Program-made: the position numbers and the translations under genes
Assembly (NCBI GenBank): GCA_030041095.1
Contig: JASHON010000073.1
Location: 1 to 64,000, forward strand
DNA length: 64,000 nt
Source: Terriglobia bacterium
GTDB lineage: Bacteria; Acidobacteriota; Terriglobia; UBA7540
Reading direction: 5' to 3'
Part shown: piece by piece, positions 1-64,000 of the stretch
Layout of the letters: the number at the start of each line of letters is the position of its first letter
How positions within the stretch are numbered: the first letter of the stretch is position 1
The notes under the pieces: model-generated
What the model was told of the DNA's origin: nothing
Databases searched by the model: none
What the model saw: only the letters and a program-made list of their open reading frames with translations

Positions 1-165
1 GGCGTCATTACCCCTCCGCTAACAACCCACATCGTGCCGCCGCGGCACAATACACCGGTTCCTGAAGACAGCACGCTGCTATTGGTGGTTACGGGAGTGG
101 CTGCGCTCGCCTATTACTGGCGACGCCGGCGCATCTCGCGGCTAGCCTCCAATGCCAGTTCGTGA
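1..165 (+). CDS. C-terminal end of a PEP-CTERM-like surface protein (partial)
   Basis: The first frame is open from the window edge to a TGA at 163-165, so only the last 54 residues of a gene that begins outside are visible. The tail reads as a short proline-rich stretch, then VPEDSTLLL, a hydrophobic segment and a YYWRRRR basic cluster. That tripartite plan (VPEP-like motif, transmembrane helix, arginine cluster) is that of PEP-CTERM sorting signals, which are cut and anchored by exosortase. The motif is VPED rather than VPEP, so the assignment is by architecture. The function of the rest of the protein cannot be known from here. Confidence 0.6.
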   Translation, partial: GVITPPLTTHIVPPRHNTPVPEDSTLLLVVTGVAALAYYWRRRRISRLASNASS

Positions 166-528
166 CGTGGCGAGTTCCGACAGTTTGCTTGTTTTGCTCC
201 GAAACTGAGTGGGCCTCAATGCGGCCACGCCTTCATGCCGTTTCTCTGCGGGCCCCACGGGAGTATTCGGGGCCAGAACGCCTCATGATTCCTCATATTC
301 TTTCCCGAAGAGATTCAGAGATCTCTCGCTTCACTCAGCAAGGCAGACAGGCTTCTTCCGCAGCCCGTTAGAGCGCACGTCACTTGATTAATCCCACCTT
401 TAGAGATATGGTTAGAGGCGCAGATCACAGTGACGATAGGTTGATCTGAGCGGACCCACGCACAACATTTTCGCTTGGAAAGTGTTTAAGTCAAGAGGAG
501 TTGACTGCTCCTGAATGGAGGTACTCAT
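166..528. other. Intergenic stretch without a convincing gene
   Basis: This 363-base stretch separates the PEP-CTERM-like tail from the WxPGYW-repeat gene. Short open frames in it have no recognisable sequence and no ribosome-binding site. The only structured element I see is the small hairpin and ribosome-binding site at its right end, listed separately. Confidence 0.5.
496..528 (+). promoter_or_regulatory. Hairpin plus strong ribosome-binding site before the WxPGYW-repeat gene
   Basis: AGGAG (496-500) and CTCCT (508-512) form a perfect five-base inverted repeat with a seven-base loop. A GGAGGT Shine-Dalgarno sequence follows at 517-522, six bases before the ATG at 529. The hairpin's left arm itself resembles a Shine-Dalgarno sequence, so it may act as a local mRNA structure. 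A regulatory role is inference; the ribosome-binding site supports the chosen start. Confidence 0.4.
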
Positions 529-1596
529 ATGCGGAACTTCCGCACGTTATTGATATTGCTTCTAATTGCCCTGGCATTCCCGCTCTCCTCGCGGCCTTCC
601 ATGGCTCAAGTCAGCATCGGTTTTTCAATCAGGGTCGGGCCACCGGCTTTGCCGGTTTACGCTCAGCCCATGTGTCCAGGGCCTGGTTATTTATGGACTC
701 CCGGATACTGGGCTTGGGGACCCGAGGGATATTATTGGGTTCCGGGTACCTGGGTGCTTGCGCCCCAACCGGGATTCCTATGGACGCCGGGGTATTGGGG
801 CTGGAACGCAGGGATTTACCTATGGCATCCGGGATACTGGGGCCCGCATGTTGGCTTCTACGGTGGGGTTAATTATGGATTCGGGTACACAGGTGTTGGC
901 TACTCCGGCGGATATTGGCGCCACGGAGCCTTCTTTTACAACCGCAGCGTCAACCGCATCAGCATGGCGAATATCCACAATGTGTACAACCGAGCTGTCA
1001 TCAACCACGCAACCTTCAATCGGGCCAGCTACAACGGAGGGCCGGGGGGCATAGCGATGCGGCCGACGGCCGCCCAAATGTCCTACCAGCGCGAGCGCCA
1101 CTTCGCTCCAACGCAAGCCCAGCAACAGCAGGCGCGCATCGCTCAGAACACGCCAGCCCTACGGGCTTCCGTCAACCGCGGTCGCCCGGCGATTGCAGCG
1201 ACGGCCAGAGCCGGTGCTTTCAGTGGTGGCAGCGTGGTCGGGGCTCGAAGCGCAGGAGCTCCCTATCGGCCCGCGGCCAATGAGAGGAGCTTCGGCTCAC
1301 GCGGCCAGCAAGGAAGCAGAACTCGCCAGGGAAACTTCCGCAGCTTTTCCCCAAACAACGGGCAACGGAACGCCAATTCGCCGAATTCCCGGAACATGCG
1401 GAGCTTCTCCCAGCCCGCTCGAAACCAGAATTACAACCGGTCTCAGAATACGCGTGGCGGTCAGCAGCGCGGCCGGCAGGCAAACAATCGCCAACAAGCG
1501 AATCGGCAGAAAGGTCAGCAACGCGGAAAGACACAAGGCCGAAAGCAAAAACAAGAGAAGCAGTCGCATGGCCAGGGGAAAGATCGGAACCGGTAG
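529..1596 (+). CDS. Secreted WxPGYW-repeat protein with basic, Gln/Asn/Arg-rich tail
   Basis: The 355-residue product starts with a signal peptide (about residues 1-27, hydrophobic core then SMAQ). Residues 45-115 hold tandem repeats of the type WTPGYW, WVPGTW, WTPGYW and WHPGYW, the pattern of YXWGXW (BcpO-type) repeat proteins. A glycine/tyrosine-rich section follows, then from about residue 200 a low-complexity tail rich in Arg, Gln and Asn that ends strongly basic. Such proteins are exported; their function is not established. The basic tail suggests binding to an anionic surface such as nucleic acid or polysaccharide, which is inference. A GGAGGT site six bases upstream fixes the start. 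Confidence 0.75.
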   Translation: MRNFRTLLILLLIALAFPLSSRPSMAQVSIGFSIRVGPPALPVYAQPMCPGPGYLWTPGYWAWGPEGYYWVPGTWVLAPQPGFLWTPGYWGWNAGIYLWHPGYWGPHVGFYGGVNYGFGYTGVGYSGGYWRHGAFFYNRSVNRISMANIHNVYNRAVINHATFNRASYNGGPGGIAMRPTAAQMSYQRERHFAPTQAQQQQARIAQNTPALRASVNRGRPAIAATARAGAFSGGSVVGARSAGAPYRPAANERSFGSRGQQGSRTRQGNFRSFSPNNGQRNANSPNSRNMRSFSQPARNQNYNRSQNTRGGQQRGRQANNRQQANRQKGQQRGKTQGRKQKQEKQSHGQGKDRNR

Positions 1597-1608
1597 ACCG
1601 GCTTTGGC

Positions 1609-3717
1609 CTAGCGTGGCGTAGCGTCGGGAAGGCCGCCGTCTACAGGAAGCGTGGCGCCGGTGGTGGGCGTCTGGCGGCTGGCAAAGAAGAGGACGGCAC
1701 GCGCTACGTGGCGTGCGGTCACTCTGGCTTTCAGGAGATTGCGCTTGCGATAATATTCCTCGAGTTCAGCTTCACTCAGGCCGCGCGCCCTCATTCGGTC
1801 CGGACCCACTTCGGACCACAAGCCGGACTTGCGGCCCGCATGCGAAAAGACGGCGTCTGGCGCTACCATGTTCACGCGGACGCCAATTTCGGCCATTTCG
1901 AGACTGGCGATTCGGGCAAGCTGGTGTGCGGCTGCCTTGGTGGCGCTATAGGCGCCAAATCGCGCGCCAGGCGCAAAGACGTTTTTAGTGGAAATCACAA
2001 CCACGTCGCCCCCCGTGCCTTGCTTCCTGAAGAGCCGGGCGGCTTCCGCCATCACCGAAAGCGATCCCTCCACATTGACCTTCTCCAGCTTTCTGAAACT
2101 CTCAAGCTGCATTTCCTCGAGTGGAGAAACCCAGGCCGCGCCCGCATTGACAATAACCAGATCGACGCCGCCCCATTGACGGCTGACTGCTTCGAATCCT
2201 CGCGCGACGGATTCCGGCTCCGTGACGTCAATAGCTACTCCTGCCGCTCGATGGTAACCCGCCTGTTGCAGCTCACGCACCAATCCTTCGAGACGCTCTC
2301 CCGGCAAGTCCGTCACAGCGACGTGACAACCCTCGTCAAGAAGGGCTTCGGAAATCGCCGAGCCAATGGCTCCCGCTGCGCCCGTCACGAGTGCCACGCT
2401 GGATGCTAAAGGCGAACGCGGCGCGCGGTGGAGCTTGGCGTGTTGCAAGCTTCGATATTCCATATCGAAAAGTTGGGCTTCGGTCAGGCCGGCATAAACA
2501 CCCATGGCCGCCACCTGAGCCTTGACCCGAAGAGTATGTTCCGTCACGTCACGCACGATTTTCGCTTCGTCGACGTTCTTTCCGGCGCAGACGGCGCCCA
2601 GCCCCGGCAGAAGCAGAACGCGCGGCTTCGGGTCAAACCGCGTGACGCCTTCTGGCATCCGGCTCGCATTTCGCTCGATGTATGCTTCGTAGCTCTCGGC
2701 GAAGCCAGCCACAGCGCGCTCCACCTGCTGGCGGAATCTCTCGAGGTTGTCGTATTCCGGGTCTTCCACCCAGCACGGCAGCGCCTTGGTCCGAATGAGA
2801 TGGTCGGAGGTGAGCGGCGGCGTGAGCGCAATCGCTTTGCCTCGGGAGGCGTCTACAACGTCGAGCGCCTCGCTCGTCAAAAGCGGCTGAAGAATCACTC
2901 GATGATAGGGCCAGTCTGGCTCTCCCGAAGGAACCGCCAATATCCCCCGTAACACCGGAGCCACGCGCGTCCACCGAGCGTCGGCAAGGGCGGGCAGCGT
3001 CTGCACGGAAATAACTAGCGGACGCCCGGCGTGGGTGGCCGCATATTCCTCCGCCTTGTTCACCAGCTCAATGGTGGCTTCATACGATTGCCGCGCCGTT
3101 TTGCCCCACGTCAGCAAGCCATGCCGCATCCAGACCATGCCCCGGCAGCCCGGATGGCTTTCGTAAGCCGCAGCCGCGGCAACTGCAAGATCGAATCCCG
3201 GCTCAACATAATCCAAAACAACAACGTCGTTCCCAAGAGCCGCCTCGACGCGGCTCCTGCCGTCCTCCTGATTCGTTAACGCGAGAACTGCATCCGCGTG
3301 AGTATGGTCAATGAAAGTTTCGGGGAGCAAAGCGTGCGCCAGCGTCTCGATGGAAGGCGCAGCCGAACCCGGATCGATGAGGTTAGCTCGCAGCGCCTTA
3401 GTCATCACCGGATCCGAAAGATGGCGAAGATGGCGCAACTTGAGAAGCGGTTTGAGCTGCAGCGCGGAATGGCCCTCCGGGCCGATATCAGCGAGAGAAT
3501 ATCCCGATGCTTTCACATAGATGGCGTCCACGCCCTCGCCGAGGAAATTGGTGCAGTGGGTTTTCACGGATGTATTGCCGCCGCCGTGGAGCACGAGTGC
3601 GTCTTCGGCGCCGAGCAGGCGAGCTGAATAAATGCGCAAAGCCAGGTCCGGCCCGTACTCCGCCGCGTATCGATCCAGGCATTTTCCAGCTTCGGTGTCA
3701 GACCAGCGATTTTGCAT
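1609..3717 (-). CDS. Bifunctional aldolase / short-chain dehydrogenase (RhaD-type class II aldolase fused to SDR)
   Basis: The N-terminal ~420 residues are a class II (zinc) aldolase/adducin domain: a GGGNTSVK phosphate-binding motif and the HTHADA histidine pair are visible. The C-terminal part is a short-chain dehydrogenase with a TGAAGAIG nucleotide-binding motif and the catalytic YSATKAA (Tyr-x-x-x-Lys). Fusions of this kind split a deoxysugar 1-phosphate such as L-rhamnulose-1-phosphate into dihydroxyacetone phosphate and lactaldehyde and then oxidise or reduce the aldehyde; the substrate here is inferred. I chose the ATG at 3717 (reading MQNRWSD), 14 bases after the rpe-like stop codon; a start further upstream would overlap that gene. 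Last gene of a five-gene operon. Confidence 0.85.
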   Translation of the reverse strand: MQNRWSDTEAGKCLDRYAAEYGPDLALRIYSARLLGAEDALVLHGGGNTSVKTHCTNFLGEGVDAIYVKASGYSLADIGPEGHSALQLKPLLKLRHLRHLSDPVMTKALRANLIDPGSAAPSIETLAHALLPETFIDHTHADAVLALTNQEDGRSRVEAALGNDVVVLDYVEPGFDLAVAAAAAYESHPGCRGMVWMRHGLLTWGKTARQSYEATIELVNKAEEYAATHAGRPLVISVQTLPALADARWTRVAPVLRGILAVPSGEPDWPYHRVILQPLLTSEALDVVDASRGKAIALTPPLTSDHLIRTKALPCWVEDPEYDNLERFRQQVERAVAGFAESYEAYIERNASRMPEGVTRFDPKPRVLLLPGLGAVCAGKNVDEAKIVRDVTEHTLRVKAQVAAMGVYAGLTEAQLFDMEYRSLQHAKLHRAPRSPLASSVALVTGAAGAIGSAISEALLDEGCHVAVTDLPGERLEGLVRELQQAGYHRAAGVAIDVTEPESVARGFEAVSRQWGGVDLVIVNAGAAWVSPLEEMQLESFRKLEKVNVEGSLSVMAEAARLFRKQGTGGDVVVISTKNVFAPGARFGAYSATKAAAHQLARIASLEMAEIGVRVNMVAPDAVFSHAGRKSGLWSEVGPDRMRARGLSEAELEEYYRKRNLLKARVTARHVARAVLFFASRQTPTTGATLPVDGGLPDATPR

Positions 3718-3731
3718 AGAAAAAACGGTCG

Positions 3732-4466
3732 CTAAGCCTTGGGGCCGCACGAATGATTCCGAATGGCCGCCAGCATGGCCTCCGCATTTGGAAGAGGCGT
3801 CTTGCCGTCGAAGACAGCACTGCCGGCCACCACCAAATCCGCTCCAGCCGCCACCACTTCTCCCACGTTGTCACGGGTTATTCCGCCATCCACGGCGAGA
3901 ATGATGTCCCCGCCCGAGGCTGCAATCATTTCCCGGGCTCGGGCCATGCGAGCGAACGTGGAACCGATGAAAGTCTGGCCAGACCACCCCGGATTAACCG
4001 CCAGGAGCAGAACCACTTCAACTTCGCCGAGCAGCGGACCGAGCGCTTCGAGCGGTGTTCCCGGATTGAGAGCGATTCCGCGGGCGAGCCCGCGCGCGGC
4101 ATCGTTGGCGTTCTTCATGCCTGCCATGGCCTGGAGCACCCGGTGAATGTGGCGGCAGGATTCTACGTGCACGGTAATCATATCCGCGCCGGCCTTCACA
4201 TATTCCGCCACCTTTTCGAGCGGGTCAGCAATCATCAGGTGCACGTCCTTACGCAGCGGCGTGCGAACCGCCTTGATCACCGGCGGGCCCAGCGTCATCA
4301 TGGGGCAGAAACAACCATCCATGACGTCGAAATGAACCAGGCGCGCATGTGCTTTTTCGAGCAAAGCCACGCCGTCTTCCAAATGGGCCAGGTTGGCAGT
4401 GAGAATTCCTGCGCTCAGCGTGGGTGCAACGGAGCGTAAAAATTGAACGGCAGGATGCGATGCCAC
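3732..4466 (-). CDS. rpe: Ribulose-phosphate 3-epimerase family protein
   Basis: A 244-residue TIM-barrel protein of the Rpe family (usual length 210-230). It carries the metal and phosphate motifs of the family: HFDVMDG, HLMI, LAVNPGWSGQ and AVDGGI. The enzyme interconverts ribulose-5-phosphate and xylulose-5-phosphate in the pentose phosphate pathway. Because it sits in a catabolic operon beside an LsrF-like aldolase, it may instead be a dedicated epimerase for another phosphorylated sugar. It begins with GTG, three bases after the stop of the LsrF-like gene, so translation is probably coupled. Confidence 0.85.
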   Translation of the reverse strand: MASHPAVQFLRSVAPTLSAGILTANLAHLEDGVALLEKAHARLVHFDVMDGCFCPMMTLGPPVIKAVRTPLRKDVHLMIADPLEKVAEYVKAGADMITVHVESCRHIHRVLQAMAGMKNANDAARGLARGIALNPGTPLEALGPLLGEVEVVLLLAVNPGWSGQTFIGSTFARMARAREMIAASGGDIILAVDGGITRDNVGEVVAAGADLVVAGSAVFDGKTPLPNAEAMLAAIRNHSCGPKA

Positions 4467-4469
4467 GGC

Positions 4470-5381
4470 CTACACCTTCTGAGCGCTTGCCACTGCGGTC
4501 AGGCGCTCCTGCTTCAGCGTCCGGTAAAGGTCGAACGCTTGCTCCGGTGTCGCCTTCTCGTGTACTACCTGGCGCACCGCTTGAATCATGGCCTGGGGCG
4601 CATCTGACTGAAAAATGTTCCGCCCCATATCGACGCCCAAAGCGCCTTGCTGGGTCGCCGCATAGGCAAGCTTCAGAGCATCGAGCTCCGCGACCTTTTT
4701 CCCACCGGCCATAACCACCGGAACGGGACAAGAAGCGGTGACGGAGTCAAATCCCTCTTCCACAAAGTAAGTCTTAACGAAATGAGCGCCAAGCTCGGCG
4801 CAGATCCTGCAAGCCAGGCGCAGGTACTTAGCGTCGCGTGTCATATTGCGTCCGACCGCCGTTACGCCCAGCACAGGGATTCCAAATCGATTTCCCACGT
4901 CCACCAGGCGCGTCAAATTGTGCACCGATTGTGTTTCGAATTCGCTCCCGATGTAAACCTGTACGGCCATGGCGGAGACGTTGAGCCGCACCGCATCTTC
5001 CGCCTCAACTGCGATCTGCTCGTTGGACAACTCTTTAAGGATGCTCGGTCCCCCGCTGGCGCGAAGCACGATGGGTTTTACGGACGTCGGGGGAATCACC
5101 GCTCGCAAAATTCCTCGCGTCAGCATCAGGGCGTCTGCAAAGGGAATGAGTGGAACGATGTTGACATCCACACGCTCCAGGCCTGACGTCGGTCCTTGAA
5201 AGTAGCCGTGGTCGATGGCCAGCATGACCGTGCGTCCAGAACGTGGGCTGAAGATCCTTGCCAGGCGGTCCTGCATGCCCCAGCCCAAGGCGTTCGAGCC
5301 TTTCAAGAAGAAGGGCTCCGCTTTCCATGGGACATCCAGATAGAATTCCTTCGTTTCACGACTGTTGTCTGCTTCTGCCAT
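4470..5381 (-). CDS. lsrF: LsrF-like DeoC/DhnA-family aldolase or thiolase
   Basis: The protein follows E. coli LsrF closely along its length, with shared blocks such as [36 protein letters not shown] and [12 protein letters not shown]. LsrF is a class I aldolase-type enzyme that converts 3-hydroxy-5-phosphonooxypentane-2,4-dione, the last step of AI-2 breakdown. None of the other lsr genes (kinase, repressor, ABC uptake system) is in the window. The real substrate may therefore be another phosphorylated keto sugar, as in the wider DhnA family. The ATG at 5381 is preceded by AAGGAGAG at good spacing, so I prefer it to upstream in-frame starts. It lies 16 bases after the MFS gene. Confidence 0.8.
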
Positions 5382-5397
5382 ATTCACTCTCCTTACT

Positions 5398-6654
5398 TCA
5401 TGATACGAGAAAATCGCGGCCACGCCGCTCCGTCCCCGCCGCAACCGCCAGCACGCTCAAGACGATGATGACAATTTCAAAGCCGGCGATTGCGCGCGCA
5501 TATCCGAAACGATCCCGCAGTATATATTCAAGAGTATTGGTGGGAGCAGCCACGAGAATACCAAGCTGGTATGCCAGTCCCGGGAGCAGGCCGCGGGAGC
5601 TTGCCGGAGCCAGCTCGTTCAAATGCGCTGGAATGATGCCCCACGCCCCCTGCACGCCCGCCTGCATCAGGAACGCTCCAACAACCAGAACAACCGCAGA
5701 GCGCCCAAACGCCCACCACGGTACAACCACCAGGGAAAGAGCCATCGCCCCGATCATTGCCCGGCGGCGGCCAAAGCGTTCCGACACCGCGCCGAAAGAA
5801 ATCGAGCCTACGATAGCGCCCACGTTGTAGATCATGGCGATAAAAGAAGCGGCGCCAGAAGAAAAATGATGCGCGGACTGAAGAAAATCCGGATAGAGAT
5901 CCTGGGTGCCGTGAGCCAGGAACATCAGCAGACTCATGACGAGCACAAGGTAGCCGAAAGCCTTCCAGTTGGCGAAGGCGTCGCGCAGAATCGAGCGTGT
6001 GCCAGGAAGCCGGTGGAGCTTCCACGCTTCCGGTTCCCGCACGCGATAGGCAACGTAAAACGCCAGCAGCGCAGGCACGCCGCCCACCCAGAACATGGCG
6101 CGCCATCCCCAAGCCGGCAGGATAAAGTGCGCCGACAGCGCGGCCAGCAGGTAACCGACGGGGTATCCGGACTGCAACACGCCAGAGAGCGTGCCCCGCC
6201 AACGGCGTGGAACGCTCTCCATAGCCAGCGACGCGCCCACGCCCCATTCGCCGCCCATGCCGATGCCGAAAAGCGCTCTCAAAATGAGAAAAACCTCGAA
6301 GCTGGTAGTGAAACCACATAAAAGCTCCAATACCGAAAAGCAGACGACGTTGGCGATCATTGCCGCGCGCCGCCCGTAACGGTCCGCATAAAGGCCGAAC
6401 AAAAAGGCGCCTACCGGCCTCATGGCCAACGTCGCCGTCAGCGTCCAGACGATGTCTGCTTTGCTTACGCCAAACTGGCTGGCTAAATGGCCGACGAGAA
6501 AAACGACCGTGAAAAAGTCAAAAGCGTCGAGTGTCCATCCCAGGAAGCTGGCCAGAACGGCGTGGCGGGAATCGGCGAGCGACCGGCCACTCGATGCGGG
6601 CGTGGGTGCGGAGGGTTTCATCAAATGGAGGGCGCGTGGTGAAGAGAAGCGCAC
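5398..6654 (-). CDS. MFS transporter, SHS (sialate/carboxylate:H+ symporter)-like
   Basis: A 418-residue protein with about 12 hydrophobic segments. The MFS signature DRYGRRAAM lies between helices 2 and 3 and a second copy, ERFGRRRAM, in the second half. The N-terminal region ([20 protein letters not shown]) resembles the sialate and lactate:proton symporter subfamily. It probably brings in the small acid or sugar acid handled by the downstream aldolases. The open frame begins with GTG at 6654; an ATG at 6621 (reading MKPSAP) is an equally possible start, and neither has a clear ribosome-binding site. Thirty bases separate it from aroB. Confidence 0.8.
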
Positions 6655-6682
6655 TAAGTTGCCAGCGCCGCCAGCGTCGATC

Positions 6683-7762
6683 TCACTTCATCGCCTGGAT
6701 CTCACGAAATGCGGCCAGCACTTCGCATCGTGGCACTCCCGTCACCACCCGTACCTTGCCGATTTTTTCCGGGATCACCCAGCGGATGGTTCCGCCGACG
6801 GCTTTCTTGTCTTGAGGCAGCAAGCGCAGGATTTTGGCCGGCGGAAGGTCTTGGATGGAGGGAAGGGGACCCAGGCGGCGCACCAAAGCACAGATTTGAT
6901 CGGAATCTGTCGCCGGCAACAAACCCAACCTCCGTCCAAGCCGCGCAGCCGCCAACAAACCCCACGCGACCGCCTCGCCATGAACGAAGCGTGAATAGTC
7001 CGTCGCTTCTTCCAACGCATGCCCAAACGTATGTCCAAGATTCAGAGTCATGCGCTCGTTTGCTTCCCGCTCGTCCCGATTCACAATATCCACCTTCACC
7101 TTCACAGCCCGCGCCACGATCGATTCCAAGGCGTCCGCCGCGCCGGGACGCAGGGTGTGAGTCGACGTTTCGAGCAACTTGAAAAGGGAACGGCCGTCCA
7201 GGATCGCATGCTTAACAACCTCGTACAATCCCGAGCGAAAATCCCGCCAGCGGAGCGTGCTTAGCACACGAGGATCGGAAAGGACCATTCTCCCCGGATA
7301 GAACGTCCCGATCAGGTTCTTCATTTCTCCTAAATTAACTGCGGTCTTCCCTCCCACGGCACTGTCAACCTGGGCCAGGAGCGTGGTTGGAACGTGGATG
7401 CAATCCACTCCGCGCATATACACTGAGGCCAGGAAAGCTCCCAAATCGCCGACGACGCCACCGCCAAAAAGGACGAGGCACGAGCGCCGGTCCGCGCCCT
7501 TCCGAAGCAACTCTCCACCCAACCGCTCCAGCATCTGCAGTGACTTGGATGGTTCGCCAGAAGGAACGAAAAGGGCTGGAGCGGTCCTGAGGCCGCTTTC
7601 CTCGATGAACCGCTTGCTCCATCGGCGCCAGAGAGACCGCTCGGTGACCACGAAGATCGACGAATAGCGGCCTTGGGGTACGTCGCGGAATAGCCTCCAG
7701 GACTCTTTACCTGTAACGACAGGGTAGGTGAACTTCTCCGACTTGACTCTAAAGGTCTCCAT
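6683..7762 (-). CDS. aroB: 3-dehydroquinate synthase
   Basis: This 359-residue protein has the full dehydroquinate synthase pattern: GGGVVGDLG, PTTLLAQVDSAVGGKT, the metal ligand Glu in LYEVVKHA, and His residues in NLGHTFGHA and HGEAV. The enzyme converts DAHP to 3-dehydroquinate with NAD and a divalent metal, the second step of the shikimate pathway. It heads an operon otherwise devoted to sugar or acid catabolism and has no other aro gene nearby. A related sugar-phosphate cyclase activity is therefore possible, but the conserved ligands make AroB the first choice. ATG at 7762; a GTG one codon upstream is also possible. Confidence 0.85.
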   Translation of the reverse strand: METFRVKSEKFTYPVVTGKESWRLFRDVPQGRYSSIFVVTERSLWRRWSKRFIEESGLRTAPALFVPSGEPSKSLQMLERLGGELLRKGADRRSCLVLFGGGVVGDLGAFLASVYMRGVDCIHVPTTLLAQVDSAVGGKTAVNLGEMKNLIGTFYPGRMVLSDPRVLSTLRWRDFRSGLYEVVKHAILDGRSLFKLLETSTHTLRPGAADALESIVARAVKVKVDIVNRDEREANERMTLNLGHTFGHALEEATDYSRFVHGEAVAWGLLAAARLGRRLGLLPATDSDQICALVRRLGPLPSIQDLPPAKILRLLPQDKKAVGGTIRWVIPEKIGKVRVVTGVPRCEVLAAFREIQAMK

Positions 7763-7787
7763 CACTGATTAGGGAACGGAAGTTTCA

Positions 7788-8076
7788 CTATCGTAGAATT
7801 TTCATCCGGATATTGCGGAATTCGATCCGCGAGCCCTCCGCTTCGAGTCCAAAGTAGCCCCGAAGGTTGTTACAGTTTCTCTCGATGAACTGGATCCACG
7901 CTCCATTGCGATACCGGATTCAGTTTCGCCGAAGGAGGTATCGGGATGCGCGTCCATCCGCGCAGATTTGACCTGGGAGTAATATCGATCCAACCTGCAG
8001 AGGGCGATGCCTGGCCCTGCGCGAAGGCCGCGGACACCATCATTCCGAGGCACATTGCCACAATAAAACGATTCAT
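7788..8076 (-). pseudogene. DUF1080 (3-keto-disaccharide hydrolase-like) gene remnant, internally deleted and frameshifted
   Basis: An ATG at 8076 opens a signal peptide (reading MNRFIVAMCLGMMVSAAFAQ) followed by GWIDITPRSNLRGW, which matches the opening of DUF1080 proteins. About 25 codons later the frame ends early. In another frame the typical DUF1080 ending appears (NNLRGYFGLEAEGSRIEFRN) and stops at 7788. Intact relatives exceed 200 residues, so most of the middle is gone and the two ends are out of frame. It lies between aroB and kbl, and I regard it as non-functional. Confidence 0.75.
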
Positions 8077-8266
8077 GTTTTGCCCCAACGTGGAAGCCGA
8101 ACAGCGCCTTCCATCATAGCACCGGCGGCAAGGGCACGGCGATACGAACGCACATTTAATACCCGGCTCCATACCCAACACCAAAGCCTCTCCACACCTT
8201 TCGCTGTGATAAGATCACTGCGTTACGCGAAAAAGGGGAAGCGCGTCCGAGAAGCGAGGCCAAGGA

Positions 8267-9451
8267 ATGGCGAAGATCCAACTGCAGTATCTGTCCGACG
8301 AAGTTGCAAAGCTTCGGGAGCAAGGCTTGTACCAAAAGCTGAGAATACTGGAGGGAGAGCAGCGTCCTTTAGCGCGCTTCGACGGCCGTGAAGTGATCAA
8401 CCTTTCCTCGAATAACTACCTGGGCCTCACCACGCATCCCAAGCTCAAGCGCCGCGCCCTGGAGGCTATCGAGCGATTTGGTGTGGGCTCAGGGGCAGTG
8501 CGGACGATCGCCGGCACCATGACCCTCCACATGGAACTGGAGAAGAAAATCGCAGAGTTCAAACAAGTGGAGGGCGCTGTGGTCTTCCAGTCGGGGTTCA
8601 CAGCGAACGCGGGAACCGTGCAAGCCATTATCGGCCCAGATGACTTCATTATATCCGACGAGCTCAATCATGCCTCCATCATCGATGGCTGCAGGCTCTC
8701 TAAAGCGCAAATCCGGAGGTTTCCTCACAAGGACTGCGGTGGGTGCGAAAAGGTGCTTCAAAGCCTTACGGGACAGAAAGGAAGAAAGCTGCTGATCACC
8801 GACGGGGTCTTTTCAATGGACGGGGATATTGCGCCGCTGCCGCAACTGGTGGAACTTGCCGAACGATATGGCTGCATCATGATGATTGACGATGCGCACG
8901 CCTCCGGGGTTCTGGGACGAAACGGCCGCGGGACCGTGGACCACTTCAGCCTCCATGGGAGGGTAGACATTCAGGTAGGCACGCTCTCCAAAGCCATTGG
9001 CGCCCTGGGCGGCTACGTTTGCTCAACGCACGGCGCCATCGAATTTTTATATCATCGCGCCCGGCCCTTCCTCTTCTCCACTTCCCATCCTCCGTCGGTC
9101 GCCGCCACCTGCCTGGCAGCGTTCGAGCTGCTCGACGAGGAACCTCAACTGGTGGCAAAGCTGTGGGAGAATACTCGATTCTTCAAGAGGGGGCTCTCGA
9201 ACCTGGGGTTCGACACTGGAGCGAGCGAAACGCCCATCACACCCGTGATGGTCGGCGATGCGGCGCTCGCGCATCAATTTTCCCGCGAGCTCTTCGAAGC
9301 TGGCGTCTTCGCCCAAGGCATTGGATACCCAACCGTGCCCCAGGGTAAGGCCCGCATTCGAACGATCGTGACGGCCTCGCACACACGGGAAGAATTAGAA
9401 CGCGCGCTGGAGATTCTTGAGACGGTTGGGAAAAAGCTGCATATCCTGTGA
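8267..9451 (+). CDS. kbl: Glycine C-acetyltransferase (2-amino-3-ketobutyrate CoA ligase)
   Basis: A 394-residue alpha-oxoamine synthase, the usual length for Kbl. It shows the LSSNNYLGL start, DELNHASIIDGCRLS, the DDAHASGVLG aspartate region and the PLP-binding lysine at about residue 242 in VGTLSKAIG. The enzyme joins glycine and acetyl-CoA to 2-amino-3-ketobutyrate or runs in reverse in threonine breakdown. The partner threonine dehydrogenase (tdh) is not next to it. Closely related BioF and serine palmitoyltransferase share these motifs, but the N-terminal sequence is most like Kbl. Confidence 0.85.
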   Translation: MAKIQLQYLSDEVAKLREQGLYQKLRILEGEQRPLARFDGREVINLSSNNYLGLTTHPKLKRRALEAIERFGVGSGAVRTIAGTMTLHMELEKKIAEFKQVEGAVVFQSGFTANAGTVQAIIGPDDFIISDELNHASIIDGCRLSKAQIRRFPHKDCGGCEKVLQSLTGQKGRKLLITDGVFSMDGDIAPLPQLVELAERYGCIMMIDDAHASGVLGRNGRGTVDHFSLHGRVDIQVGTLSKAIGALGGYVCSTHGAIEFLYHRARPFLFSTSHPPSVAATCLAAFELLDEEPQLVAKLWENTRFFKRGLSNLGFDTGASETPITPVMVGDAALAHQFSRELFEAGVFAQGIGYPTVPQGKARIRTIVTASHTREELERALEILETVGKKLHIL

Positions 9452-9460
9452 GGCTGGCAT

Positions 9461-10189
9461 TCAGCGGGCCACCTGAAACGTAAAGGCAGCGCCCGCAAGG
9501 ATTCTTGATCCGGGCGGAGGAGACTGGCTCAAGATGACGCCGCTCGGCGCGGATGGGTCCGCTACCTGATCAACCGTGGTGATGCTGAATCCCGCGCTTT
9601 TGATTGGAACCCGGACTTGGTTGAGCTTCATTCCCGCGAAATCAGGACACACAAAAGCCGGCGGCGCCTGCCCCAGCGAAACCAGGAAATTGATGGCGGG
9701 GCTCTGAATAGCCGCGCTCGAAGACGGTGGATCCTGAGCCACAATCTGCCCCGGTTGCGTTCCAGGCCAATAGACTTTCGCAACGTCGCCCACGGTCAGG
9801 CCTTGTTCAACCGCGACAATCTGCGCCACGCGAGCGGTTGATCCCACCAGGTCCGGAACGGTGATGCGCTGCGGCCCCAGGCTGACCAGCACGTGAATGT
9901 GTTGGCCGGTTTTCACGTAAGCGCGCGACCGAGGTTCCTGGCTGATCACCTCGTCTGCGGCGTACCGGTGGTTAAAAAGCTTGTCGTCAACCTTCACGAC
10001 CAAGCCGAGACCTTGGGCAATGCCTTCCGCAGCCTCGATGTTCATCCCCACCAGATCAGGCGTTCTCTCCTGATTGCTCTCGATGGTGAATTTGATGGTG
10101 GTAATCGCGCTGATCAGCGCCAGGATGGCAAGAAACGTAAATAACAGGAACAGCCGAAAAAGCAATCGAATCCGGTCGATAAGACCCAT
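9461..10189 (-). CDS. Membrane-anchored PASTA-domain protein
   Basis: One transmembrane helix (LLFRLFLLFTFLAILALIS) lies near the N-terminus, followed by three PASTA repeats that open with TPDLVGM, VPDLVGS and CPDFAGM and close with phrases such as ILSQSPPPGS. PASTA domains bind muropeptide or beta-lactam-like ligands and usually form the outer part of PknB-type kinases or PBPs. Here there is no kinase domain, so this is a stand-alone sensor or scaffold. The ATG at 10189 (reading MGLIDR), with AAAGGAAAG upstream, is preferred over a GTG at 10219. It is divergent from the dacB-type carboxypeptidase gene, with about 115 bases between them. Confidence 0.8.
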   Translation of the reverse strand: MGLIDRIRLLFRLFLLFTFLAILALISAITTIKFTIESNQERTPDLVGMNIEAAEGIAQGLGLVVKVDDKLFNHRYAADEVISQEPRSRAYVKTGQHIHVLVSLGPQRITVPDLVGSTARVAQIVAVEQGLTVGDVAKVYWPGTQPGQIVAQDPPSSSAAIQSPAINFLVSLGQAPPAFVCPDFAGMKLNQVRVPIKSAGFSITTVDQVADPSAPSGVILSQSPPPGSRILAGAAFTFQVAR

Positions 10190-10305
10190 ACGCGGAGGCT
10201 TTCCTTTTGATTTTAGCACGTGGCAGGGAACAGCCGGCGCCCGCTGCCCGTTTCGGATGTATACTATTTCGCCGCTCAGCGAGCTGCGTGCCCGCCGCGG
10301 TAACG

Positions 10306-11898
10306 ATGCCTGACATCAGGAACAAACTACTTCTGCTGGGAGTTCTGTTGGCCGTCTGCTCTAGCCGCGGCATCGCGGCCGGCCAGCCCGCGACGCCATT
10401 GGCACAAGCCATCCAGCGAATCATCCATCGGCCTGTTTTTCGCCATGCAACTTTCGGCATTGAGTTTTATTCGCTCGATACCGGCAGGCCCATTTACGAA
10501 TTGAATCCTGACGAGCTCTTCACACCTGCTTCGACCACCAAACTTTTGACGGAGGGCGCCGCGTTGGCGCTTCTGGGCCCGAATTACCGCTTTGATACTC
10601 GCGTCTACCGTACCGGTCCCATCGCTGCGAGCGGCGCGCTGCGTGGAGATTTGGTACTTGTCGGAAGCGGCGATCCGAACCTCTCTCAACGCATCCAGCC
10701 CGACGGCACGCTCGCGTTCGAAAACGACGATCATTGCTACGGAGGGCCTGCTGTCCCTGGCGACCCGCTCATGGTCATCGAGCAACTCGCGCGGCAGGTC
10801 GCGCGCCATGGTATTACGCGCGTCGACGGCCAAGTGCTTGTAGATGCCGGTATGTTTTTGGAGGGTGCAAGAGAGCTTGGCACCGGCACGGTGATTTCCC
10901 CTGTGGTGGTCAACGACAACATCATTGATGTGACGGCTGCGCCCGCTGCTAAACTTGGCGTCCCGGTTTTGCTCACGGTTTCTCCCGCGACAGCCTACGC
11001 TCAGTTCGTAAACCGGGCGACGACCGGACCGGCACACTCCAAACCGGACATTGAATGGACGGATGACGTAAAGGGACCCGAGGGAACACGCATCGTAACC
11101 GTGACGGGAAATATCCCGCTCGGCTTCGCCCCCGCTCTTTTCCCTTATGCGATTCCTAAGCCCAGCCGCTTTGCGCAGATGGCTTTTACAGAAGCGCTGC
11201 GAGAGGCAAGTGTTTCCGTGAATGATACTGAACCGGTCCGGCCGCCGAACTTCAAAGCATTAGTTGCCTGGTATCGACCCGAGAATCTGGTGGCCGAGCA
11301 CCTCTCGCCTCCCCTCTCTCAGGATGTCCGAATTACACTCAAGGTCAGTCAGAACCTGCATGCAAGCTTAATGCCTTATATCCTGGGCGCGGTGCTCGCG
11401 CACGCAACCCGCCGTGCGGATCAAGCCGGATTCGAGCTCGAGAGCAGCTTTCTCCGGAAGGCCGGTCTCGACCTCAGCGGCGCGTCACAGTCCGATGGCG
11501 CAGGCGGCTCGCGAGCCGCCTTCTTTACCCCGAGTTTTATGGTCCAGTATCTTGTTCGCCTTCATCATATGAAGATTTTCCCTTATATCTTCGCGGGTCT
11601 CCCTATCCTTGGCCGCGACGGCACGCTGGCGGATGCGCTTAAAAACTCTTCAGCCGCTGGTCACATCTTCGCAAAAACCGGAACGTACGATGAATACGAC
11701 GAGATCGACCGCGATGATATGGTGACGGGGAAAGGGCTCGCAGGTTACTTAACCACGCAGGAGGGGCAGCATCTCGCTTTTGCGATCTATGCCAACCGCG
11801 TTGCCATTCCAGGACACGGTGGACTGATCGAGCAGATTGTGGGGCGTGCGTTGGCCCAAATTGCCGCTGCGGCGTATCGGTCACTCAGCCCGCAGTAA
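10306..11898 (+). CDS. dacB: D-alanyl-D-alanine carboxypeptidase/endopeptidase (PBP4/DacB family, S13)
   Basis: After an N-terminal hydrophobic signal (LLLLGVLLAVCSS) the protein shows the three active-site motifs of serine peptidase family S13: SxxK as STTK (in TPASTTKLL), SxN as SQN (in LKVSQNLHAS) and KTG (in IFAKTGTYD). These enzymes trim D-Ala from peptidoglycan stems or cut cross-links in the periplasm. The 530-residue length fits, with the large inserted domain after the SxxK motif. The start at 10306 is chosen because it puts the signal peptide at the N-terminus; the ribosome-binding site is weak. Confidence 0.87.
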   Translation: MPDIRNKLLLLGVLLAVCSSRGIAAGQPATPLAQAIQRIIHRPVFRHATFGIEFYSLDTGRPIYELNPDELFTPASTTKLLTEGAALALLGPNYRFDTRVYRTGPIAASGALRGDLVLVGSGDPNLSQRIQPDGTLAFENDDHCYGGPAVPGDPLMVIEQLARQVARHGITRVDGQVLVDAGMFLEGARELGTGTVISPVVVNDNIIDVTAAPAAKLGVPVLLTVSPATAYAQFVNRATTGPAHSKPDIEWTDDVKGPEGTRIVTVTGNIPLGFAPALFPYAIPKPSRFAQMAFTEALREASVSVNDTEPVRPPNFKALVAWYRPENLVAEHLSPPLSQDVRITLKVSQNLHASLMPYILGAVLAHATRRADQAGFELESSFLRKAGLDLSGASQSDGAGGSRAAFFTPSFMVQYLVRLHHMKIFPYIFAGLPILGRDGTLADALKNSSAAGHIFAKTGTYDEYDEIDRDDMVTGKGLAGYLTTQEGQHLAFAIYANRVAIPGHGGLIEQIVGRALAQIAAAAYRSLSPQ

Positions 11899-11925
11899 AG
11901 ACGGCCTGGATGACCACCGCAAACG

Positions 11926-12714
11926 TCAGAAAGCCCGTGACCCGCCTGCGCCTGACGTTCTTCCTTGCCGCTGCGGCGTCAACTCGCAGATTTCAAGTGA
12001 GGACAAATAGTCAATTCGATTCCGTTGCATCCAGCGCACAACGTAAAGGTCAGAAAGCCCCTTGACCAGCCGCCCCCAAGTTCCATATTTCGTCCTGCCT
12101 TTGAAGCGCGGATGATGGCTGACCGGCACCTGAATGACGCGGAAGCCCCGCATCCGCAGCAACGTCGGAAGAAAACGGTGCATGCCGTTATAGAATTCGA
12201 TGCCCTTGAAACATGCTCGGCGGTAAGCCTTCAGCGTGCAGCCGGTGTCGATGATATCGTCGTGCGTAGCCCAATTCCGGATGCCGTTGGCAATGCGAGA
12301 AGAAACCTTTTTTACCCAGCCATCCTGCCGGCGAACGCGAACGCCGCAAACGACGTCCCATTCGGCCAGCTTTTCAACTAAGTGCGGAATATCCGCCGGA
12401 TCGTTTTGAAGATCTCCGTCCAACGTGACGATCGCTTCTGCGCGAGCATGGTGGAAGCCGGCCGTCAAAGCCGCCGTTTGACCCAGATTCTTGCGTAAGT
12501 GCAGGATGCGAATACGGGGATCGAGTCCCTGGACCCGCCGAAGCTCATCCAGCGTGCCGTCTGTGCTGCCATCATCTACAAACAGGATTTCAAACGGGCC
12601 GACAGCGCCCTCCAGAGCAGACCTCAGCTTCTCAACCAGCGGTTGAACGTTCTGAACTTCGTTGAAGACAGGGATCACGACGCTGAGCGCGAGGAGATCC
12701 TCAAGGCTGTTCAC
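11926..12714 (-). CDS. Family 2 glycosyltransferase (polyprenyl-phosphate sugar transferase-like)
   Basis: A 262-residue GT-A fold protein: SVVIPVFNE at the N-terminus, FVDDGSTDGT, then the DLQNDP region with a metal-binding LDGDLQ (DxD-like). It resembles the catalytic domain of dolichol-phosphate mannose synthase and ArnC/GtrB enzymes, which move a sugar from a nucleotide to polyprenyl phosphate at the cytoplasmic face. The usual C-terminal transmembrane helices of the GtrB type are absent, as in DPM1. The start is GTG. It runs convergently with dacB. Confidence 0.8.
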   Translation of the reverse strand: MNSLEDLLALSVVIPVFNEVQNVQPLVEKLRSALEGAVGPFEILFVDDGSTDGTLDELRRVQGLDPRIRILHLRKNLGQTAALTAGFHHARAEAIVTLDGDLQNDPADIPHLVEKLAEWDVVCGVRVRRQDGWVKKVSSRIANGIRNWATHDDIIDTGCTLKAYRRACFKGIEFYNGMHRFLPTLLRMRGFRVIQVPVSHHPRFKGRTKYGTWGRLVKGLSDLYVVRWMQRNRIDYLSSLEICELTPQRQGRTSGAGGSRAF

Positions 12715-12735
12715 GTTTCTTATTGTAGTCTAGGT

Positions 12736-13125
12736 TCAATGGATCGCCGTCGCCTCAACCTCAACCATCATCTCCGGATCAATGAGACGAGAGACACCCA
12801 CGAGGCTGGTGGCGGGATGAATTTGGCCGAACAGCTCCGCATGGGCTTTCCCCACTTCCTCCCAGCGATCCATCTGCGTCAGGTAGATGCGGGTCCGAAC
12901 CACGTGCTCGAGCCCCAAGCCGAGGCGCCCGAGCGCGGCTTCGATATTCCGTATGGCCTGAATCGTTTGGGCGTAGGCGTCACCGGGCGCCAGAACCTTT
13001 CCCGTAGTATCAGTCCCCGTAGTCCCGGACACGTAAACGACGTCGCCGGCCTGAACGGCTCGTGCGTAGCCCACCCTGGACTCCCAGGGCGTGCCAGAGA
13101 ACGTCTTTTCGCGTTTGATCTTCAT
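12736..13125 (-). CDS. ridA: RidA (YjgF/YER057c/UK114) family protein
   Basis: A 129-residue RidA-family protein with VVYVSGTTG, IRNIEAALGRLG, VVRTRIYLT and a C-terminal VEVEATA. Members deaminate reactive enamine/imine intermediates formed by PLP enzymes. The arginine of VVRTRIYLT, which binds the substrate carboxylate in active members, is present. AGGAGA lies a few bases before the ATG. It lies just upstream of the glycosyltransferase on the same strand, with no clear functional link. Confidence 0.85.
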   Translation of the reverse strand: MKIKREKTFSGTPWESRVGYARAVQAGDVVYVSGTTGTDTTGKVLAPGDAYAQTIQAIRNIEAALGRLGLGLEHVVRTRIYLTQMDRWEEVGKAHAELFGQIHPATSLVGVSRLIDPEMMVEVEATAIH

Positions 13126-13161
13126 CTTTTTCTCCTGACCGTTATGAACGCGTGAATAAGT

Positions 13162-13668
13162 TCAGATTCTCTTATCGAAATAACGACGATGAGCGCGGGC
13201 CGCCAGAGCGAGCCTTCGCCGGCGCCGCTCCAGAGCCTCGCGAAACCGATGACGCTCCTCCACCGTGCGAGGCACCAGGGGTGGGACCGCCACTGGCTGC
13301 CCGGAGGGATCGACGGCCACGTAAGTCAAGAACGCCGAGCTTGTCTGGCGGCGTTCCCCGAGGATATAGTCTTCAAGATAAACGTTCACTTCCACTTCCA
13401 TGGACGTGCGAAAAGCCCGGGTCAAGAACGCACGCAGAACGATGATCTGGCCCACGCGGGCCGGATGAAGGAAATCCAGCGAATCGACGGAAGCCGTGAC
13501 GACCAGCGACCGGGCATGCCGGTGCGCGGCAATCGCGCCTGCAATATCCATCAGGTGCATGACCTTGCCTCCCAGAATATTGCCGAGAGGGTTTGTGTCA
13601 TTGGGCAGCACCACTTCCACCATTTCCACTTTCGATTCTTCGACAGTTCTCCCTTTCGCCTTTGCCAT
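13162..13668 (-). CDS. Acyl-CoA thioesterase, YciA/BACH-type hotdog fold
   Basis: The 168-residue protein carries the hotdog thioesterase signature NPLGNILGGKVMHLMD followed by SVDSLDFLHPARVGQ. This matches YciA and acyl-CoA hydrolase family members that cleave acyl-CoA to the free acid and CoA. The catalytic aspartate (LMD) is preserved. The C-terminal 30 residues are arginine-rich (ALERRRRRLALAARAHRR), which is longer and more basic than in typical family members. It is divergent from the CDF transporter gene. Confidence 0.82.
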   Translation of the reverse strand: MAKAKGRTVEESKVEMVEVVLPNDTNPLGNILGGKVMHLMDIAGAIAAHRHARSLVVTASVDSLDFLHPARVGQIIVLRAFLTRAFRTSMEVEVNVYLEDYILGERRQTSSAFLTYVAVDPSGQPVAVPPLVPRTVEERHRFREALERRRRRLALAARAHRRYFDKRI

Positions 13669-13683
13669 GGTTCAAGCCATGTG

Positions 13684-13738
13684 AGGCAGGCGGGACTCAC
13701 CGGTCATCCCGCCGCGCCGATAACACCCGAGCCTGCCT
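13684..13738. promoter_or_regulatory. Overlapping inverted repeats in the thioesterase/CDF divergent region
   Basis: Two overlapping inverted repeats lie between the divergent genes. An outer pair is AGGCAGGC (13684-13691) with GCCTGCCT (13731-13738). An inner pair is GGCGGGA (13689-13695) with TCCCGCC (13707-13713). The two cannot pair fully at once, so they could form alternative structures. An operator or attenuator for the metal transporter is possible, but the evidence is the symmetry alone. Confidence 0.35.
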
Positions 13739-13803
13739 ATGGTATTGCACTCCCGCGCCCGGCGCAACATTCTCCCCGGAGCTGGATTTCGAGAAAAGCT
13801 ATA

Positions 13804-15240
13804 ATGAGGTCAGTGCGTTCCCGAAACACTGCCTTGGAGCGGAATATCCCGGCCCGAGAAAAGCGCGCGGTGGCGCTTTCTTCGCTTTGGGCCGCCCTGT
13901 TTCTTGTGGGATTGAAAGCGGCCGCGGGCATGATGACAGGAAGCCTGGGGTTGCTCTCCGAGGCCGCACACTCCGGCCTCGACCTGATTTCCGCGCTTGC
14001 AACCTATGTCTCCGTGCGGCTTGCCGACCGGCCTGCGGATTCCTCGCATCCTTTCGGCCACGGAAAATTCGAGCCGCTTTCAGCCTTCGTTGAGACCGGC
14101 TTGCTCCTCGTCACCTGCGCTTCCATCGTGGCTGCCGCAGCCGAACGTCTTTTCTTCTCCTCGATTCTGGTGCGCCCGGACGTGTGGGCGTTTGCCGTTA
14201 TGGCCGTTTCTATCGCCGTCGATCTGACGCGCTCTCGTTCGCTGAGGCGTGCGGCAAAAAAATTCGGAAGTCACGCGCTGGAAGCTGATTCCATCCACTT
14301 CTCCACGGACGTCTACAGCTCTGCAGCCGTCATCGCCGGCCTGGCGCTGGTTGAAGCCGCCGGCCGAGCGCATCTCCCCTGGCTGCGGGTGGCCGACCCC
14401 GTCGCGGCGCTCGTGGTGGCGGGAATCATCATCTACATCGGATTACGCTTAGGCAAGAAAACCGTAGACGCCTTGGTGGACGCTGCGCCCGAGGGCACTT
14501 CCGCAAGCATCGCCCGCATTATTGCCGACGTGCCCGAAGTGCTCGACCACAGCCCCATTCGGGTACGCGGCAGCGGTAGCCAGCTTTTCATCGATTTGGG
14601 TCTCTTGTTGCGCAGCAATATTCCCTTGGAACACGCGCAAGCCGTGGAGAACGTGGTTGAGGCCAAAGTCCGCGCTCTCTTCCCTGGCGCGGACATCGTC
14701 ATTCACTCCGCGCCGCAGAAGCCCGCCGCCGGCGATCTGGTGGAGAAAATCCGTGCGGTGGCCAGCAGGAATAACTTTCAGGTGCACGACGTAACGCCGT
14801 TTGAGGTGGAGGGCCGGGTTAATCTCAACCTCGATCTGGAACTGGACCCTGCCATGACGCTCGAGGCCGCCCACCAAAAAGCCACTGACCTCGAAACGGA
14901 AATCAAACGTGAAGTGCCGTCCGTGGCGGATGTGAACATCCACATTGAGCCGCAACTCCGCCAGGTGGAGCAGGCACGCCCGGCAGGCTGGCTACAAGCG
15001 GGCATCGAAGGGGAGCTGCTTGCAATCGCGCGCGCAACGCCCGGGCTCCTGGACTGTCATTCTGTTGTGACGCACCAAGTGAACGGGAACACGCAGGTGA
15101 GTTTGCATTGTACCCTCGAGCGCGACCTCTCGATCGCCCGCGTTCACAACATTACTGAGGAGCTGAAGTTTAAGTTCCGGCAGCATTACCCGGATATCAC
15201 CAAAGTCAGCATTCACGCCGAGCCGCGCGAGCGCGATTGA
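13804..15240 (+). CDS. Cation diffusion facilitator (CDF) metal efflux protein with extended C-terminal region
   Basis: The N-terminal ~210 residues hold the CDF membrane domain, with the metal sites seen as SEAAHSGLD and HFSTDVYSS (HxxxD pattern in both). These transporters exchange Zn2+, Co2+ or Fe2+ for protons across the inner membrane. Usual members end after one ZT-dimer domain near residue 300. This one continues to 478 residues with three consecutive units of similar plan, each ending in VIHSAP, NIHIEP or SIHAEP. The ATG at 13804 is the first that places the membrane domain correctly; the open frame extends far upstream without coding character. Confidence 0.85.
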   Translation: MRSVRSRNTALERNIPAREKRAVALSSLWAALFLVGLKAAAGMMTGSLGLLSEAAHSGLDLISALATYVSVRLADRPADSSHPFGHGKFEPLSAFVETGLLLVTCASIVAAAAERLFFSSILVRPDVWAFAVMAVSIAVDLTRSRSLRRAAKKFGSHALEADSIHFSTDVYSSAAVIAGLALVEAAGRAHLPWLRVADPVAALVVAGIIIYIGLRLGKKTVDALVDAAPEGTSASIARIIADVPEVLDHSPIRVRGSGSQLFIDLGLLLRSNIPLEHAQAVENVVEAKVRALFPGADIVIHSAPQKPAAGDLVEKIRAVASRNNFQVHDVTPFEVEGRVNLNLDLELDPAMTLEAAHQKATDLETEIKREVPSVADVNIHIEPQLRQVEQARPAGWLQAGIEGELLAIARATPGLLDCHSVVTHQVNGNTQVSLHCTLERDLSIARVHNITEELKFKFRQHYPDITKVSIHAEPRERD

Positions 15241-15252
15241 ACGCGAAGCTCT

Positions 15253-15855
15253 TCAGTGTTGAACCGGTTTTGCCGCCGCGCCCGGTGGTTTGCTGGAGGC
15301 CGTCGTGGCTGCCGGGGCAGGATAAGTCGCGTCGTAAAGCTTAACGATATCCTGCGTGATGTCGTAAGCTTTGGCAACGTAATAGACAGGAATAGTCCCC
15401 TCGCCAATCACCATGTCGTATCTGTGCTGTTTGGCATACTGGGTGATGATCTTCGTCATCTTTGCCCCTATTTTCTGAATGGCCTCTTGCGTATCCGCCT
15501 GAAAATTGTCTTGATCGTCCTCGGAATCGTCTTTGTAATGCCGCTGGTCCTCCGCAAGCTGCCGGCTCAGTTGGTATTGCTCAGCAGCGGTCAGCATCGA
15601 GCTTTGATTTTGAAGCTGGTTCTGCAGCTTCTCAATCTCCGCTTCTTCGTCTTGCAACTGCTTCTGTTTGGGACCGTATTTGTTTCGAATCTTCTCGGAA
15701 GCCAGCTTGCCGTCCTGCGTGGACCCGATGGCCGTATTCATGTCAATGACGGCGATTCTTTCCGGAGCGTCGGCGCCCTGGGCTTGCAGCGGCGCCGGAT
15801 AAAGGATCAGGCCCGCCGCGATAGCTGCTGTCAATGTTGATATTATGATTCTCAT
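15253..15855 (-). CDS. ompH: Periplasmic chaperone, OmpH/Skp family
   Basis: The 200-residue product has a signal peptide (to about residue 26), then the OmpH pattern: IAVIDMNTAI, a long charged coiled coil (about residues 55-130, rich in Gln, Glu and Lys), and a C-terminal DMVIGEG with a hydrophobic VYYVAKAYDIT. Skp/OmpH holds unfolded outer-membrane proteins in the periplasm on their way to BamA, whose gene is directly upstream. GGGAG precedes the ATG. A proline/alanine-rich tail follows the core. Confidence 0.85.
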   Translation of the reverse strand: MRIIISTLTAAIAAGLILYPAPLQAQGADAPERIAVIDMNTAIGSTQDGKLASEKIRNKYGPKQKQLQDEEAEIEKLQNQLQNQSSMLTAAEQYQLSRQLAEDQRHYKDDSEDDQDNFQADTQEAIQKIGAKMTKIITQYAKQHRYDMVIGEGTIPVYYVAKAYDITQDIVKLYDATYPAPAATTASSKPPGAAAKPVQH

Positions 15856-15940
15856 ACTAACTCCCGTTACCTCTCTTCAAGTCGATGATTCTAACATCTT
15901 CCCGCCCTTCGCGCATTTTTCACCCCGCAAGCCCAAAGTC

Positions 15941-18900
15941 CTACCACGAGCCTCCCACCGTAAAGCCCGCCATTCCGTGCGGATCGTTAAAAGCCTGGCG
16001 CTCGAAATAGGGGAGCGCGGCGTCGTACGTCGCCATATTGGGAAACAGAGACTCTGGCGGCAAAGGTCCCGGCGGAGTGGTGTAGACGTTAGCCAGGCGC
16101 ATCGCGTTATACCCGTAATAGACCTCGATGGGCGCATGGATGACGGGAAGATTCACGTCCAACGCCAGACCTGTGGAGACACGCGGAGTGAAATTGAGAT
16201 GGGGAGCGATAACCAGGCGGTTCGTGGGCACCTTAAAGTACGGATACTGGTCCGTAATGCTCGAGAGGGCGTCCGGCTGTAGAGACAACTGGTCAGGCCA
16301 AAGGATGAATGCGTCACCACTATCGATGAAATACTTCAATACCACGTGCGAGATGATAGGAATTCTATACTCAAAGCTGGCTAAAGCCTCCGTGTCGCCT
16401 CCCGGCACTTCGACGGTGTTGTAGGGGAACTGTGTGTAGGATCCGCAAGTTCCCACCTCAGGCTTGCCGCTGGCCGATACCGCCCAAATTTGGGTGCCAT
16501 TGTTGTTCCGATTGCAGACTTCGCCGACCGTCGGAAAGAAGACAACAGGGCTGATACTGTAAAAATTGAAACCGCGGATGGTGTACTGCCCGCCTAAGTA
16601 GATCCGCGCGTAAGGAGGAGGAACTTTGCCATCGTAGCCTGTGATGGTCGCGGCTTCGAAGTGGAAAGCGAGCACGTTTCGCCCGTTATTGACAGGGTGG
16701 TAGTACTTCATTTCGAGCGTGGGCGCAATTTCGTTGACGTTGCCTCCCAGAATGCTTCCCGAGAACCCGATCTGCGCGGTAATCATCTTTCCCCGATGAG
16801 GAAAGACCGGATTATCGACGTTGTCGTACTCGTACATCGGAGTCACCATGCTCTGCTGGATCCCATGAAGCTGACTGGGACCGGCAAACGAGCCATAGTC
16901 GAGCGCCTCGAACAGGCTCTCGGACGCGCTGCTGAAAGTCTCCAGATCGCTGTAGGTATAGCCGTACGTAATGCCCATGCGGGCGAAGGAACGCTTGAAC
17001 GGGTATTGAGCGAATACCGTGAAGCCTTTCTGGTTTGTCTGGTAGTTCTGAAAATACGTCTGGCCGAAAAGGGTATTCGTCAGGTTCTTCAGGTTCACTC
17101 CATAAAGGGCGCCATATTCCTGCAGCTCATCAAAATGATAATCACTCACGAACAGCGTAATACCGCCCGTAATCGGCTTGTGGAACATGTAGGGCTCGGT
17201 GAAGCCGATATTCGCGGACGTCATAAACGTGCCCAGGCTTCCACCGATGCTCAGCGTATCGCCAAGACCCAGAAAATTCGGCGTGGCGTAGTTGGCGCTG
17301 AGGAAATCTCCTTCATAACCGCTGACGCCGCCCGAAAACCCGATCGAGTTTCTTCCCTTTTCCTTGAGCGGGACATCAATATCCACGTTCGGCGGGGTTT
17401 GGCTCGGATGCTGGACCACCGTGTAGCCGTTCTGCTCACCGTTGTCCTCAGTTGCGATCTTGATTGGACTGAAATAGCCAAGCTGGTTGATGCGGTAGAC
17501 GCTCATCTTCCACATGGCCGTATTGAAAGGCGCGCCTTCATCCACCAGCAGTTGGCGGCGGATCACATAGTCCCGCGTCTTCGTGTTGCCGCTGAAGTTG
17601 ATGCGGTGAATGATGAACTGCTTGTCCTCGTTGAAGTTCAGCGCCAGGTTGACAATGTGCTTTTTACGGTCGGGGTCGAATTCCGGGTTCGTCGTAAAGT
17701 TGATGTAGCCGTAGGCCCCATACAACTGGCTGTACGCCTTCATTGCCTTGCGCACCTTACTCGTATCGAAAATATCGCCTGTCTTCATTCCAAGAACGGC
17801 GCGAAGGACCGACTCCTTGAAGAGGTGGTTGCCCCGGAAGGTCAGCCGGCCCAGCCGGTACTGCGATCCCTGTGAAATGGGAATCGTGATATTCACCTTC
17901 TTGCCCACACCGTGCCCAACAGGAAGCGTGCGATGCGTGGTGACCGTATGAATGATCGGTTCTCCGGGCGTCATGAAGAAATAACCTTTCGATCGATAAA
18001 GCTCGCGCACTTTTTCCAAATCCATTTCAAGCTTGTCCCGATCGTAGGTGCGATGGAGAACGGACATGACGCCGGGAACTCCGTACGGCTTCGAGTTCTT
18101 CATCACCGCGAGCAGGCGGCGGGAGGGAATTGCCTTGTTGCCCTCGAACGTGATGCTCCCGATCTTGACCTTCGGACCTTCATGAACGATAAAGGTCAAC
18201 GCCACCGAATCCGGCGGAATGGAGCGCGTGCTATGCGATACGGTGGCGTCCTGCCGTCCCACCGAAGAAAGCATTTCCTGAACCACCACTTCGGCGGCGC
18301 GAACCACCACCGGATCGTAGAGCGACATGATCGTTAAATTGACGTGTTGCTGCTGCCACGCATCCATCACGTCTGATTGGCTCACGGAGTTGAGCCCCAC
18401 GAACTTCATGCTCCGCACGAGCCTCTTCTCATCCACGTAGAAAATGACGATGGCGCCGTGTGCTCCGGTCTCGCGCACGGTCCGGATATTATCGAAGTAG
18501 CCGGTGTTCCAAAGCGCCATCAAATCCCGCTCGACGTTGTTGACGTCATAAACCTGTCCGGCGCGTTCGGAAATGCGCGCCAGCAGGACTGAGGAAGGAT
18601 AACGGCGGTTACCCCGGAACTCGACGTGGTCAATCAAAAGCACTTGCTTTTGCTTAACGGCCGGCTTGCGAACCAGCTTCGGAGGAGCGGGCATCGCGCC
18701 GGGCGCCTGAAGCTGAATCTGACCCGGCTGCGTCGTGTTGGGTTGAGCTGCGGAAGGCTTTTCCTGCGGTGGATTCCGGAGACTTATCCCGCCTGGTTTG
18801 GGAGCCGGAGGGTTCGCGGCTGCGCCTGGTTTCGACGCGCTCGACGCCGGGGGGGACTGGCCCTGAGCCAACGCGCCGCTTGCCGCAGGCAGACACATCA

Positions 18901-18955
18901 ACCCCGCCAGCAAAGGCACCATCAATTTGAGGAATCGTGGTCTAAACGGGTTCAA
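15941..18955 (-). CDS. bamA: Outer-membrane assembly protein BamA
   Basis: A 1004-residue Omp85 protein. A signal peptide is followed by a proline/glutamine/alanine linker (about 30-100) and five POTRA domains. Their starts can be read as IDHVEFRGNRR, SMKFVGLN, IGSITFEGNKA, LGRLTFRGNHL and IHRINFSGNTK. The barrel runs from about residue 560, with the loop-6 motif IRGF (in YTIRGFNF), and the protein ends in an aromatic residue (VGGSW) as outer-membrane barrels do. BamA folds and inserts beta-barrel proteins. The length exceeds E. coli BamA (810) because of the linker and longer loops. The neighbours clpC, lolD and lolC upstream and ompH downstream form an envelope-biogenesis block. Confidence 0.93.
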   Translation of the reverse strand: MNPFRPRFLKLMVPLLAGLMCLPAASGALAQGQSPPASSASKPGAAANPPAPKPGGISLRNPPQEKPSAAQPNTTQPGQIQLQAPGAMPAPPKLVRKPAVKQKQVLLIDHVEFRGNRRYPSSVLLARISERAGQVYDVNNVERDLMALWNTGYFDNIRTVRETGAHGAIVIFYVDEKRLVRSMKFVGLNSVSQSDVMDAWQQQHVNLTIMSLYDPVVVRAAEVVVQEMLSSVGRQDATVSHSTRSIPPDSVALTFIVHEGPKVKIGSITFEGNKAIPSRRLLAVMKNSKPYGVPGVMSVLHRTYDRDKLEMDLEKVRELYRSKGYFFMTPGEPIIHTVTTHRTLPVGHGVGKKVNITIPISQGSQYRLGRLTFRGNHLFKESVLRAVLGMKTGDIFDTSKVRKAMKAYSQLYGAYGYINFTTNPEFDPDRKKHIVNLALNFNEDKQFIIHRINFSGNTKTRDYVIRRQLLVDEGAPFNTAMWKMSVYRINQLGYFSPIKIATEDNGEQNGYTVVQHPSQTPPNVDIDVPLKEKGRNSIGFSGGVSGYEGDFLSANYATPNFLGLGDTLSIGGSLGTFMTSANIGFTEPYMFHKPITGGITLFVSDYHFDELQEYGALYGVNLKNLTNTLFGQTYFQNYQTNQKGFTVFAQYPFKRSFARMGITYGYTYSDLETFSSASESLFEALDYGSFAGPSQLHGIQQSMVTPMYEYDNVDNPVFPHRGKMITAQIGFSGSILGGNVNEIAPTLEMKYYHPVNNGRNVLAFHFEAATITGYDGKVPPPYARIYLGGQYTIRGFNFYSISPVVFFPTVGEVCNRNNNGTQIWAVSASGKPEVGTCGSYTQFPYNTVEVPGGDTEALASFEYRIPIISHVVLKYFIDSGDAFILWPDQLSLQPDALSSITDQYPYFKVPTNRLVIAPHLNFTPRVSTGLALDVNLPVIHAPIEVYYGYNAMRLANVYTTPPGPLPPESLFPNMATYDAALPYFERQAFNDPHGMAGFTVGGSW

Positions 18956-19060
18956 TCGAATCGGGTAATCCCACCGCCCCTTACCCCGCTGCGCAATGTT
19001 GAGGAACCATCGGGGGGCAGCCAGTCAGCCGCTGGCGTCAAGTTTCAGAGTACAGGGAGC

Positions 19061-21508
<2,448 letters not shown>

Positions 21509-21546
21509 TGACCCTTACCTCTCCGAAACCTGCCCGCCCCGCACCA

Positions 21547-22233
21547 TTATCGAGCTCCGGGAGCAACCGTTTCGGTGAGTGTGCCGTCCGCCAATCGCAA
21601 CGCGTGGTCTGCCCGCCGGGCCAGCTCTGCGTTATGAGTCGCCAGGACTGAAGTCAAACCGTGGTCCCGGTGCAACTTCTGAAGCAAAGCCGCCACGCGT
21701 TCCGCTGACCGGGCATCAAGGCTCCCAGTGGGCTCGTCCGCAAGCAGAAGCAAGGGGCGGTTCATCAGAGCCCGGACCAGAGCCACTCGCTGCCGTTCTC
21801 CGCCCGAAAGTTCCCCTACTCGCCTTCCGGCAGCCTGTCCCAATCCGGCTTCATCGAGCAGCTCACGCGCCCGCGCTTGCACGTGATGAAAATCCATTCC
21901 GCCGATCAAGCCTGGCATCATCACGTTCTCCAGCGCGCTGAATTCGGAGAGCAGGTGATGCAATTGCCATACAAAACCGACCTTTCGGTTCCGATACTGC
22001 GCGCGTCGCTCGACATCGAATCCGCCAAGCCTTTCCCCGAAAAAGTATACCTCACCGCGCGTCGGAGTGTCCAGGGCAGCCAGCAGATGCAACAACGTCG
22101 TTTTGCCCGAACCTGACTCTCCGGTGAGCGCAACGAACTCGCCTTGGCGGATTTCCAGGTTCAAGTTCTCGAAGACCACGACCTCTTCGTTTCCAGAGCG
22201 GAAGATCCGGGTCAGATTTTCTGCGCGTAACAT
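21547..22233 (-). CDS. lolD: Lipoprotein-release ABC transporter ATPase LolD
   Basis: A 228-residue ABC ATPase with Walker A GESGSGKTT, signature LSGGERQR, Walker B LLLLADEPTG and an H-loop (VLATHN). It powers the LolCDE/MacB-type release of lipoproteins from the inner membrane, and its permease is encoded just upstream. I placed the start at the ATG reading MLRAENLTR, as in other LolD proteins. An in-frame ATG at 22371 overlaps the permease stop and would add 46 mostly hydrophilic residues; translational coupling there is possible. Confidence 0.88.
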   Translation of the reverse strand: MLRAENLTRIFRSGNEEVVVFENLNLEIRQGEFVALTGESGSGKTTLLHLLAALDTPTRGEVYFFGERLGGFDVERRAQYRNRKVGFVWQLHHLLSEFSALENVMMPGLIGGMDFHHVQARARELLDEAGLGQAAGRRVGELSGGERQRVALVRALMNRPLLLLADEPTGSLDARSAERVAALLQKLHRDHGLTSVLATHNAELARRADHALRLADGTLTETVAPGAR

Positions 22234-22363
22234 TGGAAACACTGTCGTCAGGTGTTCGTGCTCCGTGGCTTGGGCGCCTGACCGCCGAGAGGCGGATGTC
22301 CCAAGCTCATCCTCCGGCTCAGTTTGCGAACCACCCATCGCTGGTCGCTCACCACCGCGTTGC

Positions 22364-23593
22364 TCACTCATACCGCAGAATCTCGGCCGGCTGAAGCCGG
22401 GCCGCAGATAGCGAGGGATAAAGTGTCGCCAGGAAGCTCGCTCCCAGCGCCATCGCCGCAATCCATACACCATCCCACGGCCGGGAATGGAAAGGAACGT
22501 AGGAGAGCGCGTAAACCTGCGGGGGAAGATGAAACAGTTGAAAGCGATTGGCCATCCAGGCAGCCGAATAGCCGAATACCAGCCCCAACGCCGTCCCCGC
22601 TCCGCCAATGGACAAACCGTGCAAGGTGAAAATGGTCCAAATCTGCTTCGGCTTCGCGCCCATGGACATCAGGATCGCGACGTCGCCGTTCTTTTCCATG
22701 ACGAGCATGGCCAAAGTGATCAGAATATTCAGCGCGGCGACGAGCACGATCAGGCCAATCGTCAAGATCGTCACCAGTCGCTCCAGGTGAAGCGCGCTGA
22801 AGAGTGAGTGGTTTTGGTCCATCCACGTCGTTGTGTCAAATCCCTTGCCCGCGGCGTGACGGATGACGGCAGCCGCCGCGCGAGCCTGATTGACGTTGTC
22901 AATCCTGAACTCGATCACCGAAACCACGTCCGACAGGTCAAACAGGCGCTGCGCGGCCTGCAGGTTCGTAAAGGCCCAGCCCGAATCGAAATCGTAAAAG
23001 CCCGAATTGAAGATGCCTACCACGCGGAAATTGCTGTATTTAGGAACAATACCGAGGGGGGTCAAGGCGCCTTGCGGGCTGACGACCATCAGCTCAGTTC
23101 CGACAGACGCGCCGAGCTGGTCCGCAAGCTGGTCGCCGATGATGATGGGGTCTGCGTTGGTGAAGGTTTTCGTCAAGCCAGCCAACGAGCCTGACTTGAG
23201 CTTGCGTAAGACATCGCCCACCCGGATCTCGCGCTCCGGCTCGATCCCTTTGAGCACGACGCCTTCTGCGCGCTGCTGGTTGGCGATGAGAACCTGCTCG
23301 TAAAGCGCCGGCGCGGCCGCCGCCACGCCGGGCAGTTGCGCCAGCCGGTCCGCCAGCCGGTCGTAATGGCGAATGCTGTTACCCTCCGGCCGGATCAAGT
23401 TCACGTTCGCCATCGCGCCCAACAGCTTCTGCTCGAGATCGATTCGAAATCCGTTATTCACGGAAAGCGCGATCACGAGCGCCGCGACACCGGCCATCAC
23501 TCCGGCTACAGAAATGACCGTGATGATGGAGATTGCGGTCTGGCGCCGCTTGGCCTTCAAATACCGGAGGGCAACAAAGAGCGGAAAACGCAT
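22364..23593 (-). CDS. lolC: Lipoprotein-releasing ABC permease LolC/LolE
   Basis: A 409-residue MacB/FtsX-type permease: one N-terminal transmembrane helix (TAISIITVISVAGVMAGVAAL), a large periplasmic domain (about 45-260), then three transmembrane helices with VMEKNGDVAILMSMGA, the cytoplasmic coupling-helix region typical of LolC/E. One gene seems to serve for both LolC and LolE, as in many non-enterobacterial species. Together with LolD it extracts lipoproteins from the inner membrane for delivery to the outer membrane. Confidence 0.88.
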   Translation of the reverse strand: MRFPLFVALRYLKAKRRQTAISIITVISVAGVMAGVAALVIALSVNNGFRIDLEQKLLGAMANVNLIRPEGNSIRHYDRLADRLAQLPGVAAAAPALYEQVLIANQQRAEGVVLKGIEPEREIRVGDVLRKLKSGSLAGLTKTFTNADPIIIGDQLADQLGASVGTELMVVSPQGALTPLGIVPKYSNFRVVGIFNSGFYDFDSGWAFTNLQAAQRLFDLSDVVSVIEFRIDNVNQARAAAAVIRHAAGKGFDTTTWMDQNHSLFSALHLERLVTILTIGLIVLVAALNILITLAMLVMEKNGDVAILMSMGAKPKQIWTIFTLHGLSIGGAGTALGLVFGYSAAWMANRFQLFHLPPQVYALSYVPFHSRPWDGVWIAAMALGASFLATLYPSLSAARLQPAEILRYE

Positions 23594-23645
23594 AGTCCCA
23601 CACCATTATCGGTGAGACTTTTGCGCCCGCCAAGAAGATTTTCTC

Positions 23646-24830
23646 CTACCTTTTCACTTCCGTGGAGGACGCCGAAGCGTGGGACAGCAGGACGCGCACC
23701 GGTTCTTTCACGCCTAAACCGGGAGAGAAATTCATGATTCGTTCCATGAGCCCCGGCGTGACTTCCTGGCCTCGGGCAATGAGCAAGAGTCCGCGCAGCG
23801 TCTTCACGTCCTCAGCAAAGGCCATTCCCGGCCTCAGCTCGCGCAAGGTCACTTCCTGGATTTCGCCCTGATGGCCCGCTTCACCGTAAGCTTCCGCCAG
23901 CACCGTCAGCATGGCCGGATCATACCAACCCGCACGGTTTCTGAGGATTTCAAGGGCCTCAGCGCCGGGAACATTCTGCGTCTCGAGCAGGTCCAAATCG
24001 AAGATTAATTTGAGGGCGCGCGCTCCCCAGGGAAGCGCCTCGCCGTGCAGGTGGTCTTCCGGAGAGCCCGCGCCGTTGTATTGTTTGCTTTGGTAACGAA
24101 GGATGTTCAAGACCGGATCGAGCCGTGGAATGTGACTGAGGAGTTGTACGGTCACCTTCGGCACGCGATCAATCATTTCCTGCTCTTGCGCCGTGACCGG
24201 ATTGCCGTGATAGAGCTTGTCGAGGACCTCGGGAGGCAGGGTAACACAACCGATCTGGGAAAGCATCGCGGCCATTTCCACAGGCCAGCGTTCTTTGACG
24301 CCGCAGCGGGAGGCAAGCCTGCTGATCCGTTGGCGAGCGCGCGTCGCCCGGCCAAATGCCGCCGGGCTCACCAGAGCCAGCACTTCCGTCAGAGCTTGGA
24401 CACTGCCCTGGAGCGTTTGCTCGAGTAACACCTGCTCCGCGGTGATCAGGCGATGTTGCTCGACGGCGGTATCCAGCGCGCTTTTGAGGGTGGGGAGCGC
24501 GCAGGGCTTGCTGAGGAACCGAAAGATCGACCCTTCGTTCACCGCCTCGATCGCGTCGTCAAGGTCCGCACTTCCGGTAAAAAGAATGCGGACGGCGTCC
24601 GGCTGAATCTGCCGCGCGTGGCTCAGAAACGTGATCCCGTCCATGCCCGGCATCCTCAAGTCAGATACGATTGAAGCGAAGGCGGGCTGTTGACGAAGCA
24701 GCTTAATTGCCGCTTCGCCCCCGGTGGCCGTCACAAGACAAAAAGCCCGGCCCAGGCCGCGCACCAAGCCCTCCAGGAGATTCAGTTCATCATCCACAAG
24801 AAGAACCCGCGGCAAGTCAAGAGCCGGCAT
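23646..24830 (-). CDS. Response regulator with a degenerate HD-GYP output domain
   Basis: Residues about 8-125 are a receiver domain with VLLVDDE and the phosphorylation site in SDLRMPGMDG. The C-terminal ~270 residues align with HD-GYP phosphodiesterases of the RpfG type, but the catalytic residues are gone: the usual LLHDIGKIGIP reads MLSQIGCVTLP, the HH pair reads YQSKQ, and GTGYP reads GAGSP. It probably does not hydrolyse cyclic-di-GMP and may bind a ligand or partner instead. The ATG at 24830 overlaps the preceding response-regulator gene by 14 bases, so the two are co-translated. No histidine kinase is adjacent. Confidence 0.82.
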   Translation of the reverse strand: MPALDLPRVLLVDDELNLLEGLVRGLGRAFCLVTATGGEAAIKLLRQQPAFASIVSDLRMPGMDGITFLSHARQIQPDAVRILFTGSADLDDAIEAVNEGSIFRFLSKPCALPTLKSALDTAVEQHRLITAEQVLLEQTLQGSVQALTEVLALVSPAAFGRATRARQRISRLASRCGVKERWPVEMAAMLSQIGCVTLPPEVLDKLYHGNPVTAQEQEMIDRVPKVTVQLLSHIPRLDPVLNILRYQSKQYNGAGSPEDHLHGEALPWGARALKLIFDLDLLETQNVPGAEALEILRNRAGWYDPAMLTVLAEAYGEAGHQGEIQEVTLRELRPGMAFAEDVKTLRGLLLIARGQEVTPGLMERIMNFSPGLGVKEPVRVLLSHASASSTEVKR

Positions 24831-26043
24831 TTTGCACCCTCCCCAACTTGTCGCAAACTTCCTGCGCCTGCGTGCGCCACTCGGGAAGCTCATCTCTGAC
24901 TCCGAGCGAGTCCAGGTAAGCCGGATCCAGCGCGGGCTTAACCACCCTTTCTTCCGCCTCTGGCGCGCCGTGGCATTCGGCTGCCAGAATGTTGGCAATG
25001 TGGACGGCCGCGAGCGAATCGAAACCCTGCTGAGGAACGCGTGTCGGCTCGTGGTGATGCGCCACCGCCTCGACCACCGCCCACGGAAGCGCCCATAAGC
25101 CCAAGAGGTAGGCTCCGATCTCCGCGTGCGTTACTCCCATCAACTCCCGTTCCACGTCGAACAGTGGCTGCTGCCGTTCGCGGGCTGCGCCCAGAACTCG
25201 CGCTAAGTGGGCAGGCATCCGCGCCGCCAGAATGAGCTTTCCCACATCGTGCAACAATGCGGCCAGCACCGTCGTCTCCCGAAGATGCTTCGCGACGGGA
25301 AGCACGCCGGCAACTTGCGCCGTGAGAAAGGCGTGGTCCTGGAGTTGTTCCAGAGAAAACCCGCCCGCGACGTTCACCTGGCCGCACGCCCGGAAAACAC
25401 CGATCGACAGGACGAGGCCCTTCAGCACGTCGACGCCCAGGTAACTTACGGCGGTGCGGACGCTTGAGATTTCATGCGCAAGGCCAAAGAAGGCGGAATT
25501 GACAAGCTGAAGTACTTTGGTGGCGATTGCCACGTCCTGCTCGACGATTCCGGCGACGTCATTGAGCGAAACGTCTGGATCCGACAGCGATTTTGTCAGA
25601 GCCGCGCAAGAACGGGGCAGTGCCGGAAGTTCGTCGAGCGAGCCGACGGTTCGGGAGAGCGACTCGTCGTTGAGCACCTTCTTCAGCCCGAACGCGCGTT
25701 CGACGGCCACCTGGAGCGAGCCCGGGTCGCACGGCTTTGCCAGGAACTGGTGGGCCACGGGCACCGCACGGAAGGCTGCGTCAGCATCGGCATGGCCGGA
25801 TAAGATGATGCGAATGACGTGCGGGTAACGCTCGCGCACGCAGGCGAGGAGTGTGGCTCCATCCATCCCCGGCATGCGCATGTCCGAAACAATCACATCG
25901 AACGGCGTCACCTCCAAAATGGTGAGCGCCGCGTCTCCGCTCTGAGCAAACGCCATTTCCCACTCGCTCCGCCGGGCATGCAGCATCCGCTTGAGGCCCT
26001 GCAGCACGTTCTGCTCGTCGTCCACAAAGAGGATTCGAATCAT
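24817..26043 (-). CDS. Response regulator with HDOD output domain
   Basis: The receiver domain (residues 1-120) keeps LFVDDEQ, the phosphoacceptor in VSDMRMPGMDG and the conserved lysine in FLAKPCDP. The remaining ~270 residues form an HDOD domain, seen in LPALPRSCAAL, ATKVLQLVNSAFFG, SSVRTAVSYLG and the HD-like LLHDVGKL. HDOD proteins are signalling domains found in regulators of motility, stress or cyclic-dinucleotide pathways; most lack proven enzyme activity. AAGGA precedes the ATG. It is transcribed ahead of the degenerate HD-GYP regulator. Confidence 0.85.
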   Translation of the reverse strand: MIRILFVDDEQNVLQGLKRMLHARRSEWEMAFAQSGDAALTILEVTPFDVIVSDMRMPGMDGATLLACVRERYPHVIRIILSGHADADAAFRAVPVAHQFLAKPCDPGSLQVAVERAFGLKKVLNDESLSRTVGSLDELPALPRSCAALTKSLSDPDVSLNDVAGIVEQDVAIATKVLQLVNSAFFGLAHEISSVRTAVSYLGVDVLKGLVLSIGVFRACGQVNVAGGFSLEQLQDHAFLTAQVAGVLPVAKHLRETTVLAALLHDVGKLILAARMPAHLARVLGAARERQQPLFDVERELMGVTHAEIGAYLLGLWALPWAVVEAVAHHHEPTRVPQQGFDSLAAVHIANILAAECHGAPEAEERVVKPALDPAYLDSLGVRDELPEWRTQAQEVCDKLGRVQNAGS

Positions 26044-26176
26044 AGATCGTTCCTTGTTTCGTGAGTTCGCTCCGGCTGAAGCGGCAAACTAAATCCCTGC
26101 CCTCCTGGACTGACGTTAGCAGGAGGTATATGATGAAACAATAACATATATTGAAACTATTTTCAGAATGAGCATC

Positions 26177-26197
26177 GGTACCCGGGTACTGGTACTG
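26177..26197. promoter_or_regulatory. GGTAC palindrome cluster between divergent regulator genes
   Basis: A perfect 12-base palindrome, GTACCCGGGTAC (26178-26189), is followed at once by another TGGTACTGG, giving three closely spaced GTAC cores. It lies about 130 bases upstream of the HDOD-regulator start and 105 bases upstream of the XRE-family gene. Small XRE regulators often bind such symmetric sites beside their own gene, so this is a candidate operator; no binding evidence is visible. Confidence 0.4.
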
Positions 26198-26292
26198 GCG
26201 AACCATTTATTGTCAAGCTGATTAAGAAGAAACTCTCTTTTGAGAGCTCTCGCGGGCGCTCAACAACCTGGCCTAAAAAGGAGTGGTCAACG

Positions 26293-26670
26293 ATGATGAT
26301 CGGAGAACGTATTCGACAAATCAGGGAAGAAAAAGGGTTCTCGCAGGGAGACCTGGAAAAAGCCAGCGGCTTGCTCCGCTGCTACATTTCGCGGGTGGAG
26401 CACGGGCATACCGTGCCGTCGCTCGACACTCTTGAGCGCTTCGCAGCGGCCCTCGACGTGCCTCTCTACCGGCTGTTCTACGCCGGCGATCAGGCACCGT
26501 CGCTGCCCAACCTTAGCCGCAGGAAGACGCTGGAAGAGCTGGCGGAAGAGGGAGGCCAGAGCGGCTCAGAAGCCCGCTTCCTCCTGAAGCTGAGCACGCT
26601 GCTCGGCCGCATGGCCGAAGCGGATCGCAGTTTCCTCCTGGACTTCGCCAAGAAGCTGGCGACCCGATAG
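26293..26670 (+). CDS. XRE-family helix-turn-helix regulator
   Basis: A 125-residue protein with a Cro/C1-type HTH at residues 1-65 (IGERIRQIREEKGFSQGDLE, then YISRVEHG and PSLDTLERFAAAL). The C-terminal part (about 70-125) is helical and charged and probably dimerises. AAAGGAG lies nine or more bases before the ATG; two ATG codons in tandem make the exact start uncertain by one residue. It is divergent from the two response regulators and may act on the shared intergenic region. Confidence 0.85.
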   Translation: MMIGERIRQIREEKGFSQGDLEKASGLLRCYISRVEHGHTVPSLDTLERFAAALDVPLYRLFYAGDQAPSLPNLSRRKTLEELAEEGGQSGSEARFLLKLSTLLGRMAEADRSFLLDFAKKLATR

Positions 26671-26741
26671 CGCGAAGGCTTCGGGCGTCCGGCGATGCCG
26701 CATTCATCGACGCCTGCTGCGCTGGAGGCGCAGCGGGCGTC

Positions 26742-28223
26742 CTAAACTTGCTGACCTGATTTGAACGTGCTCCACGGGCCGGCGACCATATCGCGCAGGA
26801 GCGGCGACTGCCAGGCATACTCAGGATGAGCCTGTAGAAAGGGTTGCACCACAAAGTTATCCCCGCACGGATGCCCGCGGCGCGCGACAAAGCTCATCTC
26901 CGCCGTCATCCGGCTGTCCGTCACTTTTCCCTGAATGGATCCCACGGGGTCGTAAGGCCCGGCGTCAAAATCCTTTTCCGCATAAGGCGCCAGATCGCCG
27001 TGGCCGCACAAGGACCGCCAGCCGGGCTGGGTCTTCTTCACAAACGTGTCGTAGTGGTCGCTCAAGAATTGCCGGCCGTGCTCCACATCGATCTGGCCGT
27101 GGTATTCCCTCATAAGTTGATGCCAGCGGACCCGACGCGCATTGGGAGAAAGCGAGAGGTCGTGGATGTCAAACGTGGTGTCTTCAGCCATCACTTTCGG
27201 ATCCTGCGGCTCGTTGGAGCTTACAAAAAACCCGTTCCGAGTGCGCCAAACGCGATGCGCTTTCAAGCCCAGCTCGAATAAGGCGATCTCGCCCGTCTTC
27301 CGGTCTCCGAGCAGCCAGTCGTTCGCATACCCTCCGTTGTTCTCGTCGAGCATGATGCTAACGTATTCGTCGATCGACGTCGCATATTGCATGGCGCGGC
27401 GGGCGCGCGAGAACTCGGGCTTGCCATCCGGATTAAAGCCGTGAAACTGAGTGATCGTCGTTTCCGTGATCATCATCCCGGAACTATTGATGCCGAAATC
27501 ATCATCGCTCGTGATCACGCCCGGGTAACCATCCATGAGAATCCGGCAGCCCTTCTTCGGGGCGATGTCGAAAATAACGTTCCAACGCTCTCCGTGAAGG
27601 TAACTGGTCCAGGCGTTGTGGCCGATCACAATTTGATGGTCTTTCGTGGCGCTCCCTGTAGCTACAAAGGCGCTGCAGTGGCCGGGGCTCGTGATGGGCT
27701 GCGCTTCCGCAATCTTGTGCTGCTTGTCATGCCAAGGCACGTAATAGTCCGCAAGCTCTTCCATGGCGTTCAGCCAGATCAAGTCATCGAACGCCATGTG
27801 AACGCCGCGGCTTGCGAGCCCGGCGTGGATTCCCTCGATCTCTTCTTTGTATTCCGGATCCACCTTCGGCCAAATCACCTCTCGCGCAGCGCGCCGGAAG
27901 AAGGCCACGTCTTTTCCCGTTCCACGCAGGTTGGTCAGCTTCACGGCTTCGAAACCGTCCGCGATCTCCGGCGCCAGCCAATAGCCGTGCTGGAAGCCGA
28001 TCTCGGACGGCGTTCCTTCCAGATGAACGTACGTCCAGCGCGCCCTCGAAAACCGCAGAGAGCCTTTCAGCCGCGGATCGGCGGAGTTTGGCGCAACAGC
28101 GCGTCTACCCGAGGCAGCCCGGGAAGGCAGCGAACCGGCGCTTAGCTCCTCCTCCGCCACGCCCAACATCGCGGCGCCACCCGTCATCCGCAAAATCTTC
28201 GTTCCAAACTCGCGCCTGTTCAT
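26742..28223 (-). CDS. C45-type autoproteolytic acyltransferase/hydrolase-like protein, Tat-exported
   Basis: The N-terminus carries a twin-arginine-like signal (NRREFGTKILRM followed by an alanine/glycine-rich stretch). The body resembles peptidase C45 and phospholipase B-like Ntn-hydrolases: HLEGTPSEIGFQHGYW near residue 68, LIWLNAMEE, and a candidate nucleophile Cys in GHCSAFVATG, after which such proteins cut themselves. IVIGHNAWTS and a late SSNEPQDP also fit. The substrate is unknown; family members hydrolyse amide bonds in acyl-amino acids, penicillins or lipids. A GGAG site precedes the ATG at 28223. Confidence 0.7.
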   Translation of the reverse strand: MNRREFGTKILRMTGGAAMLGVAEEELSAGSLPSRAASGRRAVAPNSADPRLKGSLRFSRARWTYVHLEGTPSEIGFQHGYWLAPEIADGFEAVKLTNLRGTGKDVAFFRRAAREVIWPKVDPEYKEEIEGIHAGLASRGVHMAFDDLIWLNAMEELADYYVPWHDKQHKIAEAQPITSPGHCSAFVATGSATKDHQIVIGHNAWTSYLHGERWNVIFDIAPKKGCRILMDGYPGVITSDDDFGINSSGMMITETTITQFHGFNPDGKPEFSRARRAMQYATSIDEYVSIMLDENNGGYANDWLLGDRKTGEIALFELGLKAHRVWRTRNGFFVSSNEPQDPKVMAEDTTFDIHDLSLSPNARRVRWHQLMREYHGQIDVEHGRQFLSDHYDTFVKKTQPGWRSLCGHGDLAPYAEKDFDAGPYDPVGSIQGKVTDSRMTAEMSFVARRGHPCGDNFVVQPFLQAHPEYAWQSPLLRDMVAGPWSTFKSGQQV

Positions 28224-28251
28224 CCGTGTCTCCTTTCCCCCGCTCTCACAG

Positions 28252-29613
28252 CTATTGGCGCTCCTCGATGATCTCCGCAGCCGCCGTAAAGCCGCTTTTC
28301 ACGGCGCTCTCAATAGTAGCGGGCAATCCGGTTTGTGTCCAGTCTCCAGCAAGATAGAGCCCGCGGATTGGCGTCACGGCGGGCGGCCGGGCCGCAAGTA
28401 AATCGACTGCCGGTGAGAAAGTCGCCCAACGCTCCTTGATGAGCAGCGAATGGACGAGCCGGGCATTCCTTGCGGCCGGCAACAACTCCTGAAGCTCCTG
28501 GAGCGCCAATGCGGTCAATTCCGCGCTGTCCCTCTGAATATAATCGTGAGCGCCACTCAGCACCAGGCTGATGACGTGCTGAGGAATTCCGTGCAAACGC
28601 TCTTTGTTGAAGAGCCATTGGATGGTCGTGCCTCGCAATCCGGCAAAGTCAAGCTCCGTGACGCTACGATCAAACCAGAAATTGATGGAGATAATCGGCG
28701 ATGGCCTGAACCGGGCGAGTGCTGAAAAACACGGATGGCCTTGCATCACTTCTTCAGGAAGCAGCCGGATGAAGGCGAAGGGCGGCACGGCGCTGAGCAC
28801 GGTCCTCGATCGAATCACGGAGCCGTCTGAGAGCCGGACTCCCTCGCAGGCCATTTTCCCGCCCGGCGCGCCGGCCGCGAATAGAAGTTCCTTAACATCC
28901 CGCCCGACCTCGACCTTGCCGCCATGCTCCCGGATGAAAGCGGCCGCAGCTTCCGTGTAACATTCGCTCAATCCTGACGTCGCGAAGCCGATGCGCGAAT
29001 CTTGCGCGGATTGAAAGAGCGCCAGGCGCATCACAGGCTCAAACACTGCTGCAGCCGCAATCTGAGGGCTTTCGTTGAGCGCGGCAATGCAAAGCAAATC
29101 CCAGAAATTGCGCCTCAGCCGTTCCGACTGGCCCAGCCGCGCCAGCCACTCATCCACCGTCAATCCCGCGGTCGCTATCCCATTGCGCTTCGCATCCTGC
29201 GATCGCAACGCCCGTCCTGCTCGCACGATCTGCAGCTTCTCCGGCCACGCGAAAGCGTTGGAAGCGATCGCTCCTACGACCATGTGCCACGGCGCAGGAA
29301 GCGATGGCAGAGCCAGCGAAGTTCGCACTCCTCCTCGACCGAGGAATGCCACTTTCAACCGCTCCTGGAAGCGAACGCGATCGAGCGTCCCGATCGTCTT
29401 GAGGAAATCGAGCGCGTCATGATAGCAGCCCATGAAGACGTGCTGGCCGTTGTCGAGGACGGTGTCCGTGGGAGCGTGATGGAACGAGCGGGCTCGCCCG
29501 CCAAGGTAAGGTTTCTGCTCAACCAGGCGCACCTTGAGCCCGGCGCGAGCAAGCGCGACCCCAGCCGCGAGCCCTGCAAACCCTCCACCAACAATGAGAA
29601 CTTCGCCGGACAT
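28252..29613 (-). CDS. hpnE: Hydroxysqualene dehydroxylase HpnE
   Basis: A flavoprotein amine-oxidase fold protein with the FAD motif VLIVGGGFAGLAAGVALA at the N-terminus, GGRARSF, DNGQHVFMGCYHDAL and a C-terminal LYLAGDWTQTGLPATIESA. The DNGQH motif and overall order are those of HpnE. With HpnC and HpnD it makes squalene from farnesyl diphosphate for hopanoid synthesis. Those partner genes are not in the window. The ATG at 29613 puts the dinucleotide-binding motif at the very N-terminus, so I prefer it to the upstream in-frame start. Confidence 0.87.
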   Translation of the reverse strand: MSGEVLIVGGGFAGLAAGVALARAGLKVRLVEQKPYLGGRARSFHHAPTDTVLDNGQHVFMGCYHDALDFLKTIGTLDRVRFQERLKVAFLGRGGVRTSLALPSLPAPWHMVVGAIASNAFAWPEKLQIVRAGRALRSQDAKRNGIATAGLTVDEWLARLGQSERLRRNFWDLLCIAALNESPQIAAAAVFEPVMRLALFQSAQDSRIGFATSGLSECYTEAAAAFIREHGGKVEVGRDVKELLFAAGAPGGKMACEGVRLSDGSVIRSRTVLSAVPPFAFIRLLPEEVMQGHPCFSALARFRPSPIISINFWFDRSVTELDFAGLRGTTIQWLFNKERLHGIPQHVISLVLSGAHDYIQRDSAELTALALQELQELLPAARNARLVHSLLIKERWATFSPAVDLLAARPPAVTPIRGLYLAGDWTQTGLPATIESAVKSGFTAAAEIIEERQ

Positions 29614-29654
29614 TTTCGAAGAGCAGCCATCAGCTCTCAGCCATCGGGAAAGAC

Positions 29655-29791
29655 GCTGCCGTGCTCCGGGCAACTGCACGCTGATGGCTGATTGCTCTGA
29701 GCAGCTATCAGCTCTCAGCCATCAGCTCTCAGCAACCGGGAACGAGGCTGCCGTGCTCCGGGCAACTGCACGCTGATGGCTGATTGCTCTG
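29655..29791. repeat. 45-bp direct repeat pair
   Basis: The 45 bases at 29655-29699, beginning GCTGCCGTGCTCCGGGCAAC, recur without change at 29747-29791. The segment between them and the flank to the left contain shorter CAGCTCTCAGCCATC units. The copies are non-coding and lie between hpnE and the lipase-maturation-factor gene. They look like slipped or unequal duplication of a simple intergenic repeat. Confidence 0.7.
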
Positions 29792-29825
29792 CGGTCACTC
29801 ACCACGCGTCACACTTCATCTCCCT

Positions 29826-31697
29826 CTAGCGCCTGACAAGGCTAACCGCCGGGAAATACACTTCCAGGAAACGGCGGCGCCACCAGTTCCCGGTCTGCCG
29901 TCGCTCGTCGAAAGTGGTGAAAGAATAATCATAAAGCAGCGCCCGCACGTAGCGTGGCGGCGATTGGGGAAACGGATTCTTGCCCAGTAGGTGCAGCACG
30001 GGCTTCGAGCCCTGGAGCAGCCTCACCATCAGATCGATAAACCACGGCGGAGGCCGGGCGCCGTTCAATGCTGCGAACCACATTTGCCAATCCAACCGCG
30101 GCTGATAAGGCGCCACCCAGCCCGGCCCACGGCTCAACGCTAACGGCTTGAACCTGAATCCGTAGTCACTCCACTGCCTGCCGTCGTTACTTCCCTGTAT
30201 GATGATTTCGGGCCGGTGCACGGTCATGACTGCAAACAACCCATAGCTTGAAGCGATGTGGAAAGGCTCAATCCATTCTGCCGCTTCGGCCGCCCAGCCC
30301 GGTGTCGCCCTCGTGCCCCACAAGCTGGAGGCGGCGCATTCCACGCTCAACGGAAGAACGACGGCGGCCACCGCCACGGCAGGAACCCGCCGGAACCACT
30401 GCTTGGCCGCCGGCCGCACCGCCGGCGCAAACCGCGCAGTCACCCGATTGGGAAGCAGGTGTCGCAGTGCCTGATCGTCAAGCAGGCAGACGCACAAGGC
30501 GATGGTCAGCAAATTGAAAAACGCATAATTACCGGTGAGGGCGATCAGAAGTTGAAAGCCAACCAGCAGCGCGCAGGCGACAAAGCGAAGGCGGCGGGGC
30601 GCAAAAATGAACAGCGGAACGATCAGTTCCAGGAAGAAGACGCCGGCCGTCGAAGCTCGTTGGAACCAGGCTGGCAAATGATACGCGTACCAACCAAGGG
30701 GCGTGGGCAGAGGCTGCGTTTCGTAATGGTATTCGAGCGCAGTCAGGTTGCGCCAATGGATATCACCGCTCGCAAGCTTCACGCATCCTGACAAAAACAC
30801 CAGGCGAAACAGCAGCCAGCGAAGCAGCCAGATCACCAGCTTGGACGGGGAATCAGTGCTGGCGGCATCCGTTTTCGCACGCCAGCCTGGGACCAGCGGG
30901 CGCCACGGCGCGAGAAAAATGGCCAGAAACCCGGCCTCGAGGAGCAGAACGTCCCACTGAAAAGATAAAAAAACCTGTCCCGCCGTCGTCAGCGACAAGT
31001 ACAGCATCCACAAGGCGACGAGAACCGGCCCTGACGCAACGCCCAAAAGCAAAAGAAGTGAAAGCGCCACCCCCGCGCCAGCCAGCAATTCCAGAAATCC
31101 GTTGCCCGGGTTCAGCCACGCCAGCGTTGGAAGAAGATGATAACGGCGCGGTCCCATCAGCCGCGCCACAACGGCAAGAAAATGGGAGATCGGCAGAATG
31201 CCGTGCGTGCCGATCAATCCGGGAATCTGCGGCCAGAGAGACGCGAAAGCGGCAAGATAAACGACGGCCAGTAACCTGAGAAATAGCCATCGCGTCAGGA
31301 AGTGCGAAGGCGGGTCGTAGTGGCGTCCCCAAAAGAAAAGGCGCACGCGGTCGAAGACCGGCCGGTGGCCGGCAATAAGTCGATAAGCCCATTCATTGGC
31401 CGGCGTGAATCCCGGAAGGTAGTCGTAAAGCCACAGCAGCCATCCGCAGCCGGGCGCGTAAGAGAGCGTGCGATAAACGGCCTCGGCCCCGCTCGATATG
31501 CACCCGCCTGGCTCGACAAGATGCACGGCGCGCTGAAATCGGTCGAGAGGAACCTGCGGGAAATTGGCTGCGACTTTCTGGAAAGGGGCGTAACGAACGG
31601 CATCTCCGGTGAGTTTTCGCGCATATTCTACAGACGCGCGACAAAAGCTGCAATCACCGTCAAAAATCACTTGAGGAGTCTGCTCGACTTGTTCCAC
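29826..31697 (-). CDS. DCC thiol-disulfide domain fused to lipase maturation factor-like membrane protein
   Basis: The first ~120 residues are a DCC (DUF393) domain with its DGDCSFC motif (DxxCxxC), a thioredoxin-like redox site. The rest (about 130-623) is a multi-pass membrane protein with the LMF1-type core, including GTHGILPISHF, LSFQWDVLLLEAGFLA and LASGDIHWRNL. Lipase maturation factors help secreted lipases fold in animals; the bacterial role is unknown. Redox domain plus LMF suggests disulfide-assisted folding at the membrane, which is inference. It begins with GTG. About 100 bases upstream the accessory region begins. Confidence 0.8.
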   Translation of the reverse strand: MEQVEQTPQVIFDGDCSFCRASVEYARKLTGDAVRYAPFQKVAANFPQVPLDRFQRAVHLVEPGGCISSGAEAVYRTLSYAPGCGWLLWLYDYLPGFTPANEWAYRLIAGHRPVFDRVRLFFWGRHYDPPSHFLTRWLFLRLLAVVYLAAFASLWPQIPGLIGTHGILPISHFLAVVARLMGPRRYHLLPTLAWLNPGNGFLELLAGAGVALSLLLLLGVASGPVLVALWMLYLSLTTAGQVFLSFQWDVLLLEAGFLAIFLAPWRPLVPGWRAKTDAASTDSPSKLVIWLLRWLLFRLVFLSGCVKLASGDIHWRNLTALEYHYETQPLPTPLGWYAYHLPAWFQRASTAGVFFLELIVPLFIFAPRRLRFVACALLVGFQLLIALTGNYAFFNLLTIALCVCLLDDQALRHLLPNRVTARFAPAVRPAAKQWFRRVPAVAVAAVVLPLSVECAASSLWGTRATPGWAAEAAEWIEPFHIASSYGLFAVMTVHRPEIIIQGSNDGRQWSDYGFRFKPLALSRGPGWVAPYQPRLDWQMWFAALNGARPPPWFIDLMVRLLQGSKPVLHLLGKNPFPQSPPRYVRALLYDYSFTTFDERRQTGNWWRRRFLEVYFPAVSLVRR

Positions 31698-32463
31698 AGG
31701 CCGATGTCACTCTCCAATTTGTCTCCACCCAAGTTGCCCTGGCGCTCTATGGCAATGGTACCCTGGATTCTGACAGCAGATGCAGCGCAAGAGATGACTT
31801 AACAACCGTCAGGCGCTGCTGTCAGGTGGCAGCCGCCCGTTGTCCTTCGTCCGTTGTCGCTGCCTCTCGGCACTCACGAATGGTCTGTTGCGAGCCGCTT
31901 ATGACCCGTTTGCTTCACCTTTTTTCAATAACTTAACGGCTTTTTAAACTTATAACTATATTTATTTTCAAATACTTAACGGCTTTCACGGCTTCGTTTT
32001 TTATTAGAATTTTATCATGTAACTCATTCTGAAACACTTAACGGCTTCGTTTGTCTAAAAAAACATCATTTTTAAGCCGACCGGATTATTTATCCAGCTT
32101 CGCTCGCGAGGAGTCCATCGCCTTCTGTCCGCAATCTCCGCCTTTCGACCGTGGGCGTCATCGATGCCCATTGGCTCCTGCCTCGTGCCTCTTATCTCTG
32201 TCTGAGTGCCCTTCATCTTTCGCCCACCGGATGCCAGCCACCAGCTACACTTAACCACGGACCACGAACAAGACACTGCTTACACTATTTCACATATGAA
32301 TGAGACGGTGGGGACAAATGGGACAAATTAATCTTTCCTCCCATGCCACAAGTTAGCGCCCGGCCAAGTCCGGATCCGGTTTTCGTCCGGCGGCCATCCC
32401 CTGCCGACACCTGAAAAGATGCTATAATGCGCCCGTGACTAGGCTCGATATTACGTTAAGGAT
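31698..32463. other. Long non-coding, AT-rich left border of the accessory region
   Basis: No gene is supported in this 766-base stretch. Its middle (31900-32110) is far richer in A and T than the rest of the window and contains the short direct repeats listed next. At its right end, near 32310-32330, GTGGGGACAAATGGGACAAA resembles short tails often left around mobile elements, but no transposase or clear inverted ends are visible. The change in composition marks the edge between core genes and the toxin-antitoxin/CRISPR segment. Confidence 0.5.
31931..32047 (+). repeat. Three direct copies of ACTTAACGGCTT in AT-rich DNA
   Basis: The 12-mer ACTTAACGGCTT occurs at 31931-31942, 31974-31985 and 32036-32047, each preceded by A-rich sequence. 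A related ACGGCTTCGTTT occurs twice (about 31990 and 32041). The spacing is uneven (43 and 62 bases), so this is not a CRISPR. Iteron-like binding sites or the decayed end of an inserted element are both possible. Confidence 0.6.
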
Positions 32464-32738
32464 ATGCAGTCACTGATGACTTTCCGGCGCCGCTCCGGAG
32501 ATTTCGTTAAGCCGCTCAAAAAGAGCAAGCGCCCCGGGGTGCTTACGGTGAAGGGACGAGTAACCGCTCTCCTCCATCGTCCAGGACGCTGAAGCCCATC
32601 AGCGCCTCCTGGACCTTGCCGCGCGCGGACGCCGAGGACGGTGTCCGGCAAGGGCTGGAAGACGCGATGAACGGGAGGAAACGGGGGGCAGATGGGTTTT
32701 TCGCCGAGTTTGAAGCCACGCATGGCCTGCCTCGTTAA
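32464..32738 (+). pseudogene. Phd/YefM-type antitoxin with two frame breaks
   Basis: The ATG at 32464 opens FRRRSGDFVKPLKKSKRPGV and VLTVKGRVTALLH, the DNA-binding half of a Phd/YefM antitoxin. The match then continues in the second frame (VQDAEAHQRLLDLAAR, about 32579-32625) and the third (ADAEDGVRQGLEDAMNGRK to ATHGLPR, stop TAA at 32736). Read together, the three pieces give a full-length antitoxin of about 90 residues. Either two indels have broken the gene or the sequence has two errors. The toxin start overlaps its 3' end by 17 bases, as in intact modules. Confidence 0.75.
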
Positions 32739-33027
32739 CCTCACCTTGCGCGCCCAGCGCGACCTCGCTCAACTGTTTGAAGACCACAACGCTCTGAATT
32801 CCGAGGCTGCTTCGAACTGGTACTGCGGTTTGAAGGAAGCGATCCTGACGCTCAAAGGGCAACCAAACCGCCGCCTGTTCACCCCGGAAAGTGACACGCT
32901 GAGACACTTACTGTGCGGCAAGAGGCCGCCTGTCTGCCCCGTGATTTATAGGGTGCTGGAGAAGCAGAGGCGAGTCGAGGTCTTCCACATTCGTCACGGC
33001 GCGAGGAAGAGGTTTGGGACCTTCTGA
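32722..33027 (+). CDS. RelE/ParE-family toxin
   Basis: A 101-residue protein with the RelE/ParE pattern: helical N-terminal half (LRAQRDLAQLFEDH), then a beta-rich half ending VIYRVLEKQRRVEVFHIRHG, the classic closing strand pair. RelE members cut mRNA on the ribosome; ParE members poison gyrase. The sequence does not decide between them. The ATG at 32722 overlaps the antitoxin tail. Its stop overlaps the next gene's start (TGATG at 33025-33029), which ties the toxin to the exonuclease gene. The frame is intact even though the antitoxin is broken. Confidence 0.72.
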   Translation: MACLVNLTLRAQRDLAQLFEDHNALNSEAASNWYCGLKEAILTLKGQPNRRLFTPESDTLRHLLCGKRPPVCPVIYRVLEKQRRVEVFHIRHGARKRFGTF

Positions 33028-33587
33028 TGCCCAACAGGAAAAGAGCCTATCTGGATCTCGAAACCGACTACGTGGGCAGATTTCCAGACGGTGATCCGAG
33101 AATGTTTCGGGACTATGCGGGTCACAGGATTTCCGTGCTGGGCGTTCGCATCAGCGGCGGAGAGACCGATCAACTGATTCAATGGGTAGGAGAAGAAGTC
33201 TCTAAGCAGGCGGTTCTTCAGGCCCTCGTCGGGGTCGAAATGCTTGTGACTTACAACGGGCGATCCATCCCGGACGGAGACGGACGGATCGGATTTGATT
33301 TTCCGGTGATCGCGGCGCAGCTCGGCGTCGTGCTGGACAGAATATTTCCTCACACGGATCTGGTGCTCGGCTGCTGGCAGAAGGGCCTTTACGGAGGTCT
33401 GAAGAAAGTGGAAAGCGTGCTCGGGCTGAAGCGTACTTTGCCGGGTAAGGACGGACGATGGGCGATGACGTCCTGGCGAAAATACGGCCAGACTGGCGAC
33501 GCGCGGCTGTTGGAACAACTGCTGGCCTACAACCGGGAGGATGTCATGATGCTGGAAAAGGTGGAGCAAGCCTTGCGTGCCCGATGA
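33027..33587 (+). CDS. DEDDy-type 3'-5' exonuclease, RNase H-like (YprB/RNase_H_2) fold
   Basis: A 186-residue nuclease whose catalytic acids can be followed: motif I YLDLETDYVG (Asp, Glu), motif II in RIGFDFPVIA (Asp) and motif III YNREDVMMLE (Tyr, Asp). This is the DEDDy arrangement of DnaQ-superfamily exonucleases. It reads into the cas operon: its stop lies 49 bases before the cas3 start, on the same strand, and its own start overlaps the toxin stop by one base. Many type I-E systems fuse a DnaQ-like exonuclease to Cas2; here Cas2 has no such fusion. A role in trimming prespacers is therefore attractive but unproven. Confidence 0.75.
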   Translation: MPNRKRAYLDLETDYVGRFPDGDPRMFRDYAGHRISVLGVRISGGETDQLIQWVGEEVSKQAVLQALVGVEMLVTYNGRSIPDGDGRIGFDFPVIAAQLGVVLDRIFPHTDLVLGCWQKGLYGGLKKVESVLGLKRTLPGKDGRWAMTSWRKYGQTGDARLLEQLLAYNREDVMMLEKVEQALRAR

Positions 33588-33636
33588 TACGATCCGTGCC
33601 TCCTCTTGATACCTAAATTTGGTGGGTAACTCGCGC

Positions 33637-36237
33637 ATGCCAGCACCCAGGACACGAGCCACTCTGCCATCGTCATCAAGCGCTCAGGTCCACTTTGAGG
33701 ACTGCTGGGCGAAGACGACTCCAGATGGGAAGCCTGGCATCAGCGTCCGCGATCACTGCCTGAATGTCGGCTGTGTCGCAGAGGCCTTGGTCGGGTTACT
33801 GTCCTCCCCACTGCGAAATCTTCTGCCTCAGTCTGCGCCTGCTCTCGCTGCCTTGCACGACATCGGCAAAGTGTCACCGGGGTTTCAAGCCAAGTGCGAA
33901 GCTTGGCTGGCGGAACGCACACGTCGGGATGCAGCGCTGAGGGAAGGTTGGAGCTGCCACGAAGCCGACCACGCGAAGATCAGCCAGTTTACAGTACAGG
34001 AGCTGCTTGCTGGGTCTGGGGCTCAGGCCTGGGCGGCGGCGGTCGGCGCTCACCATGGGAGACTAAAGGGGGAGCGAGTTCGGGAGTGCGAACCGTGGTG
34101 GGAGGAAGAACGTATCCGACTGGCGGGTGAGCTCATCGAGGAATTCGGCGTGCTGCCCGGTGCGCTACCGAGCGAAGCAGCCCTCTGGTTCCTAGCTGGT
34201 CTTATTACGGTCTCCGACTGGATTGGCTCCGATGAGAGGTATTTTCGGCAGAACAGCACGGGCGCCATCCACCAAAAGCGAAGGGACGCAGAGCTTGCAC
34301 TGGCGGCGATTCATTGGAAAGCCTTCGAAGCGCGGCAGGGGCTGGGGTTCGCGGACTGCTTTCCCGAAATTACGACGGCCAACGCGCTGCAATTGGCGGC
34401 CGTCGAAGTTATTCAGGAGCCCGGCGTTTACTTGATCGAGGCGCCGATGGGCAGCGGCAAAACGGAGGCGGCACTCGGCGCTGCGTACAAGCTGATCGCG
34501 TCAAAGCAGGCGAGCGGCCTGTATTTTGCGTTGCCCACCAGAGCAGCTAGTAGCCGCATTCACCTGCGCATCCAGCCTTTTTTGGAAAATATTTCTGCTG
34601 ACCAGGCGTCCGTCCGGCTCGCCCACGGCGCATCCTGGCTTGTTGAATCCAACCCGCCGGCCCAATTGTCCCCCGCTATCGCCTCTGACAAAGAGGCGCG
34701 GGATCACGCCCGCTCCGGAAGCTCCTGGTTCGGGTCCGCCAAGCGGGCACTGCTGGAGCCGTTCGGCGTGGGCACGGTCGACCAAGCGCTGCTCGGCGTT
34801 GTTGCCGCCAAGCATTTCTTCGTCCGCCAGTTCAGCCTGGCCGGCAAGGTGGTGGTCTTAGATGAGGTGCACTCGTATGACGTTTACACCGGAACTCTGA
34901 TCGAAAAGTTGATAAAGCGTTTGCGGGAATTGCAATGCACGGTGATCATTTTGACGGCGACGCTAACGGAAACCCGGCGCCGTGAGCTCCTCCAAGTGGG
35001 TGACGCTGAGCTGTCCAGCGCCGCCTATCCCAGGATTTCAGGACTCGGGCGATCACTCGCCGAGCGCGCGTGCCAACCACCGCCTTCAAAAGCCGTTCAA
35101 ATAAGGAACATTTCCGGCGGACCGCCCGTGGAAGAGGTCATAGATCGCGCCAGCAAGGGGGACTGCGTACTGTGGATTCGTAACACGGTGGACGATGCGC
35201 AGGAAACTTACCGGGGGCTCCAGAGCGCTCGTGTCGAGGGTGGCCCGGAGGTCGCTGTGCTGCATTCCCGCTTCCCCTTCTTCCGCCGAGAGCAACTCGA
35301 GAGCGAATGGATGACGCGACTCGGTAGGGACGCGACGCAACGGCCCGCCGGATGCGTTTTGGTTTCAACCCAGATTGCCGAACAGAGTGTGGACATCGAC
35401 GCGGACCTGTTAGTTACTGACCTGGCCCCAACGGACATGCTGCTGCAACGCTTGGGCCGTTTATGGCGACACTCTAGAACGGCGCGTTCTTGCCTGCAAC
35501 CCGAGGGCTGGATTCGGACGCCGCGTTTGACCGGTAGTGCCATCCGAGGGGCTGGCGTGGAGGAGTTGTTGCAGGCCCTGGGGAAGAGCGCCCGCATCTA
35601 TGCGCCCTATGTTTTGCTGCGCTCGCTTGAACAGTGGCGTGACCTGCAATCGATTAGCCTGCCGGACGGCATCCGAGCCATTCTTGAGGCGACCTATGCT
35701 CATCCCGCCCAGGACGAGCCTGCTTCCTGGGTCGAACTGCGAAAGCAGTTGGAGCAGCGAAAGGAGAAATTGACCCGGCTGGCTCTAACGGCGAGTAATG
35801 TTTGGTCCAACCCGCCGCTGCCAGATGAAGAGGGCGTCCAAACCCGCTACAACACCTATCCGACAATGCAGGTACTTCTGGCGCGCGAGATTGCTCTCGC
35901 CGACAGTGATTCCGCGCGTGTCTGTCTACTGGACGGCAGCGTGGCGACAGCGCATGCCCGTCGCTGGAGCTTCGAGACGGCCAAAGCGATCCACCGCAAT
36001 CTCGTTCCTGTGCCACGCTGGGCGGTTGCGCAAAGTTTCGCCGCACCCCCGAACTGGCTGGTCAAGCACGTCACGGAGCCCGCCGTGGTCGGCGTGGTCG
36101 CACCCGACGGTAGAATTCGCGGGAGCAGCGGTGAAGAGCAAACTATGCTTTCCTACCATACGGACCAGGGTGTTATGATTATGCGCGACCGCCGGCCAGC
36201 GGCCCTCCAGGAGGAACCGGATGAATCTTACGACTGA
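33637..36237 (+). CDS. cas3: CRISPR-associated helicase/nuclease Cas3 (type I-E)
   Basis: An 866-residue protein of normal I-E length. The N-terminal HD nuclease domain has His40 in VRDHCLNVG, His74-Asp75 in ALHDIGKVSPGFQ and GAHHGRLKG. The superfamily 2 helicase has Walker A MGSGKT (Lys275), DEVH at 409-412, TATLTE and QIAEQSVDIDADLL. Cas3 is recruited by Cascade to the displaced DNA strand, nicks it and degrades it while moving 3' to 5'. The ATG at 33637 is chosen; TTG and GTG codons a few residues upstream are possible. First gene of the cas operon. Confidence 0.93.
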   Translation: MPAPRTRATLPSSSSAQVHFEDCWAKTTPDGKPGISVRDHCLNVGCVAEALVGLLSSPLRNLLPQSAPALAALHDIGKVSPGFQAKCEAWLAERTRRDAALREGWSCHEADHAKISQFTVQELLAGSGAQAWAAAVGAHHGRLKGERVRECEPWWEEERIRLAGELIEEFGVLPGALPSEAALWFLAGLITVSDWIGSDERYFRQNSTGAIHQKRRDAELALAAIHWKAFEARQGLGFADCFPEITTANALQLAAVEVIQEPGVYLIEAPMGSGKTEAALGAAYKLIASKQASGLYFALPTRAASSRIHLRIQPFLENISADQASVRLAHGASWLVESNPPAQLSPAIASDKEARDHARSGSSWFGSAKRALLEPFGVGTVDQALLGVVAAKHFFVRQFSLAGKVVVLDEVHSYDVYTGTLIEKLIKRLRELQCTVIILTATLTETRRRELLQVGDAELSSAAYPRISGLGRSLAERACQPPPSKAVQIRNISGGPPVEEVIDRASKGDCVLWIRNTVDDAQETYRGLQSARVEGGPEVAVLHSRFPFFRREQLESEWMTRLGRDATQRPAGCVLVSTQIAEQSVDIDADLLVTDLAPTDMLLQRLGRLWRHSRTARSCLQPEGWIRTPRLTGSAIRGAGVEELLQALGKSARIYAPYVLLRSLEQWRDLQSISLPDGIRAILEATYAHPAQDEPASWVELRKQLEQRKEKLTRLALTASNVWSNPPLPDEEGVQTRYNTYPTMQVLLAREIALADSDSARVCLLDGSVATAHARRWSFETAKAIHRNLVPVPRWAVAQSFAAPPNWLVKHVTEPAVVGVVAPDGRIRGSSGEEQTMLSYHTDQGVMIMRDRRPAALQEEPDESYD

Positions 36238-37768
36238 ACCCTGGATTCCAGTCGTCTGGAACGGTGGCGAAGCCGGACTTGTCAGCCTGCTTGAAGCGTT
36301 CGAGCGGGGTCACGAGATTCGCGACCTTGCCGTTCGCGCTCATGAGCGCATAGCCCTAATGCGGGTACTTATCTGCATCGCGCAAGCGGCGCTCGACGGC
36401 CCTGCAGACGAATATGACTGGAAGGCATGTTACGGCCGGATCGCGCCTTCAGCGATCGAGTATCTGCGCCGCTGGGAACGCTCCTTCGAGTTATTGGGTG
36501 ACGGCCAGCGATTCCTGCAGATTGCTAATCTGAAGAAGCCAGTGGCGAAATCAGGTGCGGACGAGGGGAATGCCGCCAGCAAGCTGGATCTGGCGCTGGC
36601 GACGGGCAACAATACAACGCTTTTCGACAACGCTGGCGGGTCAACCCGTGCTTTTACGCCTGCCGATCTGGCCCGGATGCTGACTACGTTTCAATGTTTT
36701 TCTCCCGGGGGCCGCATCGGAGTGGCGCTCTGGGACGGTGAGGAAACGCCGGGCAAGGGATCGAGCGAACACGCGCCTTGCTTGGCCGGCGGAATGCTGC
36801 ACGCGCTGCGTCGAGGCGAGCGCCTAATGACTTCCCTACATGGAAACCTAATGACGAAGCGGCAGGCCGAGCAGTTCTACGCACCCAGCTCTTGGGGAAG
36901 GCCGGTTTGGGAAATGATGCCGCAGCGACTGGCCGATGCGGAAGCTGTCCAGAACGCGGTTGGCACCTATTTGGGTCGCCTGGTTCCACTGGCGCGGGCC
37001 GTTTGGCTCGCGGATGGAGGTCAGTCACTGATCCTAGGCAACGGGCTTGCGTATGATTCCTACGACAAAACCGGGTGGCGAGAGCCCTCGGCTACAGTCG
37101 TCGTCCGCACCGTTAAGGGCGCATCGCAGCGGGTGCTGTTGCCCGCTCGAGTCGAGAAGGCCGCCTGGCGCGAGTTGCATTCCCTAACCGTCAAGGCGGC
37201 AGGCGACAAGCCTGGCGGCCCCGCGGCGCTCGAGCATCTCTCTGACGAGGCTTTTGATCTTTGGGTGGGCGCCCTTGTGTCGAACAAGGCGAAGCCTGTG
37301 GACGCCATTGAGTCCGTTTTCCACATCCCTGCCCAGATGTTGAATGCACCGAGCCAGAGGGTGTACGAGGATGGTGTAAGGGTGGCGGAGACAAGCGAGT
37401 TTCGCCTGAAGCGGGCGGTCTCCGTCTATCACAAGGAGCTCGGTGACCATCTCGACCGCCCAGAGATGAAAATCCGCCGCCAGCAGATCCAGAGTGCAGC
37501 CGGGTCCCAGTTCTGGACCGGCGTCGAGCTGGCCGTACCACGCCTCCTTGAAGTGGCCGAAAACCCTGAGGAACTGGGGCTGCGTCCCCGGTGGCAGAAA
37601 ACGGACTGGGGCAAAGCGGTTCTTTCCGCGATGCGAGCCGCGTTCGAGCGCGCTTGCCCGCACGAAACGCCGCGCCAGATGCGCGCCTTCGCGTTGGGGC
37701 TGAAGGCGCTGTTCTCCGGGCCTGCTAATGAAGGGGCAGCGGAAGCCGAGGAGGAGGTTGAAGTATGA
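36221..37768 (+). CDS. cas8e: Cascade large subunit Cas8e (Cse1/CasA)
   Basis: A 515-residue protein opening with NLTTEPWIPV, the hallmark start of Cse1. Other family phrases include FLQIANLKKP and LLPARVEKAAWRELHSL. Cas8e recognises the PAM, opens the target DNA and recruits Cas3. The ATG lies 17 bases before the end of cas3, so translation is coupled. Its stop overlaps the cse2 start (ATGA at 37765-37768). Confidence 0.92.
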   Translation: MNLTTEPWIPVVWNGGEAGLVSLLEAFERGHEIRDLAVRAHERIALMRVLICIAQAALDGPADEYDWKACYGRIAPSAIEYLRRWERSFELLGDGQRFLQIANLKKPVAKSGADEGNAASKLDLALATGNNTTLFDNAGGSTRAFTPADLARMLTTFQCFSPGGRIGVALWDGEETPGKGSSEHAPCLAGGMLHALRRGERLMTSLHGNLMTKRQAEQFYAPSSWGRPVWEMMPQRLADAEAVQNAVGTYLGRLVPLARAVWLADGGQSLILGNGLAYDSYDKTGWREPSATVVVRTVKGASQRVLLPARVEKAAWRELHSLTVKAAGDKPGGPAALEHLSDEAFDLWVGALVSNKAKPVDAIESVFHIPAQMLNAPSQRVYEDGVRVAETSEFRLKRAVSVYHKELGDHLDRPEMKIRRQQIQSAAGSQFWTGVELAVPRLLEVAENPEELGLRPRWQKTDWGKAVLSAMRAAFERACPHETPRQMRAFALGLKALFSGPANEGAAEAEEEVEV

Positions 37769-38277
37769 GCCCAGGTGGGTCCGATCCGAAGAACGCCGCC
37801 CGACATCTGTTGGAATATCTGCGCGGGATGGCGAACGACCGCGGCGCCATGGCGGATCTTCGATGCGCGTTGAGCCCGAGCTCTGCCAAGCGGGCCCGCG
37901 CGTGGCCCCTGTTGGCGCGCGTGGGAGGCGTAGGCGATCCCCGTGTCGAAACTGTGGCCGGTTTGTTCGCCTGGCATCCGGAGGAAAGCAAGGACGGTAA
38001 TCTAGGAACCACCTGCCGGCGGCTCCGCGAGCAAAATGAGTCTTTCGACGCCCGCTTCCGCCGTTTGCTTTCCTGTGACCGCGATGAGATTTACTCACGA
38101 CTGCGGCCCGTCGTTTTAGCCGCAAGGCCCAGGGGAATTCCCATCAATTATGAGGAGCTTTTCGCGGACCTCTGCTACTGGAGCGGCAGGGTGAAGGAGC
38201 GCTGGGCGCGGGAATACTGGTGCGTTCCCGAGGGCGAGGAGTGCACGCCGCCCGGCGCATCGGGGGCTGTGGAATGA
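37765..38277 (+). CDS. cse2: Cascade small subunit Cse2 (CasB)
   Basis: A 170-residue, helical protein with Cse2 features: a basic first half (ALSPSSAKRARAWPLLARVG), FAWHPEESKDGNLGTTCRRL and SFDARFRRLLSCDRDE, then IPINYEELFADLCYWS. Two copies form the inner belly of Cascade and hold the displaced DNA strand. It overlaps both neighbours by four bases (ATGA at each end), showing a tightly packed operon. Confidence 0.9.
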   Translation: MSPGGSDPKNAARHLLEYLRGMANDRGAMADLRCALSPSSAKRARAWPLLARVGGVGDPRVETVAGLFAWHPEESKDGNLGTTCRRLREQNESFDARFRRLLSCDRDEIYSRLRPVVLAARPRGIPINYEELFADLCYWSGRVKERWAREYWCVPEGEECTPPGASGAVE

Positions 38278-38915
38278 CCTATCTCGCCCAGGTTGACCTA
38301 CCTTTTGACGCCGCTGCGAAACTCGATTTGCGCGACGCCTATGACTGGCATCAGGCGATTTGGAAAGCGTTCCCTGGCCGCGACGGCCAGAAGCGTGACT
38401 TTCTTACGCGGCTTGACCAGCGCAGGGAAGGGTTCCGGCTGCTGATGGTTTCGCAGATCGAGCCTCTCCGGCCCCCGTGGTGCCCGGAAGATAACTGGAA
38501 GGCCAAGCCGATTCCGGAAAGTTATTTCACGCGGAGTCGGTACCGGTTCCAGCTTTGTGCGAACCCGACCAAGAAGGTTGGCAAAGCAATGCCCGATGGC
38601 TCACTGACGAAAAACGGCCGGCGCGTTCCGCTGGCAAGGCGCGAGGAAGTTGTGGACTGGATTAAGCGAAAGGGCGGGCAGGGCGGCTTCGTCGTCGACG
38701 AAGTGACGCTTCGCACCTTCCCGCGTGGCCGCGAGTATTTTCAGAAGAGAGACAGGAACGGGAAAGCGGTCACTGGCCTGCACAGTGCAGTGGAGCTTGA
38801 GGGGGTGCTGAGTGTCACGGACCCGGCCCGGTTTTACGAAACCTTCAAGCGCGGCATCGGCTCGGCCAAAGCGTTTGGATTTGGCCTGCTGGTAATCGTC
38901 CCCATCGAGGTTTAG
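38274..38915 (+). CDS. cas6e: CRISPR RNA endonuclease Cas6e (CasE)
   Basis: A 213-residue RAMP protein. His26 in DAYDWHQAIWKAFP matches the catalytic histidine position of E. coli and Thermus Cas6e. A glycine-rich C-terminal loop typical of Cas6 is seen in FKRGIGSAKAFGFGLLVI. It cuts the precursor RNA at the base of each repeat hairpin and stays bound to the crRNA 3' end. The ATG at 38274 overlaps the cse2 stop. In the best-known I-E operons cas6e follows cas5e; here it directly follows cse2 and precedes an inserted toxin-antitoxin pair. Confidence 0.9.
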   Translation: MTYLAQVDLPFDAAAKLDLRDAYDWHQAIWKAFPGRDGQKRDFLTRLDQRREGFRLLMVSQIEPLRPPWCPEDNWKAKPIPESYFTRSRYRFQLCANPTKKVGKAMPDGSLTKNGRRVPLARREEVVDWIKRKGGQGGFVVDEVTLRTFPRGREYFQKRDRNGKAVTGLHSAVELEGVLSVTDPARFYETFKRGIGSAKAFGFGLLVIVPIEV

Positions 38916-38957
38916 CGCCGGCGTCCGCACCGGCAGATCGCAACGTGGAGGCATTCT

Positions 38958-39164
38958 ATGGCCACTCTGGATGATCTCGTTGATCAACTTCCTCCGGAAC
39001 TTCAGCGCGAGGTGGAAGATTTCGCCAAGTTTCTGCTTGAAACGCGCGCACAGCGCAAGGGTGGCAAGCTCAGCCTGGACTGGGCGGGCGCCTTGTCGGA
39101 GTTTAGCGGGCAGTTCACGTCCCTCGATCTTCAGAAAAAGGCGCTCGAATGGTGGGGGGATTGA
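38958..39164 (+). CDS. DUF2281-type antitoxin
   Basis: A 68-residue protein with LDDLVDQLPPELQREVEDFAKFL, the DUF2281 pattern of small antitoxins (VapB-like) that pair with PIN toxins, followed by a tryptophan-containing tail (LSLDWAGALSEF and LEWWGD) of the type that wraps the toxin. A GGAGG site lies a few bases before the ATG. The gene sits 42 bases after cas6e, and its TGA overlaps the toxin ATG (TGATG at 39162-39166). It is encoded on the same strand as the cas genes. Confidence 0.82.
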   Translation: MATLDDLVDQLPPELQREVEDFAKFLLETRAQRKGGKLSLDWAGALSEFSGQFTSLDLQKKALEWWGD

Positions 39165-39571
39165 TGCAGTTCCTTGTGGACACCAACGTTTGGCTCGAGT
39201 TGTTGCTCAACCAGGAGCGCGCTGAAGAGGTCCGGCGATTGTTTGGGAAGTATGAGGGTTCGGAGTTCGCGTTGACAGAATTCTCGCTGTACTCGATCGG
39301 AATTGTCCTTACGCGCTTAAATAAGGACGATGCGCTTGCCCGGTTCGTCGCTGACGCGCTGGAGCGGGCGGGGACCGGGCTGGTTCGGCTGCACCCGGCT
39401 GACCTTGGCCGGCTGCTTGAGGTGCGAAGGCGGTTCAGACTGGATTTTGACGATGCGTATCAATACGTGGCCTCCGAAAAACACGGCCTCACGTTGCTGA
39501 GTTTCGATGCAGATTTCGACCGTACCGAACGACGCCGTAAGACCCCGGCGATGGTTGCCCCAAAGGCCTGA
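39164..39571 (+). CDS. vapC: PIN-domain toxin (VapC-like ribonuclease)
   Basis: A 135-residue PIN-domain protein with the expected acid cluster: Asp in FLVDTNVWLE, Glu in ALTEFSLYSIG and paired Asp in RLDFDDAYQYV and LLSFDADFDR. VapC toxins cut tRNA or rRNA with Mg2+. Translation appears coupled to the DUF2281 antitoxin. A 58-base gap with its own AGGAGGG site leads to cas7e, so the pair is a complete cassette inserted between cas6e and cas7e without breaking either. Confidence 0.82.
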   Translation: MQFLVDTNVWLELLLNQERAEEVRRLFGKYEGSEFALTEFSLYSIGIVLTRLNKDDALARFVADALERAGTGLVRLHPADLGRLLEVRRRFRLDFDDAYQYVASEKHGLTLLSFDADFDRTERRRKTPAMVAPKA

Positions 39572-39629
39572 CACGGATCTCGCGCCGTGCCCGATCCCAG
39601 CGAATTTCAAGAACTAGGAGGGAAGTGCC

Positions 39630-40730
39630 ATGAAACTCATCGAGCTGCACATCCTGCAATCTTTTCCCGTCTCGTGCCTCAATCGTGATGACGTGGGAGC
39701 GCCCAAGACGGCCGTCTTCGGCGGTGTGACCAGGGCGCGCATTTCCAGCCAGTGCCTGAAGCGCGCCATCCGGCTGCAGGCGAAAGAGCTATGTCCGGAA
39801 TTGTACGCTGGCGAGCGCAGCAAGCTCATCGTGCGCCCGATTGCCGAGGCCGCCGAGCGGCACGGCGCTCCGCCGGACAGGGCCCTGGAAGTATCCAAAA
39901 AGTTTTGCAACGAGTTAGCCGTATTCGACGAGGGCTCATTCAAGAAGGATCCCAACGTCCTGAGGGTTAAAACTCTGATGTTTTTGTCCCCGGCGGAGCG
40001 CGAGCAGATCGGCAAAGAACTGGCCGCGATGCTCGGGGAGAGCAAGGACGCTAAGGCGCTGGAGAAGAAGATCAAGTCAGCGGCAGCGAAGGTCCGCGAA
40101 GCCAGACTGAAGGATGCGGCGGACATCGCCGTGTTCGGACGCATGGTGGCCAGCGATCACTCCCTCACGCTCGAGGGTGCGGCGATGTTCAGTCACGCGC
40201 TCTCAACTCACCGCGCGGATAACGACATAGATTTTTATACCGCTGTGGATGACCGCCAGCGTGAGGACCCCACGGTTGGGGAGGAAGACCGAGCGGGCAG
40301 CGGCATGATGGGGACGTTGGAGTTCACTTCTGCGGTTTATTACCGCTACGCCGGCCTGAACATGGGACTGCTGGAGGATGCTGACCATCTGGCCGCGCTT
40401 TCGCGGGAACAGCGCGACAAGGTGATTGATGCCTACCTCCGCGCCGCGGTACTCGCGGTTCCCGGCGCGCGGAAAAACTCCATGAACTCTCATACGCTGC
40501 CGGGCTACGTGCTGGGCCTCGTGAAGGATAAAGGCCAGCCGGTGCAACTGATCAACGCCTTCGAAAGGCCAATAGCTTCCCAAAACGGTTTGATGGACGA
40601 GTCGATCGCGCGGCTCAAGGCGCACCACTCGCAGTTGAAACAGACCTGGGGGATTCAGCCGGCGCTCGAGGTGGCCATCCCGGACCAGCCACTGGATGAG
40701 TTCTGTAAGGAGATCTTAAAGCATGTCTGA
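39630..40730 (+). CDS. cas7e: Cascade backbone subunit Cas7e (Cse4/CasC)
   Basis: A 366-residue RAMP protein opening with IELHILQSFPVSCLNRDDVG and GGVTRARISSQCLKRAIR, the strongly conserved start of CasC. Six copies form the crRNA-binding backbone of Cascade. GSGMMGTLEFTSAVYYRYAG and NSMNSHTLPGYVL are also typical. A strong AGGAGGG site lies before the ATG; since the gap after the toxin is only 58 bases, this gene probably depends on read-through or on a promoter inside the toxin-antitoxin cassette. Confidence 0.93.
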   Translation: MKLIELHILQSFPVSCLNRDDVGAPKTAVFGGVTRARISSQCLKRAIRLQAKELCPELYAGERSKLIVRPIAEAAERHGAPPDRALEVSKKFCNELAVFDEGSFKKDPNVLRVKTLMFLSPAEREQIGKELAAMLGESKDAKALEKKIKSAAAKVREARLKDAADIAVFGRMVASDHSLTLEGAAMFSHALSTHRADNDIDFYTAVDDRQREDPTVGEEDRAGSGMMGTLEFTSAVYYRYAGLNMGLLEDADHLAALSREQRDKVIDAYLRAAVLAVPGARKNSMNSHTLPGYVLGLVKDKGQPVQLINAFERPIASQNGLMDESIARLKAHHSQLKQTWGIQPALEVAIPDQPLDEFCKEILKHV

Positions 40731-41451
40731 GACCGCCTGTCTCGCATTGTTGCTGGATGGCCCGCTGCAATCGTGGGGCTTTTCCAGCCGCTTTCAGCGC
40801 CGCACCACGGCACTCTATCCCACCAAGAGCGGCGTGATCGGCCTGATTTGTGCCGCCATGGGCCTGGCGAAGGGCTCCCAGCAAGAACGCGCGTTGCTGC
40901 CGCAGCTCGCGAAGATGACCATGACCAGCGCGGCCATCCCGCGCCGGCGCGGCCATCCCTGGCCGGGCGGTGTGGAGGATTTATCAGTACGCCGCCTCGA
41001 GGATTATCACACCGTGCTCGGCACACGCCGAGCCAGCGGAGCCATGAACCCGGATGCAGTGGTGAGCCGCCGTCAGTATCTGCAGGAAGCTTGCTTCGGC
41101 GTGATTTTGGAGGGGCGGAGCGACCTGGTGGGGCGCGCCGCCGAAGGCCTGAAGGACCCGGTATGGGGCGTGTGGCTGGGCCGGAAATGCTGCATTCCGT
41201 CGCAGCCGGTATTTGTGGAATGTTGCGATTCTTTCGGCGGCGCCTGGAAAGCGATCCTGCGGGCCTGCCATCTCAGCGAAGATGCCGAATTGGTTACATT
41301 CTCCAGGGTCGAGGATTTGAAGGAGTTCACTGAGGGTGACTCGGTGAGCGACCTACCGGTAAGCTTCGGCGACGGCACGAGCAGCGGACCTGACAAACGC
41401 CAGTTCGCAGTCCGCCGTATTGCCTTAAGACCCGGCATGCGTCAGTGGTAA
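40723..41451 (+). CDS. cas5e: Cascade subunit Cas5e (CasD)
   Basis: A 242-residue RAMP protein with LALLLDGPLQSWGFSSRFQR and PTKSGVIGLICAAMGL, the CasD signature. Cas5e caps the 5' handle of the crRNA and contacts Cas8e. The tail around RRYLQEACFGVILEG is less conserved. It overlaps cas7e by eight bases and ends 15 bases before cas1, which keeps the operon compact. Confidence 0.92.
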   Translation: MSETACLALLLDGPLQSWGFSSRFQRRTTALYPTKSGVIGLICAAMGLAKGSQQERALLPQLAKMTMTSAAIPRRRGHPWPGGVEDLSVRRLEDYHTVLGTRRASGAMNPDAVVSRRQYLQEACFGVILEGRSDLVGRAAEGLKDPVWGVWLGRKCCIPSQPVFVECCDSFGGAWKAILRACHLSEDAELVTFSRVEDLKEFTEGDSVSDLPVSFGDGTSSGPDKRQFAVRRIALRPGMRQW

Positions 41452-41466
41452 CTCACCCTCATTCCA

Positions 41467-42300
41467 ATGCCAATTTTCGAGAAACCTCCACTGGAGACTC
41501 TGGCGCCGGCTAAAGACCGCTGGACGCCGATCTATCTGGAGCACGGGCGCCTCGAAGTCGATGATTCCAGCATCAAGTGGATCGGTGCCGATGGGCTGGT
41601 CTACCGGCTGCCGGTCGCCACGCTTTCAGCCGTGCTGCTGGGGCCGGGTACCACGGTCACGCACGCAGCCATGAAAGCCTGTGCCGACTCCAATACCCCC
41701 GTCTGCTGGATCGGCGAGGATGGTATGCGCTTTTACGCCTTTGGCATCACCCCTAACCACGATAACTCCATGCCCCGCAAACACGCTGCGGCGTGGGCCG
41801 ACAAGAAGAAACGGGCCGAGATCGCTCGCCGCATGTTCGTCCAGCGATTTCCCGGCGTCGATGTTCAGGCCCACTCCGTCACCGAGTTACGCGGCATGGA
41901 AGGATTGCGTGTGCGTGCCCGTTACGCCGAGCTTGGCCAGCAACTCGGCGTTACCTGGAAAGGCCGAAATTACGACAAGTCCAACTGGAACCTGGCTGAC
42001 AACATCAACCGCGCCCTTTCTGCCGCCAACGCGAGCCTGTACGCTGTCTGCGCCGCCGTCACTTGCTCCCTGGGTTATCTGCCCGCGCTGGGGTTCGTTC
42101 ACGACGGCGGCACCTTGCCATTTATTTACGACGTGGCGGACTTATACAAAGACACCACAAGCTTCCCGGCGGCATTTCAGAGTATTAGGCAAGCTTCGGA
42201 TGACCAGGGTGAACTGGCGCGCGCGCTGCTCAAAGATCGCATCGAGCAGGAACGACTTCTGCAGAGAATTCCAAAAGACTTGGAGGAACTGTTGGCGTGA
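41467..42300 (+). CDS. cas1: CRISPR integrase Cas1 (type I-E)
   Basis: A 277-residue Cas1 of the I-E class. The metal ligands expected from E. coli Cas1 are present at Glu145 (in RGMEGLRVR), His212 (in GFVHDGGTL) and Asp225 (in [10 protein letters not shown]). Cas1 and Cas2 together capture prespacers and insert them at the leader end of the array. Its stop overlaps the cas2 GTG start (GTGA at 42297-42300). A 141-base stretch of this gene, encoding residues 186-232, recurs as a diverged fragment at 48325-48465. Confidence 0.94.
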   Translation: MPIFEKPPLETLAPAKDRWTPIYLEHGRLEVDDSSIKWIGADGLVYRLPVATLSAVLLGPGTTVTHAAMKACADSNTPVCWIGEDGMRFYAFGITPNHDNSMPRKHAAAWADKKKRAEIARRMFVQRFPGVDVQAHSVTELRGMEGLRVRARYAELGQQLGVTWKGRNYDKSNWNLADNINRALSAANASLYAVCAAVTCSLGYLPALGFVHDGGTLPFIYDVADLYKDTTSFPAAFQSIRQASDDQGELARALLKDRIEQERLLQRIPKDLEELLA

Positions 42301-42626
42301 CGGTCATCATTGCGAATGAAACGCCCGATGCCATTCGCGGTATGTTGAAGCGCTGGTTTATCGAGCCGCGCCCAAACGTCTTCGTGGGAACGCTGAATCG
42401 GCGCACCCATGAAAAGACACTTGAATACATCAAACGCAACGCCGGCGGTATTGGGCTCCTCGTCGTAAGCAGCTACCCTAATTGCCAGGGTTTCAAGATT
42501 GAAACCCTAGGCCCCGTGGACCGGAAAGGGGTGGAAGTTTCTGGGCTCTGGATGGTGGCCGAGAAGTGGGAAGAACCAGCGCCTGAGGCAATACAGTCCG
42601 ATTCTAGTCCTGACATCGCGGGTTAA
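42297..42626 (+). CDS. cas2: CRISPR adaptation protein Cas2 (type I-E, CasCD-like)
   Basis: A 109-residue Cas2e: [38 protein letters not shown] and [12 protein letters not shown] follow the E. coli protein. It begins with GTG, overlapping the cas1 stop. The C-terminal ~18 residues are an extra acidic and proline-rich tail, and there is no DnaQ exonuclease fusion. Only 17 bases separate the stop from the first CRISPR repeat. An inverted repeat AGGGTTTC/GAAACCCT (42487-42508) lies inside the gene. Confidence 0.92.
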
Positions 42627-42643
42627 GTCCTGTAGAAGTCAGG
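42609..42643 (+). promoter_or_regulatory. Very short leader region with inverted repeat CCTGAC/GTCAGG
   Basis: CCTGAC (42609-42614) and GTCAGG (42638-42643) are a perfect six-base inverted repeat that spans the cas2 stop and abuts the first CRISPR repeat. AGTCCTG also occurs twice, about 20 bases apart, within it. Type I-E leaders are usually dozens of AT-rich bases with an anchoring motif; here the leader must be this short or lie within cas2. The role is inference. Confidence 0.4.
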
Positions 42644-45542
42644 GTTTTCCCCACACGCGTGGGGATGGTCCGGTGAGGCTCGATTCGATCGGCCGGGTTA
42701 TAGAGTTTTCCCCACACGCGTGGGGATGGTCCGTCTGCGGGGTTTAGGTGGAACCCTGCCGCGAAGTTTTCCCCACACGCGTGGGGATGGTCCGACGTAC
42801 AAGCCGTTGATTTGATTGAAATTATTCGGTTTTCCCCACACGCGTGGGGATGGTCCGTCTACCCACAAACTGAAAATGAGCATTCGGAGGTTTTCCCCAC
42901 ACGCGTGGGGATGGTCCGGCTCACGGCGGTAGAGGCTGAGGCATGGGTAAGTTTTCCCCACACGCGTGGGGATGGTCCCGTCAATGTGTAAGCTAGCAAG
43001 CTCACCGCCATAGTTTTCCCCACACGCGTGGGGATGGTCCGAGAACCCACCACACTGCCGCACGAGAAACAAAGTTTTCCCCACACGCGTGGGGATGGTC
43101 CGTTCCAGGCTTTCCTCGCGCATGCACTCATCGAGTTTTCCCCACACGCGTGGGGATGGTCCGCTCCAAGCGCGAGTCCTAAACGCTTCGCGGAAGTTTT
43201 CCCCACACGCGTGGGGATGGTCCAGCATTGTCCCGCTATGATCGTGAGGCAGCGGCGTTTTCCCCACACGCGTGGGGATGGTCCGGGATAGTGGGGGTGA
43301 GACTCACTGACAGGACTGTTTTCCCCACACGCGTGGGGATGGTCCGCGGAGCAAAACTGAGTGTGGGTGACCGGGTTCGTTTTCCCCACACGCGTGGGGA
43401 TGGTCCGGTCTCCCCGATGCGCGTGGCGGGCTTGCAGCGGTTTTCCCCACACGCGTGGGGATGGTCCGGGCAGGAGCAACGCGGTTGGCCTACGGGCTTG
43501 GTTTTCCCCACACGCGTGGGGATGGTCCGATTGTGATGGGCAGAGGCGTCATCGATGAGTCGTTTTCCCCACACGCGTGGGGATGGTCCGCCTGTCAATC
43601 GTGGGTTTTGGCGCTGGACTCCGTTTTCCCCACACGCGTGGGGATGGTCCGTGTATTCTTGCGCGTATGGTTGGCGTGATTGCGTTTTCCCCACACGCGT
43701 GGGGATGGTCCGCTAGTTTTGATGCACGCGGGCAGACACCCACAGTTTTCCCCACACGCGTGGGGATGGTCCGTGGTATCGACCGACGCCGGGACTCTAT
43801 GGTGTGTTTTCCCCACACGCGTGGGGATGGTCCGGGTTTGTGGTTTTGTACTGTTCGCGGCTTGGGGTTTTCCCCACACGCGTGGGGATGGTCCGTCTAC
43901 CGGGCCTAGAATAGCTCCGCACATCGGGTTTTCCCCACACGCGTGGGGATGGTCCGCCGTTGATTTGATTAGAGTTAGCCGGATTAGGGTTTTCCCCACA
44001 CGCGTGGGGATGGTCCGCCTCGAACCCCAGCACCTACAATCGACGAACGGTTTTCCCCACACGCGTGGGGATGGTCCGGTGCCGTCCATTACCGCCTCAA
44101 ACTCCGCGAGGTTTTCCCCACACGCGTGGGGATGGTCCGGTTCACTACAATGTGGCATTGGCCCATATTGTGTTTTCCCCACACGCGTGGGGATGGTCCG
44201 GGTGTTGCACTGGCGATGAACCGCGCGATAATGTTTTCCCCACACGCGTGGGGATGGTCCGGCCTGCCCCAATAACCGCTCACCCCGAAAATGGTTTTCC
44301 CCACACGCGTGGGGATGGTCCGCGGACACGTTATTGATGTTGACCCGGATAAAAGTTTTCCCCACACGCGTGGGGATGGTCCGCGGTATTTGCAGCTCTA
44401 GTATATAGTTATGCGGTTTTCCCCACACGCGTGGGGATGGTCCGAGCTTGCATTTTGCAAATTCAAGCCTGTGTACGTTTTCCCCACACGCGTGGGGATG
44501 GTCCGCGCGCTACCAGACTGAGCTACACCCGATAAATGTTTTCCCCACACGCGTGGGGATGGTCCGAAATCCCGCGCGAGAGACCCACTGATCCGCCCGT
44601 TTTCCCCACACGCGTGGGGATGGTCCGCTCTCACCGCCTCATCCTCGGCCGCTGCTTTCGTTTTCCCCACACGCGTGGGGATGGTCCGGTTCCTCCCTTA
44701 CTTCCTCGTTTGGTGCGGCAGTTTTCCCCACACGCGTGGGGATGGTCCGTGCAGGCTCTTTGTCATTCCCTCTCCGGCACTGTTTTCCCCACACGCGTGG
44801 GGATGGTCCGGTCCAAGGTGGCTCGTCCGTGGGTTCTGAGGTGTTTTCCCCACACGCGTGGGGATGGTCCGTCTGCAGAGCCGTCCGCAGCTCGTCGAAA
44901 CTAGTTTTCCCCACACGCGTGGGGATGGTCCGATTTTCTGCGCCCTTTCAAAAACCAGGTCGAGGTTTTCCCCACACGCGTGGGGATGGTCCGGCACTAG
45001 AGAACCACGCGTTCGAAAAAGCGCGGTTTTCCCCACACGCGTGGGGATGGTCCGCACGGCGGCTGAAACTTCAATATTTCACCATCGTTTTCCCCACACG
45101 CGTGGGGATGGTCCGAATCGCTTCAGAACGTTCAGATTCTCTCGGTGGTTTTCCCCACACGCGTGGGGATGGTCCGTGCAGGCCAGAGAACTTGGGAAGC
45201 CGCAGAAAGTTTTCCCCACACGCGTGGGGATGGTCCGTTACAATCTCACCAGAAAAAGCAATTCTCATTGTTTTCCCCACACGCGTGGGGATGGTCCGAG
45301 AGGAGCTCGCATTTTTCACAGGAGGTCGATGTTTTCCCCACACGCGTGGGGATGGTCCGGAGGTCGATTATCATGCTACGACTAGACCTCGGTTTTCCCC
45401 ACACGCGTGGGGATGGTCCGCTGAACCAGCAGCAGACGTACGAACGCTTGCTGTTTTCCCCACACGCGTGGGGATGGTCCGATCTCCCGGATCCGCTCGA
45501 CGGCTTTGCGCGGGTTTTCCCCACACGCGTGGGGATGGTCCG
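42644..45542 (+). CRISPR. Type I-E CRISPR array, 48 repeats and 47 spacers
   Basis: Forty-eight 29-base repeats begin GTTTTCCCC, contain the stem-loop CCCCACACGCGTGGGG and end ATGGTCCG. The 61-base period is regular. All spacers are 32 bases except spacer 3 (34) and spacer 6 (33). I read every repeat as identical apart from base 29, which is C in repeat 6 (42979) and A in repeat 10 (43224). Cas6e cleavage would leave an eight-base AUGGUCCG 5' handle, parallel to AUAAACCG in E. coli, so transcription runs plus-strand from the cas2 side. Even the last repeat (45514-45542) is intact. Confidence 0.98.
44506..44537 (+). other. Spacer 31 matches the 5' end of a tRNA gene (reverse orientation)
   Basis: Read on the minus strand, spacer 31 contains GGGTGTAGCTCAGTCTGGTA followed by GCGCG, the acceptor-end and D-arm pattern of tRNA genes, with six non-tRNA bases before it. 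The acquired DNA thus covered the junction between upstream sequence and a tRNA 5' end. The source may be a phage-encoded tRNA, an element integrated at a tRNA, or the host chromosome. Confidence 0.65.
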
Positions 45543-45887
45543 GACCGGCGATGTAGATGACTTTGATTGTGACGCAGCAAGATGTCGACCAAGGGATCGA
45601 ACGCGCTCTCGGAAAAAAGTTTGCCATTCCCGATCCATTCGGAAGCGAGGGTGGTGAAATCGTCGATGTCGGGCATGAAACTCGTCGGGACCGCCATGAG
45701 CTTGACCGCAAGCTCGCCCACAGCGGTGTCTAGGCTATCAATCGCCGGAACGCCTGGGTTAAAGCGGAGGCCGGGCGGCACGGACTGGGCCTTGTCAAGA
45801 ATCCAGGTCGCCTGCGCAAAAAAGAATTTCTGTACTGGGCCTGAACCGATCGAGAAAAGGGTCGGGGATGCCTGGCGCTCCGGAGGT
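45543..45887 (-). pseudogene. Unrecognised coding remnant cut off by the distal end of the CRISPR array
   Basis: On the minus strand one frame is open from about 45887 to the last repeat and has coding-like sequence ([67 protein letters not shown]). It then reads straight into repeat sequence, so its natural end is missing. No obvious start codon with a ribosome-binding site is present. I do not recognise the family. It looks like a gene truncated when the array's distal boundary was formed. Confidence 0.45.
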
Positions 45888-46192
45888 TAGCGTTCGAATC
45901 GAAGTCGTAGCTACCGGCTGACAGCGGAAGTTGATAATGGCATTCCTGACGCTGGCTTTGGCGGATTCAATTTGGTCAGCAAAACCCTTGAAAGCGACGG
46001 CTCAACCATTGTTTGCCAAGCACAGGGCGCGCGGCGGGTGCGCAGGCACACTGTACAGGGTGTTCTCAGCAAGGGAGCTGTGCCGCGGCGGCTCCAGCCT
46101 TCAAGAAAGCCCCGCGTTCGACCTTCTAATCATCCACAGGCTGCTCGGCTCTATAACAATACATTCCTTGCGCTAAGCAGAAGGCCTGCCCA
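45888..46192. other. Intergenic stretch between the array-side remnant and the SDR gene
   Basis: About 300 bases with no supported gene. A plus-strand frame contains GIPDAGFGGFNLVSKTLESD, which has a protein-like look, but it lacks a start signal and runs into arginine-rich sequence. It may be further debris of the region beside the array. Confidence 0.4.
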
Positions 46193-46999
46193 CTATCTCG
46201 CTCCCCCTGTGCCGGACTCCTGAAACGCCATGCCGCCCACAGGTACGAGCAAGCCTCCGTCCACCATCACCGCCGATCCGGTAACAAAGGAAGCCAGATC
46301 GCTTGCCAGGAAGGCGATCACCCGGGCCACCTCTTCCGGTTGGCCCATCCGGCCGCGAAGGTGAATGCGGTCGCATGCTTCCAGGACCCTTTCCGGGTGC
46401 GGGTCTTTCGCCGCGGACCATCTCAGCATGGGCGTATCAATTGCCCCCGGAAGCACGCAGTTGGCGCGGATATTCTGCTGAGCAAAGTCGAGCGCAATCG
46501 AGCGAGTTAAGCCCAACAAGCCATGCTTGCTGACGACGTAATGCACCGAGTTGCGCTGAGCGCCTACCGACTGAACCGAACCGGTGATCACGATTGCTCC
46601 GCCACCGCGTTGAACCATCGCCGGAATAGCATGCTTCGCCATCAGGAAGGCGCTTTTCAGGTTGACGTTCATCACTTCATCCCATTCGTCTTCGCTGGCA
46701 GTCGTCACCGTTCCGTAGCGCTGGATGCCGGCGTTGTTGACCAGCACGTCGACGCCACTCAGTTCGGCCACGATTTGCCGAATGAGCTTGTCAACTTGAT
46801 CGCTCCTGCTGACATCTGCAGCGTAAAAGCGCAGCTTGGCGCGTTCCGCCCCCATCTCGCGGATCTTCTCCTCGCCACGTTTGGCGTCGCAGTCCACGAC
46901 CGCCACTGCCGCTCCTCTTGCCGCGAACTCCCGCACGCAAGCCTCGCCGATCCCCGATGCCCCGCCAGTTACCACTACCACTTTGTTTTGGAAGTCCAT
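46193..46999 (-). CDS. Short-chain dehydrogenase/reductase
   Basis: A 268-residue classical SDR: TGGASGIGEA at the N-terminus, NNAGIQ, a catalytic Ser in ITGSVQSVGA and YVVSKHG (Tyr-x-x-x-Lys), then PGAIDTPM. It oxidises or reduces a hydroxyl with NAD(P). It lies downstream of mannonate dehydratase on the same strand, which makes a sugar-acid dehydrogenase (fructuronate-, gluconate- or fucose-type) the best guess. GGAGAG precedes the ATG at 46999. Confidence 0.83.
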   Translation of the reverse strand: MDFQNKVVVVTGGASGIGEACVREFAARGAAVAVVDCDAKRGEEKIREMGAERAKLRFYAADVSRSDQVDKLIRQIVAELSGVDVLVNNAGIQRYGTVTTASEDEWDEVMNVNLKSAFLMAKHAIPAMVQRGGGAIVITGSVQSVGAQRNSVHYVVSKHGLLGLTRSIALDFAQQNIRANCVLPGAIDTPMLRWSAAKDPHPERVLEACDRIHLRGRMGQPEEVARVIAFLASDLASFVTGSAVMVDGGLLVPVGGMAFQESGTGGAR

Positions 47000-47030
47000 T
47001 GCTCTCTCCGTTCTTCCCAGGCCCTTGGGC

Positions 47031-48047
47031 CTATACAGGTGGAATCCCTTTCGCCGCCAGCAGTCCCTTCATATATCCGAAAGCGAAAATCTTGCCCAGC
47101 GTTTCGTAGCCGGGGTGCTCATTCGATTCACCCTCCATCGTTGGGGCGTGGTCGGGCCGGATTGGGCCATCGAAACCCACGGCGCTATACAGTTCGAGCA
47201 TTCGTCCCATGTCCGTCGGACCGTCGTCATGAAACGTCTCAACAAAGTGCTCCGGTGTTCCTTCGACGTCACGAAAGTGCACGAAGAAAATCTTCCGGGC
47301 ACCCCACTCACGCACCAGGGCCTCAATATCTTCGTCCATCAGCTTGAAATTGGCCTGACAGAAGGTAATTCCGTTGGCCGGGCTTGGTACCAGGCTGAGA
47401 GCACGCCGGAAACCTGCAGCATTCGTCATGATGCGGCTGATTCCCCGGAACACAGGAACCGGAGGGTCATCCGGGTGTAACGCCATCTTCACGCCGGCCT
47501 TCTCCGCGACGGGAATCACTTTCTTCAGGAAGTAATCGAGGTTACTCCAAATCTGATCGGCGCTGACTTCGCCCCACTGCGTCAAACCCTGCTGCTCGGC
47601 GGCGCGCAGATCAAATTCGCTGGTCAACGCCCCACCTCGCGCGCGAACCCGCACATTACTGCGGTGCCAGCCGATGCCCGCCATAAAGTGGTAACAGATG
47701 ATCGGAATGCCGGCCTTACCGGCGGCTTCGACCGCTGCACAGTAATTATCGAGTTCTTCGTCGCGCCCGGGAAGGCCAAGTAATATCTTTTCGAACGGCA
47801 CTGGATGACTTTCAATGGCGGCAATCTTAAGTCCCAATGCTTCATATTGGCCACGAATGTTAATCAGGGCCGAAACATATTGCTCGGAACTGACCTTATC
47901 CAACTCACTCTTGACGTCGGCAATCGCAAAGCGCAAACCCATTTGGGCCGCAAGTCGCATTCGCGCGGTCTGGTCGGGGCGAATCATCCAAGCAAGCTTG
48001 ACGCCCGTACGGCCGGGAATATCCGCGGTCGGATGGTTTTTTGTCAT
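47031..48047 (-). CDS. uxuA: Mannonate dehydratase
   Basis: A UxuA-type TIM-barrel protein of about 338 residues: IAAIESHPVPFEKILLG, GIPIICYHFMAGIGWHRSN, KMALHPDDPPVP, FVHFRDVEGTPEHFVETFHD and the closing RPDHAPTMEGE are hallmark segments, including metal-binding His and Asp. It dehydrates D-mannonate to 2-keto-3-deoxygluconate in hexuronate breakdown. The ATG at 48047 has AGAGG upstream; a TTG two codons earlier is possible. The next step, KDG kinase, may be the PfkB protein at 61947. Confidence 0.87.
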   Translation of the reverse strand: MTKNHPTADIPGRTGVKLAWMIRPDQTARMRLAAQMGLRFAIADVKSELDKVSSEQYVSALINIRGQYEALGLKIAAIESHPVPFEKILLGLPGRDEELDNYCAAVEAAGKAGIPIICYHFMAGIGWHRSNVRVRARGGALTSEFDLRAAEQQGLTQWGEVSADQIWSNLDYFLKKVIPVAEKAGVKMALHPDDPPVPVFRGISRIMTNAAGFRRALSLVPSPANGITFCQANFKLMDEDIEALVREWGARKIFFVHFRDVEGTPEHFVETFHDDGPTDMGRMLELYSAVGFDGPIRPDHAPTMEGESNEHPGYETLGKIFAFGYMKGLLAAKGIPPV

Positions 48048-48101
48048 AGTCAACCTCTAATCGACCTGCGAGGAAACATTCTCGCGAATCTGGATTTCCA
48101 A

Positions 48102-48320
48102 TCAAGTTACGTACAGATTTCCCCGGAAATCAAACGCGAGCCCGTCAGGGACGCACGCCAAACCTTCGGCAAAGACTTCGGGCACGCCGGCGCTGCCGTC
48201 AGCCGGGATTTCACGCGGTCCAGATTGCTTTCTACCACGTAGAGAAAGCGCTCGTCGGTGTCGAGGGCAAGGCCGTTAGCAAAATGAAACCGCCCAAACG
48301 AGAATAGCTCTGTGGCGCGA
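48102..48320 (-). pseudogene. SMP-30/gluconolactonase remnant
   Basis: On the minus strand, [20 protein letters not shown] and VVESNLDRV match the beta-propeller of SMP-30/gluconolactonase proteins. After a one-base frame change the match continues with IPADGSAGVPEVFAEG and VPDGLAFDFRGNLYVT, then a stop at 48102. Only about 70 of ~300 residues remain, broken at both ends and frameshifted. It stands just upstream of uxuA, so a lactonase may once have been part of that operon. Confidence 0.7.
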
Positions 48321-48324
48321 TGTT

Positions 48325-48465
48325 GCCGCGAACGCGAGCCTGTACGGTGTCTGCGCCGCCGTTACTTGCTCCCTGGGTTGTCTGCCCGCGCTGGGATTTG
48401 TCCACGACGGCGGCACCTTGCCATTTATTTACGACGTGGCGGACCTATATAAAGACACCACAAGC
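48325..48465 (+). pseudogene. Fragment of a second cas1 gene
   Basis: These 141 bases align without gaps to 42022-42162 of cas1 with nine differences, about 94 percent identity. Most changes fall in third codon positions. The fragment encodes residues 186-232, including the catalytic His and Asp of the active site, and the frame is kept. It has no start, ends at AGC and joins directly to the tail of a HigB toxin. The silent-site divergence points to a different I-E cas1 allele rather than a recent copy of the local gene. Confidence 0.88.
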
Positions 48466-48551
48466 GCATTAACGATCAATGGCGGATTTGCTTCGAGTGG
48501 CCGGATCGGGCGCCGGGGCCATCCAACGTGGAGATTGTGGATTATCATTAG
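48465..48551 (+). pseudogene. higB: C-terminal remnant of a HigB toxin
   Basis: From the junction with the cas1 fragment one frame reads [18 protein letters not shown] and ends VEIVDYH with TAG at 48549-48551, the characteristic ending of HigB/RelE-like host-inhibition toxins. About 28 of ~92 residues remain. The antitoxin gene follows nine bases later with an AGGAGGA site, the standard higBA order. Confidence 0.8.
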
Positions 48552-48560
48552 GAGGATCCC

Positions 48561-48862
48561 ATGGCCCTTATTGCTATCCATCCGGGTGAGCACCTGGCTG
48601 AGGAACTTAAGACCCTTGAGATGAGCGCGGCTGAACTGGCTCGAAAGATTGGTGTACCCACGAATCGCGTTACCCAAATCCTGAATGGGACGCGCGCCGT
48701 TACGGGCGACACGGCTCTCCGCCTCGGGCATTTCTTGGTACGAGCGCCCAGTTTTGGCTTAATCTACAGAGTCTTTATGATTTGCGACTGGCGGAACAGA
48801 AAGCCGGCAAGTCCATCAGAGCGCTTCCGACGCTGAAGCGGCGCGAGCCCGTCCACGCATGA
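48561..48862 (+). pseudogene. higA: HigA antitoxin with a one-base frameshift
   Basis: The ATG at 48561 begins a HigA-type HTH protein ([20 protein letters not shown], then PTNRVTQILNGTRAVTGDTA). Near 48737 one G appears to be missing: restoring it turns the tail into TSAQFWLNLQSLYDLRLAEQ and PTLKRREPVHA, the normal HigA ending, with TGA at 48860. Unrestored, the frame ends early in unrelated residues. With higB truncated, the loss of the antitoxin would have no cost. Confidence 0.8.
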
Positions 48863-49335
48863 GATTGAGCTATGGTGCCGACTGGCGGCCCATGCGAGCC
48901 CCGATTCCTCAACTGACTGGCCAAGGGCTTCGCCCTTGATGTGGAGTTTCTACATTTTGGGATTGGTCGAAGCTGCTTCGTGTCAGGGCATGACTTTAGT
49001 GCCGCAAAGATGCCGAAGGAAAGAGGGCTTTACAGGCTGCGGAAAAACGCGACGCCGGCGCGAGTGTAGCGCCGGCATCTTGCCGGCTGGAAGCCGGCGC
49101 TACGGCAACTCTCGAAAGAGTTTTTCCGCAGGGGCTAAAGCCCGGCGATTGGCGGGCCTGAGGCGGCATGACTGAAGTCATGCCCTGATACGGGGGTACG
49201 AAGTGGCTGCCAGAGCGCCCGGGAAACGGCGTGTGAAAGTAGAAACTCCACGGGGCGAGGCGCAGCCTCGCCCTAATAAATTCAGTTATCGGCGCTTTCG
49301 GAAAGGCAAGGCTTTCCTCCCCGCTGGCCGCACGT
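48863..49335. other. Repeat-filled intergenic region
   Basis: No gene is supported here. The stretch consists of two copies, in opposite orientation, of the dispersed repeat described for 48930-49275, joined by GCCGGC-rich hairpin sequence (for example around 49055-49100, where GTAGCGCCGGC and GCCGGCGCTAC pair). It separates the toxin-antitoxin remnants from thpR. Confidence 0.55.
48930..49275. repeat. Dispersed intergenic repeat, inverted and direct copies
   Basis: A direct copy begins GCATGACTGAAGTCATGCC near 49166 and continues through CTGATACGGGGGTACGAAG and AAACGGCGTGTGAAA to GCGAGGCGCAGCCTCGC (ending about 49273). An inverted copy, with the same blocks on the minus strand, covers about 48936-49030. 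Further copies occur at 54585-54900 and 55050-55440. The internal ATGACT/AGTCAT and GCGAGGC/GCCTCGC symmetries give each copy hairpin potential. Confidence 0.75.
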
Positions 49336-49932
49336 ATGAGAATCTTCGTGGCAATCAGCCTTCCCACATCGATCCGGCAGGAGCTACGCCGCGCCCAAAC
49401 TTTTTTCCAAGAGCGCCTGTCCGCCGAGCCCGGAGCGAATACAGACCTGCGCTGGACGCAACCCGAGGGCATTCACCTGACGCTCAAGTTCCTGGACGAA
49501 GTCTCTGAGGCCCGGACGCAGCGCACCATCGAGCTCCTGCGGACGATTGAGCCATTTCCTGCATTTCACCTGGAAGTCAAGGGATTCGGCTTCTTTCCGG
49601 AAGGGCGGCGGCCGCGCGTCTTTTGGGCCGGAATCACCGCTCCGCCGGCGCTCGAGGAACTCGCCGCAAGCGTCGACCGGGCTCTCTCACCGATGGGCTT
49701 TGCGCCGGAGGGGCGCGATTTCAGGCCGCACCTGACTCTGGCGCGATTCAAGAGGCCGGACCGTTCTCCAAGCCTTGAGGCGCTGGTCGACGCCAGGAAA
49801 GACGAAGCGCTGGGCGGCTTCGAAGTCTCAGACTTCTGTTTGTTCGAAAGCCATCTTTCCCCAGGCTCTCCCGCACGCTACGCCGTGCTCGCGCGTTTCC
49901 CGCAAGCGCAGAGCCACGAGGCTCGCACTTAA
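49336..49932 (+). CDS. thpR: RNA 2',3'-cyclic phosphodiesterase
   Basis: A 198-residue 2H phosphoesterase with the two HxTx motifs, HLTLKFLDE and HLTLARFKR, and the family opening RIFVAISLP. ThpR (LigT) opens 2',3'-cyclic phosphate ends to 2'-phosphates and can reversibly join tRNA halves in vitro. The length is normal. The gene follows the dispersed repeat directly, with no clear Shine-Dalgarno sequence. Confidence 0.87.
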   Translation: MRIFVAISLPTSIRQELRRAQTFFQERLSAEPGANTDLRWTQPEGIHLTLKFLDEVSEARTQRTIELLRTIEPFPAFHLEVKGFGFFPEGRRPRVFWAGITAPPALEELAASVDRALSPMGFAPEGRDFRPHLTLARFKRPDRSPSLEALVDARKDEALGGFEVSDFCLFESHLSPGSPARYAVLARFPQAQSHEART

Positions 49933-50007
49933 CGTATCACTCAGCGCTCAGTTCGTGGTAGCATACCTCGATTTGTTCCCACTACCCGTACATGAGGTGG
50001 TCGAACT

Positions 50008-51042
50008 ATGCCTTCAGTATTCTTCGCAGCGGTGCTCTCCGCTGTTGCCGGCGTGATGAATGGAAGTTTCGCCGCGCCAACCAAGTACGTCAGAAAGTGG
50101 CAATGGGAAAACATCTGGTCGGTGTGGGCTATCTTCGGGATGATCGTCGTCCCGTGGATTCTGGTTGCTTTCACCATTCCTCACGCAGGGTTGGTTTTCC
50201 GGGGCATCAGCGCGAGGGAAACGGTTTTGCTGATTGTTTTTGGCGTGGGTTTTGGGCTTGCGCAAATCTTCTTTGGACTTGGGATCGCCGCGGTCGGCAT
50301 CGCGCTGAATTTCGCTATCGCGATTGGAATCTCAACGGCCTTTGGGTCCGTTGTGCCGTTTCTCTCACAGCATTCGCGGCAGGCTTTCAGCAGGGAGGGC
50401 CTGTTCTTCTTTCTAGGCATCATTTTGATGCTGGCCGGGATCGTACTTTCGGCGCTGGCCGGGCGCGAAAAAGAGAAACGTCTACGGTCGAGCGCAATGG
50501 CGTCCTCCTCCGATTCCTCCAAAAAGCGGATGAGCTTTGCAGCCGGGCTGACGTTATGCATTCTGGCAGGCTTGGGGTCACCGTTGGGTAATTTCGGAGC
50601 GGCTTTCTGCACCTCAACCGTGCAGCGGGCTGCCCAATTCGGGGCCGGAGCCAACAAGTACAATGCCATTTGGGCGCCACTCTACACCGCCGCTTTCGTT
50701 CCCTATTTGATTTATTGCATCTACCTTTGGCGAAAGAACCGCAGTTTTCGACAGTTCGGCGAGTCCGGCACAGGCGGCTATTGGCTTTACGGACTCGTGA
50801 TGGGATCACTTTGGATGGGCAGCAGCGCCATCTACGGCGTGGCCATCGCGCCCATTGGAAAAATGGGCCCGGCACTTGGTTGGCCGCTCTTCATGTCCGT
50901 CATCATCATTACATCAACCGTATGGGGATTTCTCACCGGCGAGTGGAAAGGCGCGGGCCGGAAGGCCGGGAACACGATGGTCCTTGCCATCGTTTTTCTG
51001 ATTCTCGGCTTCGCCACTCTGGCCTATAGCGGGACGTTGTAA
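50008..51042 (+). CDS. rhaT: L-rhamnose-proton symporter RhaT
   Basis: A 344-residue protein with about ten hydrophobic helices, opening in GVMNGSFAAPTKYVRKWQWE, a conserved RhaT region, and containing GSPLGNFGAAF and ANKYNAIWAPLY. RhaT (drug/metabolite transporter superfamily) brings L-rhamnose in with a proton. It is alone here, but the aldolase/dehydrogenase fusion at 1609-3717 could act on rhamnulose phosphate. GAGGTGG lies before the ATG. Confidence 0.85.
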   Translation: MPSVFFAAVLSAVAGVMNGSFAAPTKYVRKWQWENIWSVWAIFGMIVVPWILVAFTIPHAGLVFRGISARETVLLIVFGVGFGLAQIFFGLGIAAVGIALNFAIAIGISTAFGSVVPFLSQHSRQAFSREGLFFFLGIILMLAGIVLSALAGREKEKRLRSSAMASSSDSSKKRMSFAAGLTLCILAGLGSPLGNFGAAFCTSTVQRAAQFGAGANKYNAIWAPLYTAAFVPYLIYCIYLWRKNRSFRQFGESGTGGYWLYGLVMGSLWMGSSAIYGVAIAPIGKMGPALGWPLFMSVIIITSTVWGFLTGEWKGAGRKAGNTMVLAIVFLILGFATLAYSGTL

Positions 51043-51049
51043 CACGTTG

Positions 51050-51874
51050 CTACAGGCCACTTGGCACGGCGCGGCGGTGTCCTGCCTTGATAGCGGTTAG
51101 ATAATATCGCGGCGGCTCGTAATGATGGCTCGCAGTGAAAGGACTTGAAAAGCGATCTTCCGTCAGATCGCTTCGCACGAAGAAAGCGTTTGAGCCGGTC
51201 AGAGTGCAGCCGGCAAGATGATAATCCCTCTGCGCGCCGAGGAGCTCCAGAGACGTAAGGCTGGCGCCAAAGTTGCTGCTTCCATCCCATGCAGCTTGCG
51301 GGTTATAACCCGTCACCCATTCGCAGCCGGGTGGAAAAATTGCGTTGTATTCAATCACGACGGCGCGCGGGCGGTAGCGTTCGAGCGCCTTCCAAATCCA
51401 ATAATCGTTGCCGTCAATATCGATCGACAGGAGATCGAATTCCAACGGAACGGAAGCTTTCGCCAGGAGGGACTCGATGTTCTCCGAAAGAGCGGGGCCG
51501 GGATCGAGCGAAAGCTGGCGACGTTTGATTTTCTGAGCGAATGATTTCTCAATCGCGCTGATATGTTTGGGATCGCGCTCGATCCACAAGCCGGTCCATC
51601 CCTGCGTCAGCAGATACAATGTGTTGTTTTCGATCCCGCCGCCCGGCGCGCATTCCACAAAAACCTTGTTGGTGGTCCCAATCCTCCTGAAAATTTCCGC
51701 AATGGCTCCATCCTCGCCTCCCTGCGAAAACACTTTGTGCTCGTATCGGGCCAGGCATTTCGGGTCTTGATATTTTGCGCCTTGGAGCAGTGAGTTTACG
51801 GCCTGGCTGAGCTGGAGCTGGAGCAGGCTGTCCAGCATTTGGTGCATTTGCTTGATTCGTTCCAGGGCGGGCAT
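51050..51874 (-). CDS. FkbM-like SAM-dependent methyltransferase (putative)
   Basis: A 274-residue protein with EHKVFSQGGEDGAIAEIFRR, KVFVECAPGGGIENNTLYLL, GWTGLWIERDPKH and FDLLSIDIDGNDYWIWKAL. This order matches the Rossmann part of FkbM-type methyltransferase-like proteins (the acidic WIERDP loop would bind the ribose of S-adenosylmethionine). The usual glycine motif reads AGGGIEN, consistent with this fold. The substrate is unknown; relatives modify polysaccharides or lipids. It lies just downstream of the ADOP permease gene on the same strand. Confidence 0.65.
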   Translation of the reverse strand: MPALERIKQMHQMLDSLLQLQLSQAVNSLLQGAKYQDPKCLARYEHKVFSQGGEDGAIAEIFRRIGTTNKVFVECAPGGGIENNTLYLLTQGWTGLWIERDPKHISAIEKSFAQKIKRRQLSLDPGPALSENIESLLAKASVPLEFDLLSIDIDGNDYWIWKALERYRPRAVVIEYNAIFPPGCEWVTGYNPQAAWDGSSNFGASLTSLELLGAQRDYHLAGCTLTGSNAFFVRSDLTEDRFSSPFTASHHYEPPRYYLTAIKAGHRRAVPSGL

Positions 51875-51879
51875 GGGAA

Positions 51880-54456
51880 TTATTCGTACCGCAAAGCCTG
51901 CATCGGGTCCACTCTTGACGCCTTCCGGGCCGGCAAATAGCCTGAAAGCAGCGAGACCGCAACCATCAAGAACAAAGCAACGGCAAGCGTGAGCGGATCA
52001 GATTGGCTCACGCCATAAAGCTGGCTTTTGATCAGCCGCGCCAGCCCGAGCGCCACGGGCAATCCCATTGCAACGCCGATCGCAACCATCGTCATCGTCT
52101 CTTTCAAAACCATGGCGAGAATGTTTCCCCGCGTGGCGCCGAGGGCCATGCGAATCCCAATCTCATTCGTTCTTCGCTTCACGGCATAAGAGACAACACC
52201 GTTTAATCCAATGGCTGCCAGCAGCAATCCGAGCAAGCCAAAAAAGCCCGACAGCTCCGAAAACATCCGCTGAGTGGTTGTGTTCTGCGCCACAAGATCC
52301 GTTTCAGTCTGCACATCGGCCAGCGGCACGCCGGGATCGAGCTGGTAAACAATCTGGCGAACGGCGGGCGCGAGCAGCGCAGGCCGGCCGATGGTACGAA
52401 TTTCCCATTCTACGCCGCTTGCCGCCCACGGAGTCTGAGCAAGAGGAAAGTAAATCGTGGGCGGAGGCTGTTGATCGACCGAGGAAAACTTTGCGTTGGC
52501 GGCGAGGCCGACAATCCGGTAAATTCCCGCCCCGCTGACGTTGAGGGCGATCCGGCGCCCCATCGGATTCTGCTTGCCAAAAAAGGCGCGAGCCATGGCT
52601 TCGTTGATCACCACCACATGCGGAGCGCTCATGGTATCGCCTGGCTGGACATCGCGTCCGAGCAGGAGATGCATTTGCATCGTTTTCAGGAAATTCGGGC
52701 CAACCATATTCCACCATGGGTTGATGCGCACTTTGGCTTGCGCGGCCTTATTCGTCAGCGCGACGAAGCCGGAGTTCATGTCACCGGAGAGCGGCGCCAT
52801 CGCCGACCAGGTGACTGAACTGACGCCCGGCAGCGCCTGAATGCGCTCGCGCATCCGGCTATAAAAATCAGCCACTTCGGCGCCCTTGTATCCTGCTTGC
52901 GTGGGATCGACGCTGAAAATCAACAGGCGCCGCGGGTTGAACCCCAGATTCTGGCTTTCCAAATTGTCGAGGGTGCGCACGAACAAGCCCGCGCCGATGA
53001 GCAGAACCAAGGATATAGCCACCTGCGCAGTCACCCAACCCCTGCCGAGGCCGAGCCCTCGCTTGCTCTGGCCGGCAGTCACACTTCGGGCGTTTTCCTT
53101 AAGCGCCGGCCCAACATCAACCCGCGTTGCGCTGAACGCCGGCGCGATACCAAACAGAATGCCGGTAAGCACAGAGATCGCGGCGGTAAATGCCAGAACC
53201 TTGACGTCGGGACTTACCGTCCATGTCACCGTCAGCCCGGCGCTCGTCGTCATCCAGACTCCCAGAGCCCGCGCGCCCCAATACGCGGCGAACAGACCGA
53301 GCGCGCCGGCAATCGCAGACAGCAACACGCTCTCCGTCAGAAGCTGGCGGATGAGGCGGACGCGAGACGCGCCCAGGGCCAGGCGCACGGCAATTTCTTT
53401 TCGGCGCGCCCCGGAGCGCGCGAGCAACAACGCGGCCACGTTCGCACAAGCCACCAGCAGCAAAAGAGAGACAATGGCCATCAGGATGAGGAGCGGCTCC
53501 GACGCATAAGTCCGTACCACGTCGAAGCCGGCGCCGCCCGGCGCAACGATCAGGCGCGGCTTCTGGTCAGGTTTGAGCGGCGACTTCTGAAGCTCCGCGA
53601 CGCTCGTCATGAACGGGACGTAAAGCTCGCCGAGGGCCTGCTTGCGGCTCATGCCAGGTTTCAGGCGGCCCATGATCATCAGCCACCAATGGTGAGCATC
53701 CGTGAGCATCGGCTGGCCCTTCGATGCGGTTTGCCCGAATGGAGCCACGCGCGAGTTTTGGGTTAGCGGAAGGTAAAGGTCCGGATCGTCACCCGGCTGG
53801 ACGCCGAAGAATCCTTTCGGCATCACCCCCGCAATCGTGTAGGGCGCGCCGTTGAGCGCGATGGTCTTGCCAATCACCGAAGGCGAGCGGTCAAACTCGC
53901 GCGTCCAGTAACCGTAACTGAGATCGGCGACGGCCGGCGCACCCGGCTTTTCATCCTGGCTTTCAATGGGCCGGCCGATCACCGGAGTGACGCCCAAGGT
54001 TGAGAAAAACGCGCCCGTCACCATGTATCCCTCCGCTTGCGACACCTGGCCTTTCGATCTCACGGTGAGCCCGCCGGCGGGAGCGAATCCAATAATGTTT
54101 GAGAGCGCGGAATGGTTGGCTCGGAATTGGGAGTAAATGGTGTAGGAAAACGAGGGAAAAGGCGGGTTCGTGGGACCGGTCTCGTTCACGTTGGGAGGCC
54201 AGGCGCCGGCCCATTCCATCAACACAAGCTGTTGCGGATTCCTCACAGGAAGGTTGCGGAGAAGAATGCCATCAATCAGGCTGAACATCGCCGTGTTGGC
54301 GCCGATGCCCAGGGCAAGGGAGAGAACGATAATTGCCGAAAGCCCCGGACTGCGAAGCCATTGGCGGACGCCATAGCGCACGTCGTGCACGAATTCGTCC
54401 AAGCCATACCACGGCGTCCCGCTGGCAATCACCGGAGATTGAGACACGTCTGCCAT
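51880..54456 (-). CDS. ADOP-type duplicated ABC permease (MacB-like, acidobacterial)
   Basis: An 858-residue permease with two MacB/FtsX units. Each half has an N-terminal membrane anchor or periplasmic domain and a three-helix unit: VACANVAALLLARSGARRKE in the first half, YAVKRRTNEIGIRMALGATR in the second. The opening VRYGVRQWLRSPGLS and the closing LPARKASRVDPMQALRYE are typical of the large permease families amplified in Acidobacteria. No ATPase gene is adjacent, which is common for this group. Export of a peptide, lipid or drug, or a mechanotransmitting role, is inferred from MacB. Confidence 0.85.
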   Translation of the reverse strand: MADVSQSPVIASGTPWYGLDEFVHDVRYGVRQWLRSPGLSAIIVLSLALGIGANTAMFSLIDGILLRNLPVRNPQQLVLMEWAGAWPPNVNETGPTNPPFPSFSYTIYSQFRANHSALSNIIGFAPAGGLTVRSKGQVSQAEGYMVTGAFFSTLGVTPVIGRPIESQDEKPGAPAVADLSYGYWTREFDRSPSVIGKTIALNGAPYTIAGVMPKGFFGVQPGDDPDLYLPLTQNSRVAPFGQTASKGQPMLTDAHHWWLMIMGRLKPGMSRKQALGELYVPFMTSVAELQKSPLKPDQKPRLIVAPGGAGFDVVRTYASEPLLILMAIVSLLLLVACANVAALLLARSGARRKEIAVRLALGASRVRLIRQLLTESVLLSAIAGALGLFAAYWGARALGVWMTTSAGLTVTWTVSPDVKVLAFTAAISVLTGILFGIAPAFSATRVDVGPALKENARSVTAGQSKRGLGLGRGWVTAQVAISLVLLIGAGLFVRTLDNLESQNLGFNPRRLLIFSVDPTQAGYKGAEVADFYSRMRERIQALPGVSSVTWSAMAPLSGDMNSGFVALTNKAAQAKVRINPWWNMVGPNFLKTMQMHLLLGRDVQPGDTMSAPHVVVINEAMARAFFGKQNPMGRRIALNVSGAGIYRIVGLAANAKFSSVDQQPPPTIYFPLAQTPWAASGVEWEIRTIGRPALLAPAVRQIVYQLDPGVPLADVQTETDLVAQNTTTQRMFSELSGFFGLLGLLLAAIGLNGVVSYAVKRRTNEIGIRMALGATRGNILAMVLKETMTMVAIGVAMGLPVALGLARLIKSQLYGVSQSDPLTLAVALFLMVAVSLLSGYLPARKASRVDPMQALRYE

Positions 54457-54584
54457 AGGTCACCCCACGCTCGGAAGATAATCCTTGCCGCCTGCAACTC
54501 TGCAATTAGACAACAAAAATCGCCGTCAAGCCAGCGCTGGAGGGTCATTAGGGGCGGGTTTCAAAAGCCGCCCCTAGACAATTC

Positions 54585-55440
54585 TCAAGAGAGGGCTTTA
54601 CAGGTTGCGGAAAAGCATCCTCAACCAATGCCATGGTGAGCGAAGCGAAGAATCCCGGCATTCGTTTCCAACGAAATGCAGAGATGCTTCGCTTCGCTCA
54701 GCATGACATGACTGGCCTTTTCCCGCAGAATGTTTGGCCTCTGGTTGCGCCGGCCAGGGGCTAAAGCCCTCTTTCCTTCTGCATCTTTGCGGCATGACTG
54801 AAGTCATGCCCTGATACGGGGTACGAAAGCGGCTGCTGGAACGCCTGGGAAACGGCGTGTGAAATGTCGAAACTTCAGAGCGAGGCGCAGCCTCGCTTTC
54901 GAAAAAAAGAAGGAACGATCAGAGGGTTCAGGTCCGGAAAGGCAAGCCTTTCCGCACATCAGGCGGCGGAGCCGCAGCATGCCAATGTGACGCCGGTGAG
55001 CAAGGGTAGAAACTCCCGAGCACGGCTCTGGCCGAGACATGCGACCGGCTCAACGGGCTTTGCAGGATGCTGAAAAGCGCCCTCAACCAATGTCATTCTG
55101 AGCGTCCACAGCTTGGGCTGCCAATCTGGGGCACGACACGCGGCGCCGGGGCGCGATTCCGGCTCGCTGAATACAAAGGGCTTAGCGCCGTGTGTCATGC
55201 AGAGCGTAGCGAAGAATCCCGGCATTCGTTTCCAAAGAAATGCAGAGATGCTTCGCTTCGCTCAGCATGACAGACTGGCCTTTTCCTGCAGCGTGTTTAG
55301 CCTCTGGTTGCGCCGACCAGAGGCTAAAGCCGTTGGAGTTTGCCATGTACTGCGGCATGACTGAAGTCATGCCCTGATACGGGGTACGAAGCGGCTGCCG
55401 GAGCGCCCGGGGAACCGCGTGTAAAATGTAGAAACCGGCG
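54585..55440. repeat. Two further copies of the TGACTGAAGTCATGCC dispersed repeat
   Basis: Copy one spans about 54585-54900 (core at 54792-54811, then TACGAAAGCGGCTGCTGGA and GCGAGGCGCAGCCTCGC). Copy two spans about 55050-55440 (core at 55353-55372, then TACGAAGCGGCTGCCGGAG). Each is preceded by GGCTAAAGCC and a GCGG tract. They share order and wording with the copies near 49 kb, so this is one family of non-coding elements scattered in the genome. Confidence 0.75.
54641..55271. repeat. GAGCGAAGCGAAG hairpin repeat, two copies
   Basis: A ~70-base element has self-complementary ends, GAGCGAAGCGAAG and CTTCGCTTCGCTC, around a CCCGGCATTCGTTTCCAA core and an AAATGCAGAGATG segment. Copies lie at about 54641-54705 and 55203-55266. 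The second copy has a few base changes in its left arm (GAGCGTAGCGAAG). Such hairpin elements occur many times in acidobacterial and other genomes. They lie within the larger repeat family here. Confidence 0.75.
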
Positions 55441-55521
55441 GTCCCAGCCGCGACGTGCACTTTAAGAGATTCAACGGCCGCTCGCAAAGGTGCTACGGCG
55501 TAGTGAAGACCAACGCGCCAC

Positions 55522-55911
55522 TCAAGGACGCGGTGCGAAGTTCTTCCGAAACTCTTCGCTGTTTTTCCTCACTTCCAGCCAGTCGAAGCAGAGATCCGGC
55601 GTTTGCAGCCAAACGGTAAACCATAACGCAATCTCATGTTTTTCCTTGCGTTTGAGCGGATTGACACGACGGTTGGCTGCGATGCTTTGCGCGCGCAGTT
55701 TGCCGTTGAGCAGGATGGCACGGACGAGGGAGGCGCCTGTCCGGTCCGACGCATGGACGTAGGATCGGTAAGCGGCGTCAAGCTCGCGCAGCGACTGCTC
55801 TGCACTGGCGAGATCGTGAAATTGGAGCTTCCCTTTCAGCCGGCCGGCGTAAGGCTCCGCCAGCGGTGGAGACGCCTTGTATGAGCGGGACTTTGATTCC
55901 CGACCGGCCAT
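55522..55911 (-). CDS. Small conserved-looking protein of unknown function
   Basis: A 129-residue, basic, Arg/Lys-rich protein with no signal peptide or membrane helix. It reads FHDLASAEQSLRELDAAYRS and then RRVNPLKRKEKHEIALWFTV and LQTPDLCFDWLEVRKNSEE. I do not recognise the family. The ATG at 55911 has a GGAG site a few bases upstream, and the gene follows mltG by about 20 bases on the same strand, so it is probably the last gene of the ruvX-mltG operon. No catalytic motif is evident. Confidence 0.6.
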   Translation of the reverse strand: MAGRESKSRSYKASPPLAEPYAGRLKGKLQFHDLASAEQSLRELDAAYRSYVHASDRTGASLVRAILLNGKLRAQSIAANRRVNPLKRKEKHEIALWFTVWLQTPDLCFDWLEVRKNSEEFRKNFAPRP

Positions 55912-55932
55912 TCGAGCTCCGGAATGCGGCAA

Positions 55933-56979
55933 CTATCGCTGCTGATCCATGTTCCCCTTACGGAGCGCTTCACGTTCCCTGCGATACCGCGCTACGTTGC
56001 GGTTTTGCTGCGCCAGCGTGTCGGCAAAAACGTGGCCACCATGATTGTTGCTGACGAAATAGAGCGCCTTTCCCGGAGCTGGATGGAGCGCCGCAAGAAT
56101 GGAGGCCAAGCCAGGGCTGCAAATGGGTCCTGGCGGAAGACCGCGATGCAGGTAAGTGTTGTAGGGGGAAGGCAACACGAGGTCCTGCCCGGTGATGGGA
56201 CCGTTGAACGCGTCCGAGCCTCCCTCAGTGCGCTCGACCGCGTAGATAACGGTGGGATCGCACTGAAGGAGCATTCCTCTTTGCAAACGCCGAAAAAAAA
56301 CCCCGGCGATGAGCGGTCGCTCGGACGGGTTTGGCGTTTCTTTCTCCACCAGGGATGCCAGCGTTATCACCTCGTGCAGCGAATGGGTGTCTGAGGAAAG
56401 GGCGGTCCGAATGTCGGAAGCGTACACCCCGCGAAAGCGGCGAAGCATGGTTTCGACGACCTCGCCGGCGGAAATGCCGCGGGGAAGACGGTAAGTGTCA
56501 GGGAAAAGATACCCCTCGAGCGTCGGCGCGCGCGGGTCAAGGCCTCGAATCTCCGCCGTCTGGCGCGTTGCCGCGAGAAATGCACGCGGATCGAGACCGA
56601 TATCACGCTGGAAGATCCGCGCCATGTCATAACGGTCAGATCCCTCCGGGATTACAACCGTGTGCAAATAGACTTCGCCGCGAGCGAGCTTTTCGTAAAT
56701 CTGCGTCGCGTTAAGGGGACGATCGAAGAGATATTCGCCGAACTTGAGGGTTTGATGACGGCGACGGCCAAGCGTGTAAAGCAGGAGGAAGGGAAGACGC
56801 TCGGAGATGACACCGTGCCGAAGAAGCTCGTCAGCAACTTGATCCGCCTGCGCGTGCCGTTGAACAACGAGCACCAAGCGCCCCGAGTAGCCTTTATAGG
56901 GAATCCGCAGTTCGTGCCACAGCCAAATGCCGCATCCGGCCGCGAACGCCAGAAGAACGACGGCTAATCGCTTCTTCAT
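55933..56979 (-). CDS. mltG: Endolytic peptidoglycan transglycosylase MltG
   Basis: A 348-residue YceG-fold protein with one N-terminal transmembrane helix, the LysM-like VVIPEGSDRYDMARIFQ region, EGYLFPDTYRLP and the catalytic Glu in ITLASLVEKET. Later come GPICSPGLASILAALHP and ALYFVSNNHGGHVF. MltG cuts nascent glycan strands inside the membrane-proximal layer and sets their length. Its start overlaps the ruvX stop by four bases (56976-56979). Confidence 0.9.
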   Translation of the reverse strand: MKKRLAVVLLAFAAGCGIWLWHELRIPYKGYSGRLVLVVQRHAQADQVADELLRHGVISERLPFLLLYTLGRRRHQTLKFGEYLFDRPLNATQIYEKLARGEVYLHTVVIPEGSDRYDMARIFQRDIGLDPRAFLAATRQTAEIRGLDPRAPTLEGYLFPDTYRLPRGISAGEVVETMLRRFRGVYASDIRTALSSDTHSLHEVITLASLVEKETPNPSERPLIAGVFFRRLQRGMLLQCDPTVIYAVERTEGGSDAFNGPITGQDLVLPSPYNTYLHRGLPPGPICSPGLASILAALHPAPGKALYFVSNNHGGHVFADTLAQQNRNVARYRREREALRKGNMDQQR

Positions 56980-57431
56980 TCGTCTCCGCCGTTGGCAGCC
57001 TTCTGGAACCTCCGCCAGTCGAGATAGCTCTGAAGAATCAATGTGGCAGCTACCCGATCAACGGCTCGCTTGCGCTTCTCGATCCCAATGCCGGAGGCTC
57101 GGAGCAGCCGGCGAGCCTCTGCCGTGCTCAATCGCTCATCCCACATTCTTACCTCACACGGAATCCGGCGGCGCAGCTTCTCCGCGAAGCGCTGCGCTCG
57201 CCGCGACATCGCGGTTTCATTTCCGCTTGCGCTCAGGGGATGACCCACCACCACTTCCTGCACGCCGTATTCCGCCACAAGATCGGCCATGGCGTTCAGC
57301 GCGGAGTTTTCATCTTTCCGCTCGAACGTGGGCAAACCCTGAGCGATCAAGCCGAGAGAGTCCGAAACGGCCAGACCCAGGCGGCGGGTTCCGAAATCGA
57401 CGGCCAATATTCTTACCGGTGAGGCGCACAT
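56976..57431 (-). CDS. ruvX: Holliday junction resolvase-like RuvX (YqgF)
   Basis: A 151-residue RNase H-fold protein: ILAVDFGTRRLGLAVSD with the first catalytic Asp, VVVGHPLSASGNET, MWDERLSTAEA and a final VDRVAATLILQSYL with a late Asp. YqgF is essential in many species and acts in rRNA processing or junction resolution. The usual pairing of ruvX with mltG is kept here. The ATG at 57431 gives the normal length. Confidence 0.88.
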   Translation of the reverse strand: MCASPVRILAVDFGTRRLGLAVSDSLGLIAQGLPTFERKDENSALNAMADLVAEYGVQEVVVGHPLSASGNETAMSRRAQRFAEKLRRRIPCEVRMWDERLSTAEARRLLRASGIGIEKRKRAVDRVAATLILQSYLDWRRFQKAANGGDE

Positions 57432-57541
57432 TGCAAACCCCGGGGATTTTTGTCCTCCGTGCGAGCTTTTGGCGAGACCCCCTCATCCGTCCGCCGGCTT
57501 CGTCTGACCGTGGATCTCTAATCAGGGCATTTGGGTGGCCT

Positions 57542-57778
57542 TCAGCTACCCGGAGGCTTTGGAGCCGGTGGCAATGTGAACGCGGCCACTTCGGACTGGA
57601 ATTCCATCTTTTTATGGCTGCCATCGCAAAAGGGCTTGTTTGCCGAATGGCCGCAACGGCAAAGACTCACGGCCGTGCGCCCGCTCAAGCCGAACGCTCG
57701 CCCCTCCTGATCAACGATTTCAAATTCACCCTCTAATCGCAAAGGTCCGTTGTTCCTCACCGTAATTCTCGTGGTCAA
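57542..57778 (-). CDS. CDGSH iron-sulfur domain protein
   Basis: A 78-residue protein with one CDGSH motif, seen as CRCGHSANKPFCDGSHK, which binds a [2Fe-2S] cluster through three cysteines and one histidine. The start is TTG: AGGAGG lies eight bases upstream, and no ATG fits. It is likely a soluble redox or cluster-transfer protein. It ends in a proline-rich tail (TLPPAPKPPG). Confidence 0.85.
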   Translation of the reverse strand: MTTRITVRNNGPLRLEGEFEIVDQEGRAFGLSGRTAVSLCRCGHSANKPFCDGSHKKMEFQSEVAAFTLPPAPKPPGS

Positions 57779-57803
57779 TCTATTTTCCTCCTCTCAGCCG
57801 GTG

Positions 57804-58238
57804 TCATTTCCAATATGCGCTGCCCGGCAGGACACAGATCAGAATGCCAAAAAAGATCAGAGAAATCGCGCCGTGGAGAATCATCCAGGTGCGGCGCGGC
57901 ACGACCAGCTTACCCGCGGCCACCCGGCGCGCGCGGCTGAAGACAATCCCGTGAAGGACGATCAAGACCGCAACCAGCGTGAGCTTAGCCTGCAGCCATG
58001 GCGCTCGAAGGATGGCCTGACCCTGCAGAGCAATCAGAACGATTCCCGTCACCACCGTAATGCCGGCGCCCGGGTTCGCCATGCCGGATAAAATCCTCAT
58101 CTCGGCCTGCCCCAACGCCGCCCTGCCGTCCCCCGTTTGGTCCTCACTGTGCTGGCCGAGCAGGCTCGTCGCCACGAGCAACCCTCCAATCCAGAAAACA
58201 AGGCCCGTAATGTGAAACAGCAACGTCCACAACAACAT
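57804..58238 (-). CDS. CopD/DUF2269-like integral membrane protein
   Basis: A 144-residue protein with four hydrophobic segments: LLFHITGLVFWIGGLLVA, GAGITVVTGIVLIALQG, AKLTLVAVLIVLHGIVFS and LHGAISLIFFGILICVLP. Histidines in the first, third and fourth helices and the WIGG motif suggest a haem-binding or copper-resistance CopD/HemJ-like fold. The function is not established. AGGAGAGG lies seven bases before the ATG at 58238. It stands just upstream of the CDGSH gene, with 25 bases between. Confidence 0.65.
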   Translation of the reverse strand: MLLWTLLFHITGLVFWIGGLLVATSLLGQHSEDQTGDGRAALGQAEMRILSGMANPGAGITVVTGIVLIALQGQAILRAPWLQAKLTLVAVLIVLHGIVFSRARRVAAGKLVVPRRTWMILHGAISLIFFGILICVLPGSAYWK

Positions 58239-58313
58239 CAATATACCTCTCCTCTTCTGGCGCACGCTTGAGCCGGCCGTTAGTCACGCTTCAAGAGAAT
58301 ATCAGATTAGCAG

Positions 58314-58640
58314 TTACTGCTCGGATGCGAGCAACGGGGAGGCTGACGCTTGCGGTTCCAAAAACGCGAGGCCGGCTTCGGCTTCGTTCGCCGGCGCATC
58401 CTGGACCCAGATCACCCGGCTCTCGACGGCGTAGCTTCGTCCTTCGCGAGGGATTACAGTGACCCGCTGACCTGGTTCGAGGCGTATCGTGGTTCGCACT
58501 CTCGCGCCGAGCATAGAAAGATCGACGGCGAACGCGTGGTTCGCAATCTGCTCGGCATCGGAATCTACAATCAAGGCAATAGCCTTGGAGGCCCTGTTAC
58601 GCGGGGCGCGCCGTCGATTGTCAATGTTGTCCAGTATCAT
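58314..58640 (-). CDS. PilZ-domain protein
   Basis: A 108-residue single-domain PilZ protein. RRRAPRNRASKAI is the arginine-rich nucleotide-binding N-terminal motif, and VDLSMLGARVRT matches the D/NxSxxG motif. It therefore probably binds cyclic-di-GMP. The ATG at 58640 leaves the motif near the N-terminus. It is a candidate receptor for the nucleotide that a live HD-GYP enzyme would degrade. Confidence 0.75.
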   Translation of the reverse strand: MILDNIDNRRRAPRNRASKAIALIVDSDAEQIANHAFAVDLSMLGARVRTTIRLEPGQRVTVIPREGRSYAVESRVIWVQDAPANEAEAGLAFLEPQASASPLLASEQ

Positions 58641-58706
58641 TCTCCCTCTCAACCGCAATCCATATGCGAAAGCTCAGACGAAGAGTGGCCTGCGGTTCGG
58701 CAGAAG

Positions 58707-59078
58707 CTATTGGCTGGCGTTCTGCTTCGCCGGAAGCCGATTGAGCGTCATATCCGATTGGCCCCACGGCCCGGTGATTTTTAGTTGGATCGTATCGCCT
58801 GAAACGGTACCCTCGTGGTCAATCGAACTGCCACCGAAATGGGTTCTGAATGAGATCTTGTTCCCGTCCACCTTTCCGTCACTGATAGGCACTTTGCCGT
58901 TCGCCGTCTCCACCGTCCCCACCAGTGTGGCTCCCCGTGCCTTGAAGTTAAAGGTAATTTTGAAGTCGCCGTTCGGCCCGCTCAGCGTCCCCTGCCAGCG
59001 CCCGTCCACCCCAGCGGCAACGGATATGCCGGCGAAAAGCACCACCAGAATTACCGCGGCCATCGTGTGTCGAAGCAT
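58707..59078 (-). CDS. Small secreted protein of unknown function
   Basis: The product (123 residues) has a signal peptide (LRHTMAAVILVVLFAGISVAA) and then a beta-rich body of short repeats: DGRWQGTLSGPNGDFKITFN, GATLVGTVETANG and SIDHEGTVSGDTIQLKITG. No enzymatic motif is seen. The alternating GTV and GDTI strands suggest a compact beta-barrel such as a lipocalin-like fold, but this is inference. GGAGGG lies nine bases before the ATG. It is divergent from the ThiF/MoeB gene. Confidence 0.65.
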   Translation of the reverse strand: MLRHTMAAVILVVLFAGISVAAGVDGRWQGTLSGPNGDFKITFNFKARGATLVGTVETANGKVPISDGKVDGNKISFRTHFGGSSIDHEGTVSGDTIQLKITGPWGQSDMTLNRLPAKQNASQ

Positions 59079-59195
59079 GGGTCATGCCCTCCGCCAGAGA
59101 TCGACTTTCTCGGAGCTTACACCGCGCATGCTACGGCGTCAACTGAATGGAAGGTACAATGGGAACAGCGCTGCTGGAAAAATATGGGCGCGCCC

Positions 59196-60227
59196 ATGAA
59201 TCCTGATGAGCTATTGAAGCTTAACCGCTACTCTCGCCAGGTGCTGTTTGCGCCGCTGGGCTGGGCCGGGCAGGCGAAATTGCTGCAGGCAAAGGCAGTG
59301 ATTGTTGGCTGTGGTGCGCTGGGAACGGCGCAAGCGAACCTGCTGGCGCGAGCCGGCGTGGGGGCGCTGCGGCTGGTCGACCGCGATTATGTGGAAGAGA
59401 CCAATCTTCATCGCCAGAGCTTGTTCGAAGAATCCGATGCTGCGCAGCGGTTTCCGAAGGCAGTCGCCGCGGAGAAGGCGCTTAAACGCGTCAATTCAAG
59501 CATCCACGTGGAAGGCATCGTCGCGGACGTCAACAGCCGTAATGTGGAGGACTTCATTGCGGGCTTCGATCTGGTGCTTGATGGGACCGACAATTTCGAA
59601 ACGCGATATCTGTTGAATGATGCCGCGGTGAAACTGAATATACCCTGGATTTACGGCGCCGTGGTGGCAAGCGTCGGCGTCACCTTCACCGTGCTGCCGG
59701 GGCGCACGGCGTGCCTTTCCTGCATCTTCCCCCTGCCGCCGGAGGGAATTCACGAGACTTGTGACACCGCGGGCGTGATTGCGCCCGCCGTAAGTTGGGT
59801 CACGGCCATTCAAGCGACGGAGGCGCTCAAAATCCTCGCGGGCCGTGAAGCGGATTTGCATGGCCGGCTGCTCTCCATCGATTTATGGAAAAACCACTCG
59901 CAGAGCGTCCGGCCGGCGCAAAACCCAGAATGTGCGACGTGCGGCCAGCGTCGCTTTGTTCACCTGGAGCGTTCTTCTCCTTCCCAAGCCGTGCTGTGCG
60001 GAAGAAATGCCGTACAGATCCGGCAACAGCACCCGACACCCATTGATCTCGATTTTCTGCGAAATCGTCTGGAGAGCTTCGGGCCGGTGCGGGGAAACAA
60101 TTACCTGGTGGAGTGCCGCCTCGGTAATTACGATCTCACGGTTTTTCAGGATGGCCGCGCAATTGTAAAGGGTACGGAGGATGCAGGGTTGGCGCGCTCG
60201 CTCTATGCGCGATATGTGGGCTCGTGA
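59196..60227 (+). CDS. ThiF/MoeB/HesA-family adenylyltransferase
   Basis: A 343-residue E1-like enzyme: VIVGCGALGTAQANLLARAG (ATP-binding), LVDRDYVEETNLHRQSLFEE with the Arg finger, DGTDNFETRYLLND and a zinc site from CLSC and ECATCGQ. It adenylates the C-terminal glycine of a small sulfur-carrier protein (ThiS, MoaD or a relative). The C-terminal ~50 residues (LTVFQDGRAIVKGTEDAGLA) match the extra tail of many MoeB/ThiF proteins. No sulfur-carrier gene is adjacent. The start at 59196 (reading MNPDELL) is best; upstream in-frame codons are shadows of intergenic sequence. Confidence 0.82.
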   Translation: MNPDELLKLNRYSRQVLFAPLGWAGQAKLLQAKAVIVGCGALGTAQANLLARAGVGALRLVDRDYVEETNLHRQSLFEESDAAQRFPKAVAAEKALKRVNSSIHVEGIVADVNSRNVEDFIAGFDLVLDGTDNFETRYLLNDAAVKLNIPWIYGAVVASVGVTFTVLPGRTACLSCIFPLPPEGIHETCDTAGVIAPAVSWVTAIQATEALKILAGREADLHGRLLSIDLWKNHSQSVRPAQNPECATCGQRRFVHLERSSPSQAVLCGRNAVQIRQQHPTPIDLDFLRNRLESFGPVRGNNYLVECRLGNYDLTVFQDGRAIVKGTEDAGLARSLYARYVGS

Positions 60228-61055
60228 TTAACGGATAATCAGCCCGGCGTAACCGACCACGGCCGAAGCTTCCCCTCCAGCATCCGCGGACGTCGCGTAT
60301 TTTTCCAACCGAGCTTCCCGAGCGTTCAATTCCTTTGCCGCATGGAGCATCGCGACAGCCGGCTCAATGCCGCACATCGAGATGCGCTCGCGCTGGACCA
60401 CCCGGTAAAGGCCTTCCGGATCCAAATCCAGGATTCGATCAATAGCCTTCCTGTCTTTAAGCCTGGTAATTCCATCCGGCTCGTAATGGTTCATATCGCT
60501 CGAAGCGACGACAAGAACGTTGCGGCCCAATTGCCGGCTTGCGCTCACAATGGCGTGCCCCAGCGCCGCAAGCGTGGCATATTCAACTCCGAAGATCACA
60601 ATTGGCACGAAGCTGAATTCCCCTACGGCGCGTTGAAGGAAAGGAATTTGTACTTCCAGGGAATGCTCCGCTTCGTGGGCGTGAGCGTCTTCCACCAATT
60701 CCGTACAATGGCTGCGAATTGCCTCAGCGAGCTCAGCATCGACGGTCACCCGGCCCAGCGGTGTGAGCCATTCGCCGCGTGAGATGATGGCGAGCGGCGC
60801 GCCTCTCCCGTAATGATTGGGTCCAAGAATCACAAACGAACGAGCCGGAGGCAGCCGGCGGTAGACGGCTCCGGCGACCGATCCGGAGTACATGTAGCCG
60901 GCGTGAGGCGCCACGCACGCCTTCGCATCCTCGATCCGGCCTTCGGCAGAGGGTATTGCTCGAAGATGCTCATCGATTTCGCGGGTGAGCTCGTTTGGGT
61001 CTGAGGGATAAAAGCGCCCCGCCACGGCCGGCCGGCGAAGGGGAGCTGGGCCCAT
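60228..61055 (-). CDS. MEMO1-family protein (AmmeMemoRadiSam system B)
   Basis: A 275-residue protein with RRPAVAGRFYPSDPNELTRE at the N-terminus, CVAPHAGYMYSGSVAGAVYR, VILGPNHYGRGAPLA and VASSDMNHY, the LigB-like fold of MEMO proteins. Family members pair with a radical SAM protein and an AMMECR1 protein in a conserved trio whose function is not settled; neither is next to it. Conserved His residues in the PHAGYMYSG and GPNHYG motifs would bind a metal. It is convergent with the ThiF/MoeB gene. Confidence 0.83.
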   Translation of the reverse strand: MGPAPLRRPAVAGRFYPSDPNELTREIDEHLRAIPSAEGRIEDAKACVAPHAGYMYSGSVAGAVYRRLPPARSFVILGPNHYGRGAPLAIISRGEWLTPLGRVTVDAELAEAIRSHCTELVEDAHAHEAEHSLEVQIPFLQRAVGEFSFVPIVIFGVEYATLAALGHAIVSASRQLGRNVLVVASSDMNHYEPDGITRLKDRKAIDRILDLDPEGLYRVVQRERISMCGIEPAVAMLHAAKELNAREARLEKYATSADAGGEASAVVGYAGLIIR

Positions 61056-61100
61056 GGCTAAGAATGCTAGCCCCTGGCCATGGGCGTGTCAACGCGGGGT

Positions 61101-61934
61101 TCACCCGAGTACGTATTGCTCGATCGCCCGGGCAACGCCATCATCATTGTTCGACGAGGTAATCGCCCATCCTTCAGGGACGGGATCGAAGTTGTGGTTG
61201 GCCATCAGGACGGGCTGACCCGCAAACTGCAGCATCTCCAGGTCATTCATATTGTCTCCGATGGCCACCACCTCTTCCGGTTCTATCCCGATCCGTTCTG
61301 ACCAATAGGCAAGCCCGGCGCCTTTCGAGCAATTCCAATTCATGGCGTCGAGGAGAGAAAGATTGCGGGCAAGATATTTGGTCCAAGCCAGATGAAATTT
61401 CGAAGCGTCCGGAGAAGCGCGAAGGATGAGCTCGAGCGGTTCGATGGCGGCAGGAGGACCGGCAAACGTCAAGTGCAGAGGATCGAGCTCCATCGACGCT
61501 GCCGGGTCCGTGGTTTGGAGAAGGCACTCAGGGCAAGTCTTCATGTACCATGCCATCAAGCCATCCGGCGCGGCGTTCTGATGCATGACGATCTGCCCCC
61601 GGCCCGGAACATCGAAGAACGCGGCCATGTAGCCCCAGTAGCTCGCCGAGACTTCCATAATCTCCCGCGCTACGGCCCGAGGAAGCAAGTTACGATAGAA
61701 CGCCCTGCCTTCCGAATCGCCGATCCTCGCTCCATTTGAAGAGATCACCGTTACCGGCGCCGGCATTTGTTCCAGAAACCGCGACGCGGAGTGGTAACGC
61801 CGCCCGGTGACAATAACAATCTCCACGCCTCGGCGTGACGCTTTCAACATTGCTTTGCGGTTTGCCGGGGAAATTTCGCCGCGCGGGTTGACCAATGTAC
61901 CGTCAAGGTCAAGGGCGAGAAGACGGATTGGCAT
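61101..61934 (-). CDS. Cof-type HAD phosphatase (HAD-IIB)
   Basis: The 277-residue enzyme opens with LLALDLDGTLVNPRGEIS, where DxDGT holds the nucleophile, continues with VIVTGRRYHSA and ISSNGARI, and ends with a motif reading VAIGDNMNDLEML, which carries the second pair of aspartates. Cof-type phosphatases act on small phosphorylated sugars, nucleotides or cofactors. The cap domain between residues 80 and 200 would decide the substrate, which is unknown. It directly follows the KDG-kinase-like gene in the same direction. Confidence 0.85.
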   Translation of the reverse strand: MPIRLLALDLDGTLVNPRGEISPANRKAMLKASRRGVEIVIVTGRRYHSASRFLEQMPAPVTVISSNGARIGDSEGRAFYRNLLPRAVAREIMEVSASYWGYMAAFFDVPGRGQIVMHQNAAPDGLMAWYMKTCPECLLQTTDPAASMELDPLHLTFAGPPAAIEPLELILRASPDASKFHLAWTKYLARNLSLLDAMNWNCSKGAGLAYWSERIGIEPEEVVAIGDNMNDLEMLQFAGQPVLMANHNFDPVPEGWAITSSNNDDGVARAIEQYVLG

Positions 61935-61946
61935 TCAAGCCTCGAG

Positions 61947-63029
61947 TCAGCGCTGGATGCGCGCGGAACCGCCTTTCGCGAACGCGCGTACCTGCTCGAG
62001 CGTCGCCATCGTGGTGTCCCCTGGAAAGGTGGTAAGCAACGCGCCGTGCGCCCAGCCGAGCTTAACGGCTTCCTCGGGACTCTCGCCGGCCAGCAAGCCG
62101 TAGAATAACCCTGCCGCAAACCCGTCGCCTCCGCCGACGCGGTCGAGAACATCAAGCTCGATGGTGGGCGCCCGGTACGTTTTCCCATTAATCCAGGCCA
62201 CTGCGCTCCAGCCATGCCGGTTGGTGGAGTAAACCCCGCGAAGGGTCGTGGCGATCACTTTGATGCGCGGATAGCGCTGTGTCACCTGCCCAATCATTTC
62301 CAGAAAAGCGGCTGGATCGAGTTTCGATTTGCCCAACACTTCCGGGCCCTGGATGCCCAAGCCTTTTTGGAGATCTTCCTCGTTCCCAACCAGTACGTCG
62401 GCGTTGGCAACAATACGGCCAATCACTTCCGGCGCTCGGGCCACGCCGCCCGAAACCCTCCAAAGTTTCTCCCGGAAGTTGAGATCGAAGGAATTAACGG
62501 CGCCCACCGCTGTCGCCGCGCGCATGCCTTCGATGATGAGCTCGGACGTGGTGGGCGAGAGCGCGGCGAAGATGCCTCCACTGTGGAACCAGCGCACGCC
62601 TCCTGAAAATATGGCGCTCCAGTCGAAATCTCCCGGCTTCAGGAGAGCGGCCGCCTCGTTTGCGCGGTTATAGAAGACCATGGGCGCTCGTACGCCGTAC
62701 CCTCGGTCACTGTAAACTGCAGCGATGTTTGGTCCCTTCACCCCATCGTAGTCGAACCACTTGTAAAAGGGTTTCACACCCATCGCTCTCACCCGCTCGG
62801 CCACAAGCTCACCGACCGGGTAGCGAACCATCGCGGTCGCAATCGCTGTGCTCAGACCGAAGCAATCCGATAGGTTCGCGGCGACGTTGAACTCGCCGCC
62901 ACTCACGTGAATCTCGCACTCTGTAGCTTTTCGAAACGGGATAATTCCCGGGTCGAGCCGGTGAACCAGGCCGCCGAGCGAGACAAGATCCAAAGCCCTG
63001 CGTTCCGGAATGTTGAGTGCGTCCGTCAT
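61947..63029 (-). CDS. kdgK: PfkB-family sugar kinase, KDG kinase-like
   Basis: A 360-residue ribokinase-fold protein with VSGGEFNVAANLSD at the N-terminus and the PfkB signature 2 as LDVLDRVGGGDGFAAGLFYG (catalytic Asp in GGGD, where GAGD is more usual). VLVGNEEDLQKG and VIATTLRGVYST are also typical of 2-keto-3-deoxygluconate kinases. KdgK phosphorylates KDG, the product of UxuA, for cleavage to pyruvate and glyceraldehyde-3-phosphate. GGAGG lies before the ATG. The HAD phosphatase gene follows after 12 bases. Confidence 0.78.
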   Translation of the reverse strand: MTDALNIPERRALDLVSLGGLVHRLDPGIIPFRKATECEIHVSGGEFNVAANLSDCFGLSTAIATAMVRYPVGELVAERVRAMGVKPFYKWFDYDGVKGPNIAAVYSDRGYGVRAPMVFYNRANEAAALLKPGDFDWSAIFSGGVRWFHSGGIFAALSPTTSELIIEGMRAATAVGAVNSFDLNFREKLWRVSGGVARAPEVIGRIVANADVLVGNEEDLQKGLGIQGPEVLGKSKLDPAAFLEMIGQVTQRYPRIKVIATTLRGVYSTNRHGWSAVAWINGKTYRAPTIELDVLDRVGGGDGFAAGLFYGLLAGESPEEAVKLGWAHGALLTTFPGDTTMATLEQVRAFAKGGSARIQR

Positions 63030-63196
63030 GAAACCTCCAGAGTGGTTGCAGGCGAGAAACGCCGACCATCAGACTTGCGATGGCCAAATTCGGCCGGGAG
63101 CCAAGGGTGCAAAGTCAAAAAAAGGGCATTCGACCGGGGACTCTTCAGCTCACTTGTAATGGTCAAGCGTCAACAGTCGATCGAAAATCGGCCATT

Positions 63197-64000
63197 TCAC
63201 CGTCGAAACAGCTTCGCATACTGCTGTTCCAGAAAGTTATCGGTCATGCCTGCAATATAGTCGCAAACCACCCGAGCCACAGGCTGCTGCTTTGTCTGGG
63301 CAAAGTAATAGGGTGGAAGGGCGCGCGGCCGGCCCAGATAGTATTCGAACAGGCGCTGGAGATGAATGACAATCCGGCGACGCTCGCGGCTGACCTCTGG
63401 ATGGGAATAGAGCCGGCGCTTAAGGAACGACTTGAGGCGATGAATCTCTTCTCCCAGCCGCGGACTCAAACCGGCCTGTCTGGCTTTCAGCTCGCGGATC
63501 CGCGCTGCGGACCGCACCTTTTGCTTCTGCAGCCGCTGGCGGGTCGCGGCAATCAGGTCCGAGACGAAGCAGTCCACGAGGCCACGTAGCGCTTCGTTAA
63601 AGCGGAGCTTCTCACTCTGCTGCGGGTGTTTTTTCTCAATGGGATGAATGAGCCGTTGGAAGAGCGGAACGTTATCACAAATCAACCGCAAGTCAAGGAG
63701 ATTGGATTCAAATCCATCATCGAGGTCAGCGCAACTATAGGCAATTTCATCCGCAGGGTCGATCAACTGGGCTTCGAGCGGTGGCCGCTCGTCCAGCCGG
63801 TATTCACTAAGCTCCGGATAGAGGTCGGCATCGTAATCGCGGGAGTGCTTGACGATTCCTTCGCGTACCTCGAACGTGAGATTCAGACCCGGAAAAGAAA
63901 TGTATTTCTGCTCGAATTGTTCCACAATCCGCAAGGCGTGAAGGTTGTGGTCGAACCGGTCGTGGTGTGCCGTCATCAGGCGGTTAAGCAATTCCTCGCC
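63197..64000 (-). CDS. dgt: dGTP triphosphohydrolase, C-terminal part (gene continues beyond the window)
   Basis: The frame is open to the right window edge, so about 268 residues of the C-terminal part are visible. LTAHHDRFDHN-type wording near the edge, followed by LRIVEQFEQKY, FEVREGIVKHSRDYD, LEAQLIDPADEIAYSCADLD and a final CDYIAGMTDNFL, matches the dGTPase family. These HD-domain enzymes split deoxynucleoside triphosphates into nucleoside and tripolyphosphate. The first HD residues lie outside the window. The distal DPADEI aspartates are part of the active site. Confidence 0.83.
   Translation of the reverse strand, partial: GEELLNRLMTAHHDRFDHNLHALRIVEQFEQKYISFPGLNLTFEVREGIVKHSRDYDADLYPELSEYRLDERPPLEAQLIDPADEIAYSCADLDDGFESNLLDLRLICDNVPLFQRLIHPIEKKHPQQSEKLRFNEALRGLVDCFVSDLIAATRQRLQKQKVRSAARIRELKARQAGLSPRLGEEIHRLKSFLKRRLYSHPEVSRERRRIVIHLQRLFEYYLGRPRALPPYYFAQTKQQPVARVVCDYIAGMTDNFLEQQYAKLFRR

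Follow-up and report, generated by a model that had tools for sequence, protein, structure and literature searches.

Toxin–antitoxin (TA) pairs of type II, including pairs with a PIN toxin, were reported in type I cas loci in 2013, the examples being a PhdYeFM and PIN pair in Nostoc sp. PCC 7107 and Fic with an antitoxin in Geobacter (PMC3936711). CreTA, an RNA-based TA, lies inside the cas operon between Cascade genes (PMC9458426, PMC12737573), and it has been suggested that TA modules could safeguard cas genes (PMC10910872). Toxicity and neutralisation have been shown in E. coli for several pairs of a PIN toxin and a DUF2281 antitoxin, namely a marine VapC/DUF2281 pair (PMC12654330) and sll1092-ssl2138 and slr8014-ssr8013 of Synechocystis (PMC4963859). 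Another PIN TA of Synechocystis, sll1225-ssl2420, is found inside the hoxEFUYH hydrogenase operon, whose stabilisation by the pair has only been proposed (PMC4963859).

The locus described here lies in the window, a stretch of 64,000 nucleotides from a Terriglobia bacterium of the phylum Acidobacteriota (genome G000, contig C54), in which a DUF2281-PIN pair is positioned within a complete type I-E operon. It resembles the pairs reported in 2013 in being flanked by type I cas genes, but its antitoxin is DUF2281 instead of PhdYeFM, and its site, between cas6e and cas7e, is inside the I-E Cascade block (PMC3936711). The marine and Synechocystis pairs combine the same toxin and antitoxin families, but they were not described in a cas operon, and in the marine pair the two genes stand in reverse order (PMC12654330, PMC4963859); sll1225-ssl2420 is likewise a PIN TA that sits within a functional operon unrelated to it, although both the operon and the antitoxin are different; and CreTA is also a TA inside a cas operon and its possible guard, but is RNA-based and needs Cascade and an ectopic repeat (PMC9458426). 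An earlier note on this DNA, made from the sequence without database searches, had considered a protein pair with a PIN toxin inside Cascade genes to be much less familiar than CreTA, a view outdated by the 2013 report. No description of a DUF2281-PIN pair between Cascade genes was found in the literature searched, in which subscription papers are thinly covered. The cassette is a clean new example of the TA passengers already reported in CRISPR operons, with an odd lineage history.

The DUF2281-PIN cassette in the type I-E operon

The operon is encoded on the plus strand in the order cas3-cse1-cse2-cas6e-(TA)-cas7e-cas5e-cas1e-cas2e and is followed by an array of 48 repeats (Table 1). Coordinates and Pfam matches agree on an intact, same-strand DUF2281 and PIN pair between cas6e and cas7e, both of which are unbroken and full length by their TIGRFAM models; together with the proven TA function of DUF2281-PIN pairs elsewhere, this supports the initial reading of an antitoxin and a PIN toxin inserted without damage to any gene.

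Table 1. Features of the type I-E operon and CRISPR array in the window
Feature	Coordinates	Strand	Evidence
cas3, type I-E nuclease-helicase; start codon uncertain	33619..36237	+	PF18019, PF22590, TIGR01587
cse1/cas8e	36221..37768	+	PF09481, TIGR02547
cse2/cas11e	37765..38277	+	PF09485, TIGR02548
cas6e, full length, upstream of cassette	38274..38915	+	PF08798, TIGR01907 5.9e-37; 71% identical to G004 Cas6e
Junction cas6e-DUF2281, 42 bp, RBS GGAGG 38947-38951	38916..38957	+	sequence
DUF2281 antitoxin gene, 68 aa	38958..39164	+	PF10047 1.5e-13, over cut-off
PIN (VapC-like) toxin gene, 135 aa	39164..39571	+	PF01850 1.2e-17, over cut-off
Junction PIN-cas7e, 58 bp, RBS AGGAGGG 39616-39622 for cas7e	39572..39629	+	sequence
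cas7e, full length, downstream of cassette	39630..40730	+	PF09344, TIGR01869 2.4e-79; 80% identical to G004
cas5e	40723..41451	+	TIGR01868
cas1e	41467..42300	+	TIGR03638
cas2e	42297..42626	+	PF09707, TIGR01873
CRISPR array, 48 copies of GTTTTCCCCACACGCGTGGGGATGGTCCG, period 61	42644..45542	+	repeat search

The antitoxin gene lies directly upstream of the PIN gene, and the two are coupled by a TGATG overlap in which the antitoxin stop and the PIN start meet at 39164; judging from the sequence, this ATG is the probable PIN start, a longer alternative at 39149 being less likely. Shine-Dalgarno-like sequences precede both DUF2281 and cas7e. The window protein retains the acidic active-site residues of PIN proteins at D6, E39, D96/D97 and D115/D117, and its AlphaFold model (pLDDT 95.9) matches the fold of the VapC and FitB toxins with a TM of about 0.8. 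No sequence homologue of solved structure was recovered by profile search, VapC and FitB being matched by fold alone, and the window genes score below the cut-offs of the NCBIfam VapB/VapC equivalog models; since the Pfam families are matched whereas these equivalogs are not, the pair is referred to as VapBC-like and not as VapBC proper. Comparison with the orthologous pair of a congener, G001, gave a dN/dS of 0.11 for DUF2281 and of 0.1-0.2 across both genes, with dS near saturation, and both genes are, as judged from these ratios, under purifying selection.

A consensus scan of 38.7-39.8 kb, which covered terminators and promoters of the sigma-70-like type, yielded nothing beyond a chance match, and a cassette with its own promoter or terminator was set aside on this ground. 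The cassette is presumably co-transcribed with the cas operon. In both of its junctions (38916-38957 and 39572-39629), GC-rich inverted repeats of 5 bp enclose a loop of 8 nt (GCCGG/CCGGC and CACGG/CCGTG); the repeats are missing from the empty site of G004 and may be due to chance, and only the downstream one is present in the predicted minimum-energy fold. Their interpretation as insertion scars or as Cas6e sites was rejected, neither being separable from chance in GC-rich DNA.

Empty site and other type I-E operons

G004, which belongs to the same family as the window genome and is its closest relative with this operon, carries the genes in an identical order without the cassette (Cas7e 80% and Cas1 88% identical), and its whole cas6e-cas7e junction measures 31 bp. 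The order cse2-cas6e-cas7e-cas5e also occurs without the pair in four further operons (G219, G189, G301 and G080), which indicates that the gene order with cas6e ahead of cas7e predates the cassette. The earlier note had held that the cassette would be a neutral hitchhiker if close relatives had the same operon without it and if its deletion affected neither growth nor operon stability; such a relative is found in G004. Among the 27 annotated I-E loci besides that of the window, a single other intact TA-like pair was recovered, in G135 (L135, contig C68, 9894-10549). This pair consists of an RHH-like small gene, a putative antitoxin read from the sequence by eye without a Pfam match, and a PIN gene (PF01850, 9.6e-10); it is located between cas6e and cas1e of an I-E operon, and the PIN stop overlaps the cas1 start.

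The 28 genomes with I-E systems contain from 0 to 61 PIN genes each (18 in the window genome). Under uniform placement, 0.75 PIN genes are expected in the 28 I-E operons and 2 were seen (P = 0.17), so that PIN frequency alone demands no special link to CRISPR; when only non-disruptive intergenic positions are counted, by fractions that were assumed, 0.25 PIN pairs are expected against the 2 seen (P = 0.027). PIN density is the chance baseline against which claims of TA-CRISPR linkage should be measured.

Distribution of the family in other genomes

Eighty relatives of the PIN protein were found among 85,000 genomes, in many phyla; a DUF2281 relative is present in the same locus in 80/80 cases, and immediately upstream of PIN wherever this was measured, so the window pair is not a chance pair of ORFs. 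The surroundings of 91 other loci (those of the 80 genomes and 11 further), with flanks of up to 10 kb and some shorter, were examined with tblastn, a search for arrays and custom HMMs, from which cas genes of remote subtypes might escape detection; cas1, cas2, cas4, cas7, other I-E or I-G genes or a CRISPR array were found near none of them. One weak match to a Cas3-type helicase was obtained, at L079, and array-like matches at L033, L082, L086, L087 and L115 turned out to be other tandem repeats. Within the genus of the window genome, both copies (2/2, in the window genome and G001) are in cas loci, versus 0/91 elsewhere. In 6 of the 55 usable family loci, the pair is wedged tightly between same-strand genes, such as those for an Fe-S protein and a deacetylase or for a glycosyltransferase and wzz, and entering operons is therefore a habit of the DUF2281-PIN family. 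A plasmid or phage origin was rejected, as no match was obtained at 1e-5 in PLSDB or a phage collection, nor in viral contigs.

The orthologous pair and other TA pairs in type I-G loci

The only orthologue of the pair in G001, a genome of the same genus, is found at 1601-2222 of L011 (contig C28), within a type I-G cas locus with the order cas3g, Cas3-extension, DUF2281, PIN, cas2, cas4-cas1. The PIN gene of this copy is frameshifted near 2030, which may reflect decay or an assembly error. The window and G001 PIN genes form an exclusive clade (support 100/97), and no similarity was found between the DNA flanking the two pairs. The window genome has an I-G locus of its own (L035, contig C132, 3978-4695, minus strand), in which HEPN (HepT; PF01934, 5e-27) and MNT genes are positioned between csb2 and cas2. 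Either the lineage was ancestrally placed in a cas locus and subsequently moved, or it entered cas loci on two separate occasions; both histories are unlikely for randomly placed genes, a consideration that concerns two copies and was noticed post hoc.

In a non-random survey of 18 Cas4-Cas1-fusion loci in the phylum, HigBA was found in two and a marginal HicAB in one, besides the pairs of G000 and G001. In two I-G loci, cas4-cas1 and csb2 are separated by a HigB-HigA pair that is encoded on the opposite strand (L148, 9964-10569, and L149, 9516-10145, the latter assigned by similarity to the former), and the marginal HicA/HicB-like pair lies on the minus strand between cas2 and cas4-cas1 (L157, 7511-7923).

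Retention of the cassette

The cassette is probably a selfish passenger, co-transcribed with the operon and retained through its own addictiveness, and as an incidental effect it would make central Cascade deletions costly. An ordinary DUF2281-PIN type II module would have inserted harmlessly between cas6e and cas7e and would now be part of the cas transcript, from which DUF2281 would be translated ahead of PIN, whose translation would be coupled to it at the TGATG, and the antitoxin would bind the PIN RNase and neutralise it. Retention would be due mainly to the addiction of the module itself, as deletion would leave the stable toxin behind while the short-lived antitoxin is lost; deletions reaching central Cascade genes would be penalised as a side effect, with no dedicated CRISPR function. 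This reading agrees with the empty site of G004 and the four other same-order operons that lack the cassette, the lack of detected cas genes near the 91 family loci, several of which have the pair between unrelated genes, the chance expectation from PIN density, the low dN/dS of both genes between congeners and the lack of an internal promoter or terminator, and it has precedents in the DUF2281-PIN pairs proven to be TA (PMC12654330, PMC4963859) and in the PIN TA of the hox operon (PMC4963859). Weighing against it are the I-G location of the only orthologue in G001 and its exclusive clade with the window gene, since two cas placements would be unlikely if random, together with the different TA, HEPN-MNT, in the I-G locus of the window genome and the excess over expectation at non-disruptive positions, for which the fractions were assumed. 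Even as a passenger, the cassette provides a natural experiment: related genomes have the same operon with and without it, and two members of one genus have a single TA lineage in different cas subtypes. The coupling of TA and CRISPR, long proposed, thereby becomes open to test.

The main rival is a dedicated guard of CRISPR-Cas, a pair selected in cas operons that would kill or arrest cells losing or silencing the operon, as CreTA does by RNA, and that would move between subtypes, with other TA types substituting elsewhere. The addiction to CRISPR-Cas put forward in the earlier note was of this kind, and it stays hypothetical in view of the relative with an empty site, the family copies outside CRISPR loci and a PIN density that alone predicts some PIN genes in I-E operons; the location of the congener's only orthologue in another cas locus keeps the idea alive, and a cas-guarding role is possible, if unlikely. 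It would account for one lineage in the I-E and I-G loci of a single genus, for HEPN-MNT in the I-G locus of the window genome, for the RHH-like and PIN pair of G135 and for HigBA in two I-G loci, and it accords with the published safeguard suggestion (PMC10910872), but five relatives that share the I-E order lack the pair, as do almost all of the phylum's I-E operons, the family occurs elsewhere without CRISPR linkage, PIN density nearly explains the frequency, and the two HigBA pairs run in the opposite orientation. Addiction would, moreover, act only against changes by which the antitoxin is lost or silenced; a point mutation would go unsensed in cas3, cse1, cse2 or cas6e, and polar insertions upstream would lower toxin and antitoxin together, so that protection of the operon would be at best partial. 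Should a guard role be real, CreTA would have a counterpart made of protein, and the persistence of costly immune operons would become easier to explain. That the DUF2281-PIN lineage of this genus is now a CRISPR-dedicated protein addiction or fail-safe module, which tracks cas operons across subtypes (I-G in one species and I-E in the other) and has been replaced by HEPN-MNT in a vacated I-G locus, is quite doubtful.

Dormancy coupled to immunity is distinctly improbable. Here, infection would shut down host transcription or activate proteases, DUF2281 would be depleted, and the freed PIN toxin would arrest the cell while Cascade works or fails, with co-transcription matching the toxin dose to Cascade; this fits a published hypothesis (PMC3506569) and the shared transcript layout, and the same interpretation has been given to TA pairs from type I cas loci (PMC3936711), but neither a sensor nor a regulatory link can be seen, family members outside cas loci do not require coupling of this kind, and the layout adds little over a TA elsewhere in a genome with 18 PIN genes. 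Even less probable is a decaying, non-functional insertion, to which the frameshift in the G001 orthologue could point if it is not an assembly error, since in the window both frames are open, the active-site residues are kept and dN/dS is 0.1-0.2. A CreTA-like module, with the toxin under repression by Cascade and a crRNA-like RNA, is scarcely credible despite the position of CreTA between Cascade genes of cas loci (PMC9458426, PMC12737573), as the window antitoxin is a protein gene and the suggested control by Cascade gained no support from a search for degenerate CRISPR repeats across the cassette and the cas genes, which recovered no ectopic repeat, the best match in or beside the cassette having 13 mismatches of 29 versus 10-13 in shuffled sequence.

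Minor observations

In a survey of Acidobacteriota that ignored kinship, Cas1 was present in 8 of the 9 other genomes with this PIN family and in 131 of a phylum sample of 396. A short RhuM-like fragment, identified by eye without Pfam support, lies on the minus strand between cse2 and cse1 of the I-E operon of G219 (L129, 4776-5024). In an I-G locus (L147, 9756-11018), a TnpB-like gene apparently splits the Cas4 part of cas4-cas1, as read by eye.
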